DNA from: Lampropedia puyangensis
Lineage (GTDB): Bacteria > Pseudomonadota > Gammaproteobacteria > Burkholderiales > Burkholderiaceae_C
Assembly: GCF_004833285.1 (NCBI RefSeq)
Contig: NZ_STFG01000010.1
Location: forward strand, 1-64,000
Direction of reading: 5' to 3'
DNA: 64,000 bases
A program made the position numbers and the translations under genes. The notes beneath the pieces were generated by a model that saw only the letters and a program-made list of their open reading frames with translations, was not told the origin of the DNA and ran no database searches. Below, piece after piece: positions 1 through 64,000 of this stretch (positions are counted from its first letter, which is position 1; each line of letters starts with the position of its first letter).

Positions 1-105
1 CAGCCGGTGCCAGGCTTGGGCACATGGGCTTTGGCTGCACTGGCACTGCTGATGGCTTGTGCGGCTGGTGCACGGCCTTGGCGCGGCGCTAAGGTGGGAG
101 GTTGA
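1..105 (+). CDS. C-terminal end of a surface protein with IPTL-CTERM-like sorting tail (partial)
   Basis: Only the last 34 codons are in the window, read in frame from base 1 to a TGA at 103-105. The tail has a Val-Pro-x-Leu-x-x-Trp motif, a hydrophobic stretch (ALAALALLMACAA) and a basic end (ARPWRGAK). That is the layout of IPTL-CTERM/PEP-CTERM-type sorting signals, in which a short motif, a membrane helix and an Arg-rich end direct processing of secreted or surface proteins. The canonical Ile-Pro-Thr-Leu is here Val-Pro-Gly-Leu, so the match is by pattern only. The rest of the protein lies outside the window and its function is unknown. Confidence 0.5.
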   Translation, partial: QPVPGLGTWALAALALLMACAAGARPWRGAKVGG

Positions 106-674
106 GGGCGCGAGTTGAGGGGCGCGTATTGGTGGCCCCTGACATAAGAGAAAGGTGAAAGGTGCCCTCTAACGAGGGCGCTTGATCAAGCCGAGACTCC
201 ACACCTAGGACACACTCGGACGAGAGGACGCATGGAAAAAACCGCGTCCCATCGCACAGGGCGGTGGCGCCCCTGCACCGAAGAACGTGTTGACGATCTC
301 CGCACCGTCGCGTCAATCTCAAAAAAAGAGATCGTGCAAAGCAAGGTGCCCATCTTCGCTTGTTGCCGCGAATCACCTCCTTTTGGATACCAGCACGGTC
401 TGCACAAAGATCATGAACACGCGCTAAAACAGCGCCATCATCATGGTTAACGGCCAGATGACCCGACGCTAGTCGACATCTGTGCAGCCACACTGCATCA
501 CGAAATATCGCAGGTTGAAATCAAGCAGCAACCTTCTACGGTTCTCTTGGCACTGCACCCAAGCGCCACGAATAAGACTCCTACAATCACAACGAGTACT
601 TAACCTCGCAACTAGGCCTTGCAACTCGATCTCCGCAACTATTGTCCTCTTTGCTTCATGGATTGACACAGCCC
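106..674. other. Intergenic stretch without a convincing gene
   Basis: About 570 bases separate the IPTL-type tail from dinB. Open frames exist on both strands, but their products are rich in Arg, Cys and His, resemble no family I recognise, and overlap each other in opposite directions. A hairpin at 162-181 is the only clear structure. The stretch could hold a heavily decayed gene or an unrecognised small RNA. Confidence 0.5.
162..181 (+). terminator. Hairpin, possible terminator of the upstream surface-protein gene
   Basis: GTGCCCTC and GAGGGCGC form an 8-bp stem (one G-T pair) around a TAAC loop, 57 bases after the stop codon at 105. Only a weak T stretch follows, so intrinsic termination is uncertain. 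Confidence 0.4.
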
Positions 675-1913
675 ATGCCCGCCCCACCTATTCGGCGCAT
701 TGCCCATCTGGATATGGATGCCTTCTTCGCATCGGTGGAGTTGCTGCGCCAACCACAGCTCAAAGGCTTGCCGGTAGTGGTGGGCGGCAGAAGCCGCAGT
801 GCAGGCTGGCTAGGCAATGCAGCTTTAGAGGCTCTGCCTGCTCATGCCATTCCATTAGAAGCCTTTGCCCGTCTACACAGTTATACCGGGCGCGGCGTCA
901 TCACAACAGCCACTTATGAAGCGCGGCAATTTGGGATTGGCTCGGCCATGGGCATGATGAAAGCGGCCAAGCTGTGCCCTGATGCGTATTTGCTGCCAGC
1001 AGATTTTGAGCAGTATCGTGCGTATTCACGCCGCTTCAAAGCCATCATTGCCCAACATGCACCGGCCATCGAGGATCGCGGCATTGATGAGGTGTACATC
1101 GACTTCACCGACGTGCCTGATGGGCAAGAAGAAGGCGGGCTGCTGCTGGCCCAGCGTATTCAGCGCGCCATATATGCCGATACGGGCCTGACCTGCTCTA
1201 TTGGCGTGGCACCTAATAAGCTGTTGGCTAAACTGGCTAGCGAATGGCACAAGCCCAACGGCATTTTCATACTAATGCCAGACCAAGTGACCGAGAAACT
1301 TTGGCCTTTGCCCTGTAAAAAAGTCAATGGCATCGGCCCAAAAACCAACGACAAACTGCTCACTCTGGGCATTCACACCCTGCATGATCTGGCCCATACA
1401 CCAGAGCAGGAGCTGATCGATGCCTTCGGCTCTACCTATGGTGCTTGGCTGCATCGCATCGCCTGGGGGCAAGACGAGCGAGCTTTGGTTATGGAGAGTG
1501 CGCCCGTTTCAATGAGTAGGGAAACCACATTTGAGCGCGACTTGCATGCCAAAGCAGACAAAGCCGAACTTTCTGACATATTCACCCATCTCTGCCAGCG
1601 CGTAGCGGCCGATTTGCAACGCAAAGGCTATGCCGGACGGACCATTGGCGTGAAAATTCGCTTTCCGGATTTCCGCTCAGCCACGCGCGCCATCTCGATC
1701 AACCACCACACCCAGGATGCCGCCACCATCCGACAGATTGCAGGGCAATGTCTCAAGCGCATTGACTTGCAGCGGCGCTTTCGCTTATTGGGTGTGAAGG
1801 TAGACAACTTGCTCCCCCTCGAAGAGGCGCAGGACGTCGATAGCAAACTACTCAGCCAAACCAAGCCACACCATGCGTGCGCAGCGCAACTATCTTTGCC
1901 TTTTGATGAATGA
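675..1913 (+). CDS. dinB: DNA polymerase IV (Y-family translesion polymerase)
   Basis: Error-prone polymerase that copies past damaged bases, usually induced in the SOS response. The 412-aa protein has the Y-family metal-binding motifs: AHLDMDAFFASVE near the N-terminus (Asp13) and GIDEVYIDF (Asp138-Glu139). SIGVAPNKLLAKLASEWHKPNG in the palm and a helix-hairpin-helix (VNGIGPKTNDKL) follow, with a little-finger domain up to about residue 370. I chose ATG 675; an in-frame TTG lies at 642, but conserved sequence begins only after 675. There is no strong ribosome site and no obvious LexA box just upstream. It converges with the TolC-type gene. Length is slightly above that of E. coli Pol IV. Confidence 0.93.
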   Translation: MPAPPIRRIAHLDMDAFFASVELLRQPQLKGLPVVVGGRSRSAGWLGNAALEALPAHAIPLEAFARLHSYTGRGVITTATYEARQFGIGSAMGMMKAAKLCPDAYLLPADFEQYRAYSRRFKAIIAQHAPAIEDRGIDEVYIDFTDVPDGQEEGGLLLAQRIQRAIYADTGLTCSIGVAPNKLLAKLASEWHKPNGIFILMPDQVTEKLWPLPCKKVNGIGPKTNDKLLTLGIHTLHDLAHTPEQELIDAFGSTYGAWLHRIAWGQDERALVMESAPVSMSRETTFERDLHAKADKAELSDIFTHLCQRVAADLQRKGYAGRTIGVKIRFPDFRSATRAISINHHTQDAATIRQIAGQCLKRIDLQRRFRLLGVKVDNLLPLEEAQDVDSKLLSQTKPHHACAAQLSLPFDE

Positions 1914-1942
1914 AATCGGCTGCGCTGCTGCAAATGCAGCGT

Positions 1943-3340
1943 TTACGGTGCGGAAGAGACGACTGGCGCATCTGCCACGCTGGTGGTATTGGCTAAAGTC
2001 GCCCCTTGTGGTGCGAGCAAAGCATTGATAGTGCGTACCTCATCCATGCCCAATGTTCCACTGGCTTGGGCCAGTCGCAAGTGGCTCATCAAAACCGTAT
2101 AGCGCGCCTGCGCCAGATCTCTGCGCGTCTGAAAAAGCTGGCTTTGCGCGTTGAGCACATCGATATTGATGCGCACGCCAACCTGGTAGCCCAGCTGATT
2201 GGCTTCCAGCGCGCTTTGCGAAGAAGCCTCTGCCGCTTCCAGCGCTTTGACTTGGCTTTGACCTGATTGCAAGCCATAAAACGCTTCGCGCGTGGCCTGC
2301 GTTGCGCCACGGTTGACTTGGTCAAGCTGTGCACGCGCCTTCTCTTCAAGGGCCAGCGTTTCTCTGATGCGATTTTGCACCGCACCACCTGCAAACAATG
2401 GCATATTCAATTCCACGCCGACACTGGCCTCACGGCTGCGCATGCCTGGAATTGGGCTGGAGATGGTGCCATCGCGGTTGTTGGTTTGCCCCACCCGCGC
2501 ATTCAAGCTCACGGTGGGCAAATGGCCAGTTTCGGCTTTGTCTGTTTCCAACTTGGCAATGTCCAAGGCCAGCTTGGCCTGGCGCACTTGAGGCTGCTGT
2601 TCTTGCGCCCAAGACACCCAGTCGAGCACATTGTCAGAAGCCGGATGCGGCAGTGCCGCTGGCAGTTTGAGCGGCCAAGGTTGGCTTTGAATCAGACCAA
2701 CCGTTTGGTCCAGCGCCAGCTTCTTGACTTGCAAGTCATTGGCCGATGCGATTTCTTGCGCCCGAATCAAGTCAAAACGCGCCTGCGCTTCACGGGTGTC
2801 GGTGATGGTGGCGTTGCCTACCTCAAAATTACGCTCAGCAGCGGCCAATTGCTCGTTCACCGCCGCCTTTTGGGCTTGCACGAACGCCAACGTATCTTGC
2901 GCAGCCAACACATCAAAATAGGCCTGCGATACACGCACGATCAAGTCTTGCGCTGCCGCATTGAGTGCATATTGCGCAGACTCGACTGCCAATTTGCTCT
3001 GCGCCAGTTGCAGCTTGTCTGCAGGACGATAAAGCGATTGTGAAGCGATCAACGCCACACTATGCGTGGTGCCTGTGTGCTGCAACCCTTGCGGATGCAC
3101 CCGCGTTTGCGCACGCGACAGATCTGCCCCCACGCCCACTTGTGGCAGCAGCGGCGCACGCGCTTGCTCACTGCGGCGCTCTGCAGCTTCTTTCTCTGCT
3201 TGCACTGCACGCCATTGCGCGTCGTAGCCGGTGGCGTTCTCCACCATATCCAGCAGGCTTTGTGCCTGCGCAAGCACAGGAGCGGCGCACAGCAGTGCAG
3301 ATAAACCAAAACGAAGAGTGCAAGGAATAGGCAAACGCAT
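1943..3340 (-). CDS. TolC-family outer-membrane efflux channel protein
   Basis: Outer-membrane/periplasmic tunnel that docks to inner-membrane pumps for type I secretion or drug efflux. The product (465 aa from ATG 3340) starts with a signal peptide (basic MRLPIPCTLRFG, hydrophobic core, cleavage after AQAQ). It has the two repeated outer-membrane-efflux halves rich in long Ala/Gln/Leu coiled coils, with ASQSLYRPADKLQLAQ in the first and MPLFAGGAVQNRI in the second. Upstream codons to 3376 are open but precede the signal peptide. No membrane-fusion or pump gene lies beside it, as with E. coli tolC, so it may serve several systems. It is divergent from the LysR gene at 3607. Confidence 0.9.
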   Translation of the reverse strand: MRLPIPCTLRFGLSALLCAAPVLAQAQSLLDMVENATGYDAQWRAVQAEKEAAERRSEQARAPLLPQVGVGADLSRAQTRVHPQGLQHTGTTHSVALIASQSLYRPADKLQLAQSKLAVESAQYALNAAAQDLIVRVSQAYFDVLAAQDTLAFVQAQKAAVNEQLAAAERNFEVGNATITDTREAQARFDLIRAQEIASANDLQVKKLALDQTVGLIQSQPWPLKLPAALPHPASDNVLDWVSWAQEQQPQVRQAKLALDIAKLETDKAETGHLPTVSLNARVGQTNNRDGTISSPIPGMRSREASVGVELNMPLFAGGAVQNRIRETLALEEKARAQLDQVNRGATQATREAFYGLQSGQSQVKALEAAEASSQSALEANQLGYQVGVRINIDVLNAQSQLFQTRRDLAQARYTVLMSHLRLAQASGTLGMDEVRTINALLAPQGATLANTTSVADAPVVSSAP

Positions 3341-3606
3341 GGATAAGCAATGGAGTAATGCCGCCAACTCAGGCATACGGCAAACACAGAACGAATAGGT
3401 GGCGATAGGCTAACGGCAGATTGTTGCATACGATGGCACAGCTTGCGGCACGTTTACACACCACGCCCGACTGGTTTACATAATCAGCACAGGCGCTGCG
3501 TGCACCAAGAACCACCGCAGGCGTGTGCGCATACCGTCACAATCCACACAATGGCGCACTATGATGTGCGCTCATTCAATACACAGCACAAAAGCGCTTT
3601 ACGCAC

Positions 3607-4500
3607 ATGGATTGGGATAATTTGCGCTATTTTCTAGCGCTTGCTCGCACCGGCACCTTGATCAATGCCGCTCGTACCGTACAGGTAGACCACACCACTG
3701 TCAGCCGCCGCATTCAGGCGCTGGAAAAGCAAATGGGCGTGCCCCTTTTTGCCCGCGAAGCCGCAGGCCACCGCTTGACCGAGGCAGGTCGGCATTTGTT
3801 ACCACAGGCCGAGGCCATGGAGGAGGCGTTCCTGTCCATTGAAAGCAGCTCTCTAGCCAAAGCAGAAGAAGGCCTTTCTGGCTTGGTGCGTGTGGGCGTG
3901 CCAGAAGGGCTCGGTGCGAAAGTGCTGGCTGCCCCTTTGGCCGACTTGGCCAGACAACACCAAAACCTGGTGATAGACCTGCTGGCTTTGCCTCGTCTGT
4001 TGCACCTTTCTCGGCGCGAGGCAGATATTGTGATTTCACTGGAGCGCCCCACACGTGGCTCGGTCGTGGTCACCAAACTCAGTGACTATGTCCTGCGCCT
4101 GTATGGCGCCAAAACCTATTTAGAGCAGCATCCCCCCATCGCCACAGTGGACGATCTGGAACCACACACCTTCATTTCGTATGTGGATGATTTGCTCTTT
4201 TCCAAACAGCTGCAATTTCTTGAGAGCTTTTTTCAACCTGCGCATTTTGGCCTGCGCAGCACCAGTATTTCTGCGCAATATGAAGCCGTGCGCCACGGCA
4301 CTGGGCTGGCCATTTTGCCTGCCTTCATTGGCGACAAAGACCCCTCGCTCACATGTGTGCTGCCACAAGAAGCACGTTTTCATCGCACCTTCTGGATGTC
4401 CATGCCAGCAGAAATCCGCCACCTAGCACGGGTGCAGGCCGTTTGGCAATTTTTACGCGATACCGCACGTGCACCAAGCAGCGGCCTATTGCCACAGTAA
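3607..4500 (+). CDS. LysR-family transcriptional regulator
   Basis: DNA-binding activator/repressor with a ligand-sensing domain, 297 aa. The N-terminal winged helix-turn-helix spans about residues 3-62 (MDWDNLRYFLALARTGTLINAA, then TTVSRRIQALEKQMG). The periplasmic-binding-like effector domain follows from about residue 88. It resembles LysR proteins of the short-linker MDWDxLRxFLAxA type. It is transcribed away from the TolC-type gene across a roughly 265-base shared region, the usual LysR arrangement, so control of itself or of that channel is possible but not shown. The effector is unknown. Confidence 0.88.
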   Translation: MDWDNLRYFLALARTGTLINAARTVQVDHTTVSRRIQALEKQMGVPLFAREAAGHRLTEAGRHLLPQAEAMEEAFLSIESSSLAKAEEGLSGLVRVGVPEGLGAKVLAAPLADLARQHQNLVIDLLALPRLLHLSRREADIVISLERPTRGSVVVTKLSDYVLRLYGAKTYLEQHPPIATVDDLEPHTFISYVDDLLFSKQLQFLESFFQPAHFGLRSTSISAQYEAVRHGTGLAILPAFIGDKDPSLTCVLPQEARFHRTFWMSMPAEIRHLARVQAVWQFLRDTARAPSSGLLPQ

Positions 4501-4712
4501 CGCCCCCGCGCACTCAAAGCCGGCCATGAAGCGGCAAGCTGCAATCAAGTATTCGTGCATGGCCAAGGAGTCCGATTACAATTAATGCAGCGCGGCACTG
4601 CTCCACCAAGATGATGCAGGCCGCAATGAGGCCACACACGCTGGCCAACCCAATGCAATTGCACACCGCTGAATGGCAACATTCGGCGGTGCGTTTTTTT
4701 GGAAAGCGAAAA

Positions 4713-5189
4713 ATGACCACTCTTCCCGTTACCAAGCGCGGCGCAGAACTACTCAAAGCAGAACTGCAGCAACTCAAAAGTGTCGACCGCCCTGCAGTGA
4801 TCAATGCGATTGCCGAGGCTCGCGCCCAAGGCGACCTGAGCGAAAACGCGGAGTACGAGGCAGCCAAAGACCGCCAAGGCTTTATCGAAGGCCGCATCAA
4901 AGACATCGAAGGCAAGCTCGCTGCCGCCTTGGTCATCGACCCCAGCACGCTCAGTGCGGAAGGCAAAGTCGTCTTTGGCGCCACCGTCGAGTTGGAAGAC
5001 GAAGACAGTGGCGACCGTGTCACCTACCAAATCGTGGGCGAAGATGAGGCCGACATCAAGCAAGGTTTGCTCAATGTCTCCAGCCCAATCGCACGCGCCT
5101 TGATTGGTAAATTTGAAGGCGATGTCGCTGTTGTCAACGCCCCAGGCGGTGAAAAGAGCTACGAAATCGTTTCTGTACGCTACCTTTAA
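4713..5189 (+). CDS. greA: Transcription elongation factor GreA
   Basis: Binds the secondary channel of RNA polymerase and stimulates cleavage of backtracked RNA. The 158-aa product matches the family length. The N-terminal coiled coil carries the acidic tip region [21 protein letters not shown], and the C-terminal FKBP-like domain ends in [17 protein letters not shown] 4713 follows GGAAAG at 4701-4706; upstream in-frame codons do not resemble GreA. A TACAAT at 4577-4582 could be a -10 element. In many Burkholderiales carB precedes greA; here a LysR gene does, so gene order is rearranged. The DUF4149 gene follows after 49 bases. Confidence 0.95.
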
Positions 5190-5238
5190 GTCAGACACAC
5201 TGCACACGACCACTCCAGCGACCTACAAGGACATGCCC

Positions 5239-5709
5239 ATGCGCCCCATTCTTCAACAACAGTTGCCTGTGTATGCTGCAGCGTTGTGGTGGGGCAGCCT
5301 GTCTGCCATTGGGTTTCTGGCCGTGCCCATGCTGTTTGCCCATTTGCCCACCGCCAGCATGGCAGGGCAAGTGGCAGCCAAGCTCTTCTCCGCCATGACC
5401 TGGGTGTCACTGGCTTGCTGTTTTGTGCTGATTTTTTGCTTCCGCCCTGCACGCGATGGACAAGAAGAAGCATCAACCTCGGCCAGCCCAGCATCACCTG
5501 ATGCGTCATGGGCACTGGCGCTAACAGGCTGGATTCTCGCAGGTGCAATTGTGGCTCTGCTCAGCGAATTCGGCATTGCCCCACGCATCATCGCGCGGGA
5601 AAATCTGGCTTTGTGGCACCGTATCGGAACCGCGATGTACGCTGCGCAATGGCTATGCGCCAGCGTGGTGATGTGGAAACTGGCCTCACGCATCCAACGG
5701 CCACGTTAA
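5239..5709 (+). CDS. DUF4149 membrane protein
   Basis: Small inner-membrane protein of unknown function, 156 aa. Three to four hydrophobic segments are visible: YAAALWWGSLSAIGFLAVPMLF, MTWVSLACCFVLIFCF, ALALTGWILAGAIVALLSEF and a C-terminal WHRIGTAMYAAQWLCASVVMW. The Leu/Ala-W-x-G-x-L start and the APRIIA motif before the last helix fit DUF4149, which commonly follows greA in betaproteobacteria. AAGG at 5227-5230 suits ATG 5239 better than ATG 5233. Probably co-transcribed with greA. Confidence 0.8.
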   Translation: MRPILQQQLPVYAAALWWGSLSAIGFLAVPMLFAHLPTASMAGQVAAKLFSAMTWVSLACCFVLIFCFRPARDGQEEASTSASPASPDASWALALTGWILAGAIVALLSEFGIAPRIIARENLALWHRIGTAMYAAQWLCASVVMWKLASRIQRPR

Positions 5710-5754
5710 TAAGCGTGGCCTTCGCACTGCTGCGCCCCTTCAGGCCAATGCCAC

Positions 5755-6339
5755 TCAATGTGCAGCAGCTTCTTGCGCAGGTGCTTTCTGCGCGGCAGGC
5801 TTTTGAAAAATGCTCGAGCGCAAATGGGCCCCTTCACCAATACCGCGCTTGGCAAACCACCCCTGATTCATCTCCAGCACATACCGAACAGGCTCTTTAG
5901 AGCAATGCGAGTCCGTCGTCATGGGTTGCATATCAGCCGTATTGACAATGCGGCCATCATCAGCCACGAAAGCGGCGGTCAATGGCAACAAGGTATTTTT
6001 CATCCAGAAACACTGCACATTAGGCGCTTCAAATACGAAGAGCATTCCTTCCTGTTCAGGCATGTTCTGACGGTGCATCAATCCGATCTCGCGCTGCACC
6101 GGTGTCGCAGCCACTTGTGCATCAATGCGGTACATGTTGCTCGACAACTCCAGACGAGGCAGATTCATCTGCGGCTGGCCCTTCGCTTGAGGCCCAACTT
6201 GAGCATGCACATTTGCAGCCAACGCAAATGCAAGCGCACCAGCCCATGGGGTTAACGAACACGACACACGCCTTTGTCTTTGTGCCTTGCGTAGCCCATG
6301 CAAGACGACCGTAATGAAGGAAAGAAAATAAGCGCTCAT
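5755..6339 (-). CDS. DUF192 secreted protein
   Basis: Member of the DUF192 family, whose biochemical role is unknown. The product (194 aa from ATG 6339) has an N-terminal hydrophobic/export region (two hydrophobic parts up to about residue 45, ending ANVHAQ). The core follows: TPVQREIGLMHRQNMPEQEGMLFVF, CFWMKNTLLPLTAAFV and MQPMTTDSHCS. Those three blocks are diagnostic for DUF192. The double hydrophobic start leaves open whether the true start is nearer residue 25. It converges with the DUF4149 gene, 45 bases apart. Confidence 0.8.
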   Translation of the reverse strand: MSAYFLSFITVVLHGLRKAQRQRRVSCSLTPWAGALAFALAANVHAQVGPQAKGQPQMNLPRLELSSNMYRIDAQVAATPVQREIGLMHRQNMPEQEGMLFVFEAPNVQCFWMKNTLLPLTAAFVADDGRIVNTADMQPMTTDSHCSKEPVRYVLEMNQGWFAKRGIGEGAHLRSSIFQKPAAQKAPAQEAAAH

Positions 6340-6589
6340 AAGATAATCTGAACAAGACAAAACTGAAAACGGCCCCATCATACCCTTGCACACAGCAGCC
6401 AATGTCGCTGCACTGGCAATCGCGCCTGCCCGACAAAATCAGCCAAGACACATACAATAGCGCGCATTATTGATAGAGGCTATGCGGTGTTCATACCCAC
6501 ATAGCGGACCTCTTCATCCCTCCTCCCCCCACGCAAGCCTAGCGGCAGGCCAGCCTGCTTGCCGCCAGCACCTGCGCCACCTGGGTTTT

Positions 6590-7606
6590 ATGCCCTACGC
6601 CCTCATGGTTGCCTCAATTCACATCGTGCCTTTCGCCGCGTTTAACGGCATGCAAGACTTTTTGCAGGCGACGCACGCCACGCTGGAACTACCAGGGTTG
6701 CGCAGTTTACTCACGCGCCACACGTTAACCCCTACACACTGGCTGCATGTGCCTGAAGGAAGCTTTGTCACGCCACATGAGCAGGCGCTTGTACAGGCCG
6801 TGTGGCCTGCACTTGCGCAGCAAGCGGCCTCCACAGAACAAGAGGCGCCGCCCGTGTCCTTAGCAGCATGGACTGCGGCACAACACGGGCATAACATTCA
6901 CAGTCAAGATGGCTGGGCCTTGATGGCGCCAGCACACTTGCACATCACCACCGACTCCATCTCGTTGCTTGATCCCAGCGGCCTGGCACTCAGCGCACAA
7001 GACAATGCAGCGTTGCTCCAAGCAGTGCAAGCACTTTGGGCTGAAGATGGCCTCACTTTACAAGCATTGCCCAACGGACACTGGCTTGCAAAAGCCCCAT
7101 GGCTACACGGTTTAGCCTTGCCATCATTAGATCGCGCCATCAACCGCGACGTTCGCGCTTGGATGCCTGAATTGCGCCAAACCAAGACGCTGCAACGTTT
7201 GCAAACTGAAGCCCAAATGCTGCTGTACAACCACGCTGCCAATGATGCGCGCACCGCACAGGGGCTTGCCCCCATCAATGCATTGTGGGTATGGGGCACA
7301 GGCAGCATCCCTGCATCGCCAATGCAAACGACCCTGCAGATCGAAGTGCATGACACGCTTCGCACTGCCGCTTTGCGGGGCGATTACCGTGGGTGGACTG
7401 CCGCATGGCAGACCTTGGATCAAGTACTTCTCGATAGCGTGCAGAACGCGCAGCAAAACACTGACTCGGTGCAATGGATTCTCGCTGGCGAGCAGCAAGC
7501 GGTCACGCTGTCGCCGCACACACCAAGCTGGTTCACCCGTTTAACACAAGGCTGGACTTCATGGCGCAAAAGCGACCCCGTCCAAGCCTTGCTACAACAG
7601 CTATAA
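6590..7606 (+). CDS. Phosphoglycerate-mutase-like hypothetical protein upstream of recJ
   Basis: The product (338 aa from ATG 6590; ATG 6605 is equally possible, and ATG 6482 sits behind AGAGG) resembles a conserved betaproteobacterial protein that often precedes recJ and is loosely annotated as phosphoglycerate-mutase-related. Recognisable pieces are HWLHVPEGSFVTPHEQAL, MAPAHLHITTDSISLLDP, LYNHAANDARTAQGLAPINALWVWGTG and the C-terminal half of hydrophilic helices. I see no His-based mutase active site, so enzyme function should not be assumed. The reading frame leads to recJ with an 82-base gap, suggesting co-transcription. Confidence 0.65.
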   Translation: MPYALMVASIHIVPFAAFNGMQDFLQATHATLELPGLRSLLTRHTLTPTHWLHVPEGSFVTPHEQALVQAVWPALAQQAASTEQEAPPVSLAAWTAAQHGHNIHSQDGWALMAPAHLHITTDSISLLDPSGLALSAQDNAALLQAVQALWAEDGLTLQALPNGHWLAKAPWLHGLALPSLDRAINRDVRAWMPELRQTKTLQRLQTEAQMLLYNHAANDARTAQGLAPINALWVWGTGSIPASPMQTTLQIEVHDTLRTAALRGDYRGWTAAWQTLDQVLLDSVQNAQQNTDSVQWILAGEQQAVTLSPHTPSWFTRLTQGWTSWRKSDPVQALLQQL

Positions 7607-7688
7607 GCTTGCTTGAGAAAACCACTCACGAATACCTCAACCACCTGACTGTTTGCCATTGTTTGAACCTGATTGATAAGTCGTCCCC

Positions 7689-9395
7689 GTGAAATTCCGC
7701 CAACGCCAACCTATTGCAGCCGCACAAAATGCCCTAATCCACGCAGGCACGCACCCATTTCTTGCGCAATTATTTGCAGCCCGGGGCATTGACGATGCCG
7801 CACAGTTAGACAATAGACTGCAAGCGCTGCTCCCCCCACAGCAACTCAAAGGCAGCCAAGAAGCCGCCCAATTGCTGGCCGATGCCATTGCCCAGCAGCA
7901 ACGCATCTGCATCGTGGCTGACTACGACTGCGATGGCGCCACTGCCTGCACCGTCGCCATGCGTGGCCTGCGTATGTTGGGTGCGCAGCACCTCGACTAC
8001 ATCGTGCCCAACCGCATTGAAGACGGCTACGGCCTCACACCCAAACTGGCAGAACGGGTGCACGCCTTGGGTGCAGACTTGTTGGTCACGGTAGACAACG
8101 GCATTGCCAGCATCGAAGGGGTTGCCCACGCGCAGGCCTTGGGGCTTAAAGTTTTGGTCACCGACCACCATTTGCCCGGTGAAGTCATTCCCGCTGCCAA
8201 TGCGCTCATCAACCCCAACCAGCCCGGCTGCACCTTTCCCAGTAAAAACCTCGCGGGTGTAGGTGTGATGTTTTACACCCTGCTGGCTCTGCGCAGTCTG
8301 CAAAGAGACAGCGGCCTGTACCAAACCCAGGCGCAACCACGGCTTGATGTGCTGTTGCCCTTGGTGGCCTTAGGCACTGTTGCCGATGTGGTTCCTTTAG
8401 ACGCCAACAACCGTTTGCTGGCAAGCCAAGGCTTGGCCCGCATCCGTGCAGGGCAACTTCCCCCCGGCATGGCAGCTTTGTTTGAGATCAGCCGCCGCAA
8501 TGCCGCACGCGCGCATGCCAACGATTTGGGCTTCGCCCTCGCCCCGCGCCTGAATGCTGCGGGCCGTTTGACGGACATGACTTTAGGCATTGAATGTCTA
8601 CTGACTGATGATCTGCAAAAAGCGCAGGAATTGGCCCAGGCGCTGGACGACATCAACCGCGTGCGCCGTGATCTGGAAGCGGACATGAAGCAAGTAGCCA
8701 TGGGCAGCATTCTGCAAAAACTCGCTCGCAACACACGCATGCCCGCGGCCATCACCATATCCGACGAAGGCTTCCACGAAGGCGTGGTCGGCATTGTGGC
8801 TGCGCGCATCAAAGAGCAATACCACCGCCCAACATTTGTGTTTGCACCAGGCGCCAGCCAAGAAAACAATGGACTGCTCAAGGGTTCAGGGCGCTCTATT
8901 GCAGGCTTTCATTTGCGCGATGCCCTCGACCTACTGGCCAAACGCCACCCAGGTGTCTTAGAAAAATTCGGTGGCCATGCGATGGCTGCAGGCTGCACCA
9001 TCCGCGCCGAGCATTTGGACACCTTTCGCCAAGCCATTCAAACGATTGCAGAGGAATGGCTCGACGATGCAGCGCTGCAAGGCGAAACATGGGTTGATGG
9101 GCCTTTGCCCGCTCAGTTTCGCTCCATTGAAACGGCCGAAGCACTACAAATGCAAGTGTGGGGACAAGGCTTTGCAGCCCCTTTGTTCATGGAACCCCTG
9201 CATGTACTTGAACAACGTGTGGTGGCCAGTAAACACCTAGCCATCAAAGTGCTGCACCACGGCCAAGTGGTAGAAGGCATTTGGTTTGGCAGAACTGAGC
9301 GCTTGCCTGAGCAAACGCCGCTGGCCTATCGCCTGGAAACCGATGAATGGATGGGGCGCAAACGCCTGCGATTTTTGGTGGAAGCGCAAGGCTAA
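7689..9395 (+). CDS. recJ: Single-stranded-DNA-specific 5'-3' exonuclease RecJ
   Basis: Degrades single-stranded DNA 5' to 3' in recombination, mismatch and base-excision repair. The 568-aa product has the DHH phosphoesterase motifs in order: VADYDCDGATA, TVDNG, VTDHHLPG and GTVADVVPL. The DHHA1 domain has a GGHAMAAG motif, and an OB-fold region (PLHVLEQRVVASKHLAIKVLHHG) ends the protein. The start is GTG 7689. Length matches E. coli RecJ (577 aa). A possible repeat element lies just downstream at 9446-9486. Confidence 0.95.
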   Translation: MKFRQRQPIAAAQNALIHAGTHPFLAQLFAARGIDDAAQLDNRLQALLPPQQLKGSQEAAQLLADAIAQQQRICIVADYDCDGATACTVAMRGLRMLGAQHLDYIVPNRIEDGYGLTPKLAERVHALGADLLVTVDNGIASIEGVAHAQALGLKVLVTDHHLPGEVIPAANALINPNQPGCTFPSKNLAGVGVMFYTLLALRSLQRDSGLYQTQAQPRLDVLLPLVALGTVADVVPLDANNRLLASQGLARIRAGQLPPGMAALFEISRRNAARAHANDLGFALAPRLNAAGRLTDMTLGIECLLTDDLQKAQELAQALDDINRVRRDLEADMKQVAMGSILQKLARNTRMPAAITISDEGFHEGVVGIVAARIKEQYHRPTFVFAPGASQENNGLLKGSGRSIAGFHLRDALDLLAKRHPGVLEKFGGHAMAAGCTIRAEHLDTFRQAIQTIAEEWLDDAALQGETWVDGPLPAQFRSIETAEALQMQVWGQGFAAPLFMEPLHVLEQRVVASKHLAIKVLHHGQVVEGIWFGRTERLPEQTPLAYRLETDEWMGRKRLRFLVEAQG

Positions 9396-9445
9396 GAGCG
9401 GCTAACGCACCCCACCAAACCGAAGGTTTGCGGTTGAGACTAGGC

Positions 9446-9486
9446 GCAAAACCGCAGGCAGTACGAGTAGTACGACAAGGTTTTGC
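9446..9486. repeat. Possible interspersed palindromic element after recJ
   Basis: GCAAAACC at 9446-9453 is the exact reverse complement of GGTTTTGC at 9479-9486. The 25-base interior contains GCAGGCAGTAC and TAGTACGACAAG. Short elements with a GCAGGCAGTACGAGTAGTACG core look familiar as scattered intergenic sequences in Comamonadaceae, but that is from memory. Only one copy is evident here. It could act as a recJ terminator or a REP-like element. Confidence 0.4.
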
Positions 9487-9743
9487 TTTCGACGTATCAA
9501 GGGTTGTGTTGGTCGCTCTAAATCGTGTCGACTTGATCGCTGTTGACATACAGGCCTGTCTGTTCACTACCTCATGAATAGGAATAGGGCCAGATTTTTT
9601 GCCTACCCAATGTTATCTGTCTGAAAAAACCGACACCACGACTACAGCGACGGTGCTACCTTCTGCGCTCCCTTTGTGGGGCTTGTTTCGGCTGGCATGC
9701 CACCCCAAGCCAGCGCTGCATCTCCACACCTGAAACGTCCTAC

Positions 9744-9775
9744 GTCAAAAGCATGCCACGCGCCATGCTTTTGAC
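9744..9775. promoter_or_regulatory. Perfect 12-bp inverted repeat in the kynA leader
   Basis: GTCAAAAGCATG (9744-9755) and CATGCTTTTGAC (9764-9775) are exact reverse complements separated by 8 bases, ending 25 bases before the kynA ATG at 9801. It is not followed by a T-run, so it is not a standard terminator. It could be an operator for a dimeric regulator such as the AsnC-type KynR known for kyn genes, or an mRNA hairpin. Confidence 0.6.
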
Positions 9776-9800
9776 GCCATTGATAACAGAGACAAAGCAA

Positions 9801-10667
9801 ATGGGCACAGACAAAACAACACCCACGGCGGGCCATACCGAGACCATCGTTCACCAAGAAGGAGCGCAACTGGACTTCAGCAAAGACATGAGCTACGGCG
9901 ATTACTTGCAGCTAGACGCTATCTTGAACGCACAAAAGCCCTTGTCCCCCAACCACAATGAGCTACTGTTCATTGTGCAGCACCAAACCAGCGAGTTGTG
10001 GATGAAGCTGATGCTGCATGAACTCCATGCAGCCATGGCTGATGTCCGCACAGGCGACTTCCCCCCTGCTTTCAAAAAGCTCGCACGGGCCTCTCGCATC
10101 ATGGAGCAACTGGTATCCGCCTGGGATGTACTGGCGACGATGACCCCGCCTGAGTACACCGCCATTCGCCCATACCTGGGCTACTCGAGCGGTTTTCAAA
10201 GCTACCAATACCGCAGTATCGAATTCAGCTTGGGCAACAAAAATGCAGCCATGCTCAAACCGCATGCCCATCGCGCCGACTTGCTCGCGCAGGTTCAAGC
10301 CTGCTACGAAGCCCCTTCACTGTATGACTTAGCCTTGGCGGCACTGGCAAAGCAAGGGCTTGACATTCCCGCAAGCTGCCTAGCGCGTGACTGGCGTCAA
10401 CCGTACATTGCCGATGCACAGGTGGAGGCAGCTTGGCTGCAGGTTTATCGCAATCCCGAAACCCACTGGAACCTTTACCAATTGGGGGAGAAGCTCGTCG
10501 ATCTGGAAGATGCCTTTCGGCTTTGGCGCTTCCGTCACGTCACCACGGTTGAGCGTGTCATTGGCTTTCGCAGAGGCACGGGCGGCACAGGCGGCGTGAG
10601 CTATCTGCGCAAAATGCTGGACGTTGTACTGTTCCCTGAGTTGTGGAGCTTGCGCACAAGCCCGTAG
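9801..10667 (+). CDS. kynA: Tryptophan 2,3-dioxygenase
   Basis: Haem enzyme opening the indole ring of L-tryptophan with O2 to give N-formylkynurenine, the first step of the kynurenine pathway. The 288-aa product contains [17 protein letters not shown], the distal/substrate segment [24 protein letters not shown], the [15 protein letters not shown] stretch and the haem-ligand/substrate region [21 protein letters not shown] start at ATG 9801 because an upstream in-frame ATG (9753) lies inside a perfect inverted repeat and would add non-conserved residues. kynB and kynU, often adjacent, are absent from the window, so the gene stands alone. Confidence 0.95.
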
Positions 10668-10809
10668 CCTAGTCTTGCGGCGGCATACCCTCTGCAATCC
10701 AATCAAGCGCGCGACAGGCCACGCAAGCATTCCATGGTATTTCTTCGTCTGCAGAAAATTGGCGTGCACCATGCACCAGCCACCCCTGTTTTAACCAGAA
10801 GGAGACCTC

Positions 10810-11577
10810 ATGAGTTTGTTTGCATTAACTGGGAAAGTTGCGCTGATCACAGGTTCATCACGCGGCATTGGCCGTGCCATTGCTGAGCGCATGGCCGAAC
10901 AAGGTGCCAAGGTCGTGATTTCATCGCGCGGGCAAGAAGCCTGTGATGCGGTCGCCAAGGCGATCAACGAACGCCATGGGGCGGGAACAGCGATCGCCAT
11001 CGCTGCCAGTATTTCATCGAAAGAGGCGCTGGCCAGTTTAGTCTCCAAAGCACGCGAGCAACTCGGCCCGATTGATGTTTTGGTGTGCAATGCCGCCTCA
11101 AACCCCTATTACGGACCGATGGCTGGCATCAGTGACGAGCAATTTCGCAAAATTCTGGACAACAACGTGCTCTCTAACCACTGGCTCGTCAATTTGGTTG
11201 CCCCAGAGATGAAGGAGCGCAAAGCGGGCTCCATCATCATCGTGTCCTCGATTGGCGGCTTGCGCGGCTCACCCGTCATTGGTGCCTACAACATCTCCAA
11301 AGCAGCTGACTTCCAACTGGCACGCAACCTAGCCGTGGAACTTGGCCCACACAATGTGCGTGTGAATTGCATTGCGCCAGGGCTGATTCAAACCGATTTT
11401 GCCAAGGCCTTATGGGAAAACCCTGAAACCTTGGCCAAAGCCACCTCTACCACGCCACTGCAGCGCATTGGCCAACCCGATGAAATTGCAGGTGCAGCCA
11501 TTTTCCTGGCCTCTGATGCAGGAGCATTCATGACGGGGCAAAAACTGGTTGTCGATGGCGGTGTCACTATCGCATGA
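10810..11577 (+). CDS. SDR-family oxidoreductase
   Basis: NAD(P)-dependent short-chain dehydrogenase/reductase, 255 aa, classical type. It has the nucleotide-binding GSSRGIGRA, NAAS, the catalytic Ser (SIIIVSSIGG), YNISK (the Tyr-x-x-x-Lys pair) and the C-terminal DGGVTIA. AAGGAG at 10799-10804 sits well before ATG 10810. The glucose/ribitol-dehydrogenase-like pattern does not reveal the substrate. It follows kynA by 142 bases and precedes an MFS carrier by 80, so it may share transcription with the latter. Confidence 0.88.
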   Translation: MSLFALTGKVALITGSSRGIGRAIAERMAEQGAKVVISSRGQEACDAVAKAINERHGAGTAIAIAASISSKEALASLVSKAREQLGPIDVLVCNAASNPYYGPMAGISDEQFRKILDNNVLSNHWLVNLVAPEMKERKAGSIIIVSSIGGLRGSPVIGAYNISKAADFQLARNLAVELGPHNVRVNCIAPGLIQTDFAKALWENPETLAKATSTTPLQRIGQPDEIAGAAIFLASDAGAFMTGQKLVVDGGVTIA

Positions 11578-11657
11578 TGCATACCTCTACACTCCATACA
11601 CACACATGTCTTTGGCGTTAATGCCCACAGCCGCCTCCTCTGCACGAAAGGCCTAAC

Positions 11658-12935
11658 GTGAATGCTACGACCACCTCCACCGCAGCGTTACCTTTGCGCA
11701 CCGCGTGGGTCATGCTGTTAACATTGATTGGTGGTTTCGCACTCAGCCAAGCTTACCGGACAGTGGCAGGCATTTTGTCCGTCCCCTTGATTGCGCAATT
11801 TGGCCTCAGTCCGCACGAGATGGGCACTGTCGCGGCAGCCTTTCACTTCGCCTTTGGAGGCATGCAATTGCTTATGGGCATTGGCATTGATGTGTATGGA
11901 ATTCGGCGCACCATTTTGTTGGCTTTTCCCTTGGCCATTGTGGGCAGCGTAGTCTCTGCGTTGGCCAATAGCCCTGCTGTTTTGGTCACTGGGCAAGCCC
12001 TTATTGGTGTGGGCTGCGCGCCTGCTTTTCTGGTTTGCACCGTCTTTATCGCCCGCTATTTTCCTGGCCATCGCTTCGCCGCTATTTCTGGCCTGGCCCT
12101 GGGTTTGGGGGGCTTGGGCCTGATATTCACAGGCACGCCACTAGCCTGGGTGGTTGAGCAGTATGGCTGGCGTTGTGGCTTTTGGGTCTTGGCAGGCTTG
12201 AGCTTGCTGGCATGGAGCGTTATTTTCCTTCGCGTCTTCGAACCACCGGCTGCGGAAAATAGAGATGCGCCCCCAATACCCTCCGATACCGCACGCCTTT
12301 CTCGTTCTTCCACTCTATGGCGCGCATTGAAGGGCTATGGCGAGCTGCTGCGCATGCCGCATACGGCAGGAATCTTGGCTTTGGTGTTTGTGGGCTACGC
12401 CTCATTCATTACGCTGCGTGGATTGTGGTTAGCGCCTTACCTGTCCGATCGTTTCGGGCAAAGCTTGATCTACAGTGGCAACATCGCCTTGGTGCTGTCC
12501 ATCATTTCGCTATTTTCACCTTCGTTTTTCGGACGTTTGGACCCCGGCGATGCACACCGGCGCAAAGGCTTGATCGCCTTTCCTTGGACCTTGGTACTGC
12601 TATTTGCCATTTTGGCCGTGACGCGCCAATTGGGTGTGGCCGTGGTCTGCCTGATCTTGATTTCCATTTTCATGGGCTGCGCCGTTTGGCAATATGCTGA
12701 TGTACGCAGCGCTTACCCAGTGCACATGACTGGCCGCGCCATGGCCCTCTTTACCATGTCTATGTTTTTAGGCGTTGCCGTCATGCAGTCTCTCTCAGGG
12801 GTTGTGGCGGAATGGGCGCTGGCACACCAGCACGACAAATACACAGCAGTATTTGCAAGCGTTTCCATCTTGCTGGCCGCAGGCTCAATCGCTTTTATAG
12901 CGCTGCCCAAACCTCGCCATCGCAATGCGCAATAG
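11658..12935 (+). CDS. MFS transporter
   Basis: Twelve-helix major facilitator carrier of the inner membrane, 425 aa, starting at GTG 11658 behind GAAAGG. The loop between helices 2 and 3 carries GIDVYGIRRT, the MFS motif-A position; paired hydrophobic segments fill both halves, separated by a cytoplasmic loop near residues 200-230. Helix 1 contains GGFALSQAYRTVAGILSVPL, typical of the NarK/hexuronate-like group that senses or takes up small anions, but the substrate cannot be read from the sequence. It lies downstream of the SDR. Confidence 0.85.
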   Translation: MNATTTSTAALPLRTAWVMLLTLIGGFALSQAYRTVAGILSVPLIAQFGLSPHEMGTVAAAFHFAFGGMQLLMGIGIDVYGIRRTILLAFPLAIVGSVVSALANSPAVLVTGQALIGVGCAPAFLVCTVFIARYFPGHRFAAISGLALGLGGLGLIFTGTPLAWVVEQYGWRCGFWVLAGLSLLAWSVIFLRVFEPPAAENRDAPPIPSDTARLSRSSTLWRALKGYGELLRMPHTAGILALVFVGYASFITLRGLWLAPYLSDRFGQSLIYSGNIALVLSIISLFSPSFFGRLDPGDAHRRKGLIAFPWTLVLLFAILAVTRQLGVAVVCLILISIFMGCAVWQYADVRSAYPVHMTGRAMALFTMSMFLGVAVMQSLSGVVAEWALAHQHDKYTAVFASVSILLAAGSIAFIALPKPRHRNAQ

Positions 12936-13029
12936 CAAACCCAGCAATTTTTAGCAACGCTACCAATTGCAGTCATGCGCGGGCTCTTACACGCATGTGG
13001 CCCGTATGTAGAGCAGCCAAACGGTACAA

Positions 13030-13046
13030 TTGAGAATCAATCTCAA
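13030..13046. promoter_or_regulatory. Fur-box-like palindrome before the second MFS gene
   Basis: TTGAGAATCAATCTCAA has 6-bp arms around ATCAA and matches most of the 7-1-7 Fur consensus (TGATAATnATTATCA). It ends 11 bases before ATG 13058, where a bound repressor would block transcription or initiation. Confidence 0.5.
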
Positions 13047-13057
13047 ATTTAATCACC

Positions 13058-14341
13058 ATGGTCAGCCTCAGTCACGCACCTTCCCCATTGTCATCCCCAT
13101 CCGCTACTGGCACCCGCTGGTTGATTGTGGCCTTGTGTGCAGCCATCATGATGGTCGAAGGTTTTGACTTGCTTATCTACAGCAATGCGATTCCATCTTT
13201 ATTGATGGATGCCTCCATGGGGTTGGACAAAGCCAAAGCCGGCAATATTGGCAGCATGATTTTTATTGGCATGTTGCTCGGTGGCGTAGCTGCAGGACAA
13301 ATCACCCAGTCACTCGGCCTGTCACGCAGCATTCGCTATGGGTTTGCTTTGTTTACCTTAGCCACAGCTGCTATCGCCTTTGTCACGAACGGCTGGCAAC
13401 TAGGGGCTTTGCGGCTTATTGCTGGTTTGGGTTTGGGTGTGGTGTTGCCTGCAGGCCTGTCACTCGCGCGCAGAAACAGTAAACCTCAGCATGGTGCATT
13501 GGCCATCAGCTTGGTGATGTCAGGCATCCCTGTTGGTGGGATGTTGGCCGCCATTGTGTCGCAATGGATTATTCCGCACTGGGGCTGGCGCCCCCTGTTT
13601 GTAGCAGGCGGTGCCCTAGGACTGCTGGTTTTGGTGGTCATGACACCTTTGCTTTCGCGCCATGAACATACATTGACCAGCCACGCAAACCAAGCAACCG
13701 CTGCTTCTAACGTTGAATGGCGCCACATTCTCCGTGGGGCCAGCCGCACTATTTTGTTGATTGGCACTCTGGCCACCTTGGCTGACTTGCTGACTTGGTA
13801 TGGCGTCGCAGTTTGGTTGACCCAATTGATGTTTGAGTTTGACGTACCATTCAATGGCGCCATGCAAATGATGTTCACACTCAATGTAGGCGCCATTGCA
13901 GGCTCTATCTTCACTGCGAGCATTGCCATGCGCTTGGGCACACGCCCTGTAGCTATCGCTGCAGGCATTATTGCCGCCATGTGTTTGGCCGCAATTGCAT
14001 CACGGCATCTCTCAAGCAGCGTCTTATTCATCGTGATTGCACTGCTCGGCATGAGCGCCATCAGCGCACAAAACCTGGTCAATGCCTTGGTTGCTGATGC
14101 ATTCCCCGCCGCATATCGCGCTGCCGCTATTGGCATCACATTAGGGATGGGACGTTTGGGCGCGGTGATTGCGCCATCACTGGGTGGCTACATTCTGGCT
14201 GGCGGCCATGGCCCTGCTTGGGTACTACAGGCCTTTGCCATCGCTGCCATGGTAGGCGCTGGTGCGTTGCTGTTTCTCACCCCAGCATTGTCCAAACGCT
14301 CCCTCCAGGCTTTGGAGAACACAACAGCACGTCGGTCTTGA
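13058..14341 (+). CDS. MFS transporter, aromatic-acid/H+ symporter (AAHS)-like
   Basis: Inner-membrane carrier of 427 aa. The start of helix 1, ALCAAIMMVEGFDLLIYSNAIPSLL, is typical of the AAHS family (benzoate, 4-hydroxybenzoate and related acids), as is RLIAGLGLGVVLPAGLSLARR in helix 4. The motif-A loop after helix 2 is weak (QSLGLSRSIRYG). Twelve hydrophobic segments are present. The substrate may not be aromatic: a Fur-like palindrome directly precedes the start, hinting at iron-responsive expression and perhaps iron-chelate or siderophore traffic. It converges with the SpmAB-like gene, 18 bases apart, with no clear terminator. Confidence 0.82.
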   Translation: MVSLSHAPSPLSSPSATGTRWLIVALCAAIMMVEGFDLLIYSNAIPSLLMDASMGLDKAKAGNIGSMIFIGMLLGGVAAGQITQSLGLSRSIRYGFALFTLATAAIAFVTNGWQLGALRLIAGLGLGVVLPAGLSLARRNSKPQHGALAISLVMSGIPVGGMLAAIVSQWIIPHWGWRPLFVAGGALGLLVLVVMTPLLSRHEHTLTSHANQATAASNVEWRHILRGASRTILLIGTLATLADLLTWYGVAVWLTQLMFEFDVPFNGAMQMMFTLNVGAIAGSIFTASIAMRLGTRPVAIAAGIIAAMCLAAIASRHLSSSVLFIVIALLGMSAISAQNLVNALVADAFPAAYRAAAIGITLGMGRLGAVIAPSLGGYILAGGHGPAWVLQAFAIAAMVGAGALLFLTPALSKRSLQALENTTARRS

Positions 14342-14359
14342 CTCAAAACGAGAAGTTTT

Positions 14360-15706
14360 TTAAGCCTGACCGAACAAATAGCTGCAAATGGCCACTGAGG
14401 CCATAACAGCAACCACGTCCGCAATCAACGCAGCCAGCAGCGTGTGGCGAATACGGCGCACTTGCACCGCACCAAAATACACAGCCAAAACATAAAACGT
14501 GGTTTCAGAAGACCCCATGATGGTAGAGACCAAATAGCCCACATAGCTGTCTGGACCGATAGCGGGGTCTGTCAGAATCGATGACATGACACCGTATGAG
14601 CCTGAACCTGACAAGGGCCGCAGCAACGCCATGGGCAATGCCTCAGCAGGCAGCCCCAATGGTGCAGTAAACACCGCTAAAGCGCCAACTATCACATCCA
14701 GTGCGCCACTGCTGCGCAGCATGCCAACGGCCACCAAAATAGCGACCAGATAAGGCATGATGCGCAACGCCACATCAAAACCGTCCTTTGCCCCTGCAAT
14801 AAACGATTCGTAAATGCGCACCCCACGCAACCAGCCAAACAGCAAAAAACCCACCATCATGCCCGGCACAATCCAGGGTGCAATCGCTTTGCCCCATACG
14901 ATGGTCGCGGGAATCGCCAACACCATGGCTGACAAAGCCAGCACACTCACCCAAAATGGGTAAGCGCTTTGGTCATTTTGTGCACTGTCAGCGGTCTCAA
15001 GCACGGTAGTGGAGCCTTGCTGAAACTCTTTCACCCAAGGGCGCTCAAGCGCCAGCTCTTCTGCGCTGGCTTGCCCTACCGGGAAATAACGCTGAAAAAG
15101 CAGGGCCGCAGCTATAGCGGCAACCGTCGAAACAATGGTGGCAAACAACGTAGTTGGCAAAATGCCTGCTGGGTCCATTGAGCCGGATGCGGCCCGAATC
15201 GCAATGACTTTGGCAGGCAGCAAGGTAACACCCGAGGTATTGATTGCCAGGAACAATGCCATGGCATTCGTCGCTGTACCAGGCCTGGCATTGAGCGCAT
15301 CCAATGCCTGCATCGCGCGAATGCCAAAGGGCGTAGCCGCATTGCCTAGCCCCAAGGCAGTAGCTGACATATTCAGAATCATGGCCCCCATGGCTGGGTG
15401 GTTGGCTGGCACCTGAGGAAACAAACGCACCATCAAAGGGCGAATCAGTTTGGCGATGATGGTCAACAAACCACCTTCTTCAGCCACTTTCATCAAGCCC
15501 AGAAACAAGGCCATGATGCCCACCAAGCCGATGGCCAGTTCAATCGCCCCTGTGGCCGATGAAATCATGCCCGCAGAAAGTTGCTCCATAGGGCTGGCGC
15601 TCGCCGCAGCCTGCGCCGTTGCAGTAGGACCAGGCTGCCATTGCAATTGATGCCAACCGGCAGTTAGAAAAGCAATAACAACAATGGCAAGAAAAAGAAT
15701 GTTCAT
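14360..15706 (-). CDS. Nucleoside-recognition (Gate) domain membrane protein, SpmA-SpmB fusion type
   Basis: Polytopic inner-membrane protein of 448 aa, with two Gate/nucleoside-recognition domains in one chain. The N-terminal half is like spore maturation protein A (GLVGIMALFLGLMKVAEEGG, LNMSATALGLGNAATPFGIRAM). The C-terminal half is like SpmB (IMPYLVAILVAVGMLRSSG, LRPLSGSGSYGVM, MGSSETTFYVLAVYFG). Fused forms are common in non-sporulating proteobacteria, where the function is unknown. It follows aroC by 33 bases on the same strand and may be co-transcribed with it. Confidence 0.85.
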   Translation of the reverse strand: MNILFLAIVVIAFLTAGWHQLQWQPGPTATAQAAASASPMEQLSAGMISSATGAIELAIGLVGIMALFLGLMKVAEEGGLLTIIAKLIRPLMVRLFPQVPANHPAMGAMILNMSATALGLGNAATPFGIRAMQALDALNARPGTATNAMALFLAINTSGVTLLPAKVIAIRAASGSMDPAGILPTTLFATIVSTVAAIAAALLFQRYFPVGQASAEELALERPWVKEFQQGSTTVLETADSAQNDQSAYPFWVSVLALSAMVLAIPATIVWGKAIAPWIVPGMMVGFLLFGWLRGVRIYESFIAGAKDGFDVALRIMPYLVAILVAVGMLRSSGALDVIVGALAVFTAPLGLPAEALPMALLRPLSGSGSYGVMSSILTDPAIGPDSYVGYLVSTIMGSSETTFYVLAVYFGAVQVRRIRHTLLAALIADVVAVMASVAICSYLFGQA

Positions 15707-15739
15707 GCCGCTGGCTCTATGTCTTTTGACCTGTGCCCG

Positions 15740-16807
15740 TTAACGGACTGCATCACCGTTTTGCGCACGGTGGCGCAAGGCATGGTCCATCACAACCAAA
15801 GCCAACAAAGCCTCTGCAATAGGTGCTGCACGAATACCTACGCAAGGGTCGTGGCGCCCCTTGGTAACCACCTCAACAGGATTGCCATCGATGTCAATCG
15901 ACTGGCGAGGCGACAAAATCGAGCTGGTGGGCTTAATGGCGATCTTCACGTCAATATCTTGCCCGGTGCTGATCCCGCCCAAAATGCCCCCAGCATGGTT
16001 GGTTAAGAAACCATCCGGCGTAATGGAGTCACCATGCTCGGTGCCAAGCTGGCGTGCGCTGGCAAAGCCAGCACCAATTTCCACGCCTTTGACAGCGTTG
16101 AGCCCCATCATGGCAAAAGCGATATCAGCATCGAGCTTGTCATACAAAGGCTCGCCCAAGCCCACAGGCACGCCACTGGCTAGAACACGAATCACAGCGC
16201 CACAGGAATCGTGCTGCTTGCGCAGCGCATCCATATATTGCTCGAGTGCTTCGGTGTTTTCAACGGGTGCAAAAAACGGGTTTTGCCCCACGTAATCCAT
16301 CGATTCAAAGGGAATATCAATGCTGCCAAGTTGCGACATGAAACCGTGGAACTGAGTCCCAAAACGTTCGTACAACCATTTTTTGGCCACTGCTCCTGCC
16401 GCTACTGTGGGCGCAGTCAAACGCGCCGAAGAGCGGCCACCACCGCGTGGATCGCGAATGCCGTACTTGTGCCAGTAGGTGTAATCGGCGTGCCCCGGAC
16501 GGAACTGACGCACGATATCGCCATAGTCCTTGCTGCGCTGGTCGGTGTTGCGAATCAACAAGGCAATGGGGGTGCCAGTGGTCTTGCCTTCATAAACACC
16601 AGAGAGAATTTCAACCGCATCGGGCTCATTGCGTTGGGTCACAAAACGGCTGGTGCCTGGCCTTCTGCGATCCAATTCCTGCTGGACATCAGCCTCAGAC
16701 AAGGCCATGCCCGGCGGGCAGCCATCAATCACGCAGCCAATGGCTGGGCCGTGGGATTCACCAAAGTTGGTGACGCGAAATAGGGTTCCAAGGGTGCTGC
16801 CGCTCAT
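15740..16807 (-). CDS. aroC: Chorismate synthase
   Basis: Converts 5-enolpyruvylshikimate-3-phosphate to chorismate, the last common step of aromatic amino-acid synthesis; it needs reduced FMN. The 355-aa product starts [20 protein letters not shown] and has the family signatures [54 protein letters not shown] and [19 protein letters not shown] 16807 is the conserved start; open codons to 16885 are not conserved. cls lies 99 bases upstream on the same strand and the SpmAB-like gene 33 bases downstream. Confidence 0.96.
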
Positions 16808-16906
16808 AGTGGGCGTGATTATGGCAGCTTGCTGGACAGACACAAGCGTGGAACGCAAGCTTGCACACATTTGCACATCCGCCAAACCTACGCTAAAGCC
16901 CCTTCG

Positions 16907-18361
16907 CTACAACATGGGTGAAAACAAACGCATCACAGCTTCTGCCAAACGTTGTCTAAATGGAATATGCCGATGCGTTGGCACGCGGCGAGATTGTCGT
17001 AAATCTCGCTCAAACTGTGCAGCCAGATCACTATTGAATGGGGTACCAAATACCGCTACCCCAACCTCATAGTTCAGACGAAAACTGCGCAAATCAAAAT
17101 TGGCCGTTCCGATGCAGCCCAGGTCATCATCAACCACCAGGGTTTTCGAGTGCAGCATACCGGCCTTGTACTCCCACACCTTCACGCCAGCTTCTATCAA
17201 CTCGTCGAAATAGGAGCGTGCCGCCAGCGTCACCAATAAAGAGTCGGAGCGCTCTGGCACCAGAACCTGCACATCCACCCCTGCCAAAGCAGCATTGGTC
17301 AGAGCCATCATGGCAGCCTCAGAAGGCACAAAATACGGCGTTGTAAGCCACACCCTGCTTCTGGCATTGTGAATCGCCTGCACATAGCTGCGGTGAATGG
17401 GTTCTGCAGGGTTGTTTGGACCTGAGGTTTGCACCTGCACATCGAACGGCCCCGTTGGGCTAACGGGCAAATAGTCTTGCACGCAGGCTATGCATTCGCT
17501 CAACGGTTGGTCGTTGGCATACGCCCAGTCTTCTAAAAACACCACCTGCAACCAGAACGCAGGATTACCTTGCAGCCGTACATGCACATCGTGGTAGGCA
17601 TCCGCGCGGATACGTGTATCCTCTTCATCGGTCACATTCACGCCACCCGTAAACGCCACAGAGCCATCCACCACCACAATTTTGCGGTGGCTGCGGTAGT
17701 TGATCACGGGGCGCCAGCGCCGGCCAAACCGCGTATCGTGGAACCGAGCAAATGCAATTCCCGCATCCAACATGGGTTGCACAAAGGTCTTGTTCAAATT
17801 TTTCGAACCCAAGGCATCAACCAGTAGCCGTACCTGAACACCTTCACGGGCCTTTTGAATCAAAGCATCACGCAGGCGCATTCCCGTTTGGTCTGGCTCA
17901 TAGATGTAGTATTCCAAGTGCACATGGTGGCGCGCCTGATGAATGGCATGCTCTATGGCATCAAAGGTCTGAGCCCCACTGCACAACAATTGCACAGCTT
18001 GCCCACTACAGGGATAAATACCGGTGGTAATCGCACTCAGTTGGGCCAACTGCCTCAATTCAGCAGGTGCATGCAAGGTACGCTCTTTCAGAGCCTGCAA
18101 GTCGTCACTCACATACATGGCAACGCGGTTGTTCAAACGCCTGATTTGCTGTTTGCGCAGGCGCTGAGGCCCAAAAAAATAGAAGATAAAAAAACCTAGA
18201 TACGGCACCAATGCCAGTACCAAAATCCAACTGATCGTCGCCTCAGGTGGGCGTTTTTGCAGCAGCACCCAAATGACCAACACCACCACATACGCTGCCC
18301 ACGCTAACGCCAGGAAGGCTTTCAGTGAGGTGGTCCAATCCATAGGCATAGTCAAAGGCAT
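16907..18361 (-). CDS. cls: Cardiolipin synthase (phospholipase D family)
   Basis: Inner-membrane enzyme joining phosphatidylglycerol molecules to cardiolipin, 484 aa. Two N-terminal membrane helices (AFLALAWAAYVVVLVIWVLL; ISWILVLALVPYLGFFIFYFF) are followed by two PLD domains. Both catalytic HxKx4D motifs are intact: SHRKIVVVDG with GGVN, and HSKTLVVDD with GTANFD. ATG 18361 shares its A with the TGA of the upstream tadA fusion gene (TGATG), implying translational coupling. An alternative start is Met 7 (18343-18345). Confidence 0.93.
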   Translation of the reverse strand: MPLTMPMDWTTSLKAFLALAWAAYVVVLVIWVLLQKRPPEATISWILVLALVPYLGFFIFYFFGPQRLRKQQIRRLNNRVAMYVSDDLQALKERTLHAPAELRQLAQLSAITTGIYPCSGQAVQLLCSGAQTFDAIEHAIHQARHHVHLEYYIYEPDQTGMRLRDALIQKAREGVQVRLLVDALGSKNLNKTFVQPMLDAGIAFARFHDTRFGRRWRPVINYRSHRKIVVVDGSVAFTGGVNVTDEEDTRIRADAYHDVHVRLQGNPAFWLQVVFLEDWAYANDQPLSECIACVQDYLPVSPTGPFDVQVQTSGPNNPAEPIHRSYVQAIHNARSRVWLTTPYFVPSEAAMMALTNAALAGVDVQVLVPERSDSLLVTLAARSYFDELIEAGVKVWEYKAGMLHSKTLVVDDDLGCIGTANFDLRSFRLNYEVGVAVFGTPFNSDLAAQFERDLRQSRRVPTHRHIPFRQRLAEAVMRLFSPML

Positions 18362-19683
18362 CAAAGCTCAGGTAAGGAATGTGCTTGCCAATCCAGCAAC
18401 GCATTGGCAAGCGTTCGTGCATCACGCTGGGCATGCCCTTGAAGTGCGAGGTAAGGCACCGGCAGCGCATCTCGTGCACATCGTGCTTGCCCCCCCCCGT
18501 CAAAACATGTGCACGCCCAATTGCGAGCATGGCCTGCATCAGGGTATGGTGCGCAAGCCTCCTGTATCAAAGCAGCATACCCTGACTGGCCCATTTGTGT
18601 AGCCTTCAATGTGTTGCTATATGAAGCGAAGTGTGATCGTAAATAAGACTCTGCACGCCATGTTTTTTTTGTTGTTGCGCCGCTAGGCGCAGGCCAAATA
18701 CCTGCCGTTTCAGTGCAATGCAATTGCACTACTGCATCCACCTGAACAAGATTATTCTGTCCATCCTCATGTGCATGTAAATGCTTAGCCAAAGCAAAAG
18801 CCAGTTGCTCACTCCCATCCTGGCACACAAGCACACATCGTGAAGCTTGGTTAGCACGCAACAGTGCATTAATGGCATCCACATGGCGCGCCAAAGTATG
18901 CCAAGCGGTTTTCTTGGGCTTGTCACTGCGCCCCCATCCAATCAAATCAGGGGCAATGACTTGCTGCCCCTGATCAACCAGGCACTGCATTAAGGGCGCC
19001 CACCAAGCACTCCAATGCCACAAAGGGTGCAAAAAAATCCATGTGGTTGCGCCCTCGCCCTCATCGCATGCCGTTTTTTGCATGAAGTAATGCATGCGCA
19101 TACCCATCGTGGCAGGCAATGTGCTGAGGTACAAGCCTTCAGGAGCAGAAGCGGCAAAAGCCGTTGACGGTGTGCGCAAGGCCGTATCAGGTACGCGATG
19201 CGCAGTCTGGTTCTGCGCTGCATCGTGTCGCCGTGCAGCAAAAAAATCCGAGAGCAACTGCGCGGCCTCATCAGCCAGCACGCCACCCAGCACCTCTGTC
19301 TGGTGATTCAGTTGCCGATTCGCAAACACATCCACCACAGAGCCTGCGGCCCCTGTCTTGGCTTCTTTGGCGCCATAAACCACCCTGCTGAGACGGGCCT
19401 GAAACACTGCGCCACTGCACATAGTGCAGGGCTCCAGCGTCACATACAAGGTACACATATTCAAACGGTGGTTGCCCATGACCTGTGCAGCCTTACGCAA
19501 TGCCAACACTTCCGCATGCGCGGTAGGGTCGCCCAACTGCAAAGTCTGGTTGTGTGCTTGCGCGATCAACTGACCATCACACACGACAACGGCACCTACG
19601 GGCACCTCTGCGGCAGCAAAAGCCAGTTGCGCTTGCGCCAAAGCGTATTGCATCCAAGCCGCATCGCGGCCCTCACTCAGCAT
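18361..19683 (-). CDS. tadA: tRNA adenosine deaminase TadA fused to an alpha/beta hydrolase
   Basis: The N-terminal domain (residues 1-150) is tRNA adenosine-34 deaminase, which makes inosine at the wobble position of tRNA-Arg(ACG). Its zinc/catalytic motifs are HAE (56-58) and PCTMC (85-89). After a linker (about 151-180), residues 181-440 look like an alpha/beta hydrolase of the haloalkane-dehalogenase type. These include FLHPLWHWSAWW at the oxyanion position, QVIAPDLIGWGRSDKP, and CQDGSEQLAF where Asp289 occupies the nucleophile site (usually QDWGG). TadA alone is about 150-170 aa. The stop overlaps the cls start. Whether the hydrolase half is active is unknown. Confidence 0.85.
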   Translation of the reverse strand: MLSEGRDAAWMQYALAQAQLAFAAAEVPVGAVVVCDGQLIAQAHNQTLQLGDPTAHAEVLALRKAAQVMGNHRLNMCTLYVTLEPCTMCSGAVFQARLSRVVYGAKEAKTGAAGSVVDVFANRQLNHQTEVLGGVLADEAAQLLSDFFAARRHDAAQNQTAHRVPDTALRTPSTAFAASAPEGLYLSTLPATMGMRMHYFMQKTACDEGEGATTWIFLHPLWHWSAWWAPLMQCLVDQGQQVIAPDLIGWGRSDKPKKTAWHTLARHVDAINALLRANQASRCVLVCQDGSEQLAFALAKHLHAHEDGQNNLVQVDAVVQLHCTETAGIWPAPSGATTKKTWRAESYLRSHFASYSNTLKATQMGQSGYAALIQEACAPYPDAGHARNWACTCFDGGGQARCARDALPVPYLALQGHAQRDARTLANALLDWQAHSLPEL

Positions 19684-19896
19684 CTTGCCGCCCTTTCAAA
19701 ATCAGCTCCAGCGGACACACCATTCAAGACCAAGTAGCCAACCACAGCAACGGGGGAAAACACATATTCGTAGAATGGTTTGTTTTCAAACGCTGGCATG
19801 GGCTGGTCACTGGTTGCAGCCCTTTGCGCAAACGCATGCATGGCCCTGCCATCAAGAGGCTGCAGCGCAGATGCCACAAAACAAAAAGGTGAATAC

Positions 19897-21204
19897 ATGG
19901 AGTGGGCTTACCGCTACTTTGAGAGTCAAACTGAAATAGTTCAAATGAGCGTCGCGCTCGTGTTGCTGGCCGCCATTGCACTGTTGTCTCGGTTTGTGGT
20001 GGCTGTCATGTTGCGCCGCGCGCTGGGCAGCTTGCGTGAGCGCTCACAAAGCCGGTTAATCAAAACCTTTCTCGACGACCGTGTACTGGAACGATTGACC
20101 AAGATTGTGCCATCCTTGGTTGTGCAGCTTGGGATTGGTTTGGTACCGTTTCTACCCGCCACCCCAGCCTTGGTGATTCGCAACGTGGCTTTTGCGTTGA
20201 CTGTGCTGCACTCGGTACGAGCCATCAGCATGCTGCTTAAGGTTATCGCCCAGCGTAGCGAAGAGTTCGATGCACAGCACCGCTCGTCTGCACTCAAAAG
20301 CGTCACACAACTCATCACGATTGCCCTGTACTGCGCTGCACTGATTGTCATCATTGCTACACTGATCAACCGTTCGCCGGTGGTGGTATTGTCCAGCCTG
20401 GGCGCACTTTCTGCTGTGCTGATGCTGGTGTTCAAAGACACGATCTTGTCATTCACTGCGGGGATTCTGATTTCCAGCAATGACATGCTGCGTTCAGGCG
20501 ATTGGATCGAAATGCCTCAAGCTGGGGCCGATGGCGCCGTCGTCGACATTTCCCTACACACCATCAAAGTGCAAAACTGGGACAACACCATTACCACCAT
20601 TCCAACATGGAAGCTGGTCTCCGAGAGCTATAAGAACTGGCGCGGCATGTCTGAGTCAGGAGGTCGGCGTATCAAGCGCTCGCTGTGGATCGATGCCAGT
20701 ACGGTGCGCTTTCTAACCGAGTCAGAGATTCAGAAACTCGATGACATTGAACTCATCCGCGACTATTTGGTGGGTAAGCAGGAAGAAGTAAACAGCACCA
20801 ATGCCGCACGCAAGAAAACGCTGGGCGAAGCTGCCAGCCTGCCTGCCAATCAGCGCCGTCTGACCAATCTAGGTACTTTCCGCGCCTATGCATTGGCCTA
20901 TCTGAAGGCCCGCACAGACATCCACAACGGCATGACGCTGATGGTGCGTCAAATGGAATCTACAGCCAATGGGATTCCGATTGAGGTCTATTGTTTCACC
21001 TCCACAACCGCCTGGGCCAATTACGAAGCCATCCAGGGTGATATTTTTGACCACTTGATCGCCATCCTTCCTGATTTGGGGCTGCGTCAGTTTCAAACCC
21101 CGACAGGCGCGGACATGCGCAGCATGCTAGATGGTTTCAAGCCACTGCCATTGGCTACGCCAAATACGGACAACAAACCGAAAGCCCCTGTAGCGACCAA
21201 CTGA
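19897..21204 (+). CDS. MscS-family mechanosensitive channel (YbdG-like)
   Basis: Inner-membrane channel that opens under osmotic down-shock, 435 aa. The start region has two to four membrane helices (VALVLLAAIALLSRFVVAVML and later segments). The MscS pore-lining/beta domain follows: LSSLGALSAVLMLVFKDTILSFTAGILIS, GDWIEMP, and VVDISLHTIKVQNWDNTITTIPTWKLVSESYKNW. The large C-terminal part with RRIKRSLWIDASTVRFL resembles YbdG/MscM-type members. AAGGTG at 19886-19891 supports ATG 19897. A strong terminator follows at 21266. Confidence 0.88.
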   Translation: MEWAYRYFESQTEIVQMSVALVLLAAIALLSRFVVAVMLRRALGSLRERSQSRLIKTFLDDRVLERLTKIVPSLVVQLGIGLVPFLPATPALVIRNVAFALTVLHSVRAISMLLKVIAQRSEEFDAQHRSSALKSVTQLITIALYCAALIVIIATLINRSPVVVLSSLGALSAVLMLVFKDTILSFTAGILISSNDMLRSGDWIEMPQAGADGAVVDISLHTIKVQNWDNTITTIPTWKLVSESYKNWRGMSESGGRRIKRSLWIDASTVRFLTESEIQKLDDIELIRDYLVGKQEEVNSTNAARKKTLGEAASLPANQRRLTNLGTFRAYALAYLKARTDIHNGMTLMVRQMESTANGIPIEVYCFTSTTAWANYEAIQGDIFDHLIAILPDLGLRQFQTPTGADMRSMLDGFKPLPLATPNTDNKPKAPVATN

Positions 21205-21265
21205 TAACCATAAATTGCTTGCACAAGCATCATCGCCAGTGTGAACACATGGCATGCAAACGTAC

Positions 21266-21292
21266 AAAAAGGCCGGATCAACCGGCCTTTTT
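21266..21292. terminator. Bidirectional intrinsic terminator
   Basis: AAAAAGGCCGG and CCGGCCTTTTT flank a 5-base loop. The hairpin has an A-run on one side and a T-run on the other, so it can end both the mscS-type gene (+) and the binding-protein gene (-). Confidence 0.9.
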
Positions 21293-21311
21293 CCATCATC
21301 AGGCATGCATA

Positions 21312-22556
21312 TCAACTAGGGCGCTTCATTTCGCAAGTGGTTGGGGTGCTGGCATCTTCAAGCGGGTAATACTTCACAGGATGGAAAGAGTAGCCTGTGT
21401 TCTCGGAGGAATACGGCATCTCTGGCGTAGCCTTGGTCCAGCGGGAAATATAGAGGCCTTGCTGCAATTGGTGGTCGTCCTTGCGCATCTCAATTTCTTT
21501 ATCCATGCCCTGAACGCGCAGGCCCTCCAAAGTCGCAGCCACTTTGATAGGCGCGGTCGATTGGGCTTTGGCCATGGCATTGGAGAGCAACGCATAGGCA
21601 TTAAAAATCGATGCCGTGAACATGTCATCGTTCATGCGTTCTTTGAATCCTTTGGTGATTTCACCAATCGGGCCAGGCAAATTCATATGGTTGTACGACA
21701 CCATATACACATTGCCCTCAGCACCAGGACCCAATGCAGTGGGCGTGCCTGTCACCCCTCCGTAATAGGTGAAGAACTTGACCTTGTTCAAGCCCGCGTC
21801 GTTGGCGGCCTTGATCAACAAAGCCAAGTCTGAGCCCCAGTTACCAGTAATCACTGCATCGGCGCCTGAGGCTCGAATTTTGGCAATGTAGGGAGCGAAA
21901 TCACGCACTTGCGCCAACGGGTGCAGGTCTTCACCAACAATCTCGATGTCCGGGCGTTTTTCTTTCAGGTTGTCTTTGGCATACTTGGCGACTTGGTGCC
22001 CATGCGCATAGTTCTGGTTGATCAAAAAGACCTTTTTCACCTCTGGCAGGTCTTTGATGTAATCGGTCATCGCCTTCATTTTCATAGAGGTATCAGCATC
22101 TAAGCGGAAGTGCCAATAACTGCACTTGGAATTTGTCAGGTCCGGGTCCACTCCTGCATAGTTAAGGAAAAGCACTTCTTTGCCAGGATTGCGTGCATTG
22201 TGCCGCTCCAGCGCTTCCATGATAGCCAATGAGGCGCCTGAACCATTGCCCTGCACCACGTAGCGAATGTCTTGGTCGATCACCCCTTTGAGCAAACTGG
22301 CCGTCTCTTGAGGGCTGAGTTTGTTGTCCAGGCCAATCACTTCAAATTTCACCCCAGCCGGGTTCAACTCAGGGTGGTTATTAAAGTACTCAGCAATGTA
22401 TTGGTAGCTCTTGAGCTGGTTGGACCCCAACGCGGCCATCAGGCCAGACAGCGGATCAAGCCATGCAATTTTGACGGTCTCCCCCTTTTGGGCCATGACC
22501 GTACCACTGAAAGCCACCAATGCCGCCAATGCGGTAGCGCGAAAAGCGATTTTCAT
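21312..22556 (-). CDS. Branched-chain amino-acid-type ABC transporter substrate-binding protein
   Basis: Periplasmic type I binding protein, 414 aa, with a signal peptide (MKIAFRATALAALVAFSGTVMA-Q). The mature part follows the Leu/Ile/Val-binding pattern: VKIAWLDPLSGLMAALGSNQLKS, FEVIGLDNKLSPQETASLLKGVI, VFLINQNYAHGHQVA, and GADAVITGNWGSDLALLIKAANDAG. GGAG at 22562-22565 on the minus strand favours ATG 22556 over ATG 22571. No permease or ATPase gene of this transporter class is nearby, so it either uses components encoded elsewhere or serves as an additional ligand-binding subunit. The ligand is unknown. Confidence 0.88.
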   Translation of the reverse strand: MKIAFRATALAALVAFSGTVMAQKGETVKIAWLDPLSGLMAALGSNQLKSYQYIAEYFNNHPELNPAGVKFEVIGLDNKLSPQETASLLKGVIDQDIRYVVQGNGSGASLAIMEALERHNARNPGKEVLFLNYAGVDPDLTNSKCSYWHFRLDADTSMKMKAMTDYIKDLPEVKKVFLINQNYAHGHQVAKYAKDNLKEKRPDIEIVGEDLHPLAQVRDFAPYIAKIRASGADAVITGNWGSDLALLIKAANDAGLNKVKFFTYYGGVTGTPTALGPGAEGNVYMVSYNHMNLPGPIGEITKGFKERMNDDMFTASIFNAYALLSNAMAKAQSTAPIKVAATLEGLRVQGMDKEIEMRKDDHQLQQGLYISRWTKATPEMPYSSENTGYSFHPVKYYPLEDASTPTTCEMKRPS

Positions 22557-22992
22557 ACCATGTGTCTCCATTTCAAGTTGTTATCGACCACCAGCCAAAG
22601 CCACGCGGCGGTGACCAAGTACGCTGCCCTGCCACGCGTTGCGATCCATCTGATGACACGTTTCACCCTGCAGCACAGCTGCGAGACATGAAAAATCATT
22701 CCTTTCACAACGCATTGACCAAACAGTGCACGAGGTGCAGCGTATGGCGCGCCCTACCAACTCCCAATGGGACAAGCCCTTAGATACGCATGATGCGTGT
22801 CACCAAGATGACTATTTTGCAATGCAACATAGGGAAAAGCCATGACAGCCTACTGCAGGGTTTCCGTGTCATCATATGGATATGTTTGGAGCGCAATAAC
22901 GCCCTCTAACCCCAAGCGCCTGCCTATGTCTCGGCATACACACTGCCCTGCTTCGTATTCAGGCCTTTTCATCGTCCAAAGGAGTCTTCTTT
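22557..22992. other. Divergent control region between binding-protein gene and thiolase gene
   Basis: No gene is visible in 436 bases. Two short palindromes stand out: ACGCAT-G-ATGCGT (22786-22798) and TTGCA-A-TGCAA (22817-22827). The second resembles TGC-rich sites bound by the polyhydroxybutyrate regulator PhaR; given a BktB-type thiolase downstream this is plausible but unproven. Confidence 0.4.
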
Positions 22993-24177
22993 ATGAGTCG
23001 CGAAGTTGTAGTTGTCAGCGCCGTCCGTACTGCCATTGGTACTTATGGTGGAAGCCTGAAAGACATTCCACCAACTGCCTTGGGAGGGTTGGTGGTCAAA
23101 GAAGCGTTGGCCAAGGCGCAACTGGAAGGCAAAGAAGTCGGCCATGTTGTGGTTGGCCACGTCGTGAATACAGAGCCGCGTGACATGTACCTCTCACGCG
23201 TAGCTGCCATTGAAGGCGGTTGCCCCATTGAAACGCCCGCGTTCAACGTGAACCGTCTTTGCGGTTCAGGCCTGCAAGCGGTGGTTTCAGCCAGCCAAAG
23301 CATTTTGCTCGGCGACTGCGATGTGGCCATTGGTGCTGGCGCTGAGAGTATGAGCCGCGCACCATACGCCAGCTTGAACACCCGCTGGGGCGCCCGTATG
23401 GGTGACGTTACCTTGGTGGACATGATGGTGGGAGCGCTACACGACCCCTTCAAAAACATCCACATGGGTGTGACAGCAGAGAACATTGCCGCCAAATGGG
23501 GCATCAGCCGCGACGAGCAGGATGCCTTAGCCGTAGAAAGCCACAACCGCGCCGAGCACGCCACCGCCAACGGCTACTTCAAAGACCAAATCATTCCCGT
23601 CACGCTCAAGTCTCGCAAGGGTGATGTGGTGTTTGATACGGATGAGCATTTCCGTACAGGCGCCAAAACAGAAGACTTCGCAAAGCTCAAACCGGTCTTT
23701 CAAAAAGAGAACGGCTCCGTCACTGCGGGCAATGCATCAGGACTGAATGACGCGGCTGCCGCAGTGGTATTGATCGAAGCAGGAGCCGCCCAACGCAAAG
23801 GCTTGAAACCACTGGCACGCCTGGTTTCCTATGCGCACGCAGGTGTTGAACCCAGTTACATGGGCATTGGCCCTGTCCCCGCCACCCAATTGGCCTTGAA
23901 AAAAGCAGGGCTGACAGTCGCAGACCTCGATGTCATTGAGGCCAACGAGGCCTTTGCAGCACAAGCCTGCGCCGTTACACGCGACTTAGGCCTTGACCCC
24001 GCCAAGGTCAACCCCAATGGCTCAGGCATCTCGCTAGGGCACCCTATTGGTGCGACTGGCGCCTTGATTACGGTCAAAGCCATCCATGAACTTCAGCGCA
24101 TCCAAGGGCGATATGCATTGGTCACCATGTGTATTGGTGGCGGGCAAGGTATTGCGGCCATTTTCGAACGCCTATAA
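22993..24177 (+). CDS. bktB: Acetyl-CoA acetyltransferase / beta-ketothiolase (BktB type)
   Basis: Thiolase of 394 aa that condenses or cleaves acyl-CoAs (acetoacetyl-CoA and longer 3-ketoacyl-CoAs), used in fatty-acid oxidation and polyhydroxyalkanoate supply. The acyl-accepting Cys90 lies in NVNRLCGSGLQAVVSA; NEAFAAQA and GHPIGATGA give the catalytic Asn/His; CIGGGQG gives the second Cys near residue 380. The N-terminus REVVVVSAVRTAIGTYGGSLKD resembles BktB rather than PhaA, but the distinction is tentative. AAGGAG at 22979-22984 precedes ATG 22993. Confidence 0.88.
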   Translation: MSREVVVVSAVRTAIGTYGGSLKDIPPTALGGLVVKEALAKAQLEGKEVGHVVVGHVVNTEPRDMYLSRVAAIEGGCPIETPAFNVNRLCGSGLQAVVSASQSILLGDCDVAIGAGAESMSRAPYASLNTRWGARMGDVTLVDMMVGALHDPFKNIHMGVTAENIAAKWGISRDEQDALAVESHNRAEHATANGYFKDQIIPVTLKSRKGDVVFDTDEHFRTGAKTEDFAKLKPVFQKENGSVTAGNASGLNDAAAAVVLIEAGAAQRKGLKPLARLVSYAHAGVEPSYMGIGPVPATQLALKKAGLTVADLDVIEANEAFAAQACAVTRDLGLDPAKVNPNGSGISLGHPIGATGALITVKAIHELQRIQGRYALVTMCIGGGQGIAAIFERL

Positions 24178-24216
24178 CGCTAAGCAAGCGAAGCTGCTGC
24201 ATTCACTAACACAATC

Positions 24217-24238
24217 AAGGGCACTGATGTGCCCTTTT
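24217..24238 (+). terminator. Intrinsic terminator after the thiolase gene
   Basis: AAGGGCAC and GTGCCCTT enclose a TGAT loop and continue into a short T-run, 40 bases after the stop. The remaining bases to 24487 hold the leader of the next operon, with no gene seen. Confidence 0.8.
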
Positions 24239-24487
24239 CCTTTATGCGCTGTCGTTGCTCGACATATCCGGCAGCCAGCAAAAATGGCATATTTTCTGCT
24301 TAAATCCTGTGTAAGAAGCGCCACCGCTTAGTAATTGCCCTCATGACTCAAGCATCCACTTGAAGGTTTCGCCCCAGTAAATTCAGTTACGATGCGGGCT
24401 CGCAAATGGGTTGCCGTCTGTTGCCAGTATGACAAAATCAAACCTTGGCAGAGGGTTGTTGAAATATTTTGATTGAAGGACATTTCC

Positions 24488-25477
24488 ATGAAAACACGTA
24501 CGAGTGCTGCTCGCCGTCAATTGCTTCAAATCTCTGCAGCAGCATTGCTGGGCTTAGGGGTGATTGCTAGCCCTGCGGCATATGCACAAACCAAGTCGGT
24601 TGCGGTGACCGCCATCGTAGAACACCCTGCTTTGGATTCTGTGCGAGACGGGATTAAAGAAGAGCTTGAGGCCAACGGCTTCACTGGCGACAAACTCAAA
24701 TGGCAATACCAAAGCGCGCAAGGCAATCCAGGCACAGCCGCGCAAATTGCACGCAAATTCATTGGCGAAAAATCTGATGTAATCGTGGCCATTGCAACGC
24801 CATCAGCACAAGCCGTGGTGGCAGCCACCAAGGAAATTCCAACCGTTTATTCCGCCGTGACAGACCCCGTCGCAGCACAGTTGGTCAAGGGATGGGAAGC
24901 CACTGGCACCAACGTGACCGGCGTTTCTGATGCCCTCTCGCTAGAAGACCAAGTTGGCTTGATCAAGAAAATCGTGCCCAATGTCAAACGCATTGGCATG
25001 GTCTACAACCCAGGTGAAGCCAATTCTGTCGTGGTGGTAGAAGAACTCAAACGCATCTTGCCAGCGCAAGGCATTGAGTTGGTCGAATCCACAGCGCCTC
25101 GTACAGTAGACATCACGGCTGCAGCACGTAACTTGGTTGGAAAAGTGGATGTGATTTACACCAACACCGACAACAACGTTGTTTCTGCCTATGAATCGTT
25201 GGTCAAAGTCGCCACTGACGCCAAGATTCCTCTGGTGGCTTCCGACACAGACAGCGTCAAGCGCGGTGCGATTGCGGCCTTCGGCATTGACTACAAAAAT
25301 CTGGGGCGCCAAACCGGCAAACTGGTTGTTCGCATTCTCAACGGCGAACAGCCCGGCACCATTCCTTCCGAGCGAAGCACTAAAATGGAACTGTATGTGA
25401 ATCCAAAGGCGGCCAAAGCCCAAGGCGTCACATTGTCTGAAGAGCTCATCAAATCAGCCAAAGAAGTGATTGAATAA
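24488..25477 (+). CDS. ABC transporter substrate-binding protein, TrpX-like
   Basis: Periplasmic binding protein of the PF04392 (TrpX-like) family, 329 aa, with a signal peptide (Arg-rich start, LLQISAAALLGLGVIA, cleavage near AYAQ). Core motifs are VAVTAIVEHPALDSVRDGIKEEL, VIVAIATPSAQAVV, TVYSAVTDPVAAQLV, and IYTNTDNNVVSAYESLVKVA. AAGGA at 24476-24480 sits 7 bases before ATG 24488; another ATG at 24473 lacks that. It is followed by its permease and ATPase genes. The streptococcal relative is linked to tryptophan uptake, but in proteobacteria the ligand is not established. Confidence 0.87.
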   Translation: MKTRTSAARRQLLQISAAALLGLGVIASPAAYAQTKSVAVTAIVEHPALDSVRDGIKEELEANGFTGDKLKWQYQSAQGNPGTAAQIARKFIGEKSDVIVAIATPSAQAVVAATKEIPTVYSAVTDPVAAQLVKGWEATGTNVTGVSDALSLEDQVGLIKKIVPNVKRIGMVYNPGEANSVVVVEELKRILPAQGIELVESTAPRTVDITAAARNLVGKVDVIYTNTDNNVVSAYESLVKVATDAKIPLVASDTDSVKRGAIAAFGIDYKNLGRQTGKLVVRILNGEQPGTIPSERSTKMELYVNPKAAKAQGVTLSEELIKSAKEVIE

Positions 25478-25500
25478 CCATTTGGATGACTGAGGACTCT

Positions 25501-25538
25501 GGAGAGTCTGCCCACTGTTGATCTGGGGCAGACTCTCC
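25501..25538 (+). promoter_or_regulatory. 13-bp hairpin between binding-protein and permease genes
   Basis: GGAGAGTCTGCCC (25501-25513) and GGGCAGACTCTCC (25526-25538) pair perfectly around 12 bases, followed by ATTTTGTTTTCT. It sits 24 bases after the binding-protein stop and 119 before the permease start. It may be a partial terminator or a 3'-end stabiliser giving more binding protein than membrane components. GACTCT at 25495-25500 could pair with AGAGTC at 25503-25508 as a competing fold. Confidence 0.7.
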
Positions 25539-25657
25539 ATTTTGTTTTCTATCTCATACTTCTGCGCACTGCCCATATTGCTACGGTTTGCCAACCACCA
25601 AAAGCGAACTATGCTAGGGCAACGCAATGCATACAACGACAAAGAAAGCCAGTTGCG

Positions 25658-26545
25658 ATGACGTTTTACGCTTTCATGGGGTCAATGGAAATCGGCCTGA
25701 TTTTTGGCTTGGTTGCGCTCGGCGTGCTGATTTCCTTTCGGATCCTCAACTTCCCAGACCTTACCGTTGACGGATCATTCCCGTTAGGCGGAGCAGTGGC
25801 TGCCACACTGATCTCCAGCGGAACAAACCCTTTTCTGGCCACGGCCATTGCCACTTTTGCCGGAGCCATGGCGGGCTTTATGACCGGTTGGCTTAACGTC
25901 AAACTCAAAATCATGGATTTGCTTGCAGGCATTTTGATGATGACTGCGCTGTACTCCATCAACTTGCGCATCATGGGTAAACCCAATGTTCCGTTGATCT
26001 TTGAGCCTACCGTATTCACCATACTCATGCCCGGCATATGGGCTGACTACATTGAAAAACCACTGATCTTGCTGATCATCGTGCTGATGGCCAAGATCGT
26101 TCTGGACTGGTATTTTTCATCTGAACGCGGTCTGGCCATGCGCGCCACCGGCGCCAACGCCCGCATGGCCAATGCACAAGGTGTTGCCACCAACCGGGCC
26201 AAACTGGTTGGCTTAGCGATCTCGAATGCCCTAGTCGCCCTTGGCGGTGCACTGTTTGCCCAAAGCCAAGGCGGTTCTGACATTTCGATGGGAATTGGAA
26301 CCATCGTGATTGGCTTGGCCGCAGTGATTATTGGCGAGAGCGTTCTGCCATCGCGCAAAATTCTCTGGGCTACTTTGGCCGTCATCATTGGTGCGGTGCT
26401 GTACCGTTTCTTCATTGCACTGGCCCTCAACAGCAGTTGGATTGGCTTGAAATCTCAGGATTTGAACCTCATCGCCTCAGCCCTCGTGGTGCTGGTATTG
26501 GTGTTCCCTATCTTGAAGCGTCGGCTCAAAGCGCTGACGAAGTAA
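25658..26545 (+). CDS. ABC transporter permease, TrpY-like
   Basis: Inner-membrane permease of 295 aa with eight or so hydrophobic segments and the branched-chain-type permease signature. Motifs: GLIFGLVALGVLISFRILNFPDLTVDGSFPLGGAVAA, MDLLAGILMMTALYSINLRIMG, and ERGLAMRATGANARMANAQGV, a coupling-helix region that meets the ATPase. It is the second gene of the TrpXYZ-like operon. The ATPase gene follows after 22 bases. A hairpin separates it from the binding-protein gene. Confidence 0.88.
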   Translation: MTFYAFMGSMEIGLIFGLVALGVLISFRILNFPDLTVDGSFPLGGAVAATLISSGTNPFLATAIATFAGAMAGFMTGWLNVKLKIMDLLAGILMMTALYSINLRIMGKPNVPLIFEPTVFTILMPGIWADYIEKPLILLIIVLMAKIVLDWYFSSERGLAMRATGANARMANAQGVATNRAKLVGLAISNALVALGGALFAQSQGGSDISMGIGTIVIGLAAVIIGESVLPSRKILWATLAVIIGAVLYRFFIALALNSSWIGLKSQDLNLIASALVVLVLVFPILKRRLKALTK

Positions 26546-26567
26546 CCCCATATCCAAAAGGTCAACC

Positions 26568-27362
26568 ATGCTCAAAGCACACGACTTGCGCATCACATTC
26601 AATCCCGGGACCCCAATTGAAAACCCCGCGCTGCGGGGCGCTAGCTTGGACATCCCTTCTGGACAATTCGTCTCAGTCATTGGCTCCAACGGCGCGGGAA
26701 AATCCACCTTTCTCAATGCCATCTCTGGCGACCTGATCATGGACTCAGGCACTATTGAAATCGATGGCATTGACGTCAGCAAAAAACAGGCTTGGCAACG
26801 CGCCAATCTGGTTGCTCGTGTGTTTCAAGATCCCATGGCTGGCACGTGCGAAGCATTGACAATCGAAGAGAACATGGCTTTGGCAATGGCACGCGGCAGA
26901 AAACGCCGTTTTGGCTTTGCACTGAACAAGCAAAATCGCGAAATTTTTCGCGAAAAACTGGCCATTCTTAACTTAGGGCTGGAAAACCGCCTGACCGATC
27001 GCATTGGTTTACTCTCTGGCGGACAACGCCAGGCAGTCAGCCTGCTGATGGCCTCATTACAGCCCTCGCGTATCTTGTTGCTCGATGAACACACGGCTGC
27101 GCTCGACCCGAAAACTGCCGCCTTTGTCCTTGAACTCACCGCTCGCATCATTGAAGAAAGCAAGCTCACCGCCATGATGGTGACCCACAGCATGCGCCAG
27201 GCGCTGGACTACGGCAGTCGCACCGTCATGCTTCACCAAGGCAAGGTCGTCTTGGACGTCAGTGGCCCAACGCGCAGTGGCATGGATGTTCCAGACCTGC
27301 TGCACATGTTCGAGCGTACTCGAGGTGAGAAAATTTCTGACGATGCACTGTTGCTGGGCTGA
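26568..27362 (+). CDS. ABC transporter ATP-binding protein, TrpZ-like
   Basis: Cytoplasmic ATPase of 264 aa that powers the TrpXYZ-like importer. Walker A is GSNGAGKST, the Q-loop is VFQDPMAGT, the signature is LSGGQRQAVSLLMA, Walker B is ILLLDEHTAALDP, and the H-loop is MMVTHSMRQAL. The FQDP/DEHTAALDP wording is typical of this COG1101 group. The 22-base gap to the permease supports one transcript. The 4.5S RNA gene follows after 125 bases. Confidence 0.9.
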   Translation: MLKAHDLRITFNPGTPIENPALRGASLDIPSGQFVSVIGSNGAGKSTFLNAISGDLIMDSGTIEIDGIDVSKKQAWQRANLVARVFQDPMAGTCEALTIEENMALAMARGRKRRFGFALNKQNREIFREKLAILNLGLENRLTDRIGLLSGGQRQAVSLLMASLQPSRILLLDEHTAALDPKTAAFVLELTARIIEESKLTAMMVTHSMRQALDYGSRTVMLHQGKVVLDVSGPTRSGMDVPDLLHMFERTRGEKISDDALLLG

Positions 27363-27474
27363 ATGCCCTCACGCAATGGCTTTTATTGCCATAACGACCA
27401 AGGCCAGAGTTCAATCCAACACGCTCTGTACAGTCAATCGTGGCTGGATTGAATTCAGGCCCGTCTGAATCGAT

Positions 27475-27480
27475 TACAAT
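27475..27480 (+). promoter_or_regulatory. Likely -10 element of the 4.5S RNA promoter
   Basis: TACAAT ends 7 bases before the inferred RNA start at 27488. No good -35 is visible at 17 bases; TTGAAT at 27449-27454 is spaced 20. An ATTCAG/CTGAAT inverted repeat (27453-27470) overlaps the -35 area. Confidence 0.5.
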
Positions 27481-27487
27481 CGCCTGC

Positions 27488-27580
27488 GACGGGCCTCCCC
27501 GCATGGTGAAACAGCCAACCGGGTCAGGTGGGGAACCAAGCAGCCCTAACTGCGTAGTCAGTGCCGGGGTAAGGCTCGTC
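27488..27580 (+). ncRNA. ffs: 4.5S signal recognition particle RNA
   Basis: RNA scaffold of the bacterial SRP, which with Ffh targets membrane proteins to the translocon. The conserved Ffh-binding segment GGTCAGGT-x2-GGAA-x2-AAGCAGCC is present at 27532-27555, the same layout as E. coli 4.5S RNA. The ends close perfectly: GACGGGCC (27488-27495) pairs with GGCTCGTC (27573-27580) with one G-U. The inner helix CCTCCCCG/GCCGGGG also pairs broadly. Estimated length is 93 nt; exact ends are inferred from pairing. Confidence 0.9.
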
Positions 27581-28053
27581 ACCTTTCATCTTTGTCGTTC
27601 TTATATACACAAGAATGCACTTCTTCATGGCGCTCACGGCCGCCAACTCGCAAATCCAGCCTCCTTGCCTCGTCATCGGGCATACTGCACGCCCTGTACC
27701 CATTGCCGCCACACGGCAGCCAGCCGCAAGTCTTTAGCAGAGTTGACGTACTTTTAACGTCGACTCATCTTGAAATGCAGCCAATCGTTATAATATACGT
27801 TGCAGTTGCAAGTGCGACAGCAGCACCTCCGGAGCAGGCAAGCGTGACCAGGACCTCACCGCCTCAATACCCGCAAGGACTGCATACCAAATGTTCGCCC
27901 ACCATTCTTGCGCCTATTTCTCTGTTGACTGTGTTGACATGCCTCGTTCTGCGGGGCGCTGACGTTTCTCCTGCGCAATTGGATGGTTTTAGAAGCTATT
28001 GCAATTGATCGGGAGAATTGAATTTCTGTCCTATTCACCGATGAGATTGCACT
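27581..28053. other. Long rpoD leader region
   Basis: No convincing gene in 473 bases. A near-perfect inverted repeat AGTTGACGT/ACGTCGACT (27741-27749 and 27757-27765) lies directly before a consensus TATAAT at 27789-27794, whose -35 (about 27766-27771, TCATCT) is poor. dnaG, often upstream of rpoD, is absent. If transcription starts near 27801 the rpoD 5' leader would be about 250 bases long. Confidence 0.45.
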
Positions 28054-30495
28054 ATGGCCACCAGCAAGAAAACTTCGGCATCCGCCAAGTCCTCCAACTC
28101 CTCTGCCACCAAAAGCAGTAAAGCCAGCACTAGCTCGGCCAAAGCGAAGGCAGACAACGCGGTCTCTGTTGCGCAATCCACATCGGTTAAAAAGACTTCG
28201 GCGGCAGCCAAAAAAACCAACACTGCAAGCACTAAAACTGCTTCAGCGGCGGTCAAAGCCACCAAGTCTGCAACTCTCCCCAAAACTGTGACAAACGACA
28301 AAAAGCCCACTGCTAAAACTGCAGCCAAAAAAACAACTAAAGCCGCTGATAACGATCTAGAACTCGGCGAAGAATCTTTAACGAAGAAGCCCAAAGCAGC
28401 CACCAAGGCAGCAGGCACTCGTGGTAAGAAAAAAACTGGTAAAGACGATAAAAAAGGCAAAGCCAGCTTTGATGACGAAGATGACCTCGATCTAGACAGC
28501 GACCTCGAGATCGAAGAAGAAACAGAAGAAGTCGTTGAAGAGGAAACCTCCAGCGACAGCAGTACCGAAAAAGCCAAACCACTGCGCATGAAAATCAGCA
28601 AGGCCAAAGAACGGGCCTTGATGAAAGAATTCGGACTGGATGAAGGCGTCATTTCTGAAGAGGAAGACCGCGAACGCCGCGAGCGCCTCAAAACCCTGAT
28701 CAAGATGGGCCGCACACGTGGCTACTTGACCCATGGTGAGATCAACGACCATTTGCCCGACAAACTGGTAGAGACTGAAACGCTGGAAGTGGTTGTCTCC
28801 CTGCTGCGTGATATGGGTGTGGACGTCTACGAGCAAACCCCTGACGCAGAAACACTGCTACTGAACAACTCCGGTCAAAACATCACCACGGAAGAAGAGG
28901 CCGAAGAAGAAGCGGAAGCAGCCCTCTCCAACGTAGACAGCGAATTCGGCCGCACCACCGACCCCGTGCGTATGTACATGCGCGAAATGGGTACGGTTGA
29001 ACTGCTGACCCGCGAAGGCGAAATTGAAATCGCCAAACGCATTGAAGGCGGCATGCAGGACATGATGGAGGCCATCAGCACCTCCCCTGCCATCATTGCA
29101 GCCGTCCTGAACATGGGCGAAGAAATTCGTGAAGATAAAGCCTTGATCACGACCATCGTTGACGGTTTTGTCGATCCCGATGAAGCCGATGACTTCGTGG
29201 CCGAAGAAGACTTCGATGAATTTGACGAAGACGACGATGACGACGGCAAAGGCGGCTCAAAAGCCATGACCAAACGTCTTGAAGAGCTCAAGAACAAGGC
29301 CATGGAACACTTTGACCGCCTGCGTGGCCTGTTTGAAGGCCTGCATCAAGCGTACGACAAGCACGGATGGGGCTCCAAACAATACAGCGAGCAACAAGCG
29401 GCTGTCACCCGCGAGCTGATGTCGATTCGCTTTACTGCAAAAACGATTGATACGCTGTGCGACATGGTGCGCGATCAAGTCAAATCGATTCGCGATTCCG
29501 AGCGCAAAATCAAGGCTATCGTTGTCGACAAATGCGGCATGCCACAAGCGCGCTTCATCAAAGATTTCCCACCAAACCTGCTCAATCTGCAATGGGTGGA
29601 AAAAGAAGCTGCCGCCAGCCAGAAATGGAGCGACGTGCTGGGACGCAATATTCCTGATGTGCAAGAACTCCAGCAAGGTCTGCTTGATTTGCAAAACCAA
29701 GTGGTTGTGCCGCTTGATGAACTCAAGAACATCAACAAGCGCATGTTGGCAGGTGAGAAAGCGTCACGCGATGCCAAAAAGGAAATGACCGAGGCCAACT
29801 TGCGTTTGGTTATTTCGATTGCGAAGAAGTACACCAACCGCGGCCTGCAATTCTTGGATTTGATTCAAGAAGGCAACATCGGCTTGATGAAGGCCGTCGA
29901 CAAGTTTGAATTCCGCCGAGGCTTCAAGTTCTCCACGTATGCCACTTGGTGGATTCGCCAGGCCATTACACGCTCAATTGCCGACCAAGCCCGCACCATT
30001 CGTATTCCGGTGCACATGATCGAGACCATCAACAAGATGAACCGGATCTCGCGCCAGCACTTGCAGGAGTTCGGCTACGAGCCTGATGCCTCCATCTTGG
30101 CCGAGAAAATGGAGATTCCTGAGGACAAGATCCGCAAGATCATGAAAATCGCCAAAGAACCCATTTCGATGGAAACACCGATTGGCGACGATGACGACTC
30201 GCACTTGGGTGACTTCATTGAAGACACCAACAACACCGCGCCAATGGATGCAGCCATGCAAGCGGGCTTGCGCGATGTAGTCAAAGACATTCTCGACTCC
30301 CTCACACCACGCGAAGCCAAAGTGCTGCGCATGCGTTTTGGTATTGAGATGAGCACTGACCACACGTTGGAGGAAGTGGGTAAACAGTTTGACGTAACCC
30401 GTGAGCGCATTCGTCAAATCGAGGCAAAAGCACTGCGCAAACTCAAACACCCGAGCCGCTCAGACAAGCTGCGCAGCTTTATCGACAACTTGTAA
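28054..30495 (+). CDS. rpoD: RNA polymerase primary sigma factor RpoD (sigma-70)
   Basis: Housekeeping sigma factor, 813 aa versus 613 in E. coli. The first ~120 residues are a Lys/Ala/Ser/Thr-rich histone-H1-like tail, then an acidic stretch. Region 1.1 lies near residues 180-270. Region 1.2 starts at about 303 ([21 protein letters not shown]). A non-conserved region with a poly-acidic run ([15 protein letters not shown]) follows. Region 2 starts at about 578 ([21 protein letters not shown], then [15 protein letters not shown]). Region 4 starts at about 749 ([15 protein letters not shown], with [17 protein letters not shown] as helix-turn-helix). A long N-terminal extension is usual in Burkholderiales. 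A terminator follows at 30549. Confidence 0.97.
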
Positions 30496-30548
30496 AACCG
30501 TGCTTGAAGGTCTATTGAATGGATCTTTGAAGCCTGTGTGTAAAAGCC

Positions 30549-30574
30549 AATGCCCGCACTAGCGGGCATTTTTT
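30549..30574 (+). terminator. rpoD terminator
   Basis: AATGCCCGC and GCGGGCATT enclose ACTA and run into TTTT, 53 bases after the rpoD stop. Canonical intrinsic terminator. Confidence 0.9.
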
Positions 30575-30617
30575 GTGCTCTCCACTCTCTCGCCATGACT
30601 CAAAACGAGTTCGAGGC

Positions 30618-30935
30618 GCCACACTGGTCATACACAAGCCGTTTCTGCTCGTACTGCTCTCTCACGATCTTATCGAGCCCCAAGGTTTCCAATTTTTCAC
30701 GGCATTCTTACCCCAATTCATTGACCCTAGTGAACCAAGTTTGCTGCAATATGCGGTGCTGGCCCTGCTATCTGCCTGCATTGATGTACTGGTCATGGCG
30801 GGCTATGCTTCATGCGGAAATTGCGCAGTCAAAATACTCCCCCCGCAAGGAATGAAACTCATCAACAAGGCCTGCGCTGGTGCCATGCCCATCTTGGCGT
30901 CCTGGTTGCTATTCGCTAGACGATCCACCCCTTAA
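30618..30935 (+). pseudogene. Remnant of a LysE/RhtB-family exporter gene (C-terminal half only)
   Basis: The frame encodes EPQGFQFFTAFLPQFIDPSEPSLLQY..., then ACIDVLVMAGYAS and ...LINKACAGAMPILASWLLFARR. This corresponds to the second half of LysE/RhtB amino-acid exporters (the NPKxxLFFxAFLPQF motif onward). The N-terminal half, with the ALxPGPD motif, is missing: just upstream is the rpoD terminator. No ribosome site is visible. The 3' end overlaps the opposite-strand earP stop by 27 bases. An intact but different family member lies at 38111. Confidence 0.7.
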
Positions 30936-32204
30936 GGCCAAGGAAGACTGACGTTCCACACCATGCAGTAAAGCTGTCGCCAAGTCTGGTTGCTGGCGAA
31001 GTCGCCTACGCGCCTCTTGCGCAGTCTCCCGCCACTGCTGCAGGTTCGCTTGCGTTGGCCACACGACTGCGCGAGCGGACTGCGGCAACGTATCACGCGT
31101 AGAAGGCATGAACTCATCCATCGCATTAAGTAGATGCATAGCCGCACGCCAATCTGCGCAGGCGCCCAACCAATTGAGAAAAGCATTGAGCTTGGCATGG
31201 TGGGCATTGTCTTCTTGCGGGTAAATATTCCACAAAAAAGGCTGGCCTGCCCATAAAGCACGTACGAGCGAGTCTTCACCACGCACGATATTGCAGTCAC
31301 ACGCCCAAAGGGCTTGATCGAATTCATCTTGACTGGTATGTGGTAAGGCATAAACAGTCAATCTGCCATGCTTGAGCACCTCTGCTTTCGCCTCGCCCCA
31401 GCCCAAATTTTGCCAGCATTGCCGCAGCCAAGTTTGTGAACGTCCTGCCATGGCCAGCACCACAACATCACCACCACCCGAAGCCCATTCGCTAAGCCAC
31501 TGCGGCAAACAGGCTGGCTCATATGCAAAAAGGCTGATCCACTGCGCATCGCACTGGCTGGCTAATGCAGCAGGCCCGCAATCTGAAAACTGCGCATGAT
31601 GCAATTGGTGTGCTGCAACAGTTTGCGCACGCCACTGCATGCGGTCAAACACAGCTTGCCGGTCAAGCACATCCAGCTCGCGCAGCAAGCCACCGGTTAG
31701 TGCCGTAAAACCTGGATAGAAAAAAGTTTTGGTTTGCCCCTTGGCCAGACCAAACATGATGGGCGACTGCAGCATGTGCATGCGCTCGACATAAGGCTCG
31801 GCAGAGAGGTATTCAAGGTTTAACCACACAGGCCAAATGCGCTGAGTAGGTACCGCGACTGGCGTAGTACAAGCCTCATCAACAGTGTCACAAAAGCCAA
31901 TCTGAGAGGCTAAAGCTTGCAGGTAAACATCGGGGATATCACAGCCAAAGGCCTCGACCAACACGTCCGGAAAATGAAAGCCCTCATGCACAATAGCCGT
32001 TTTCTGCGCTTGCACCGCAGGCCAAACCATGACCTCAATGGCGGGATGATGGGAAAAATCAGGAGCCATCCATTGCAGAGGGCTCGCGTCGTCCATCCAT
32101 AAACGCACACGTTGCCCCAATTGGGCCAAGTTGGTGGCCAAACGCCAGCACACTCCGGCATCGCCATAATTGTCGATGACCTGACAAAATACATCCCATT
32201 GCAT
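30909..32204 (-). CDS. earP: Elongation factor P arginine rhamnosyltransferase EarP
   Basis: Transfers rhamnose from dTDP-L-rhamnose to a conserved Arg of EF-P, needed for rescue of ribosomes at polyprolines in many betaproteobacteria. The 431-aa product has the DUF2331/EarP landmarks: DVFCQVIDNYGDAGVCWRLA (with the catalytic Asp), FPDVLVEAFGCDIPDVYL, MFGLAKGQTKTFFYPGFTALTGGLL and VRGEDSLVRALWAGQPFLWNIYPQED. ATG 32204 gives the conserved MQWDVFCQ start. efp itself, often adjacent, is not in the window. It is divergent from uvrC over 132 bases. Confidence 0.92.
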   Translation of the reverse strand: MQWDVFCQVIDNYGDAGVCWRLATNLAQLGQRVRLWMDDASPLQWMAPDFSHHPAIEVMVWPAVQAQKTAIVHEGFHFPDVLVEAFGCDIPDVYLQALASQIGFCDTVDEACTTPVAVPTQRIWPVWLNLEYLSAEPYVERMHMLQSPIMFGLAKGQTKTFFYPGFTALTGGLLRELDVLDRQAVFDRMQWRAQTVAAHQLHHAQFSDCGPAALASQCDAQWISLFAYEPACLPQWLSEWASGGGDVVVLAMAGRSQTWLRQCWQNLGWGEAKAEVLKHGRLTVYALPHTSQDEFDQALWACDCNIVRGEDSLVRALWAGQPFLWNIYPQEDNAHHAKLNAFLNWLGACADWRAAMHLLNAMDEFMPSTRDTLPQSARAVVWPTQANLQQWRETAQEARRRLRQQPDLATALLHGVERQSSLALRGGSSSE

Positions 32205-32336
32205 ACATGCCTTTGTTATTCTGGCTACGCCAAGCTTGCATTGCGTGCCCTTTAGTCGCAATGCTCCAATCGGTATTGTGCCGATGGTTGCCTGCTCGCT
32301 GAAGCAATCGCAATCCGCCTCCCATATTTTTGTTTG

Positions 32337-34475
32337 ATGACCGTTGATACCCCCACTCTCCAAATCCTGCTGCAGCAAGCATTGCAGTTGCCCCTATTGC
32401 CGGGCGTCTACCGGTACTTTGATGCCAACAACCAGCTGTTGTATGTAGGCAAAGCCAAGAACCTCAAGCGCCGTGTAAGCAGTTATTTCCAAAAAGATCA
32501 TGGCGGCTCACGCATTGGGCATATGGTCAGCAAAATTGTGCGTATGGAAACCACAGTGGTGCGCTCAGAAGCAGAGGCGCTATTGCTGGAAAACAACCTG
32601 ATCAAAACACAAAATCCGAAATACAACATTCTGTTCCGTGATGACAAGAGCTACCCCTATTTGAAAATCTCTGCCGTAGCAACACCCAAGCAGCCCTTAC
32701 AGCAGTCACTTGCGGCTGAATGCTATCCACGCATCAGTTATTACCGCGGTGCCACAGACCGCAAACACCATTACTTCGGCCCTTACCCAAATGCCTGGGC
32801 CGTGAAAGAAACCATCCAACTGCTGCAGCGCGTGTTCATGCTGCGCACCTGCGAGGACACTGTATTCAATAACCGCACGCGTCCATGCTTGCTGCATCAG
32901 ATCAAGCGGTGCACTGCCCCTTGCGTGGGACTGATCTCGCACGCTGACTACGTTGCCGACACTGAGCAAGCACAAGCACTGCTGCGCGGGCAGACTGATG
33001 CGTTGGTGCGCAAGCTGGAAGCGCGCATGATGGAACACGCCGAGAAAATGGAGTATGAGCAGGCCGCACAGGTGCGTGACCGCATTGTCTCACTGTCCAC
33101 CGTGCTGCAGCAGCAATCGGTTGAAACCGTCGGCGATGCCGATGTGGACATCATCGCAGTGGTGCGCCAAGGCGGAAAAGCCTGTGTCAATCTGGCCATG
33201 GTTCGCGGTGGCCGCCATTTAGGCGACCGTGCATACTTTCCCAGTCAACTCGATGCCGCGTTGGCCATCACCACTGAATCAACGCAACCTGATATACAGA
33301 CACAAGAAGCCCCCCTCTCTACCACAACACAAGACGAGTCAAACGCTACCGCGCCAAACCGCGAAGCACTCGTTGCCGCCACAGGCCCAGACATCAAACA
33401 AATCCCCCTATCTGCCGAAACACAAATTCTTGCAGCGTTTGTAGCCCAACATTACCTGAGCTACCCAGCCCCGCCTTTGCTGGTGAGCAGCGAGCCTATC
33501 GACAAAGACCTGCTGGCCATACTGTCGCAAGACGCAAGCAAAACGATTCGCAACGTCCACCAGCCGCGCGGAGAGCGCAAAACATGGCTGGATATGGCGC
33601 ATAAAAATGCGCAATTGCAACTAGCCCGTCTGCTGTCTGAAGAGGGCTCACAAAAAGCCAGAACACAAGCGTTGGCCCAAGCCCTTGGACTCGACCTTGA
33701 AACCAGCGCACTCGATGAGCTGCGCATTGAATGCTTTGATATTTCACACACCGCAGGAGAAGCCACGCAAGCTTCATGTGTGGTGTTTGAGCAGCACAAA
33801 ATGCAACCCGGTGAATACCGTCGCTACAACATCAGCGACATCACTGGGGGCGATGACTATGCCGCCATGCGCCAGGTATTAACGCGTCGCTATAGCAAAA
33901 TCATGGAGGCCTTGCAGCAAGAAGACGAGCGCTTGCAGGTCGATCATAGTGATGCACCAAGCGTGGATGCCACAAGTATCGACACACCTCCAAACCCTCC
34001 CCAAGCCGGACGAGTCAAACTGCGCATGCCCGACTTAGTGCTCATTGATGGAGGCAAAGGCCAAATCTCCACCGCACGCGAAGTGTTTGAACAACTCGGT
34101 CTGGATATTGGTCTACTGGTGGGGGTTGAAAAAGGTGAAGGCCGTAAAGTCGGGCTTGAAGAGCTGGTATTTGCCGATGGCCGTGCCAAAGTGAGCCTCC
34201 CCCCTACCAGTGCGGCCCTGATGTTGGTTGCCCATATTCGGGATGAGGCACACCGCTTTGCCATTACAGGCATGCGTGCACAACGTGCTCGCGTCCGCAC
34301 AGGCGCAAGCCGTCTGGAAGATGTGCCTGGCATTGGCCCCAAACGCCGGGCACGCTTACTGCAACGCTTTGGCGGCGTTCAAGGCGTCGCCAATGCCAGC
34401 GTACAAGACCTGATGACCGTAGATGGCATCTCCAGCGATCTGGCAGAAAGCATTTACCATGCGCTGCGGGGTTAA
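32337..34475 (+). CDS. uvrC: UvrABC excinuclease subunit C
   Basis: Makes both incisions around DNA lesions in nucleotide excision repair. The product has an N-terminal GIY-YIG nuclease domain ([29 protein letters not shown]), a UvrB-binding UVR motif ([25 protein letters not shown]), the RNase H-like nuclease domain ([33 protein letters not shown]) and C-terminal helix-hairpin-helix pair ([20 protein letters not shown]). At 712 aa it is about 100 longer than E. coli UvrC because of two Ser/Thr/Pro/Asp-rich inserts near residues 320-355 and 525-560. ATG 32337 is used. Confidence 0.95.
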
Positions 34476-34552
34476 CGCCCCTTTTATCTTCGCTCTTTCC
34501 TACTGAGCGTCGGTGATGCCCACCTAAATTCATCTGTACTGCACCCCATACT

Positions 34553-35758
34553 ATGCTGGACTCACACTACTACACCTCCATCAAAGGCCTGTGTTTTGCA
34601 GGAATGTTGTGCACTGCAGCCAGCGTACAGGCGCAGGCCGCAGTGGCACAAACAGCACGCCCTGCAGAGCCACTACCATGGCAGCATTGCACCTCTAAGC
34701 AAGACAATGCAGAGCGATTAGCCTGCTTCGATGCGCTCGCAGCTTCTGCCTCTACAGAGGCCGCAAGCACCCCCAAAAGCGCGGCGTTAGCAACTACAAG
34801 TAGGGGAAGCAGCACTGAACACCCTGCACAACTGCCCACCCCAGCCGAACTCAAAGTCACCACGCTTGCCCCTCCTGCAGAGTCGGTCACAAGTGAAGGC
34901 TGCCGAGATACCCGTTTTGACACCACTTCACGCATGTGGGAACTGACCAGCGAGACCGATTGCGGTAACTTTCGCTTTCGTGGCTACCGCCCTATTTCGA
35001 TCGGCCTGAGTGTTGGCAACAACATCAACCGGCAACCTTATTCACCTAGTCCTGAAAATGGCTTGGCCAATTACAACCACTACCAGCGCCATGAAGCCAG
35101 GCTACAACTGTCCATTCGCACCAAACTGGCCAGCAACCTCTTAACGCAAAGCAGCAGCAAACGCGACTCGTTGTGGTTTGGCTATACCTTGAATGCCAAT
35201 TGGCAGGCATTCAATAGTGCGCTCTCACGCCCATTTCGCAATACCGACCACCAACCTGAATTCATGTATGTGTATCCACTCGAGTGGAAACTACCCGGCC
35301 AATTCAACGTGCGCTATGCAGGCCTAGGCATCAACCACCAATCCAATGGGCAAAGCAACCCGCTGTCTCGCAGCTGGAACCGTTATTACCTGATGCTGGG
35401 CGTTGATGTAGGCCAGAATGTACGACTGCAAACACGCCTATGGCAGCGCGTGAAAGAAAGTGCAGCCAAAGACGACAACCCCAACATCAGTGACTACATT
35501 GGCCGAGGCGAGTTTTCTGCCGCATGGGATGTGAATGAACGCAACACGCTCTCCATGACGCTGCGCCATTCACTGCGCAACAGTGCCAAAGGCTCAACAC
35601 GCTTAGAGTGGTACCACACACTGGGCAACAACTTTGCAGGTGGTAAAAGCAATCTGCGTCTGTACACCAGCATTTTTTCCGGCTATGGGGATAGCTTGAT
35701 TGACTACAACTATCGGCGCACCGTATTCTCGGTTGGATTTAGTTTGCTGGATTTTTAA
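34553..35758 (+). CDS. pldA: Outer-membrane phospholipase A (PldA)
   Basis: Outer-membrane beta-barrel phospholipase that hydrolyses mislocalised phospholipids. The 401-aa product begins with a signal peptide (CFAGMLCTAASVQAQA). A low-complexity linker contains DNAERLACFDALAAS, a small motif frequent before such barrels. The catalytic core GINHQSNGQSNPLSRSWNRYY (around residues 260-280) holds the His-x-Ser pair and the following Asn. Alternating aromatic beta strands run to the terminal SVGFSLLDF, with the C-terminal Phe needed for barrel assembly. It follows uvrC by 77 bases. Confidence 0.92.
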   Translation: MLDSHYYTSIKGLCFAGMLCTAASVQAQAAVAQTARPAEPLPWQHCTSKQDNAERLACFDALAASASTEAASTPKSAALATTSRGSSTEHPAQLPTPAELKVTTLAPPAESVTSEGCRDTRFDTTSRMWELTSETDCGNFRFRGYRPISIGLSVGNNINRQPYSPSPENGLANYNHYQRHEARLQLSIRTKLASNLLTQSSSKRDSLWFGYTLNANWQAFNSALSRPFRNTDHQPEFMYVYPLEWKLPGQFNVRYAGLGINHQSNGQSNPLSRSWNRYYLMLGVDVGQNVRLQTRLWQRVKESAAKDDNPNISDYIGRGEFSAAWDVNERNTLSMTLRHSLRNSAKGSTRLEWYHTLGNNFAGGKSNLRLYTSIFSGYGDSLIDYNYRRTVFSVGFSLLDF

Positions 35759-35783
35759 ACATCCAACACTGAATAGATGAAGC

Positions 35784-35815
35784 AACGACAGCAAGTAGCC
35801 CATCGCGCTGTCGTT
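35784..35815 (+). terminator. Hairpin after pldA, weak terminator
   Basis: AACGACAGC and GCTGTCGTT form a 9-bp stem with a 14-base loop, 26 bases after the pldA stop. No T-run follows, so termination may be inefficient. Confidence 0.45.
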
Positions 35816-35861
35816 AAGGCTAGCGTCCTTGTTCCGGCGAGTATGTCAGCCTCAAAAACAA

Positions 35862-35893
35862 AAAAGCCAATGCACTTTCGTACATTGGCTTTT
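35862..35893 (-). terminator. Terminator of the tRNA cluster
   Basis: On the minus strand AAGCCAATG and CATTGGCTT pair around a 10-base loop and are followed by a T-run (TTTTTTG). It lies just after the last tRNA-Asp. Confidence 0.85.
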
Positions 35894-35899
35894 ATCTTG

Positions 35900-35976
35900 T
35901 GGCGGAGCGGACGGGACTCGAACCCGCGACCCCCGGCGTGACAGGCCGGTATTCTAACCAACTGAACTACCGCTCC
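35900..35976 (-). tRNA. tRNA-Asp (GTC), copy 1
   Basis: The minus strand gives GGAGCGGTAGTTCAGTTGG at the 5' end, anticodon GTC in the CTGTCAC loop, a GGTTCGAGTCC T arm and an encoded CCA. 77 nt. Last gene of the duplicated cluster. Confidence 0.95.
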
Positions 35977-36029
35977 ACGGTAGGCAGCTTTCGTTGCATT
36001 CATGCAGAACACAACCAAGTGCTACAACT

Positions 36030-36105
36030 TGGCGACCCTACGGGGATTCGAACCCCGGTACCCACCGTGAAAGGGTGGTGTCCTAGGCCTCTAGACGATA
36101 GGGTC
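36030..36105 (-). tRNA. tRNA-Glu (TTC), copy 1
   Basis: 76 nt including CCA; acceptor GACCCTA/TAGGGTC, anticodon loop CTTTCAC (TTC) on a CCACC/GGTGG stem, T loop TTCGAAT. The D arm (TCTAGAGGCCTAGGA) and anticodon stem differ from copy 2. Confidence 0.95.
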
Positions 36106-36150
36106 AAAGCCATGGATCATTTTTTCTTACAGAAAAAATACCGACTAACT

Positions 36151-36226
<76 letters not shown>

Positions 36227-36250
36227 AAAAACCAACCATTTCAAAAACTT

Positions 36251-36327
36251 TGGCGGAGCGGACGGGACTCGAACCCGCGACCCCCGGCGTGACAGGCCGG
36301 TATTCTAACCAACTGAACTACCGCTCC
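36251..36327 (-). tRNA. tRNA-Asp (GTC), copy 2
   Basis: 77 nt, same sequence as copy 1, including encoded CCA. The following ~52-base spacer to tRNA-Glu is nearly identical to that after copy 1, showing tandem duplication. Confidence 0.95.
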
Positions 36328-36379
36328 ACGGCAGGCAGCTTTATTGCATTCATGCAGAACACAACCAAGTGCTACAACT

Positions 36380-36454
36380 TGGCGACCCTACGGGGAATCG
36401 AACCCCGGTTACCGCCGTGAAAGGGCGATGTCCTAACCGCTAGACGATAGGGTC
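36380..36454 (-). tRNA. tRNA-Glu (TTC), copy 2
   Basis: 75 nt including CCA; anticodon TTC. D arm TCTAGCGGTTAGGA, anticodon stem TCGCC/GGCGG with a U-G pair, T loop TTCGATT. It shares the acceptor stem with copy 1 but is clearly a different isodecoder. Confidence 0.95.
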
Positions 36455-36458
36455 AAAT

Positions 36459-36534
<76 letters not shown>

Positions 36535-36628
36535 CAATATTTCACTTTCCGCCAATGCTTGAATTTAGGCTTTTGGCCTTTCATTAAATTCTCGTATCTG
36601 CGAAAGAGCGAGATTATGGCATGAAAAA

Positions 36629-38044
36629 TTAGGCCTTCGAGAGAAATTCAATGACTTTTTTCTGTCCGAGTAATTCAAGCACCGCATCGACCGATGGCGT
36701 ATGCGCCACGCCTACAGTCAACACGCGCACCGGCATGGCCAACTGCGGCATTTTCAGGCCCTGCTCTTTGAGTACCGTTTTGAATGTGGCGCTGATGGTT
36801 TCTTTGCTCCATGCGATATCAGCAAACGCTGCACGCAGCGCAGCAATGGCAGGACGCGCTGCGTCAGTCACATGCTGCTGATAGTCAGCTTCATTGATGA
36901 CCGGCACATCCACATAGAACACCTGTGCCCATTGGGCCAAGTCTTCCAGTGTTTCACAGCGGTCTTTGAAGAGTGCAACAATGGAAGTCAGGTGTCCATC
37001 ATCCAATGCAGCTTGTGCAATCCCCCGCGCAAGCAAACGCGGCTTAAGCAATACAACCAAGGCATCGTCATCCATCGCCTTCAGGTGTTGTGCATTGACC
37101 CAACGCAGCTTGGCCTCATCGAAGCGCGCGGCACTGCTACCCAAATGATCCAGATCAAACCATTGCAGGAATTGCTCTCTCGAGAAGATTTCGTCATCAC
37201 CATGGCTCCAGCCCAAGCGCGCCAAATAGTTGATCATGGCATCTGCCAGGTAGCCTTCGTCTCGGTATTGCGTGACCGCTTTGGCACCATGGCGCTTACT
37301 AAGCTTCTCACCCTGCTCATTAAGAACGGTCGGCAAGTGCGCAAAAACGGGTGGCTCTTTGCCCAAGGCTTTAAAAATATTAATTTGGCGTGGCGTGTTA
37401 TTAACATGGTCGTCGCCACGAATCACGTGGGTGATGGCCATGTCAATGTCATCCACCACGACACAAAAGTTGTAGGTGGGTGTGCCATCAGGACGAGCGA
37501 TCACCAAATCGTCAAGTTCCTCATTGCTGACCTCGATGCGGCCTTTGACCTTGTCATCCCATACCACTGCGCCAGTAGTGGGATTTTTAAAGCGCAACAC
37601 TGGCTGCACCCCTTCAGGAAGGGGCGGCAGCACTTTCCCCGGTTCGGGGCGCCAGGTGCCATCGTAGCGCGGCTTTTCTTTGGCAGCCATTTGCTTCTCG
37701 CGCAAAGCATCCAACTCCGCCATACTCATATAACAAGGGTAGACCGCGCCTTGTTCCTGCAATTGCTTGAGCACTTCTTTGTAACGATCCATTCGCTGCA
37801 TTTGGTAGAACGGTCCCTCATCAGGGGTCATGCCTAGCCAACTCATGGATTCAAGGATGACATCCACCGAAGCTTGCGTGGAACGCTCCAAATCGGTGTC
37901 CTCAATCCGCAAAATGAAATCCCCCCCATTGGCGCGTGCAAACGCCCAAGGGTATAAGGCCGAGCGGATGTTGCCCAAATGAATAAAACCAGTTGGAGAG
38001 GGCGCAAAGCGCGTACGTACTTTATTTTCAGAAGAACTAGACAT
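36629..38044 (-). CDS. gltX: Glutamyl-tRNA synthetase
   Basis: Charges tRNA-Glu with glutamate. 471 aa, class Ib synthetase. The HIGH-like motif is in [20 protein letters not shown], followed by [33 protein letters not shown] and [14 protein letters not shown] follow, and the KMSKS-like motif is [13 protein letters not shown]. The C-terminal anticodon-binding domain is complete. ATG 38044 is the natural start. Two tRNA-Glu genes lie directly downstream in the same orientation, so enzyme and substrate may be co-transcribed. Confidence 0.96.
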
Positions 38045-38110
38045 AGAGATTTCAATCTATACAAATGGACTTATTGCTCCGTAAGGAGCCTACAAGCAAA
38101 GCAAAACAAC

Positions 38111-38752
38111 TTACGAGTGGGTTGCCGCGCCATGGACGATTTTTGCGCCAATAGCCCCCAATACCAAACCCGTGAATTTATCAATATAAAAGACGGTGCG
38201 ATTGAACCACATGCGTACCGCGCCATGTGACAACACCAGCACAATCAAAGCGTCCCACGCAAATACGACCAGCACCATCCACAAACCTAAGCCCACTTTG
38301 AACGCGATAGCGACCTCCGGTGTCAGAACCAACGAAAACAGACTGAGATAAAACAGCAGGTTTTTCGGATTCAAAATACCCGAAGCAAAACCAATGACAG
38401 CCTCACGCCAGAAACTGGAAGCCCGCTCAATCGGCTCCGCTGCGGCCGCTTGCATTAAAAATGCATAGTCGCTCCTACGGGCACGCAGCGCCATCACACC
38501 CAACCACAATAAAAACAAACCACCCGCAATCCGTACGATCATCAGTAGGCCAGCAGATTGACTCAGCACCGTAGCCACCCCTAACAGGCACAACGCAATG
38601 TAGACACCGTTAGCAATCGCAATACCCGCAGGAACACCCAACGCCACACGCACAGGATGGCGTGCAGCACTGCGCACCACCATTAGGAAATCAGGCCCAG
38701 GGCTGAGCAGCGCCAGAAAATGTGCCAGCGCAACCGCAAGAAAAACTGACAT
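38111..38752 (-). CDS. LysE/RhtB-family amino-acid exporter
   Basis: Inner-membrane exporter of 213 aa with six hydrophobic segments. The family signature LLSPGPDFLMVVRSAARHPVRVALGVPAGIA and the second motif FASGILNPKNLLFYLSLFSLVL are intact. Family members export lysine, threonine, homoserine lactones or other amino-acid-like compounds; the substrate is not predictable. It lies 66 bases upstream of gltX on the same strand and downstream of metZ by 45 bases, so a metZ-lysE transcript is plausible. Confidence 0.88.
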   Translation of the reverse strand: MSVFLAVALAHFLALLSPGPDFLMVVRSAARHPVRVALGVPAGIAIANGVYIALCLLGVATVLSQSAGLLMIVRIAGGLFLLWLGVMALRARRSDYAFLMQAAAAEPIERASSFWREAVIGFASGILNPKNLLFYLSLFSLVLTPEVAIAFKVGLGLWMVLVVFAWDALIVLVLSHGAVRMWFNRTVFYIDKFTGLVLGAIGAKIVHGAATHS

Positions 38753-38797
38753 AGATCACCTCTTAGTTAAACGATTGCGCAATGCATACACCCGCCT

Positions 38798-40024
38798 TCA
38801 AAGGCAAGCCAAACCACGCGCCAAATCGTCTTGAATATCCTTGGGATACTCCAGCCCAACAGAAACACGAATCAACCCCTGCCCCACGCCTGCGGCTTGG
38901 CGTTGCTCTTCCGACAAGCGGCCATGCGACGTGGTAGCGGGATGTGAGACCGTTGTTTTCGTGTCACCCAAATTCGTGGTCTTGCTGGCCACACGGCAAT
39001 GATCGACGACAGCAAAAGCATTCGCCCTGAGCTGCTCAGGGGAGTCTCCACGCACATCAAAAGACAAAACTGCCCCCCCAAATCCACCTTGCTGTTGCAT
39101 GGCCAGTGCATGCTGTGCGTGACTATCCAGACCAGGGTAATACACACGCGAAACGCTCGGATGCGCTTGCAGCCATTGCGCCAACTCCATGGCATTGCGG
39201 CTTTGCTCGCGCATGCGAATGAACAAAGTCTCCATTCCTTTTAACACTACCCAAGCGTTAAAAGGCGACAAATTAAAGCCCGCGCTACGAATAAAGGCGC
39301 CCAGTTTGTCTTGTACGAGGGTGCTCGGGCCGCAAACAGCCCCGGCCATCACGCGCCCCTGCCCTTCCAAAAATTTGGTACCAGAATGGATCACCAAATC
39401 AGCCCCAAAGCCAGCGGCGCGCTGCAATGCTGGGGTCAAGAAGGAGTTATCAACAGCCAGCCAAGCCCCTGCGTTATGCGCCAAGTTGGCCAACGCATGG
39501 ATATCACATACATCAGTCAATGGGTTAGTAGGAGTTTCTGCAAACAGCAACTTGGTCGTGCCCGGACGGATGGCTGCTTTCCACTCCTGCAAATCCGTCT
39601 GAGACACAAACGTAGTCTCTACCCCAAAGCGCGCCAGTTCTGATCCCAAGAGTTTGATCGTCGAGCCAAACATGGAGCGTGAGGCAATGACATGGTCACC
39701 GCTTTTCAATAAGCCATATACCACTAAAGAAATGGCCGCCATTCCCGTTGCAGTACCAATCGCACATTCCGTTCCTTCTAAGCCCGCCAGACGCTGCTCG
39801 AAACTGGTCACTGTCGGGTTGGAGGTGCGGCTATAGGTATACCCCGGCTCCTCATTGGCAAAGCGGCGCGCCGAGGTCGCAGCATCAGGCTGCACATAGC
39901 TGCTGGTCAGAAACAAAGCTTCAGAATGCTCACCATATTGGCTACGCGCAATGGCTTGCCGCACCGCCAATGTTTGAGGATGCAGACCTTCAGGCAACTC
40001 GAAATCAGAAGAGGAATCAGTCAC
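38798..40024 (-). CDS. metZ: O-succinylhomoserine sulfhydrylase (PLP, Cys/Met metabolism)
   Basis: Makes homocysteine from O-succinylhomoserine and sulfide in methionine synthesis. The product (about 408 aa) contains the Cys/Met PLP-enzyme motifs: SEALFLTSSYVQPDAATSARRFANEEPGYTYSRTSNPT, ATGMAAISLVVYGLLKSGDHV, AVDNSFLTPALQ and the PLP lysine in SGTKFLEGQGRVMAG. C-terminal SKTTNLGDTKTTVSHPATTSHGRLS is typical. No ATG is available at the N-terminus: GTG 40024 behind a GGGG stretch is my choice, and TTG 40042 is possible. The wording fits MetZ better than MetB or MetC. It is downstream of rpsT. Confidence 0.87.
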   Translation of the reverse strand: MTDSSSDFELPEGLHPQTLAVRQAIARSQYGEHSEALFLTSSYVQPDAATSARRFANEEPGYTYSRTSNPTVTSFEQRLAGLEGTECAIGTATGMAAISLVVYGLLKSGDHVIASRSMFGSTIKLLGSELARFGVETTFVSQTDLQEWKAAIRPGTTKLLFAETPTNPLTDVCDIHALANLAHNAGAWLAVDNSFLTPALQRAAGFGADLVIHSGTKFLEGQGRVMAGAVCGPSTLVQDKLGAFIRSAGFNLSPFNAWVVLKGMETLFIRMREQSRNAMELAQWLQAHPSVSRVYYPGLDSHAQHALAMQQQGGFGGAVLSFDVRGDSPEQLRANAFAVVDHCRVASKTTNLGDTKTTVSHPATTSHGRLSEEQRQAAGVGQGLIRVSVGLEYPKDIQDDLARGLACL

Positions 40025-40112
40025 AGGGAATACCCCACTCAATACTCAAAGCCGTGTAGTTTATGCCTGTTTTAGCACAGGGCTATGGCTGAGGCCATCG
40101 CAGGCGCCAAAC

Positions 40113-40145
40113 AAAAAGCCGTTTGGATTGCTCCAAACGGCTTTT
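40113..40145. terminator. Terminator between rpsT and metZ
   Basis: AAAAGCCGTTTGG and CCAAACGGCTTTT flank a 6-base loop, with T-runs on both strands, so it can end rpsT. A second stem, AGTTGGC/GCCAACT (40178-40195), lies closer to the rpsT stop. Confidence 0.88.
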
Positions 40146-40231
40146 GCTTGCAAACAGCGCACCTATTTCAAACGGCAAGTTGGCTTAGGCCAACTCGGGC
40201 TTTTTTATAACGGGTGCTTGAAGCCAGCGCT

Positions 40232-40528
40232 TCAGGCAGCTTTCACCAAGGCCTTGACCTTGGCAGACAGACGGCTCTTGTCACGAGCGGCCTTGTTTTT
40301 GTGGAAGATGCCTTTATCGGCCACAGAGTCGATCACGCTTTGCGCTTTGGCAAATGCGTCAACAGCTTTATCCTTGTCACCAGCCAAAACAGCTTTTTCC
40401 ACATTCTTCACGAATGTGCGGTACTTGGAACGCAGCGATGTGTTAGCCACATTCAGCTTGATGTTTTGACGAGCGCGTTTGCGGCCAGAGGCCAAACGGG
40501 GGTTCTTTTTAACTGGCTTGGTTGCCAT
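40232..40528 (-). CDS. rpsT: 30S ribosomal protein S20
   Basis: Binds 16S rRNA in the body of the small subunit. 98 aa, Lys/Arg/Ala-rich, with the S20 pattern [39 protein letters not shown], then [30 protein letters not shown]. It is a three-helix bundle of about 10 additional residues compared with E. coli (87 aa). The ATG 40528 is preceded by a GAAGGATT ribosome site. Single-gene unit closed by hairpins at 40113-40195. Confidence 0.97.
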
Positions 40529-40645
40529 GATTCAATCCTTCAATTGTTTGGAGATGTTGTTTGCAAAACAGGAGATTATAGCGTGCTTACAGGCACACAT
40601 GCAGTTTCCCCTGAACATCTGCAGAAAATGCACGTTACCGCACCA

Positions 40646-41404
40646 TTAGCGGTAGTACACGCAAATGCGCTGCCCATTGATCTCATGCACGTCAATATCC
40701 AGCTCATACAGTGGCTGCAACACCTCTGGCCGCACCAACTCTTCTGGCGTCCCCATAAAGTCCAACTGCCCATTTTTCATGGCAACAATACAGTCCGAAT
40801 ACGCTGAAGCGAAGTTGATATCGTGAATCACCACCACAACCGTTTTTCCATGTGTATCCGCAAAATTGCGCAGCAAACGCATCATGGCCACTCCATGGTG
40901 CATATCAAGGTTATTAAGCGGTTCATCGAGCAAGATGTAGTCCGTATCTTGACACATCACCATGGCCACAAAAGCCCTTTGCCGCTGTCCGCCTGAAATC
41001 TCATCCAAATACCGATCAGCCAGTGCAGTGAGTTCCAGCATTTCCAGCGCATGGTCAATGTGACCCACATCTTGTGCAGTCAACCGACCTTTGGAATGCG
41101 GAAATCGGCCAAAGGCAATCAAATCACGCACGGTCAATCGCAAAGACATGGGATTATCTTGACGCAAAATGGCCAACTTTCTGGCCATGACATCACTGGG
41201 CGTGCTGCCCACGTCCATGCCATCAATGCGAATGCGCCCTTCATCCATCGGCATCAAACGGCTGATCATGGACAACAACGTGGACTTGCCTGCCCCATTG
41301 GGACCAATAAACGACGTCACGCCCCCTTTAGGGATCGTCAAGCTCACGCGATCCACAACAGCCGTTTGTCCATACCGCTTAGTGACACTCTCAACTTCAA
41401 TCAT
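40646..41404 (-). CDS. Siderophore-type ABC transporter ATP-binding protein
   Basis: Cytoplasmic ATPase of an iron-chelate importer, 252 aa. Walker A GPNGAGKST, Q-loop LRQDNPMSLRLTVRDLIAFGRFPHSKGRL, signature EISGGQRQRAFVAMVM, Walker B YILLDEPLNNLDMHHGVAMM, H-loop VVVIHDINFAS. This wording matches the CeuD/YclP/VctC group (enterobactin, petrobactin and similar catechol siderophores). ATG 41404 is conserved; the in-frame codons to 41434 are not. Last gene of a four-gene minus-strand operon (binding protein, permease, permease, ATPase). Confidence 0.9.
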   Translation of the reverse strand: MIEVESVTKRYGQTAVVDRVSLTIPKGGVTSFIGPNGAGKSTLLSMISRLMPMDEGRIRIDGMDVGSTPSDVMARKLAILRQDNPMSLRLTVRDLIAFGRFPHSKGRLTAQDVGHIDHALEMLELTALADRYLDEISGGQRQRAFVAMVMCQDTDYILLDEPLNNLDMHHGVAMMRLLRNFADTHGKTVVVVIHDINFASAYSDCIVAMKNGQLDFMGTPEELVRPEVLQPLYELDIDVHEINGQRICVYYR

Positions 41405-41489
41405 TGCTGTCCTATCAAAAGATGGCCGCACCAAGTGTGGCTGCGCCTTTTGCCTTTGCTGTTCGCTCTACCATCGTGCGCGCTGGTGC

Positions 41490-42515
41490 TCAATGCCCTT
41501 TGCCCCGCAGGAGCAATAGCAAGAAAACCAATCCGCCCACAAACTCAATCACCATGCTCAACGCAGAGTTGTAGCCGAGCACGTGTTCAAGCACCAATTG
41601 CCCGCCAACCAAAGCGATAACCCCCAGTAAAACGGCTGCAGGCAAGGTATAGCGGTGGCGCATATTCCCCATCCATTGGTACGCTAAGTTACTCACCAGC
41701 AGCCCCAGAAAGGTAACGGGTCCAACCAGCGCTGTAGAAACCGAAACCAACACCGCAATGCAAAACAAAATCTGCATCACCCGTTTGGAATAATCCACGC
41801 CCAGGTTAATCGCAATATCCCGCCCCAAAGCGACAACGTCAAAGCTAAAGCGAATACGCCAAAGAAACGCCGTGACCACAACCAAAGCGATTGCCGAAGT
41901 AGCCAGCAAATCTATCGCGATCAGGTTGAAGCTGGCAAAAAAACGGTCTTGCAATGAACCAAATTCATTGGGATCTATAAGGCGCAGCATCAAACCCGTC
42001 AAGGCGCGAAACAACACCCCCAAGACAACCCCCACCAAGAGCATCAAATGCAAGCTGCGCACGGCGCCAGAGAAAAGCGTCCGAAACAGAATAAAGGCCA
42101 TCAACACCATCACGCCCGTTTCACCCGCGAACTTCCAAGCAGGATTGAACGTGGACACCACCTGCATCCCAAATACATAAGCCAATGCGGTTTGAATCAA
42201 CAAATACAAAGCATCAAAACCCATGATTGCAGGCGTCAAAATGCGGTTATGGGTGATGCTATGGAACAGTACCGTCGAAATACCCACCGCATAAGCAACC
42301 AGCACCATGGCGGCAAGCTTAGCCCCACGGTACTGCAATACAAACGCCCAATCAGCCTGAACCTGTATGGTCAAAAAGACCACAGCGCACAGCAGTGCAA
42401 CTCCTGTCAACAGTGCAATACGAGCCCCTGGGCGGAACATCCTGCGGGAATCACGCGAGCCCCGTTGCGGGACACATCCACGAGATACGTGCGACGAAGA
42501 AGACATGGCGTTCAT
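41490..42515 (-). CDS. Siderophore-type ABC transporter permease 2
   Basis: FecCD-family permease, 341 aa, of the CeuC/YclO/VctG type. Motifs: VLQYRGAKLAAMVLVAYAVGISTVLFHSITHNRILTPAIMGFDALY near the N-terminus and GPVTFLGLLVSNLAYQWMGNMRHRYTLPAAVLLG in the coupling-helix region. About nine to ten hydrophobic segments. ATG 42515 overlaps the stop of the first permease gene (ATGA), indicating translational coupling; a GTG at 42539 would extend it into that gene. It probably forms a heterodimer with permease 1. Confidence 0.9.
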   Translation of the reverse strand: MNAMSSSSHVSRGCVPQRGSRDSRRMFRPGARIALLTGVALLCAVVFLTIQVQADWAFVLQYRGAKLAAMVLVAYAVGISTVLFHSITHNRILTPAIMGFDALYLLIQTALAYVFGMQVVSTFNPAWKFAGETGVMVLMAFILFRTLFSGAVRSLHLMLLVGVVLGVLFRALTGLMLRLIDPNEFGSLQDRFFASFNLIAIDLLATSAIALVVVTAFLWRIRFSFDVVALGRDIAINLGVDYSKRVMQILFCIAVLVSVSTALVGPVTFLGLLVSNLAYQWMGNMRHRYTLPAAVLLGVIALVGGQLVLEHVLGYNSALSMVIEFVGGLVFLLLLLRGKGH

Positions 42516-43534
42516 CCCAATTCTGTGCGCTTGCGCCACAGCAAACCCAAAAACAAGATGCTGCCCAAAACACCCATGATAGTGCCAATCGGGATTTCAA
42601 ATGGGTGTATGACCAAGCGGCCAATGATGTCGCACAGCAGCATCAATGCGGCCCCTGAAAACGCAACCCAAATAACAGAACGCCGCATTCTGTCGCCCAT
42701 GAAAAGACTGACAAGATTAGGAACAATCAAGCCAAGAAAAGGAATGACCCCCACCGTCACCACAATGGATGCAGTCACCATGGCCACAATCAGCAGCCCA
42801 ATAAACATCCAACGCCCATAGTGCACCCCCAAACTGGTGGCCACGGACTCTCCCATGCCAATCACTGTGAAGCGATCAGCGGCAAAAAAAGCAGCCACCG
42901 TCAACGCAAGTGACACCCACAGTAGTTCATAGCGCCCCTGCAAAACGGCAGAGAAGTCGCCAACTGTCCAAGCACGAATGGCTTGCAACATATCAAAACG
43001 GTAGGCCAAAAAAGACGTCACCGCCTCAATCACCCCGGCAAAAACCAGGCCTACAAGCGGCACCAACAAAGCACTACGCATAGGTAAACGCTGCAAAATC
43101 AATAGAAAAATACCGGTTGCAGCCAAGGCGAAGCCACTTGCAACCAACATTTTTCCTAGCAATGCCATGCCCGGTGCAACCAGCGCCACCACCAGCATCC
43201 CCAGACTTGCAGCACTGACAGTGCCCACCGTCGCGGGCTCCACAAAACGGTTACGGGCCACCATTTGCATGATCATGCCTGCTACGGCAATACTGGCGCC
43301 AGCGAGCAGCAAAGCCAAAGTACGTGGAATACGGCTGATCAGAAGTACCTGCGAGACCACATCATCAGCACGAGGCTGGAGCACATCACGTAATGAAATA
43401 CTGCTGGCTCCCACCAACGTGCTCCACAACGCCAACCCCGCCAACACCAGAAAAGCCAAAGCGTAGACCAGCCAACGTGCCCACGTCGTAGTTTGCTTGA
43501 TAGGAGATTGTGAGGAGATTGGGCGAACAGACAT
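42512..43534 (-). CDS. Siderophore-type ABC transporter permease 1
   Basis: FecCD-family permease, 340 aa, of the CeuB/YclN/VctD type. Recognisable pieces are LISRIPRTLALLLAGASIAVAGMIMQMVARNRFVEPATVGTVSAASLGML and VTVGVIPFLGLIVPNLVSLFMGDRMRRS, the two conserved FecCD blocks. About nine hydrophobic segments. ATG 43534 is the first good start; the TTG at 43558 is unlikely. It follows the binding-protein gene by 140 bases and overlaps permease 2 by 4. Confidence 0.9.
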   Translation of the reverse strand: MSVRPISSQSPIKQTTTWARWLVYALAFLVLAGLALWSTLVGASSISLRDVLQPRADDVVSQVLLISRIPRTLALLLAGASIAVAGMIMQMVARNRFVEPATVGTVSAASLGMLVVALVAPGMALLGKMLVASGFALAATGIFLLILQRLPMRSALLVPLVGLVFAGVIEAVTSFLAYRFDMLQAIRAWTVGDFSAVLQGRYELLWVSLALTVAAFFAADRFTVIGMGESVATSLGVHYGRWMFIGLLIVAMVTASIVVTVGVIPFLGLIVPNLVSLFMGDRMRRSVIWVAFSGAALMLLCDIIGRLVIHPFEIPIGTIMGVLGSILFLGLLWRKRTELG

Positions 43535-43674
43535 GCAAAAGTCGAAACGAGAGCGCAACCGATCAACCGCTTGAATGCGCTGCGAAAGAAAGGCCTACCA
43601 AGAAGTGGCAGACCAAGAAAAATGCGCAGGTCAGTCAGGCCGCACGTTACTGCCCAGCCAGACTCATCAGTGCA

Positions 43675-44730
43675 TCAGTGCACAGCAGGCGTCGCTTTTG
43701 AAAACACCTCATGCAGTTGCCGAACATTGTCGCGCAATGCTGTGATACCGGCATTATCTAAGACATACCAGTTCATGGCATTCAAATACACAATCTGGCC
43801 CTTTTTCCCAGCATTGGTCGCCTTGATCAGCGCGTTATCGAGCAAGCGCTCAGCTGCTGCACCTTCTCGGCCAATGGCACTGTCACGATCGAGCACCAAC
43901 AACCAATCAGGGTTGGATTGCAAAATGAACTCAAACGAAATCGATTGACCATGACGCTCATCACCACTGGCAGCCTGCGCGGGTTGAACGCCAAACGCAT
44001 CAAAAATCACACCCATACGAGAACCTGGGCCATAACTATTAATGCGGCCGCCACTGACCAGCAACAGCATGGCCTTGCCAGCACTAGGCGTGACGGCTTT
44101 CAAGGAGTCAATTTCTGCTTGTGTCTGCTCAATCAAAATTTGTGCTTTGTCTTGCTTACCAAACAGCTCGGCAAGCTTGCGTAAATTGGAAAAAACGCTT
44201 TCCACCGCATGGCCTTCATCAATGGCCATATCAACAGTAGGGGCCAGCTTCTTTAACTCAGCATATCTTGGCTCGCTGCGACGACCAATAAAAATAACAT
44301 CAGGCGAGAGTGCTCGGATCGCCTCGTAATTTGGCTCAAAAAGACTGCCTACTTTTGTATACGTATCGCCCTCATACGACTTCAGATGCGAAGGCATTTT
44401 GAAGGCCGGAACCCCCACCACTGCATCCACCCCCAATGCTTGCAGCATATCCAGCGTAGCCAGATCAAACACCACCACTTTTTTAGGATTCAAGGGCAGG
44501 CTCTCTTCGCCCTTGGCGTGCTTGAAATCAATGCGTCCAGCTTGCGCCATGGCACCTGCTGCAGTGGCAGCTGGTGCCCCTTGTGCGTAGACCTGCTGCC
44601 CCACCACACCAGCCATAGCCAACACCGCCGCAGCTACAAAGCCAACAATCCGGCCAACGCCCCGAACCTTTGGCATATGAACTCGATTGCCGCCAAAACG
44701 GATAATAGAAAAACCAGTGCGCATAGTCAT
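43675..44730 (-). CDS. Siderophore-type ABC transporter substrate-binding protein
   Basis: Periplasmic type III (helical-backbone) binding protein of the CeuE/YclQ/VctP group, 351 aa. After an Arg-rich start there is an export signal (IVGFVAAAVLAMAGVVGQQVYAQG). The mature part has PKKVVVFDLATLDMLQALGVDAVVGVP, YTKVGSLFEPNYEAIRALSPDVIFIGRRSEPRYAELKKLAPTVDM and SFEFILQSNPDWLLVLDRDSAIG. The start may be ATG 44730 or ATG 44676, which would give a compact signal peptide. A strong Fur box lies 100 bases upstream; iron-repressed expression of the whole operon follows from family knowledge. Confidence 0.9.
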   Translation of the reverse strand: MTMRTGFSIIRFGGNRVHMPKVRGVGRIVGFVAAAVLAMAGVVGQQVYAQGAPAATAAGAMAQAGRIDFKHAKGEESLPLNPKKVVVFDLATLDMLQALGVDAVVGVPAFKMPSHLKSYEGDTYTKVGSLFEPNYEAIRALSPDVIFIGRRSEPRYAELKKLAPTVDMAIDEGHAVESVFSNLRKLAELFGKQDKAQILIEQTQAEIDSLKAVTPSAGKAMLLLVSGGRINSYGPGSRMGVIFDAFGVQPAQAASGDERHGQSISFEFILQSNPDWLLVLDRDSAIGREGAAAERLLDNALIKATNAGKKGQIVYLNAMNWYVLDNAGITALRDNVRQLHEVFSKATPAVH

Positions 44731-45271
44731 CCGTAAACTCTCTGATCAGGAAATATAGAAGTGGTGCTGATACCGCTCAAGCGCCTATTGCCGCAGCTGG
44801 TATGCAAAGGATTTTGAACTCCAAACACCAATAATGAGAATGATTTTCAGCCCTAATTCTACCCTTTGAAACACGGCATCCATGCGGCCTCCGCGTCCAT
44901 CACGGCTGCTTTACACAAGCAATGCACTATTGGCCCACTCCATTGCAGCACATCTTGTTGCCCCCTCATGTGATAGGCCCAGCTTTTAAACATACAATCG
45001 CGCCATGTTCATCCCGCTTAAACCGATGGACTGGCCGCATCTGGCTCAGCCAAGATACGGCTCCACAGCATATGCAACAGATGTTTACGAAGCAACAGAC
45101 AGAAATTAGCGCTTCCAAGCTCCGCTACCGTCTTAGCTTCTCTTTTTTTCGATAGCATTGCTGTGTCAGTCTCACTGCGGTGGGACACCAACTACTCAAT
45201 AGCAACCTCGTTAATGCATTTGCTTTACAGGTCGCATACCATCCGTCAACCATTACCGTAAGGAATTCATC
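44731..45271. other. Divergent region between the siderophore operon and the SWIB gene
   Basis: 541 bases with a Fur box at 44830-44848 and no established gene. A 34-codon frame at 45005-45109 starts MFIPLKPMDWPHLAQPRYG, preceded by TACAAT at 44993-44998, but has no family resemblance or ribosome site. That TACAAT might instead serve the SWIB gene. Confidence 0.4.
44830..44848. promoter_or_regulatory. Fur box of the siderophore transporter operon
   Basis: AATAATGAGAATGATTTTC matches 15 of 19 positions of the Fur consensus (GATAATGATAATCATTATC). It lies 100 bases upstream of the binding-protein start, the expected promoter position. Confidence 0.8.
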
Positions 45272-45541
45272 ATGGCTACAGCCCAAAAGCGCACACCTAA
45301 TGCCGCATTCATGAAGCCTCTGAAGCCAAATGCCCAGTTGGCCGCAGTGATTGGCGCCACTCCTGTTCCACGCACTGAAATCGTGAAAAAACTGTGGGAC
45401 TACATCAAGGCCAACAACCTGCAAGATGCAGCGAACAAGCGCAACATCAATGCTGACGCGAAACTGCGCCCATTGTTCGGTAAAGACCAAATCACCATGT
45501 TTGAATTGGCTGGTTTGATCGGCAAAAACGTCGAAAAATAA
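45272..45541 (+). CDS. SWIB/MDM2-domain small protein
   Basis: 89-aa basic protein consisting almost entirely of one SWIB domain: AFMKPLKPNAQLAAVIGATPVPRTEIVKKLWDYIKANNLQD, then KRNINADAKLRPLFGKDQITMFELAGLIGKNVEK. SWIB domains are known from eukaryotic chromatin remodelling factors. Bacterial stand-alone copies occur in chlamydiae and many beta-/gammaproteobacteria and may bind DNA, but the function is unknown. TAAGGA at 45259-45264 precedes ATG 45272. A strong terminator follows, so it is a single-gene unit. Confidence 0.92.
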   Translation: MATAQKRTPNAAFMKPLKPNAQLAAVIGATPVPRTEIVKKLWDYIKANNLQDAANKRNINADAKLRPLFGKDQITMFELAGLIGKNVEK

Positions 45542-45592
45542 TCCTGCTACGCACAAGCACCGCAAGAATCGCCTGTTTGTGTGAATCGCATA

Positions 45593-45618
45593 AAAAAGCG
45601 CCTTTAAGGCGCTTTTTC
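45593..45618. terminator. Bidirectional terminator after the SWIB gene
   Basis: AAAAAGCGCC and GGCGCTTTTT form a strong stem with A- and T-runs on each side. It serves the SWIB gene and the convergent quinone oxidoreductase gene. Confidence 0.9.
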
Positions 45619-45679
45619 TATGGCTATACAGTAGGGAAAGAGAGAGGAACCACTCCTCTTGCTGTGCCAAGGTTGCAAA

Positions 45680-46663
45680 TCAAGGCAGCAAAATCGTTGA
45701 ACCGATGGTCTGGCGTGCTTCCAACTTTTCATGCGCCAAGCGAACATCATCCAAAGCGAACCGTTGCTCAACATGGCTATTGACAGTGCCATCCGCAACC
45801 ACTGCAAACAAGTCATCAGCCATTGCTTGCGTACGCTCTCGTGAAGTGGTGTGTGCAAACAAGGTTTGGCGCGTCACGTACAGCGAGCCCTTGGCCGCCA
45901 GAACGGCTGGTGCAAACGCAGGCACAGGCCCCGAGGCATTACCAAAGGTGATCATCAGACCAAAAGGCTGCAAGCAGTCAAGCGAACCTTCCCAGGTATC
46001 CCTACCCACCGAGTCGTACACCACCTTGACACCTTTGCCTCCGGTGATGTCGCGCACGCGCTGCACAAAATTGTCCTGGCGGTAGTTGATGGCAAAGCTG
46101 GCACCATTAGCCAAGGCCAGCGCGCATTTCTCGTCCGATCCGGCAGTCGCTATCAGCTTGAGGCCCAGCAACTTGGCCCATTGGCAGGCAATCAAACCCA
46201 CGCCACCGGCAGCGGCATGGAACAAGACAAAATCACCGGGCTCTAGGCCTTCAACGGGCTTGCATTTTTTCAGTAAATACTGGGCAGTTAAGCCTTTGAG
46301 CATCATCGCAGCGCCTGTTTCGTAGGAAATGGCATCTGGCAGGCGGCAGACATTTTGTGCGGGCATCACGCGCTCTTGGGTGTAGCTGCCCAGTGGGCCG
46401 CTGGCGTAGGCCACGCGGTCACCAGCTTGCAAATGTTCAACGCCCGCGCCCACCTCCAGCACTTCGCCTGCGGCTTCCATGCCCAGGTTCAAGGGCAAAT
46501 CGTTGGGATACAGTCCTGTGCGGTGGTAGACATCAATGAAGTTCACTCCGACTGCATGGTGGCGAATACGCACCTGCCCCGCTTGCACGGCCCCGACTGG
46601 CAGATCGACGACCTGCATGACTTCGGGACTCCCAAACTGCTGAATTTGCACGGCCTTGACCAT
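45680..46663 (-). CDS. qor: Quinone oxidoreductase (zeta-crystallin-like MDR)
   Basis: NADPH-dependent reductase of the zinc-free MDR family, 327 aa. Landmarks are VRIRHHAVGVNFIDVYHRTGLYPNDLPLNLGMEAAGEV, AYASGPLGSYTQERVMPA, LKGLTAQYLLKKC, the Rossmann motif HAAAGGVGLIACQWAKLLG and YDSVGRDTWEGSLDCLQPFGLMITFGNASG. This matches E. coli QorA closely in pattern. AAGGAGA precedes ATG 46663. It lies 83 bases downstream of the SDR on the same strand, separated by a 13-bp hairpin. Confidence 0.9.
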   Translation of the reverse strand: MVKAVQIQQFGSPEVMQVVDLPVGAVQAGQVRIRHHAVGVNFIDVYHRTGLYPNDLPLNLGMEAAGEVLEVGAGVEHLQAGDRVAYASGPLGSYTQERVMPAQNVCRLPDAISYETGAAMMLKGLTAQYLLKKCKPVEGLEPGDFVLFHAAAGGVGLIACQWAKLLGLKLIATAGSDEKCALALANGASFAINYRQDNFVQRVRDITGGKGVKVVYDSVGRDTWEGSLDCLQPFGLMITFGNASGPVPAFAPAVLAAKGSLYVTRQTLFAHTTSRERTQAMADDLFAVVADGTVNSHVEQRFALDDVRLAHEKLEARQTIGSTILLP

Positions 46664-46702
46664 GGCTGAATCTCCTTGTGAGTGGATTTTTTTGAGTGTT
46701 GC

Positions 46703-46739
46703 TGGCCCAATGGCTGCGCACGGCACAGCCATTGGGCCA
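46703..46739. other. 13-bp hairpin between the SDR and qor genes
   Basis: TGGCCCAATGGCT (46703-46715) and AGCCATTGGGCCA (46727-46739) are exact complements around 11 bases. On the minus strand an A-run, not a T-run, follows, so it is more likely an mRNA-processing or stabilising stem than a terminator. Confidence 0.65.
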
Positions 46740-46746
46740 CAGGGAT

Positions 46747-47574
46747 TCAAAACGTGCCGGAATAACCGCCGCCATCAATTAGGCAGTTTTGGCCAGTGAT
46801 GTACCCCGCTTGCTGGCTGCACAAGAATGCGCAGTAAGCGCCAAACTCATCCGGCAGCCCCAAGCGCCCAGCAGGAACTGCCGCCGCCTGCTTGTTGCGC
46901 ACCTCCTCCACACTGAGACCGCTTTTCTCCGCTTGCACAGCAAAATTGCCTTTCAAACGATCAGTATCAAATTTCCCTGGCAAGAGATTATTGATCGTGA
47001 CCCCTTTCGCGGCGATTTCAGAGCGCGCCAAACCAGCCACAAACCCTGTCAACCCACTGCGGGCACCGTTAGACAGTCCCAAAATATCAATGGGCGCCTT
47101 TACCGCACTAGAAGTGATGTTGACGATGCGGCCAAAGCCGCGCTCAGCCATGCCGTCAACGACTGTTTTGATAATCTCAATAGGCGTGAGCATATTGGCC
47201 TGCAATGCAGCGTGCCATTCCGCATCGCCCCATTGTCGAAAGTCCCCCGGAGGTGGCCCCCCCGCATTATTGACAACAATATCAAATGCAATACCAGGGC
47301 CATCCTGCACCGTGAACACCTGCTCGCGCCCCGCTGCTGTAGTGATGTCAGCAGCAACTGCCAGCACACTAGGTGCCTGTGTCTTGCCATGCTCTTGCGC
47401 CCAAGTCCGCGCCAACTTCCCCAACTCATCTGCAGCTTTGTTCAAGCGCACACCACCGCGGCCATTAATCACCACATTAACGCCTTCTTGAACCAATGCG
47501 CGCGCGCACCCCAAACCCAAACCCGCGCTGGAACCACACACTAACGCCCAGCGGCCTTCAATTCCTAGTTTCAT
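46747..47574 (-). CDS. Atypical SDR-family oxidoreductase lacking the Tyr-x-x-x-Lys pair
   Basis: 275-aa short-chain dehydrogenase-like protein with the nucleotide-binding CGSSAGLGLG, the NNAGGPPPGDF segment and a catalytic-position Ser (IVNITSSAVKAP). Where classical members have YxxxK the sequence reads ILGLSNGARSGLTGF, so both Tyr and Lys appear replaced. This variant with NNAGGPPPG and LSNGARSGLTGFVAGLAR is a recurrent subfamily, so it is not a local mutation. Function is unknown. ATG 47574 has GAGG upstream; ATG 47592 is possible. A 9-3-9 palindrome lies 126 bases upstream. Confidence 0.82.
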   Translation of the reverse strand: MKLGIEGRWALVCGSSAGLGLGCARALVQEGVNVVINGRGGVRLNKAADELGKLARTWAQEHGKTQAPSVLAVAADITTAAGREQVFTVQDGPGIAFDIVVNNAGGPPPGDFRQWGDAEWHAALQANMLTPIEIIKTVVDGMAERGFGRIVNITSSAVKAPIDILGLSNGARSGLTGFVAGLARSEIAAKGVTINNLLPGKFDTDRLKGNFAVQAEKSGLSVEEVRNKQAAAVPAGRLGLPDEFGAYCAFLCSQQAGYITGQNCLIDGGGYSGTF

Positions 47575-47699
47575 CGTATCTACCTCTTTCATCCATTCAG
47601 GGCTTAGCCTGCTGTTGAATTACTGTGCTCTTGCGTTATGGCAACGCTGACACGCGGGACACATTGTGCCTTGCCTTTGTCCTCCATGCTTGCCGGCGC

Positions 47700-47720
47700 G
47701 ATACATGCACAGCATGTATC
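47700..47720. promoter_or_regulatory. Perfect 9-3-9 palindrome, candidate operator
   Basis: GATACATGC (47700-47708) and GCATGTATC (47712-47720) are exact complements around ACA. It lies between the tctA terminator and the SDR/qor unit, about 126 bases upstream of the SDR start. A possible minus-strand promoter (TTGCCA, 16 bases, TAATTC) lies between it and the gene. Confidence 0.55.
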
Positions 47721-47728
47721 AGTTGCCA

Positions 47729-47757
47729 TAAAAAAGCCGCCTCAAACGAGGCGGCTT
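47729..47757 (-). terminator. Terminator of tctBA
   Basis: On the minus strand AAGCCGCCTC and GAGGCGGCTT pair around GTTT and are followed by TTTT, 24 bases after the tctA stop. Confidence 0.9.
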
Positions 47758-47780
47758 GGCAAAGCTATTAGGCGAGGGCT

Positions 47781-49295
47781 TCAGTCTTCGACAAAAGCCT
47801 CTTCACGCTTGCTGCGAATAGATGGCAGCAACACGATCAGCAACAGCACCCCTGCTGCGATCAACAGGCCCGCAGAGATCGGACGGTTGACCAGCACGGC
47901 CCAATCGCCACGCGAGAGCAACAAGGCACGGCGCAGATACTCCTCCATCATCGGACCCAAGATGAAACCAAGCAGCAAAGGCGCGGGCTCAACAGCCAAT
48001 TTATGGAACACATAGCCAATGAACCCGAAAATCCCCACAAGCCAGATATCGAACGCATTGTTGTTGGTGGTGTACACGCCCAGAGCACAGAACAGCACAA
48101 TCGAGGGGAACAACCAGTTGTAAGGCACGGTCAGCAACTTGATCCAGATACCAATCATGGGCAGGTTCAAGATAATCAACATGGCATTGCCAATCCACAT
48201 GGAAGCAATCAGCCCCCAGAACAACTCAGGGTTGTTGGTCATCACCTCTGGGCCTGGCTGGATGTTGTGAATCGTCATCGCGCCCACCATCAAGGCCATC
48301 ACGGCATTAGGCGGAATACCCAATGTCAGCAGTGGAATGAAAGAAGTCTGAGAGCCTGCGTTGTTGGCAGATTCAGGCGCAGCCACACCACGGATATTGC
48401 CTTGACCGAATGGCACTTCACCAGGCTTGAGGCGTGTTTTCTTCTCAAGGGTATACGATGCAAAAGAAGACAGCAACGCACCACCACCAGGCAAGATGCC
48501 CAGTACAGAGCCCAAGAGCGTACCGCGGAAAATAGCAGGTGCCATCAGCTTGAAATCTTCTTTCGTGGGCATCAAACCTGTCACTTTCGTGGTCATGATG
48601 TCGCGGTTCTCTGGAGGGCGTGCCAAGTTGGCAATAATCTCGCCGTAACCGAACACCCCCATGGCGATTACCACGAAGTCAATACCGTCAGTCAGTTCAG
48701 GAATATCCAAAGCGTAACGGGCCACGCCTGAGTTGATATCCGTACCAATCATGCCCAAGAGCAAGCCCAGCACAATCATCGAAATCGCTTTGAGCAATGA
48801 GCCCGAAGCCAGCACCACCGCACCGATCAAGCCCAACACCATCAGCGAGAAGTATTCGGCTGGACCGAACATGAAGGCAACTGCTGTCAATGGCACCGCA
48901 AAAGCGGCAATCACTAATGTACCGAAACAACCTGCAATGAACGAGCCGATACCAGCAGCGGCCAGCGCAGGCCCCGCGCGCCCCTTCTTGGCCATCTGGT
49001 GACCGTCAATCACCGTCACCACAGAGGCTGATTCACCGGGCAAGTTCACCAAAATCGCAGTGGTCGAGCCACCATATTGTGCGCCGTAATAAATACCGGC
49101 CAACATAATCAACGCCGACACCGGCTCCAATCCGTAAGTGATTGGCAGCAGCATCGCAATCGTGGGCACAGGGCCCAGGCCAGGCAGCACACCGATTAAA
49201 GTACCAAGCAAACAGCCAATAAACGCATACAACAGGTTTGTTCCTGTGAACGCAACGCTGAAACCCAGCGCCAAATGGTCCAACATTTCCATCAT
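47781..49295 (-). CDS. tctA: Tripartite tricarboxylate transporter large subunit TctA
   Basis: Large 12-helix membrane subunit of a TTT carrier, 504 aa. These take up citrate and other carboxylates with a periplasmic TctC-type receptor. Family landmarks are GCLLGTLIGVLPGLGPVPTIAMLLPITYGL, YYGAQYGGSTTAILVNLPGESASVVTVIDGHQMAKKGRAG, LGILPGGGALLSSFASYTLEKK and VAAPESANNAGSQTSFIPLLTLGIPPNAVMALMVGAM. GGAGAG precedes ATG 49295. tctB lies 19 bases upstream, a terminator downstream. No tctC gene is in the window. Confidence 0.95.
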   Translation of the reverse strand: MMEMLDHLALGFSVAFTGTNLLYAFIGCLLGTLIGVLPGLGPVPTIAMLLPITYGLEPVSALIMLAGIYYGAQYGGSTTAILVNLPGESASVVTVIDGHQMAKKGRAGPALAAAGIGSFIAGCFGTLVIAAFAVPLTAVAFMFGPAEYFSLMVLGLIGAVVLASGSLLKAISMIVLGLLLGMIGTDINSGVARYALDIPELTDGIDFVVIAMGVFGYGEIIANLARPPENRDIMTTKVTGLMPTKEDFKLMAPAIFRGTLLGSVLGILPGGGALLSSFASYTLEKKTRLKPGEVPFGQGNIRGVAAPESANNAGSQTSFIPLLTLGIPPNAVMALMVGAMTIHNIQPGPEVMTNNPELFWGLIASMWIGNAMLIILNLPMIGIWIKLLTVPYNWLFPSIVLFCALGVYTTNNNAFDIWLVGIFGFIGYVFHKLAVEPAPLLLGFILGPMMEEYLRRALLLSRGDWAVLVNRPISAGLLIAAGVLLLIVLLPSIRSKREEAFVED

Positions 49296-49314
49296 GATTT
49301 ACTCTCCGCTGTGT

Positions 49315-49806
49315 TTATCCAATGAAACTGGGCCACACAGGCAGCACCAAATTCAAGCTTTTGATAAAGACCAAATAGCTACCTATAGCCAACACAGCGC
49401 CAAGAACCACACTGGACTTGAACGACGCGTTATAGCCAGCACGGCTGGCAATCACAGTCAGCACGAAAATGGCCACAATCAAACCAAAGGATGGAATACC
49501 TAAAGAAGGCAGGCCCACCAACAAAATCCCGAAGGCAAAGTTGGCTGCCAAGATATAAAACAGTGGCTTCCAAGCCCACTTGCCTACGGGGTCACCATCG
49601 GGAGGACCATTTCTGCGCAAGATGGACCCGAGGACAATGCCACCTCCCAAAACGGCTAGCAAAATGCCCAAGATCATGGGAAAGTAGCCTCGCCCCATAC
49701 GGGCGGCAGTGCCAACCGTGTAATTGGTTGCCCCAACTGCAAAGGTCACCCCAATGGCGGCAAACATCAAACCGGCAAAAAAATCTTTTTGACTTTTTAT
49801 GAGCAT
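49315..49806 (-). CDS. tctB: Tripartite tricarboxylate transporter small subunit TctB
   Basis: Small four-helix membrane subunit of the TTT carrier, 163 aa. It begins MLIKSQKDFFAGLMFAAIGVTFAVGATNYTVGTAARMGRGYFPMILGILLAVLGGGIVLGS, the TctB hallmark being KDFxxGLxFxxxG with the xARMGPGYFP-like segment. AGGAGT at 49814-49819 on the minus strand supports ATG 49806. It is the first gene of tctBA. Upstream at 49997-50046 lies an array of 11-bp-spaced YTGAC motifs that may bind a TctD-type response regulator. Confidence 0.9.
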   Translation of the reverse strand: MLIKSQKDFFAGLMFAAIGVTFAVGATNYTVGTAARMGRGYFPMILGILLAVLGGGIVLGSILRRNGPPDGDPVGKWAWKPLFYILAANFAFGILLVGLPSLGIPSFGLIVAIFVLTVIASRAGYNASFKSSVVLGAVLAIGSYLVFIKSLNLVLPVWPSFIG

Positions 49807-49996
49807 GCGCAGAACTCCTAAAAAACGCGCTGTGACTCGACAACAGGCCACATCCATTGAATGCAACACGGCACTCCATTTCTGCAACCTAACCTGATAA
49901 CGGCGAAATTCTCCTGCGCAGCACGTTTTGTCATTACAAGGAAACCCCTAATGCATTCTGTTTTGTTGCTCTTTTTTATTTGATTTGCGATACAGA

Positions 49997-50046
49997 CTGA
50001 CTTAAAGCTGACTAAATACTGACTATTTCCTGACCAATTGTTGACG
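49997..50046. promoter_or_regulatory. Five YTGAC motifs at exact 11-bp spacing upstream of tctB
   Basis: CTGACT at 49997, 50008 and 50019, CTGACC at 50030 and TTGACG at 50041 start exactly 11 bases apart. The spacers are A/T-rich. Direct repeats at 11-bp spacing are the binding mode of OmpR/PhoB-family response regulators (pho box CTGTCAT repeats). TctD, the known tctCBA regulator, belongs to that family. The array is 190-240 bases from the tctB start. Confidence 0.65.
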
Positions 50047-50294
50047 CATACAAGCTCATACATGCTGCGCGCACTCACAAACAGCACCGACGATGCGCCG
50101 CGACCACATGTAAAAAAACAAGCAGAACTTCCCTAATAGGGTTGGCACGACTCGTCTAATAGGCACAGCATTCCTATCATGAGCAACTCGCTCCCCTAGC
50201 CATGCACCACCATGCGACTAGATGGCCTAGCAGCAAGTTGGAGGGGCTGCAGCCCTCCTCACGCACCTAAGAACGCCTTAGGTTTCTCTCATCT
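50047..50294. other. Leader with two tandem hairpins before the degenerate-GGDEF gene
   Basis: No gene. GGAGGGGC/GCCCTCC (50240-50258) and ACCTAAG/CTTAGGT (50265-50283) form two successive stems ending 11 bases before the first possible start codon at 50295. A Shine-Dalgarno sequence is not visible. Confidence 0.5.
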
Positions 50295-52499
50295 TTGCCC
50301 ACCATTGATCGAGTGACCACCTTCTCAGAACCAACAACTAACAGCCACTGGTTCAATCGAAGACCAAGCTTTGGTATGTGCCTGAGCGCGGCACTTGCCG
50401 CAGGCCTAGTCGCAGCAGGTCTGCTAGGAGTGACGCAGACCCAAAAAAGTAAAACGATGGACTCACAAAGCGAGGCCATGGCACAGTCGCACGTGGCGCT
50501 AGCGTCTCAAAGTGCGCAGTGGCTTAGCCTATCCCTCAACGAAAAGCAAAGCCTACTTGACGCTTTTGCCAGCACACTAGTCCACGTCGATCTCAATGAT
50601 GCGATCGACGTCAAAGCATGGCTCAATGCCTATGCCGCGCCATTGACCAAAAGCTTCGCGCAAACCTGGCTGGTCGCCCCTGACAGCCAGACAGGTTCAC
50701 TCCTCAACAGCGACTTGCACACATCTCCACTACGCGCCAGACTGCTGAGCGCAGGACAAACGACGCAAGCACAAATCCTGCCAAGCACGCTTACGCGCAC
50801 ATTGGCATCGCATATACAAGCCAAACAAACCTCCAGTTTCGATGCCATCGAAGCAAACCTGCCAGCACAAGCGCAGGTGCTACACACCAGTTTGGTACTA
50901 AACACACAAGGGGCACCCATTGCGGCACTCCTAGGTGTCCTTCCGCTCTCAAGCTACCTGCCACAAGTACAGATAGAGCAGCTGCAAATATGGCCCCAAA
51001 AAAATGCCTCTGAAGCACGCCCCCGATTAGAAGGCCTATTTCTGATCAACGGAGAAAACCGCGTCATCGCCAGTGCAGGCACAACCTCTGACGCGGATGT
51101 GGCAGTTTCTCGTTCGCTCACCTCAATAGAAAACCAAGAAACGCCACAAAAAAATACGTCGAGCATTGCACTAACGCAGCAAACAGTTCCTGGAACACCA
51201 TGGCGTGTGGGTATCGCCACATGGTCTGCGCCTGCTTTACGCACATCACCGGAGCATCAACTGATTGAATGGTTTAAAAGCCAAACACCATGGCTACTGA
51301 CAGTGGTGGTATTAATCGCTATCGGATTCGTTCTTTTTTGGCGCTTCTTTACTGAATCCAAGTTACCACTGCGCTTGTCACGCCCAGAAACGCAAGCATG
51401 GCGCCAACATCAACTACCGTGGTATCAGGCCATTCTCAGCCGCGCCTCAATACCAGCACCACTCAGCCACATGCAGAACGAGTTAGCGCCTGAAAAAAAA
51501 CTCACGAACCCGTGGATCGATCCAACGAAGCCTTCCCGTGCGCACACTCACTTTGTAGACACCAACCATCTACACGCCAGCAACCAATGCATGGTGCTCG
51601 TTCGCTATGGCCGTATCAAAACCATTAGCCGTGGCGCAGCGCGCTTTTTAAGAATGGACGCAGACTGCACAAATCGTCCACATTTGCGCCAACGTTTGGT
51701 GGCGCCTCATGACTACGAACGCCTGCGTGTACTACTGCACAACGCATTGCAACACAATCCATCATTCACGTTCACCACGTTCATACGCGATCCACAAGGG
51801 CAACACCATTCCCTTTGGGTGCAAGCTTTTGCGGTCTGCAGTCCGACCTCTCAGCGCAGCAGCAGCCATTGCATTCTTTTCTTTCAAACTGTTCAGAATG
51901 CGCTTGAGCCCTTCACTCCCATGCACATTGCAGGCAATCTTGCACGGGAAATCAATCCCATCACAGCCCTACCCCAGTTCAACATATGGCGAAGTCAACT
52001 GGCGCACTGGCTGAATCACGGCAAACCCAAAAAACGACTCGAAACCAGCATTAGCAAACCCGCACAGGACACGACAGCAGGCTTTGTGTTCTATATCACT
52101 ATCGATGGATTTTCTGTGCTCGTCAGTGAAGGGGGCCAGGCTTTCGGCAACGAAGCTTTACGCTATGTTGCCAATACATTGACGCATGTCTTGGCCATGC
52201 AAGAAGCAACCAGTCTGGTTGGGCATGGACAACAAGATCATTTCGCCCTGGCCTGCTTCAACATACAAGAAGCCCAAGCCCATGCACTGGCATCTCAATT
52301 ACAACAAGCCATTTCCTCGCTGCACGCGAGCTACCAAGGCATACCCATGGCGTTAAGCATTAGCCAGGGAATTGCGCCCCTGCCGTCTCACATTGAGCAA
52401 TTGGATGCACAACTGCATGCGGCCGATCTGGCTTGCTTTGATGCTGCAGCAAAAGGAATCACGGGCATCAGCATGGCGCAGTCACTTCAAGAGATTTGA
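50295..52499 (+). CDS. Membrane sensor protein with PAS-like and degenerate GGDEF domains
   Basis: Up to 734 aa; the start is uncertain (TTG 50295, GTG 50313 or ATG 50376). Order: a membrane helix (about 27-46), a large periplasmic part (about 50-330) with no clear family, a second helix (WLLTVVVLIAIGFVLFW), a PAS-like region (about 430-540), and a C-terminal GGDEF-like fold. The alpha-helix 1 pattern ITIDGFSVLVSEGGQAFGNEALRYVANTL aligns with diguanylate cyclases, but the active-site loop reads GHGQQDHFAL instead of RxGGDEFAL. It therefore probably cannot make cyclic-di-GMP and may sense or scaffold. It converges with the oxygenase gene. Confidence 0.65.
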   Translation: MPTIDRVTTFSEPTTNSHWFNRRPSFGMCLSAALAAGLVAAGLLGVTQTQKSKTMDSQSEAMAQSHVALASQSAQWLSLSLNEKQSLLDAFASTLVHVDLNDAIDVKAWLNAYAAPLTKSFAQTWLVAPDSQTGSLLNSDLHTSPLRARLLSAGQTTQAQILPSTLTRTLASHIQAKQTSSFDAIEANLPAQAQVLHTSLVLNTQGAPIAALLGVLPLSSYLPQVQIEQLQIWPQKNASEARPRLEGLFLINGENRVIASAGTTSDADVAVSRSLTSIENQETPQKNTSSIALTQQTVPGTPWRVGIATWSAPALRTSPEHQLIEWFKSQTPWLLTVVVLIAIGFVLFWRFFTESKLPLRLSRPETQAWRQHQLPWYQAILSRASIPAPLSHMQNELAPEKKLTNPWIDPTKPSRAHTHFVDTNHLHASNQCMVLVRYGRIKTISRGAARFLRMDADCTNRPHLRQRLVAPHDYERLRVLLHNALQHNPSFTFTTFIRDPQGQHHSLWVQAFAVCSPTSQRSSSHCILFFQTVQNALEPFTPMHIAGNLAREINPITALPQFNIWRSQLAHWLNHGKPKKRLETSISKPAQDTTAGFVFYITIDGFSVLVSEGGQAFGNEALRYVANTLTHVLAMQEATSLVGHGQQDHFALACFNIQEAQAHALASQLQQAISSLHASYQGIPMALSISQGIAPLPSHIEQLDAQLHAADLACFDAAAKGITGISMAQSLQEI

Positions 52500-52533
52500 C
52501 CTGCAAGCAGCGACAACCATTGCCAGCAAAGAG

Positions 52534-53439
52534 TCAATGGAAGGCGCGTTCACGCAACCATTTGGTCGCAACCCACTTTTGGCCTTCCACCACAGGAGCG
52601 CCGCCATGCAATGAGAGTGTGCTGGGATGCGGTTTATCAAAGCTGAAAAATACCGCCGTTCCCTGTTGCGCAGCAATTTCCAAGCCGGCATTCGGAAATG
52701 TTGTCCCCCCACCGGAAACTGGTGTATTCAAATACAAAAGAAGTGTCCCGACTCGCTGCCCTCCACGACGCAGCAACGCGGAGGTGCTAGGTAGCCCTGG
52801 CTCAAAATAGTCGTAATGCGGCTTGTATTCCGCTTTGGGGCCATAGTGCAGCACCTGCAGTCCTTCTCCATTCTCTACAGGCCACCCCAGCAAATGCGCA
52901 ATGCGCTGCTCTAATGCTGCAATTACAGGATGCTCACCTCGCTCAAAAAACATGCCTTCACTGGTGCGATCGTCATTGAGTTCATCTCCCCCTTCCTCGC
53001 TTTGGCTATCCACGGTGAGTGATCGCTGCATACGCGGCTTGGCCAGTTCAATCATGAGCTCGCACTCTTGAGGGGTCAACAATCCTTCTAAAACCACCAC
53101 TCGTGGCAGCTTCAAATGCATCACCACTTTGACGTTACGGTCCCCTGCATCCAAAAAACTTGGGGAGCCAGACAAAGCCAAGTCAGGGACAGGGACGGAC
53201 TCAGGTTCATCACTCTTGGCGATAGCTGGCATATTCTCGAACTGCTCAGGCTTATTGCGCTGAAGATGCTCAGTCAACACAGCCTCCAGCGCAGCCAAGG
53301 CCACGTCTTCAGTCCACCCCGCATCCAGCATAGCTTGCAATACTTTGGGAGCGGAAACACCGGCTTGCGCCTGGTCAACGATCCATTGACGCAACTCTGG
53401 GGTGACCGAAGCCAAATGGGGGTTAGAAGAAAATGGCAT
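52534..53439 (-). CDS. 2-oxoglutarate/Fe(II) oxygenase, prolyl-4-hydroxylase-like
   Basis: 301-aa oxygenase of the prolyl 4-hydroxylase alpha-subunit type. Residues about 15-55 form a small UBA-like helical part (ELRQWIVDQAQAGVSAPKVLQAMLDAGWTEDVALAALE). The double-stranded beta-helix domain follows from about residue 105. The iron ligands are in YKPHYDYF (His-x-Asp) and STLSLHGGAPV (distal His), with the 2-oxoglutarate-binding Lys in GQKWVATKW. The acceptor in bacteria is mostly unknown; EF-Tu or peptide prolines are candidates in some relatives. GGAG precedes ATG 53439. yaaA is 130 bases upstream on the same strand. Confidence 0.88.
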   Translation of the reverse strand: MPFSSNPHLASVTPELRQWIVDQAQAGVSAPKVLQAMLDAGWTEDVALAALEAVLTEHLQRNKPEQFENMPAIAKSDEPESVPVPDLALSGSPSFLDAGDRNVKVVMHLKLPRVVVLEGLLTPQECELMIELAKPRMQRSLTVDSQSEEGGDELNDDRTSEGMFFERGEHPVIAALEQRIAHLLGWPVENGEGLQVLHYGPKAEYKPHYDYFEPGLPSTSALLRRGGQRVGTLLLYLNTPVSGGGTTFPNAGLEIAAQQGTAVFFSFDKPHPSTLSLHGGAPVVEGQKWVATKWLRERAFH

Positions 53440-53569
53440 GACGACAACTCCTCAATGGACTAGCTATTCGGGCCAGGTTGAACGGCAAGAAAGGCTTATG
53501 CGTACATTTGGCTTGAAGGGGCCCTTGTCAGATGCAGCGCCACATAGACACCTGCTCAACAACGACGGT

Positions 53570-54355
53570 TCAAACCCTGTCAGACTCTTTTCGTTTGAAA
53601 ACCAGTTGATCGGCAGTCGATGCCTGCTCATCAAAACGATAACCTTCGCTGCTAAAACCCAGCAGCGCATCAGGGTGCTCAATACGCTGCTCTATCGCAA
53701 AACGAGCCATCAAGCCGCGCGCACGCTTAGCCAAGAAACTGATGATTTTGTACTGGCCTGCTTTTTCATCTTGAAAAACGCACTCAATCACGCGCGCTTT
53801 CAAGCGTTTGGTATCGACTGCCTTGAAATACTCGTTAGAAGCGAGATTCACAATCACCGGTGCCGCCTGTGCTTGCAGACGCTGCAGCAAGTAGGCACTT
53901 AAAGGCTCACGCCAATACTGGTAAAGATTTTCCGCTTTACCAACCGGAAACCGGGTTCCCATCTCCAAACGATAAGGCTGCAACAGATCCAAAGGTCGCA
54001 GCGCTCCATACAAGCCACTCAGAATCACCAGATGATGCTGCGCCCAATCCAGAGCGACATCGTCCAGCGTACCGGCTTGCAAGCCTTCGTACACATCGCC
54101 ATTAAAAGCCATCACTGCTTGGCGTGAATTATCTGGCGTGAAGCGCGGACTCCATGCATGGTTGCGCTCCACATTCAAGGTGGCGAGCTTGTCGCTGATC
54201 CCCATCAGGGCAGCCAATTGTGATGGTGTTTGTTGCTTGAGCGCTTGCATCAGTACATGCGCCTGCTCGATAAAAGCAGGCTCTGTAGAAGCAAGAGAAG
54301 GATCAATCGGTGTCTCGTAATCCAGTGACTTGGCTGGAGAAAGCAAAAACAACAT
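53570..54355 (-). CDS. yaaA: Peroxide-stress protein YaaA (DUF328)
   Basis: Protects against hydrogen peroxide by lowering free intracellular iron and binds DNA in E. coli; part of the OxyR response there. The 261-aa product shows the family's blocks MLFLLSPAKSLDYETP, FNGDVYEGLQAGTL, HLVILSGLYGALRPLDLLQPYRLEMGTRF, VNLASNEYFKAVD and ISFLAKRARGLMARFAIEQRI. Length matches E. coli YaaA (258 aa). It could share a transcript with the downstream oxygenase gene. No OxyR site was identified. Confidence 0.94.
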   Translation of the reverse strand: MLFLLSPAKSLDYETPIDPSLASTEPAFIEQAHVLMQALKQQTPSQLAALMGISDKLATLNVERNHAWSPRFTPDNSRQAVMAFNGDVYEGLQAGTLDDVALDWAQHHLVILSGLYGALRPLDLLQPYRLEMGTRFPVGKAENLYQYWREPLSAYLLQRLQAQAAPVIVNLASNEYFKAVDTKRLKARVIECVFQDEKAGQYKIISFLAKRARGLMARFAIEQRIEHPDALLGFSSEGYRFDEQASTADQLVFKRKESDRV

Positions 54356-54548
54356 AACAGCTCCAACAATTCAAACGGCACGCGAAAAGAAATGGCCACC
54401 TCAGTACGCCGCCATTCATACACACAATAACCAATTGCGGCACGTCAAGCTCAATGGTGGCATCACAACAATGCGCCATGGGTTCAAGCCCGAAAGCAGG
54501 AAATGTGTTGCCACATTCACTCAAGCACTAATCCACAAATTTCACTTA

Positions 54549-54623
54549 TTGATGCCGATAGAACACCTGCAATGATGTTAAATCGGCATCAAGCTTCAAT
54601 AGTAAAGGCCAAAGCAGGCCTTT
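54549..54623 (-). terminator. Hairpins downstream of rne
   Basis: AAAGGCC/GGCCTTT (54604-54623, 6-base loop) lies just after the rne stop. Further on, TTGATGCCGAT (54549-54559) pairs with ATCGGCATCAA (54582-54592) around 22 bases. Neither has a long T-run; together they may end or process the rne transcript. Confidence 0.5.
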
Positions 54624-54631
54624 CTGCGCCA

Positions 54632-57600
54632 TCACCCCTGCTTTGGCAGATCAAAAGGAAACTGCTGTGTACGCAAATCTTGACGCGTTTCAACCAGTTT
54701 CAGCGGCTTGTCATCGAGAACCACCACGGCAGGCCTCTCGCGCGGAACATGTACCGGCTTGGGCTGCGCTGCCATTTCTGCTTGTGCTTGAGCCACTTTC
54801 TGTGCATCAGAATGTACCCACTGCAATCCAGCTGCAGCCACTACAGAAGAGAGCTCAGGCACATTCAACACAAAGCTCTTGTGCACATGCTCAACAGAAA
54901 TTGCTTGCACCTCAGTAGCGTGCACTTCTGCTGCCTCGGCGGCTACACCGCTTGCTTCAGTTGACTCAACACGATGACTTGCTACACCCTGCACTGGCTG
55001 CACAACAGGTGCTTGCGACACTGGTTGAGAGATGCTCTCGGCAGCACCCTCCTCTGCGCTGTGCACTGAAGTGGACACGTCACTCGTCGCTGCGCTATCG
55101 CTTTGATCGGCAGCGCGATCAAAGTAGCTGCGGCGGCGCGGCTGCTGTGATTGTGCGTCTACAGCCAAAGTCGCATCTGGCACCCCATCGACCTCCGTCG
55201 AGGGGACTTCAGGCGCTTTTGCATCCTCTTGCCCTTCAACGGTCTCATTCTCACGGTCTTGGCGACGACGATCACGGCCATAACGATCACGAGAGCGGCG
55301 TTCGCGGCGCTCTTCACGCTCGGCACCACCCGCTACGGCATCACTGGAAGGCAATGCAGTATCGACTGCTGCGGGTGCAACCACCTGCTCTTCTGGCTGC
55401 GTCGACTGGTCAAAGTCAGATGCACCAACGAAACGCTCATCGCGCTGATTGCGCTGCCCCTCTCTGGCTTCGCCCTGGTTGCGCCGCGGATTACGACCAC
55501 GACCGGAACGCTGCCCATCACGCTCTTGCTGCTCTGCAGATACCGCATTCTGCGCCTGCGCATCCTGCACGCCCCCATTGGCCAACGCTACATCTACCTC
55601 TGACGATGCAACGTTCTGACGCGTGCGTCGGTCTTGCCGCTCTGCACGCTCACCTTCAGGTCGCTCTTGGCGCTCTGCACGAGGCGAGCGTGCCTGACGT
55701 GGCTCACGCTCGGCGCGCTCCTGGCGCTGCTGCTCAGATTTTTGCTCACTGCGTTCTGAACGCTCAGCACGGTCTCCCCGCGATGGGTTGCGCTCTGTTG
55801 AACGATCACCGCCACGCTCATTGCGCTCGCCTCGTTCTGCGCGGTTGCCGCGCTCTTGGCGTTCGCCGCGCTCCCCATCGGCGCCCTCAGCACGGCCAGT
55901 GGACTTGCCTGCGCCATTGCGGCCACGCCCGCGCCCGTCCTGACGCCGTTCAGACTGGCCAGCGCCAGTACGCTTGCGCTCGTTGCCTTGTGCGGTCTTG
56001 CCCTTCTCGGCTGACTCTTGCGCTTGAGGTGTAGCCGTTGCCGCCGCAGAGCCACCAAAGAAACGATTCCAGATGCGATCCAACCAACCCCATGCTTTAG
56101 AAGCTATCGGCGCGACTGGCTCAGGCGCCTTGGCAACCACTGGCGGAGGTGCATCATGCACAACGCCTTTGATGCGCGGCGTCTGGCGATTGGTAGGCTC
56201 TTTGGAGCGCCGTGCCGTCGCCAGCGGATCTTCGATGTCTTCTGCCAGCTTGTAGCTTGCAGCAGGATCATCCAGACGGGTGTCGTCGGACTTGAGCCGC
56301 TCCATCCTGTAATTAGGCGTCTCCAGCATCTTGTTGGCCACAATCTGCACATTCACACGCTGCTGGATTTCAATCTTGGTGACTTCTGCACGCTTTTCAT
56401 TGAGCAGGAAGCTGGCCACTTCCACGGGAACTTGGCAATGCACTGCCGCTGTTCCGTCCTTCATGGACTCTTCTTGAATCACACGCAAAATTTGCAAGGC
56501 TGAACTTTCGATGTCGCGCACATGGCCAGTGCCGCCGCAGCGTGGGCATGGGATCGACGCCCCTTCAGACAAGGCCGGTTTGAGGCGCTGGCGGCTCATC
56601 TCCAACAAGCCGAACTTGCTGATCGAGCCGAACTGCACACGGGCACGGTCTTGGCGCAATGCATCGCGCAAGCGGTTTTCCACTTCGCGGCGGTTTTTCG
56701 CCTCTTCCATGTCGATGAAATCGATCACCACCAAACCACCCAAATCGCGTAAACGCAATTGGCGCGCCACTTCGTCAGCAGCTTCCAGGTTGGTGCGGGT
56801 CGCTGTTTCTTCGATGTCACCCCCCTTGATCGCGCGCGCCGAGTTCACGTCAACGGCCACCAGGGCTTCAGTTTGGTCAATCACAATCGCACCGCCAGAA
56901 GGCAGTTGCACCGTGCGGGCGTAAGCCGATTCAATCTGGTGCTCAATCTGGAAACGCGAGAACAGGGCCGCTGGATCGCGGTAGCGTTTCACACGTGATG
57001 CGTTTTCTGGCATCACATAGGACATGAACTGTGCGGCTTGGTCGTAGATCGCATCGGTGTCGATCAGGATCTCGCCAATATCGCTGTTGAAGTAGTCACG
57101 AATGGCACGAATCACCAGATTCGATTCGTGATAAATCAGGAAGGCGCCTTTGCTGGCAGCTGCCTCATCAATGGCACTCCATAGCTTGAGCAGGTAGTTC
57201 AAATCCCACTGCAGCTCTTCTGCGGTGCGACCGATCCCTGCTGTGCGGGCGATGATGGACATCCCTTTTGGGTACTCCAATTTGTCCATTGCCTCTTTGA
57301 GTTCGCTGCGGTCATTGCCTTCGATCCGGCGCGACACACCACCACCACGGGGATTGTTGGGCATCAACACCACATAACGCCCAGCCAAGCTGATGAATGT
57401 GGTCAGTGCAGCGCCCTTATTGCCACGCTCTTCTTTCTCGACCTGCACCAGCAGCTCTTGACCTTCGTGAATCGCTTCGTTGATTTTGGCTTGGCTAACC
57501 GAAATGCCTTCAGCGAAATACTGACGCGAAATTTCCTTGAATGGTAAAAAGCCATGGCGCTCTTCGCCGTAATCGACAAAGCAGGCCTCCAAACTCGGCT

Positions 57601-57748
57601 CAATACGGGTGACAACGGCTTTATAAATATTGCCTTTGCGTTGCTCGCGCCCTTCAATCTCGATCTCGTAATCGAGTAATTTCTGCCCATCAACGATGGC
57701 TAAACGACGCTCTTCTGCCTGCGTGGCATTGATCAACATCCGCTTCAT
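54632..57748 (-). CDS. rne: Ribonuclease E
   Basis: Essential endoribonuclease for mRNA decay and rRNA/tRNA processing, core of the degradosome; 1038 aa. The catalytic half (1 to about 500) has an S1 domain, the 5'-sensor ([10 protein letters not shown]), the metal-binding Asp regions [11 protein letters not shown] and [12 protein letters not shown], and the zinc-link [10 protein letters not shown] near residue 400. The rest is disordered. It includes about 150 residues of Arg/Glu-rich repeats ([21 protein letters not shown]...) likely to bind RNA, an acidic/Ser region, and a conserved C-terminal peptide region ending FPFDLPKQG. It is divergent from rluC, as in E. coli. Confidence 0.96.
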
Positions 57749-58549
57749 GGATGCATTCCTTTATTCGATTGGTCAGGTGCATAAAGCAAGCCTCACTTGC
57801 ATCAGCAATACACCAAACCAGGTGTTCAAACGTTGGCAGACTCTTTCAATCTGCCTCTGGCGCCTTTGCTGGCACTGAACATCAATCGACCAAGGAAACA
57901 GTAATACCTACCACGCACACACTGCACTTACCGTGTCAGCCTTTCGGGTGGAGGCAATACCAAGATAGAAGCGACAGCAGAATACATCTGACGCAACACA
58001 GGCTTTCTCCTGCGCGCTGCCAACCACTGCTCAACCTCTTGTTGAATGGCGTGCCAACCTGCAGTGCGGCAAGCGCACTGACGCGTTTGCTCGAGCACCA
58101 GCCCGAGCAACAGCAAGGTTAACAATACAAGCATCAACATAGGATCGCTCAACAACAAAAAGCAGCGCGCCGCCAGCACCTGTGCTGTTGGGCTATTGTC
58201 GTGGTGCATTGAGCACACACTGCAACTGCTTCTTTTAAAAATTCCAATCGATTATTTGTTCAATGCCATCTATTGGCACTGCTGCATCCAAGTTGTTATC
58301 GGCTTATGGCAAGCAGCAGAACCAATCTGGCTCATTTGCCCTATATATGGCCCCGCAAAGAGAAAGGCGATCCTTTGGCGCTGTGAAATTGGCCGAAATA
58401 GCCTGCAGCTATGCTTTGCGTGACGACAATCCCTCTAATGCACTACACTCGCAGCGCTTCAAAGGCCGTCATCAACCTTTCATATAGGCGGGCCAATTAT
58501 AGAGGCCAAATACATGATTACGCACGCGGCCTGACACTCTTTATCAAAA
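57749..58549. other. Long divergent region between rne and rluC
   Basis: About 800 bases that should hold the rne 5' leader (a site of autoregulation in E. coli) and the rluC promoter. A candidate small membrane-protein frame lies at 57928-58218 on the minus strand. TGCCA/TGGCA around TCTAT (58264-58278) is the only other short stem noticed. Confidence 0.5.
57928..58218 (-). CDS. Possible small membrane protein
   Basis: A 96-codon frame with one clear hydrophobic helix (PMLMLVLLTLLLLGLVLEQ) followed by a basic soluble tail (EQWLAARRRKPVLRQM). I recognise no family. It may be spurious, since it sits in the region expected to contain the rne leader. No good ribosome site is seen. Confidence 0.25.
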   Translation of the reverse strand: MCSMHHDNSPTAQVLAARCFLLLSDPMLMLVLLTLLLLGLVLEQTRQCACRTAGWHAIQQEVEQWLAARRRKPVLRQMYSAVASILVLPPPERLTR

Positions 58550-59548
58550 ATGGCACCCCCAACTCCAAAGCCGTCGGCACCTCAAGTTCAGTTTCTCACC
58601 GTGCAAGAAGAGTGGGCTGGGCAGCGGCTCGACAATTTTTTATTCCGCACAGTCAAAGGGGTTCCTAAAACCCATATTTATCGCCTCATCCGAAGTGGGC
58701 AAGTGCGCATCAACAAAGGGCGTGCGCAAGCAGACTCCCGCCTAGCTGAGGGCGACGTCATTCGCGTGCCACCAGTGCGCCATGCGGATGAAGCAAAAAC
58801 CGCAACGTCTGCACCACAAGCGCCAGCAAAAAGTTTCCCGATTTTGTTTGAGGATGATTGGCTGCTGGCCATCAACAAGCCTGCAGGCGTAGCCGTACAT
58901 GGAGGCAGCGGTGTCAGCTTTGGCGTTATTGAGCAATTGCGTGCAGCCAGACCAGAAGCACGCTTTCTTGAGTTGGTCCATCGCCTAGACCGCGAAACCT
59001 CCGGCATCTTGTTAATCGCCAAAAAGCGCAGCGCCTTGACCCATGTGCAAAACCAATTTCGAGAACGCAGCACTGGAAAAACCTACTTGAGTTTGGTCAA
59101 AGGCCTATGGCCAGCCAATCTGAAGGTGATTGATACCCCTTTGCGCAAATACTTGCTTGCTGATGGTGAGCGGCGCGTGCGACCAACAAACAAGGACGAC
59201 GCAGAAGGCATGCGCGCACTCTCGCTCGTGCAAGTACGCCAAACCTTTGCGGCCGTCCCGCAACACGGCTTGCCTGCAACCAGCCTGATTGAAGTCACCA
59301 TCAAAACGGGGCGTACGCATCAGATTCGCGTTCACACAGCCAACAGTGGTCACCCAATTGCAGGCGATGACAAGTACGGCGATTTCGACTGGAACAAAAG
59401 ATTAGCCAAACACGGCCTGGGCCGCATGTTCCTGCACGCATGGCGCCTGCGTTTTACACATCCCAACAACGGCCAATCGATTGAATTATTGTGCGAGCCC
59501 GGCAATGATTTATTCAATCCAGTTGATACACCTAGAACTGCGAACTAA
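58550..59548 (+). CDS. rluC: 23S rRNA pseudouridine synthase RluC
   Basis: Makes pseudouridines in 23S rRNA (positions 955, 2504 and 2580 in E. coli). 332 aa: an N-terminal S4 domain (AGQRLDNFLFRTVKGVPKTHIYRLIRSGQVRINKGRA), then the RluA-type catalytic domain with the Asp in LVHRLDRETSGILLIAKK, and KTGRTHQIRVHTANSGHPIAGDDKYGD. Divergent from rne, a conserved arrangement. The HAD-type phosphatase gene that often follows is absent. Confidence 0.94.
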   Translation: MAPPTPKPSAPQVQFLTVQEEWAGQRLDNFLFRTVKGVPKTHIYRLIRSGQVRINKGRAQADSRLAEGDVIRVPPVRHADEAKTATSAPQAPAKSFPILFEDDWLLAINKPAGVAVHGGSGVSFGVIEQLRAARPEARFLELVHRLDRETSGILLIAKKRSALTHVQNQFRERSTGKTYLSLVKGLWPANLKVIDTPLRKYLLADGERRVRPTNKDDAEGMRALSLVQVRQTFAAVPQHGLPATSLIEVTIKTGRTHQIRVHTANSGHPIAGDDKYGDFDWNKRLAKHGLGRMFLHAWRLRFTHPNNGQSIELLCEPGNDLFNPVDTPRTAN

Positions 59549-59877
59549 CTATCCGAGTCAGTCACAGGAGCTAATTCTCTTGTGCCACGCAAGCGTAACC
59601 GTAGAACCTGTTAATGACCTCCACACAGTCACGCAAGACTTTAAAAAAAAGAGGCAATGGAAGACGCCTGTTGCAGCACATACACCTTTGTGCGCAAAAC
59701 GGGCAACGCCGCAATGCACTTTTTGAGGCCTTACCCTTTGGACTCCAGCGCGTTCTGCGTGACAGATCGTGAACACGTTCCTAGGGTTTCACCGCAGTTT
59801 CGCTGCAGCAACCTGAAGAATTTGACACAATCACGCTTAATCAAACGTATTACCCAAGACAAACAGGATTACTTCCC
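59549..59877. other. Intergenic region upstream of grxD
   Basis: No gene recognised in 329 bases; prmC, which precedes grxD in many relatives, is missing. TTGACA at 59822-59827 is a plausible -35 with a poor -10 17 bases later (ACGTAT), giving a short leader for grxD. Confidence 0.45.
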
Positions 59878-60195
59878 ATGAGCGACGTTCAACAACGCAT
59901 TGACCAATTGGTTAAATCCAACCCTATCGTTCTATTTATGAAGGGCTCGGCCAGTTTCCCGATGTGCGGTTTTTCCGGCCGTGCCACCCAAATTCTGAAA
60001 GCCTCAGGCGTTGATCTCAAAACACTGACCACAGTGAATGTTTTGGACGACGCCGAGATTCGCCAAGGCATTAAAGACTACAGCCAATGGCCCACTATTC
60101 CGCAGCTCTATATCAATGGCGAGTTCATTGGTGGCTCAGACATCATGATGGAGATGTACGAGTCTGGTGAATTGCAAAAGCTGTTGGCGGCGTAA
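59878..60195 (+). CDS. grxD: Monothiol glutaredoxin Grx4 (iron-sulfur carrier)
   Basis: 105-aa CGFS glutaredoxin that binds a [2Fe-2S] cluster with glutathione and passes it to target proteins. Visible are IVLFMKGSASFPMCGFSGRATQIL (active Cys in CGFS), the cis-Pro motif WPTIPQLYINGEFIGGSDIMMEM, and a complete C-terminus. AGGAT precedes ATG 59878 by 9 bases. guaD follows after 21 bases. Confidence 0.95.
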   Translation: MSDVQQRIDQLVKSNPIVLFMKGSASFPMCGFSGRATQILKASGVDLKTLTTVNVLDDAEIRQGIKDYSQWPTIPQLYINGEFIGGSDIMMEMYESGELQKLLAA

Positions 60196-60216
60196 GACCC
60201 ACACGCCAAGTCCGCT

Positions 60217-61602
60217 TTGGCACAAGCATCTTTGACACCGCATAAGCCGCACGGCGCACCCCGTCTTCAAGGGTATCGTGCGGCTTTGCTGCGTTTTGAC
60301 AGCCAAGGCCAGCCACTGTTTGACAGCGATGGACTGCTCATTGTGGAGACTGCACTAGCACACGCCGCATCCAGCACAACAAAGGCAACGTCCTCGCGCC
60401 CAGGGCTGATTGTTGCGGCAGGCTCCTATTCAGCTTTACACCGCCAGTATGCAGAGGTCCCAACCACGCACTGGCCAAGGCACATCATTGCACCCGGCTT
60501 CATAGACCTGCATGTGCACTACCCGCAAACAGACATCATTGGTGCGCCAGCTGACGGATTGCTGCCTTGGCTGGAGCAATACACCTTTCCTGCTGAAACC
60601 CATTTCTCAAGTGACTCGCATGCACAGGAAGTCGCCGTTTTTTTCCTGCAAGAGTTGCTGCGCAATGGGGTAACGACTGCTTTGGTGTTTGCCTCCTCCC
60701 ACCCTGAATCGGTCAATGCCCTCTTTACTCAAGCCCAGCAGCAGCATTTGCGGTTGATCACCGGTAAAGTCCTGCAAGATCGAAACAGCCCTGAAGGGGT
60801 GCGCGACGATACAGAACAAAGCCTATTAGACACAGAGCAACTCATTCACCGTTGGCACCAGCATGAGAGGCTCGGATACGCCATCACTCCGCGCTTTGCG
60901 CCTACCAGTAGCCACCAGCAACTCTATGGCGCTGGCGAGCTTGCGCTGCAGTATCCAGATACCTGGATTCAAAGCCATGTGGCAGAAAATCTCGATGAGC
61001 TGCGTTGGGTCAAGACACTGTATCCGCAAGCACGCTCCTACCTCGATGTCTACCGCCAAGCGGGCCTATTGCGTCCACGCGCCATTTATGCACATTGCAT
61101 TCACCTAGACGATGCGGACAGGAGATTGATGCACGACACGCACACCGCCGCAGCCGTCAGCCCCACCAGCAATTTGTTTTTAGGCAGTGGTTTTTTTGAT
61201 TTTGCTGCCGCCAAACACACCGGCATGCCGTGGGCCTTGGCCAGTGATGTGGGAGCTGGCACCAGTTTTTGCCCACTGCAAACGATGCTGGCTGCCTACT
61301 ATGTGGGACGAGAAGGCCAAACGAAAGAAGGCCTCTCTTTAGCGCCCTCCACACTTTGGTGGCACCACACTGGGGCTGGGGCTGCTGCTCTCGGTTTGCA
61401 CAATCACATAGGCAATCTGCAGCCAGGCCTTGAGGCTGATTTTGTTGTACTCGACCCTCACGCGAGCCCATTACTGTCACGCCGCAGTCAGCAAGCCAAT
61501 ACTTTGCAAGAGCAATTGTTTGCCCTGATCGTGCTGGGTGACCAACGCGCTATTGCCCACACCCACATTGCTCCGCGCATTGCCCTTTCGAATGCACTTT
61601 AG
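60217..61602 (+). CDS. guaD: Guanine deaminase
   Basis: Zinc amidohydrolase converting guanine to xanthine for purine salvage or catabolism. The product (about 461 aa from TTG 60217; no ATG is near) has the amidohydrolase metal sites in order: PGFIDLHVHYPQTD, IQSHVAENLDEL, AIYAHCIHLDDADRRLM and ALASDVGAGTSFCPLQTM. PFAPTSS-like TPRFAPTSS and WWHHTGAGAAALGLHNHIGNLQPGLEADFVVLD complete the pattern. It follows grxD closely and is followed 37 bases later by the haemoglobin gene, so the three may be co-transcribed. Confidence 0.92.
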   Translation: MAQASLTPHKPHGAPRLQGYRAALLRFDSQGQPLFDSDGLLIVETALAHAASSTTKATSSRPGLIVAAGSYSALHRQYAEVPTTHWPRHIIAPGFIDLHVHYPQTDIIGAPADGLLPWLEQYTFPAETHFSSDSHAQEVAVFFLQELLRNGVTTALVFASSHPESVNALFTQAQQQHLRLITGKVLQDRNSPEGVRDDTEQSLLDTEQLIHRWHQHERLGYAITPRFAPTSSHQQLYGAGELALQYPDTWIQSHVAENLDELRWVKTLYPQARSYLDVYRQAGLLRPRAIYAHCIHLDDADRRLMHDTHTAAAVSPTSNLFLGSGFFDFAAAKHTGMPWALASDVGAGTSFCPLQTMLAAYYVGREGQTKEGLSLAPSTLWWHHTGAGAAALGLHNHIGNLQPGLEADFVVLDPHASPLLSRRSQQANTLQEQLFALIVLGDQRAIAHTHIAPRIALSNAL

Positions 61603-61639
61603 GTCAGTTGCCCAACCGTCCAATCTCTATCACCAAACC

Positions 61640-62041
61640 ATGCAAACTATTGAAGAGCCGACACCACATGCCACGCCATTTGAATGGATTGGCAAAGAAG
61701 AGCGCGTACGCGCGTTGGTTGACCGCTTTTATGACTTGATGGATCTGGAGCCCGCCTACCAAGCATTGCGTGCCGCCCACGGCAGCACACTAGACGATGC
61801 ACGTAACAAACTATTTTGGTTCCTGTGTGGCTGGCTTGGTGGCCCAGATTATTTTGTGGAGCGGTTTGGCCACCCACGACTACGCATGCGCCATATGCCG
61901 TTCTCGATTGGTATTCGCGAACGAGATGAATGGGTTGCCTGCATGATTCAGGCGATGCAGGAAACGGATGTTCCGCCCGCCCTACAAGAAAAACTGGCCC
62001 ACAGCTTCATGCAGACAGCAGACTGGATGCGCAATCGCTAG
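61640..62041 (+). CDS. Group 2 truncated haemoglobin
   Basis: Small haem protein of 133 aa that binds O2 or NO. The group 2 pattern is visible: PFEWIGKEERVRALVDRFYDLMDLEPAYQALRAAH, FWFLCGWLGGPDYFVERFGHPRLRMRHMPFSIG with the proximal His in RMRHMPF, and ERDEWVACMIQAM with the Trp of helix G. ATG 61640 gives a typical length; earlier ATGs would overlap guaD. Its role is not defined by context. Confidence 0.92.
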   Translation: MQTIEEPTPHATPFEWIGKEERVRALVDRFYDLMDLEPAYQALRAAHGSTLDDARNKLFWFLCGWLGGPDYFVERFGHPRLRMRHMPFSIGIRERDEWVACMIQAMQETDVPPALQEKLAHSFMQTADWMRNR

Positions 62042-62264
62042 TGCACACACGCCTCCCCTGGTCAAAACCAATATAGTGAATATGCACTGAGTCAGTCTGT
62101 CCATTTCTGCCGTGCCACAACAGTATTGCTCGCAACCATTGAGACGCTACACTTTGACACTTCATTCAAGTTGCTGTTTACTCGCGATACGATTCGTAAA
62201 GCGTGTGCGCTGACGCTCCGCCCCTTCAAGCCCGACCCAACCCAAAAGCCAGAAAGTACTGCGT

Positions 62265-64000
62265 ATGTGGTTTTCCAATCTCTCTATTCGCTCTAAGCTT
62301 TTGTGGGCTTTTTTCTTGCTCGTAGCCTTAGCTGGTGTGCTGGGGGCCGTATCGCTGCGCCAGCTCATGAACGTGCACTTGAGCAGCGAAGAAGTCAATC
62401 TGCGCTGGTTACCTGCGATTGCTGAATCCGGTGAGCTGGCTGCGTCCTTAAACCGTGTGCGCCGGGTTGAAGCGCGCTTATCCACAGCACTGGATCGCGC
62501 AGACCTAACGCAAATGCAAACGCTCATTCAAGAACGCTTGGGCAACGTCAGTACCCATGAAAAGCAATTTGAAGAGATTGCCAAAGACCCACAGGCTAGT
62601 GCATTGATGCAAGAGTACGTGCGAATGCGCACAGCCTATGACGCGACACGTGCCAAGATATTGGAAGACATGCAGCGCGCTATTCAATACTTTGAAACCC
62701 AAGGCAGCCGCGACCAGGCCTTACTGCAAGAAGTGCGCAACTACTATGCAGGCCCGATGGATGATTCTTTCGCGCTGGTTGAAGACCAAGTCTCCAAACT
62801 CCAAAGCTGGAGCAGCGAAAAAGCCAACGAGGCCAATATCCTTGTTGCCAAAGCCTACCAACGGGCCATCGTTCAAATCAGCGTAGTGCTGGCCTTGGCC
62901 ATTGCGGCAGCAATCACGCTTGCGCTGAGCATCACCCGCTTAATCACAACCCCGTTGCAACGCGCCGTTTCGGCCATGCAAGCCGTATCCCAAGGTAACT
63001 TGACGGAACGTATCGCAGGCGCCGGGCAAGACGAAATGGGGCAGATGCTGAAGGCCCTGGAATCGATGCGCAGCAAGCTTGAAGACGTGGTGTATGGCGT
63101 TCGCAGCAATGCCGAAGGCGTCGCCGCTGCCAGCAGTCAAATTGCGCAAGGCAATAACGATCTGTCCATTCGCACAGAGCAGCAAGCCAGTGCGCTGGAG
63201 GAAATTGCAGCCTCCATGGAAGAGCTCGGATCGACCGTGCACCAAAATGCAGACCATGCCCGCACCGCCAATCAAATGGCCATTGCAACGACACAGACCG
63301 CAACGCAAGGCGGTCAAGTCATGCAACAAGCTGTCCAGACGATGCAAAGTATTTTGGATGGTGGGCGCGAGATTGAAGACATCATCGGTGTCATTGACAA
63401 CATTGCCTTTCAGACCAATATTCTTGCGCTCAATGCAGCCGTGGAAGCAGCACGTGCGGGCGAGCAAGGGCGGGGCTTTGCGGTGGTAGCCCATGAAGTA
63501 CGCAACCTGGCCCAACGCAGCGCAGAATCCTCCAAAGAAGTGAAGGCACTGGTAGCTAACAACGCCTCCCGCGTCAACCGCGGTGCCGAACTTATCGAAC
63601 AAGCTGGCAAAGCCATGCAGGAAATCGTTCAGAGTATTCGCCGCGTAACCGATCTCGTAGGTGAAATCAGCGCCGCTAGCACGGAACAAAGCGCAGGGGT
63701 TTCACAAGTAGGCGAGGCTATTGTGCAAATGGACCAAGTCACCCAACGCAACGCGGCATTAGTCGAAGAAAGCGCAGCCGCAGCAGCCAGCCTCAACCAA
63801 CAGGCGCAGGAACTGGTGTCTGCAGTAGAAGTGTTCAAATTGGCCGAAACGCGTAATCACACAGCGTTAAACAGCACCAATCGACCGGCAATGCTACCGC
63901 CCCACAGCAATCCACCCCATGCCCGGCATACCAACTTTTCGGCAGCAATGGCCGCATCGTCTCCCCATGCTACTGCACCGGCCCGCAGCAACCATTTAGC
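62265..64000 (+). CDS. Methyl-accepting chemotaxis protein (partial, cut by window end)
   Basis: Chemoreceptor transmitting ligand signals to CheA/CheW; 578 codons are present and the C-terminus is outside. Order: short cytoplasmic start [13 protein letters not shown], helix 1 ([17 protein letters not shown]), a four-helix-bundle periplasmic sensor to about residue 200, helix 2 ([15 protein letters not shown]), HAMP (about 228-280), then the signalling coiled coil. The hairpin tip [40 protein letters not shown] is intact near residues 372-412. A methylation-type segment precedes it ([20 protein letters not shown]). A Pro/His/Ala-rich tail begins about residue 535. The ligand is unknown. Confidence 0.93.

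Follow-up and report, generated by a model that had tools for sequence, protein, structure and literature searches.

The tctBA upstream region of Lampropedia puyangensis

The window analysed here is a 64,000-nucleotide stretch of the Lampropedia puyangensis genome (contig NZ_STFG01000010.1, positions 1 to 64,000 of the forward strand). It encodes both membrane subunits of a tripartite tricarboxylate transporter, since the TctA and TctB domains are each present (PF01970 and PF07331). A repeat array lies between tctB and a divergent gene. The features are as follows.

47781..49295, minus strand: tctA, large membrane subunit (PF01970, 514.8 bits); one of 3 TctA in the genome
49315..49809, minus strand: tctB, small membrane subunit of the tripartite tricarboxylate transporter (PF07331, 58.7 bits)
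49928..49954, minus strand: 27-bp block GCATTAGGGGTTTCCTTGTAATGACAA between the array and tctB; identical in Lampropedia aestuarii by comparison with that species; putative control element
49997..50046, plus strand: array of five YTGAC units with a period of 11 bp, read from the letters; the only YTGAC triple of the genome; kept in L. aestuarii
50130..50152, plus strand: 23-bp block TCCCTAATAGGGTTGGCACGACT on the GGDEF side of the array; identical in L. aestuarii by the same comparison
50295..52499, plus strand: divergent gene with a C-terminal GGDEF domain (PF00990); its true start may be further downstream

The array is 188 bp from the tctB start codon (49809, minus strand). Because it sits between tctB and the divergent gene, it could serve either. 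The genome encodes 3 TctA proteins and, by contrast, 38 TctC-type binding proteins.

In L. aestuarii, too, a GGDEF-like counterpart faces away from tctB (L037 1256-3538; by eye). The GGDEF domain apparently lacks the GGDEF signature, reading GHGQQDHF in the window and GHIHKEQF in L. aestuarii (by eye). Hence, the divergent gene may not encode an active cyclase. The 27-bp and 23-bp blocks that flank the array both contain the word TAGGG. A similar stretch, AGGGTTTACCC, was seen by eye before tctB in many loci of the family.

Five YTGAC units recur with an exact 11-bp period

The preliminary description reported five YTGAC words at a strict 11-bp period. Reading positions 49997-50045 letter by letter confirms this. 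The units start at 49997, 50008 and 50019 (CTGACT), 50030 (CTGACC) and 50041 (TTGACG), and every step is exactly 11 bp. Four copies of CTGAC are thus followed by one of TTGAC. On the tctB strand the array reads GTCAA/GTCAG-N6. Direct repeats with an 11-bp period are the pattern of OmpR/PhoB-type operators, and the array has this pattern.

The 486 bp that separate tctB from the divergent ORF contain one 5-mer in four exact copies at a fixed period. Among 300 dinucleotide shuffles of this stretch, scanned for periods of 6-30, the maximum was two copies (296 shuffles) or three (4 shuffles), and never four. In the 3.97-Mb genome, the pattern YTGAC-N6-YTGAC-N6-YTGAC is found solely at the array, as three overlapping matches; the backwards-pattern control gave none. 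Carriage of the array by many unrelated regions, which the preliminary description named as evidence against its proposal, was therefore not seen. The looser pattern TGAC-N7-TGAC-N7-TGAC has three extra places beyond the array (contigs C1, C27 and C28). YTGAC pairs are at background genome-wide, with 30 pairs, 4 of them within the array, where the control gave 27. Pairs were also no more frequent than the control in the genomes of four relatives (26 vs 30, 20 vs 22, 7 vs 25 and 19 vs 19).

The array within the genus Lampropedia

Of the named relatives, L. aestuarii is the closest, with a TctB protein 88% identical to that of the window. Four GTCAG units are found at the same place in this species, and the outermost unit is degenerate. 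In the four units common to both species, all 20 core letters are conserved, compared with 14 of 24 spacer letters (Fisher p 0.0009). Rows L001-L003, L035 and L117 are copies of the window itself and were set aside.

YTGAC triples were matched in four of ten genus genomes, and the control pattern in two. The triples are at tctBA in L. puyangensis and L. aestuarii (G006); those of G008 and G009 are on contigs other than that of tctB. The 8 genomes other than L. puyangensis and L. aestuarii have no YTGAC triple at tctB. In Lampropedia cohaerens there is just one pair, which lies 99 bp before tctB.

A candidate regulator encoded beside a second tct operon

Contig C56 carries a second tct operon, in the order tctB-tctA-regulator-kinase. 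The product of the third gene has receiver and winged-helix domains (PF00072, 81.4 bits, cut-off 30.2; PF00486, 56.1 bits, cut-off 26.2). The adjacent gene encodes a histidine kinase with HisKA, HATPase_c and 2CSK_N domains. The regulator is 95% identical in L. aestuarii, and is one of nine with counterparts 73-96% identical among the stretches fetched from that species. With the NCBIfam TctD model NF012023 it scores 162.9 bits, below the equivalog cut-off of 337, and the PmrA model scores it slightly higher (169.0 bits). A regulator encoded beside tctC on contig C2 reaches 243.8 bits with the TctD model, also under 337. Hence, we call the C56 regulator TctD-like by gene neighbourhood only.

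Upstream of the C56 tct operon, both Lampropedia species have CTCAG-N6-GTCAG, which is the pair with one changed letter. The preliminary description proposed that further YTGAC arrays be sought before tctC or tctDE. None emerged, as the genome has no second triple and only this degenerate pair before the C56 tct operon.

The genome has 13 genes for OmpR-type winged-helix proteins. We compared the stretch NALEAFISRLRKKL, which corresponds to the recognition helix of the family. All 37 orthologues (the 36 described below and that of L. aestuarii) retain it with a few changes at most. Recognition helices of 11 of the 12 other OmpR-type regulators clearly differ; the exception is the regulator of a TonB-receptor operon.

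Within the genus, a C56-type regulator was found in two of the ten genomes at E 1e-50, L. puyangensis and L. aestuarii. The same two genomes carry the array of four to five units. L. cohaerens has the pair before tctB, yet no C56-type regulator was found there at this threshold. Two of the eight genomes in which it was not found are only 77 and 80% complete. Since L. puyangensis and L. aestuarii are close relatives, the co-occurrence of regulator and array may be a single event. Absence of the array from close relatives was the other outcome that the preliminary description held to count against it. The result is divided: L. aestuarii has the array, whereas the other eight genomes are without a triple at tctB and, at E 1e-50, likewise without the regulator.

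Other regulators of the same genome

A different regulator might read the array, above all that of the TonB-receptor operon on contig C1. This was the candidate first favoured. The promoter of its operon carries CTGACATGAAACTGAC, and the protein has a recognition helix, NAIDALVSRLRKRL, similar to the C56 one. No pair close to the 13 OmpR-type genes scores higher than CTGACATGAAACTGAC, which precedes the TonB receptor gene by ~45 bp. It is also the only one of four strict CTGAC pairs outside the array that does not fall inside a long ORF. However, the best matches to this regulator are at most 42% identical in the 9 other genus genomes, and 38-41% at best in L. aestuarii, which retains the array. 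It was demoted because no close orthologue was found in L. aestuarii. A second regulator, encoded on contig C12, has the imperfect pair GTCGG-N6-GTCAG just before its gene. Conversely, its recognition helix is different (EAVEVVVHRLRKKL), and no match above 45% was found among the 15 L. aestuarii stretches compared. We therefore consider it highly improbable that the array belongs to a regulator other than that of C56.

Two regulators with like helices, each with the CTGAC word in its promoter, support a pairing of word and helix. For the same reasons, the TonB-operon regulator is a possible second reader in this species. The CTGACATGAAACTGAC pair (contig C1 of G000, ~199589; L211 5084-5105) is next to a Fur-box-like stretch, before an operon for a catecholate-type TonB receptor, a response regulator and a kinase. 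The imperfect pair at the C12 gene (L210 2945-2966) is followed by GATAAA.

PhoB, CreB, OmpR and the other shared regulators were rejected. Inspection of the hit lists by eye gave no GTCAG-type tandem in the promoter of the same regulator in both species, except for the degenerate C56 pair. The TctC loci were also rejected; among the 30 of 38 scanned, the two-unit score was at most 10.9, compared with 30.2 for the array.

The word pair accompanies the regulator lineage

Orthologues of the C56 regulator were sought in 149 other genomes of the family, drawn evenly from a larger group, with E up to 1e-60. One was found in 36. The CTGAC word was searched as fixed letters. In 32 of the 36, CTGAC-N6-CTGAC occurs in the 330 bp that precede the regulator gene; orthologous loci share ancestry, so these counts are not independent and we attach no probability to them. 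The remaining 136,671 bp of the loci contained no copy on either strand. Spacings between N0 and N15 other than N6 were seen in at most 1 of the 36 loci, and the reversed-motif control in 2. At the 32 sites the first of the six spacer positions is C in 27, and the other five are variable. Three units in a row are present at L309, and two pairs at L315. Locus L326 has only 235 bp of upstream DNA; the pair is present there and was counted.

The pair is absent upstream of the regulator in four orthologues. L301 has the same tctB-tctA-regulator order as C56, and no pair before either the regulator gene or tctB. Seven family genomes have both the regulator and a window-like tctB (L126, L127, L128, L133, L138, L140 and L145); a YTGAC pair was found in none of their fetched tctB loci.

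The preliminary description expected an OmpR/PhoB-family, tct-linked regulator that is encoded outside the window and acts from elsewhere. This idea was largely right: the C56 regulator answers to it, and 32 of 36 orthologues have CTGAC-N6-CTGAC upstream.

These data also bear on whether the array is a regulator site at all. It might be a chance repeat, or a structural one of the bending or iteron-like kind; its spacers are A/T-rich, and YTGAC pairs are at background genome-wide. Against this, the genome has one single run of five YTGAC, the cores are kept while the spacers drift between species, and the same word and spacing are tied to one regulator lineage. An origin of this kind is barely credible.

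Regulator orthologues adjoin efflux or carboxylate uptake genes

The regulator lineage and the word pair are common to two kinds of neighbourhood (loci L303-L334). In 22 of the 36 loci, the gene divergent from the regulator encodes a TolC-type outer-membrane protein (tblastn). Thirteen of these loci show an adaptor behind it and 12 an RND pump; most of the other stretches end too early for either to be visible. Adaptor and pump are also present at L317, where the TolC-type gene gave no match. The one pump examined, that of L305, covers 729 residues of an incomplete stretch and reaches 694.1 bits against the CusA/CzcA family model, whose cut-off of 701.45 applies to the whole protein. In five loci, the regulator is instead divergent from window-type tctBA (TctA 76-82% and TctB 54-58% identical to the window proteins). 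The pair lies between them and, like the array, reads GTCAG on the tctB strand. Seven divergent neighbours fell in no class, and three of these loci have no pair.

In the regulator tree, L300, L301 and L302 cluster with the two Lampropedia sequences (98/91), and support is weak (76/59) for a single clade of the five regulators that adjoin window-type tctBA. Upstream of the L300 regulator gene, the start of a TolC-like gene (MSIR) has seemingly been left as a tiny frame ending after few codons (by eye). Such a remnant would be consistent with loss of the efflux operon. The lineage may offer a natural case in which a regulator keeps its binding word while its neighbour shifts from efflux to carboxylate uptake.

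The identification with TctD in the preliminary description holds in part. The C56 regulator is of OmpR/PhoB type and tct-linked, but it falls below the TctD cut-off, scores slightly higher as PmrA, and in most orthologues (22/36) faces a TolC-type gene.

Promoter geometry and the tctB palindrome

At 28 of the 32 orthologue sites, the divergent-operon strand carries GTCAG-N6-GTCAG-N11-GAYAA, which places a −10-like hexamer (GAYAA followed by any letter) exactly 11 bp after the last GTCAG. The array has the same orientation towards tctB as these sites have towards the divergent operon. In the window, the N11 position is AATCAA, which is no −10-like hexamer; in L. aestuarii it is AAAGGC (by eye). 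PhoB-type activators act from a site overlapping the −35 element. The array lacks the class II arrangement, a half-site at a fixed distance from a −10 hexamer, which is not obligatory for OmpR/PhoB-type operators. With no hexamer at N11, and at least 188 bp to the start codon, class II activation of the kind suggested for the relatives is not supported for the array. The longer array may work from further upstream, or may repress. A sigma-70 consensus scan of positions 49780-50400 found no match.

The strand of the sites also bears on which gene the array serves. CTGAC reads towards the GGDEF gene in the window, just as it reads towards the regulator gene at the orthologues, and the divergent arrangement of the GGDEF counterpart recurs in L. 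aestuarii. The array might therefore serve the GGDEF gene instead of tctBA. However, at the orthologue sites it is the divergent-operon strand that reads GTCAG and, in 28 of 32, has the −10-like hexamer at a fixed distance. That operon is window-type tctBA in 5 of 36. Control of the GGDEF gene in place of tctBA seems unlikely on this comparison.

Other tctB genes have a different upstream element. In 72 of 80 loci (L044-L116), a palindrome of the form TAGGTGGAATCCACAT (for example GTAGGTGGAATCCACAT) begins 71-87 bp upstream of the tctB match. It is absent from eight, namely the seven closest relatives (L037-L043) and L075. It is also missing in the window and in the five loci with window-type tctBA next to the regulator. 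Five palindrome loci additionally have a GTCAG pair, so the two elements are not exclusive. Loss of control by the palindrome, and gain of control by the GTCAG pair, would be an attractive reading of the history of the tctBA promoter.

We also scanned 79 tctB upstream regions with a weight matrix. For two units, 7 regions were above the 99th percentile on the tctB strand and 1 on the other, with 0.8 expected. For three units, the numbers were 6 and 3. This is weak evidence, since four of the top hits are from Pseudorhodoferax and the background is mostly coding DNA.

A model for the array

We conclude that the array is probably an extended operator for the C56 response regulator, an OmpR/PhoB-family protein of TctD/PmrA/QseB-like type, and that it links the window tctBA to the signal of the C56 kinase. 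Each CTGAC would be a half-site, and dimers of the phosphorylated regulator would sit head to tail on two adjacent half-sites. Four to five units would therefore leave room for two dimers, possibly loaded cooperatively, and one spare half-site. The genes tied in this way to the C56 kinase would most likely be the stand-alone tctBA pair, in place of the GGDEF gene or alongside it. The effect could be of either sign. We propose that both TctBA pairs would consequently be made together for the 38 TctC-type proteins.

A broader history can be offered only tentatively, and we hold it to be somewhat less probable than not. In the Comamonadaceae, one regulator lineage and CTGAC-N6-CTGAC may have moved between CzcCBA-like efflux, in many genomes, and TctBA carboxylate uptake, in others. 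In Lampropedia, they may then have taken over a palindrome-less, stand-alone tctBA promoter by growing an array of four to five units. If so, a signal common to efflux and carboxylate uptake is suggested, for example a metal-carboxylate complex. The comparison yields a testable combination of candidate regulator, DNA word and spacing.

Comparison with known systems

Among the open-access papers searched, we found no description of the CTGAC word pair or of this site, and none that treats TctD, tricarboxylate and a direct repeat together. The CreB tag is TTCAC-N6-TTCAC, and the PhoP boxes of Streptomyces are multi-unit. These resemble the array in combining a 5-mer with N6 in direct repeat, and in forming arrays of more than two units. 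They differ in their words and in their regulators.

PhoB boxes are, like the array, tandem half-sites in direct repeat about one helical turn apart. The PhoB box is given as two (T)GTCAT with a 5-nt spacer (PMC4513871). By contrast, the word of the array is CTGAC, and L. puyangensis has a separate PhoB with another recognition helix.

The closest parallels are TctD of Pseudomonas aeruginosa and Salmonella and BctDE of Bordetella pertussis, which, like the C56 regulator, are encoded beside tct or bct genes; they control tctCBA or bctCBA. Published work describes a small P. aeruginosa TctD regulon, including its own gene and opdH-tctCBA (PMC4513871), a model for TctDE (PMC8102459), and BctDE as activator of bctCBA in an organism with many orphan binding proteins (PMC5812351). 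In the passages of PMC8041468 consulted, TctD is named only in data and reference lists. P. aeruginosa TctD is of OmpR/PhoB type, and its motif occurs both at tctD itself and at opdH-tctCBA. The Lampropedia system differs in that the C56 regulator is under the TctD cut-off, the array has five units, and the putative action extends to a distant tctBA. On this reading, the array is an operator of a familiar kind in a long form, and it is the pairing of this regulator with this word that we newly infer.
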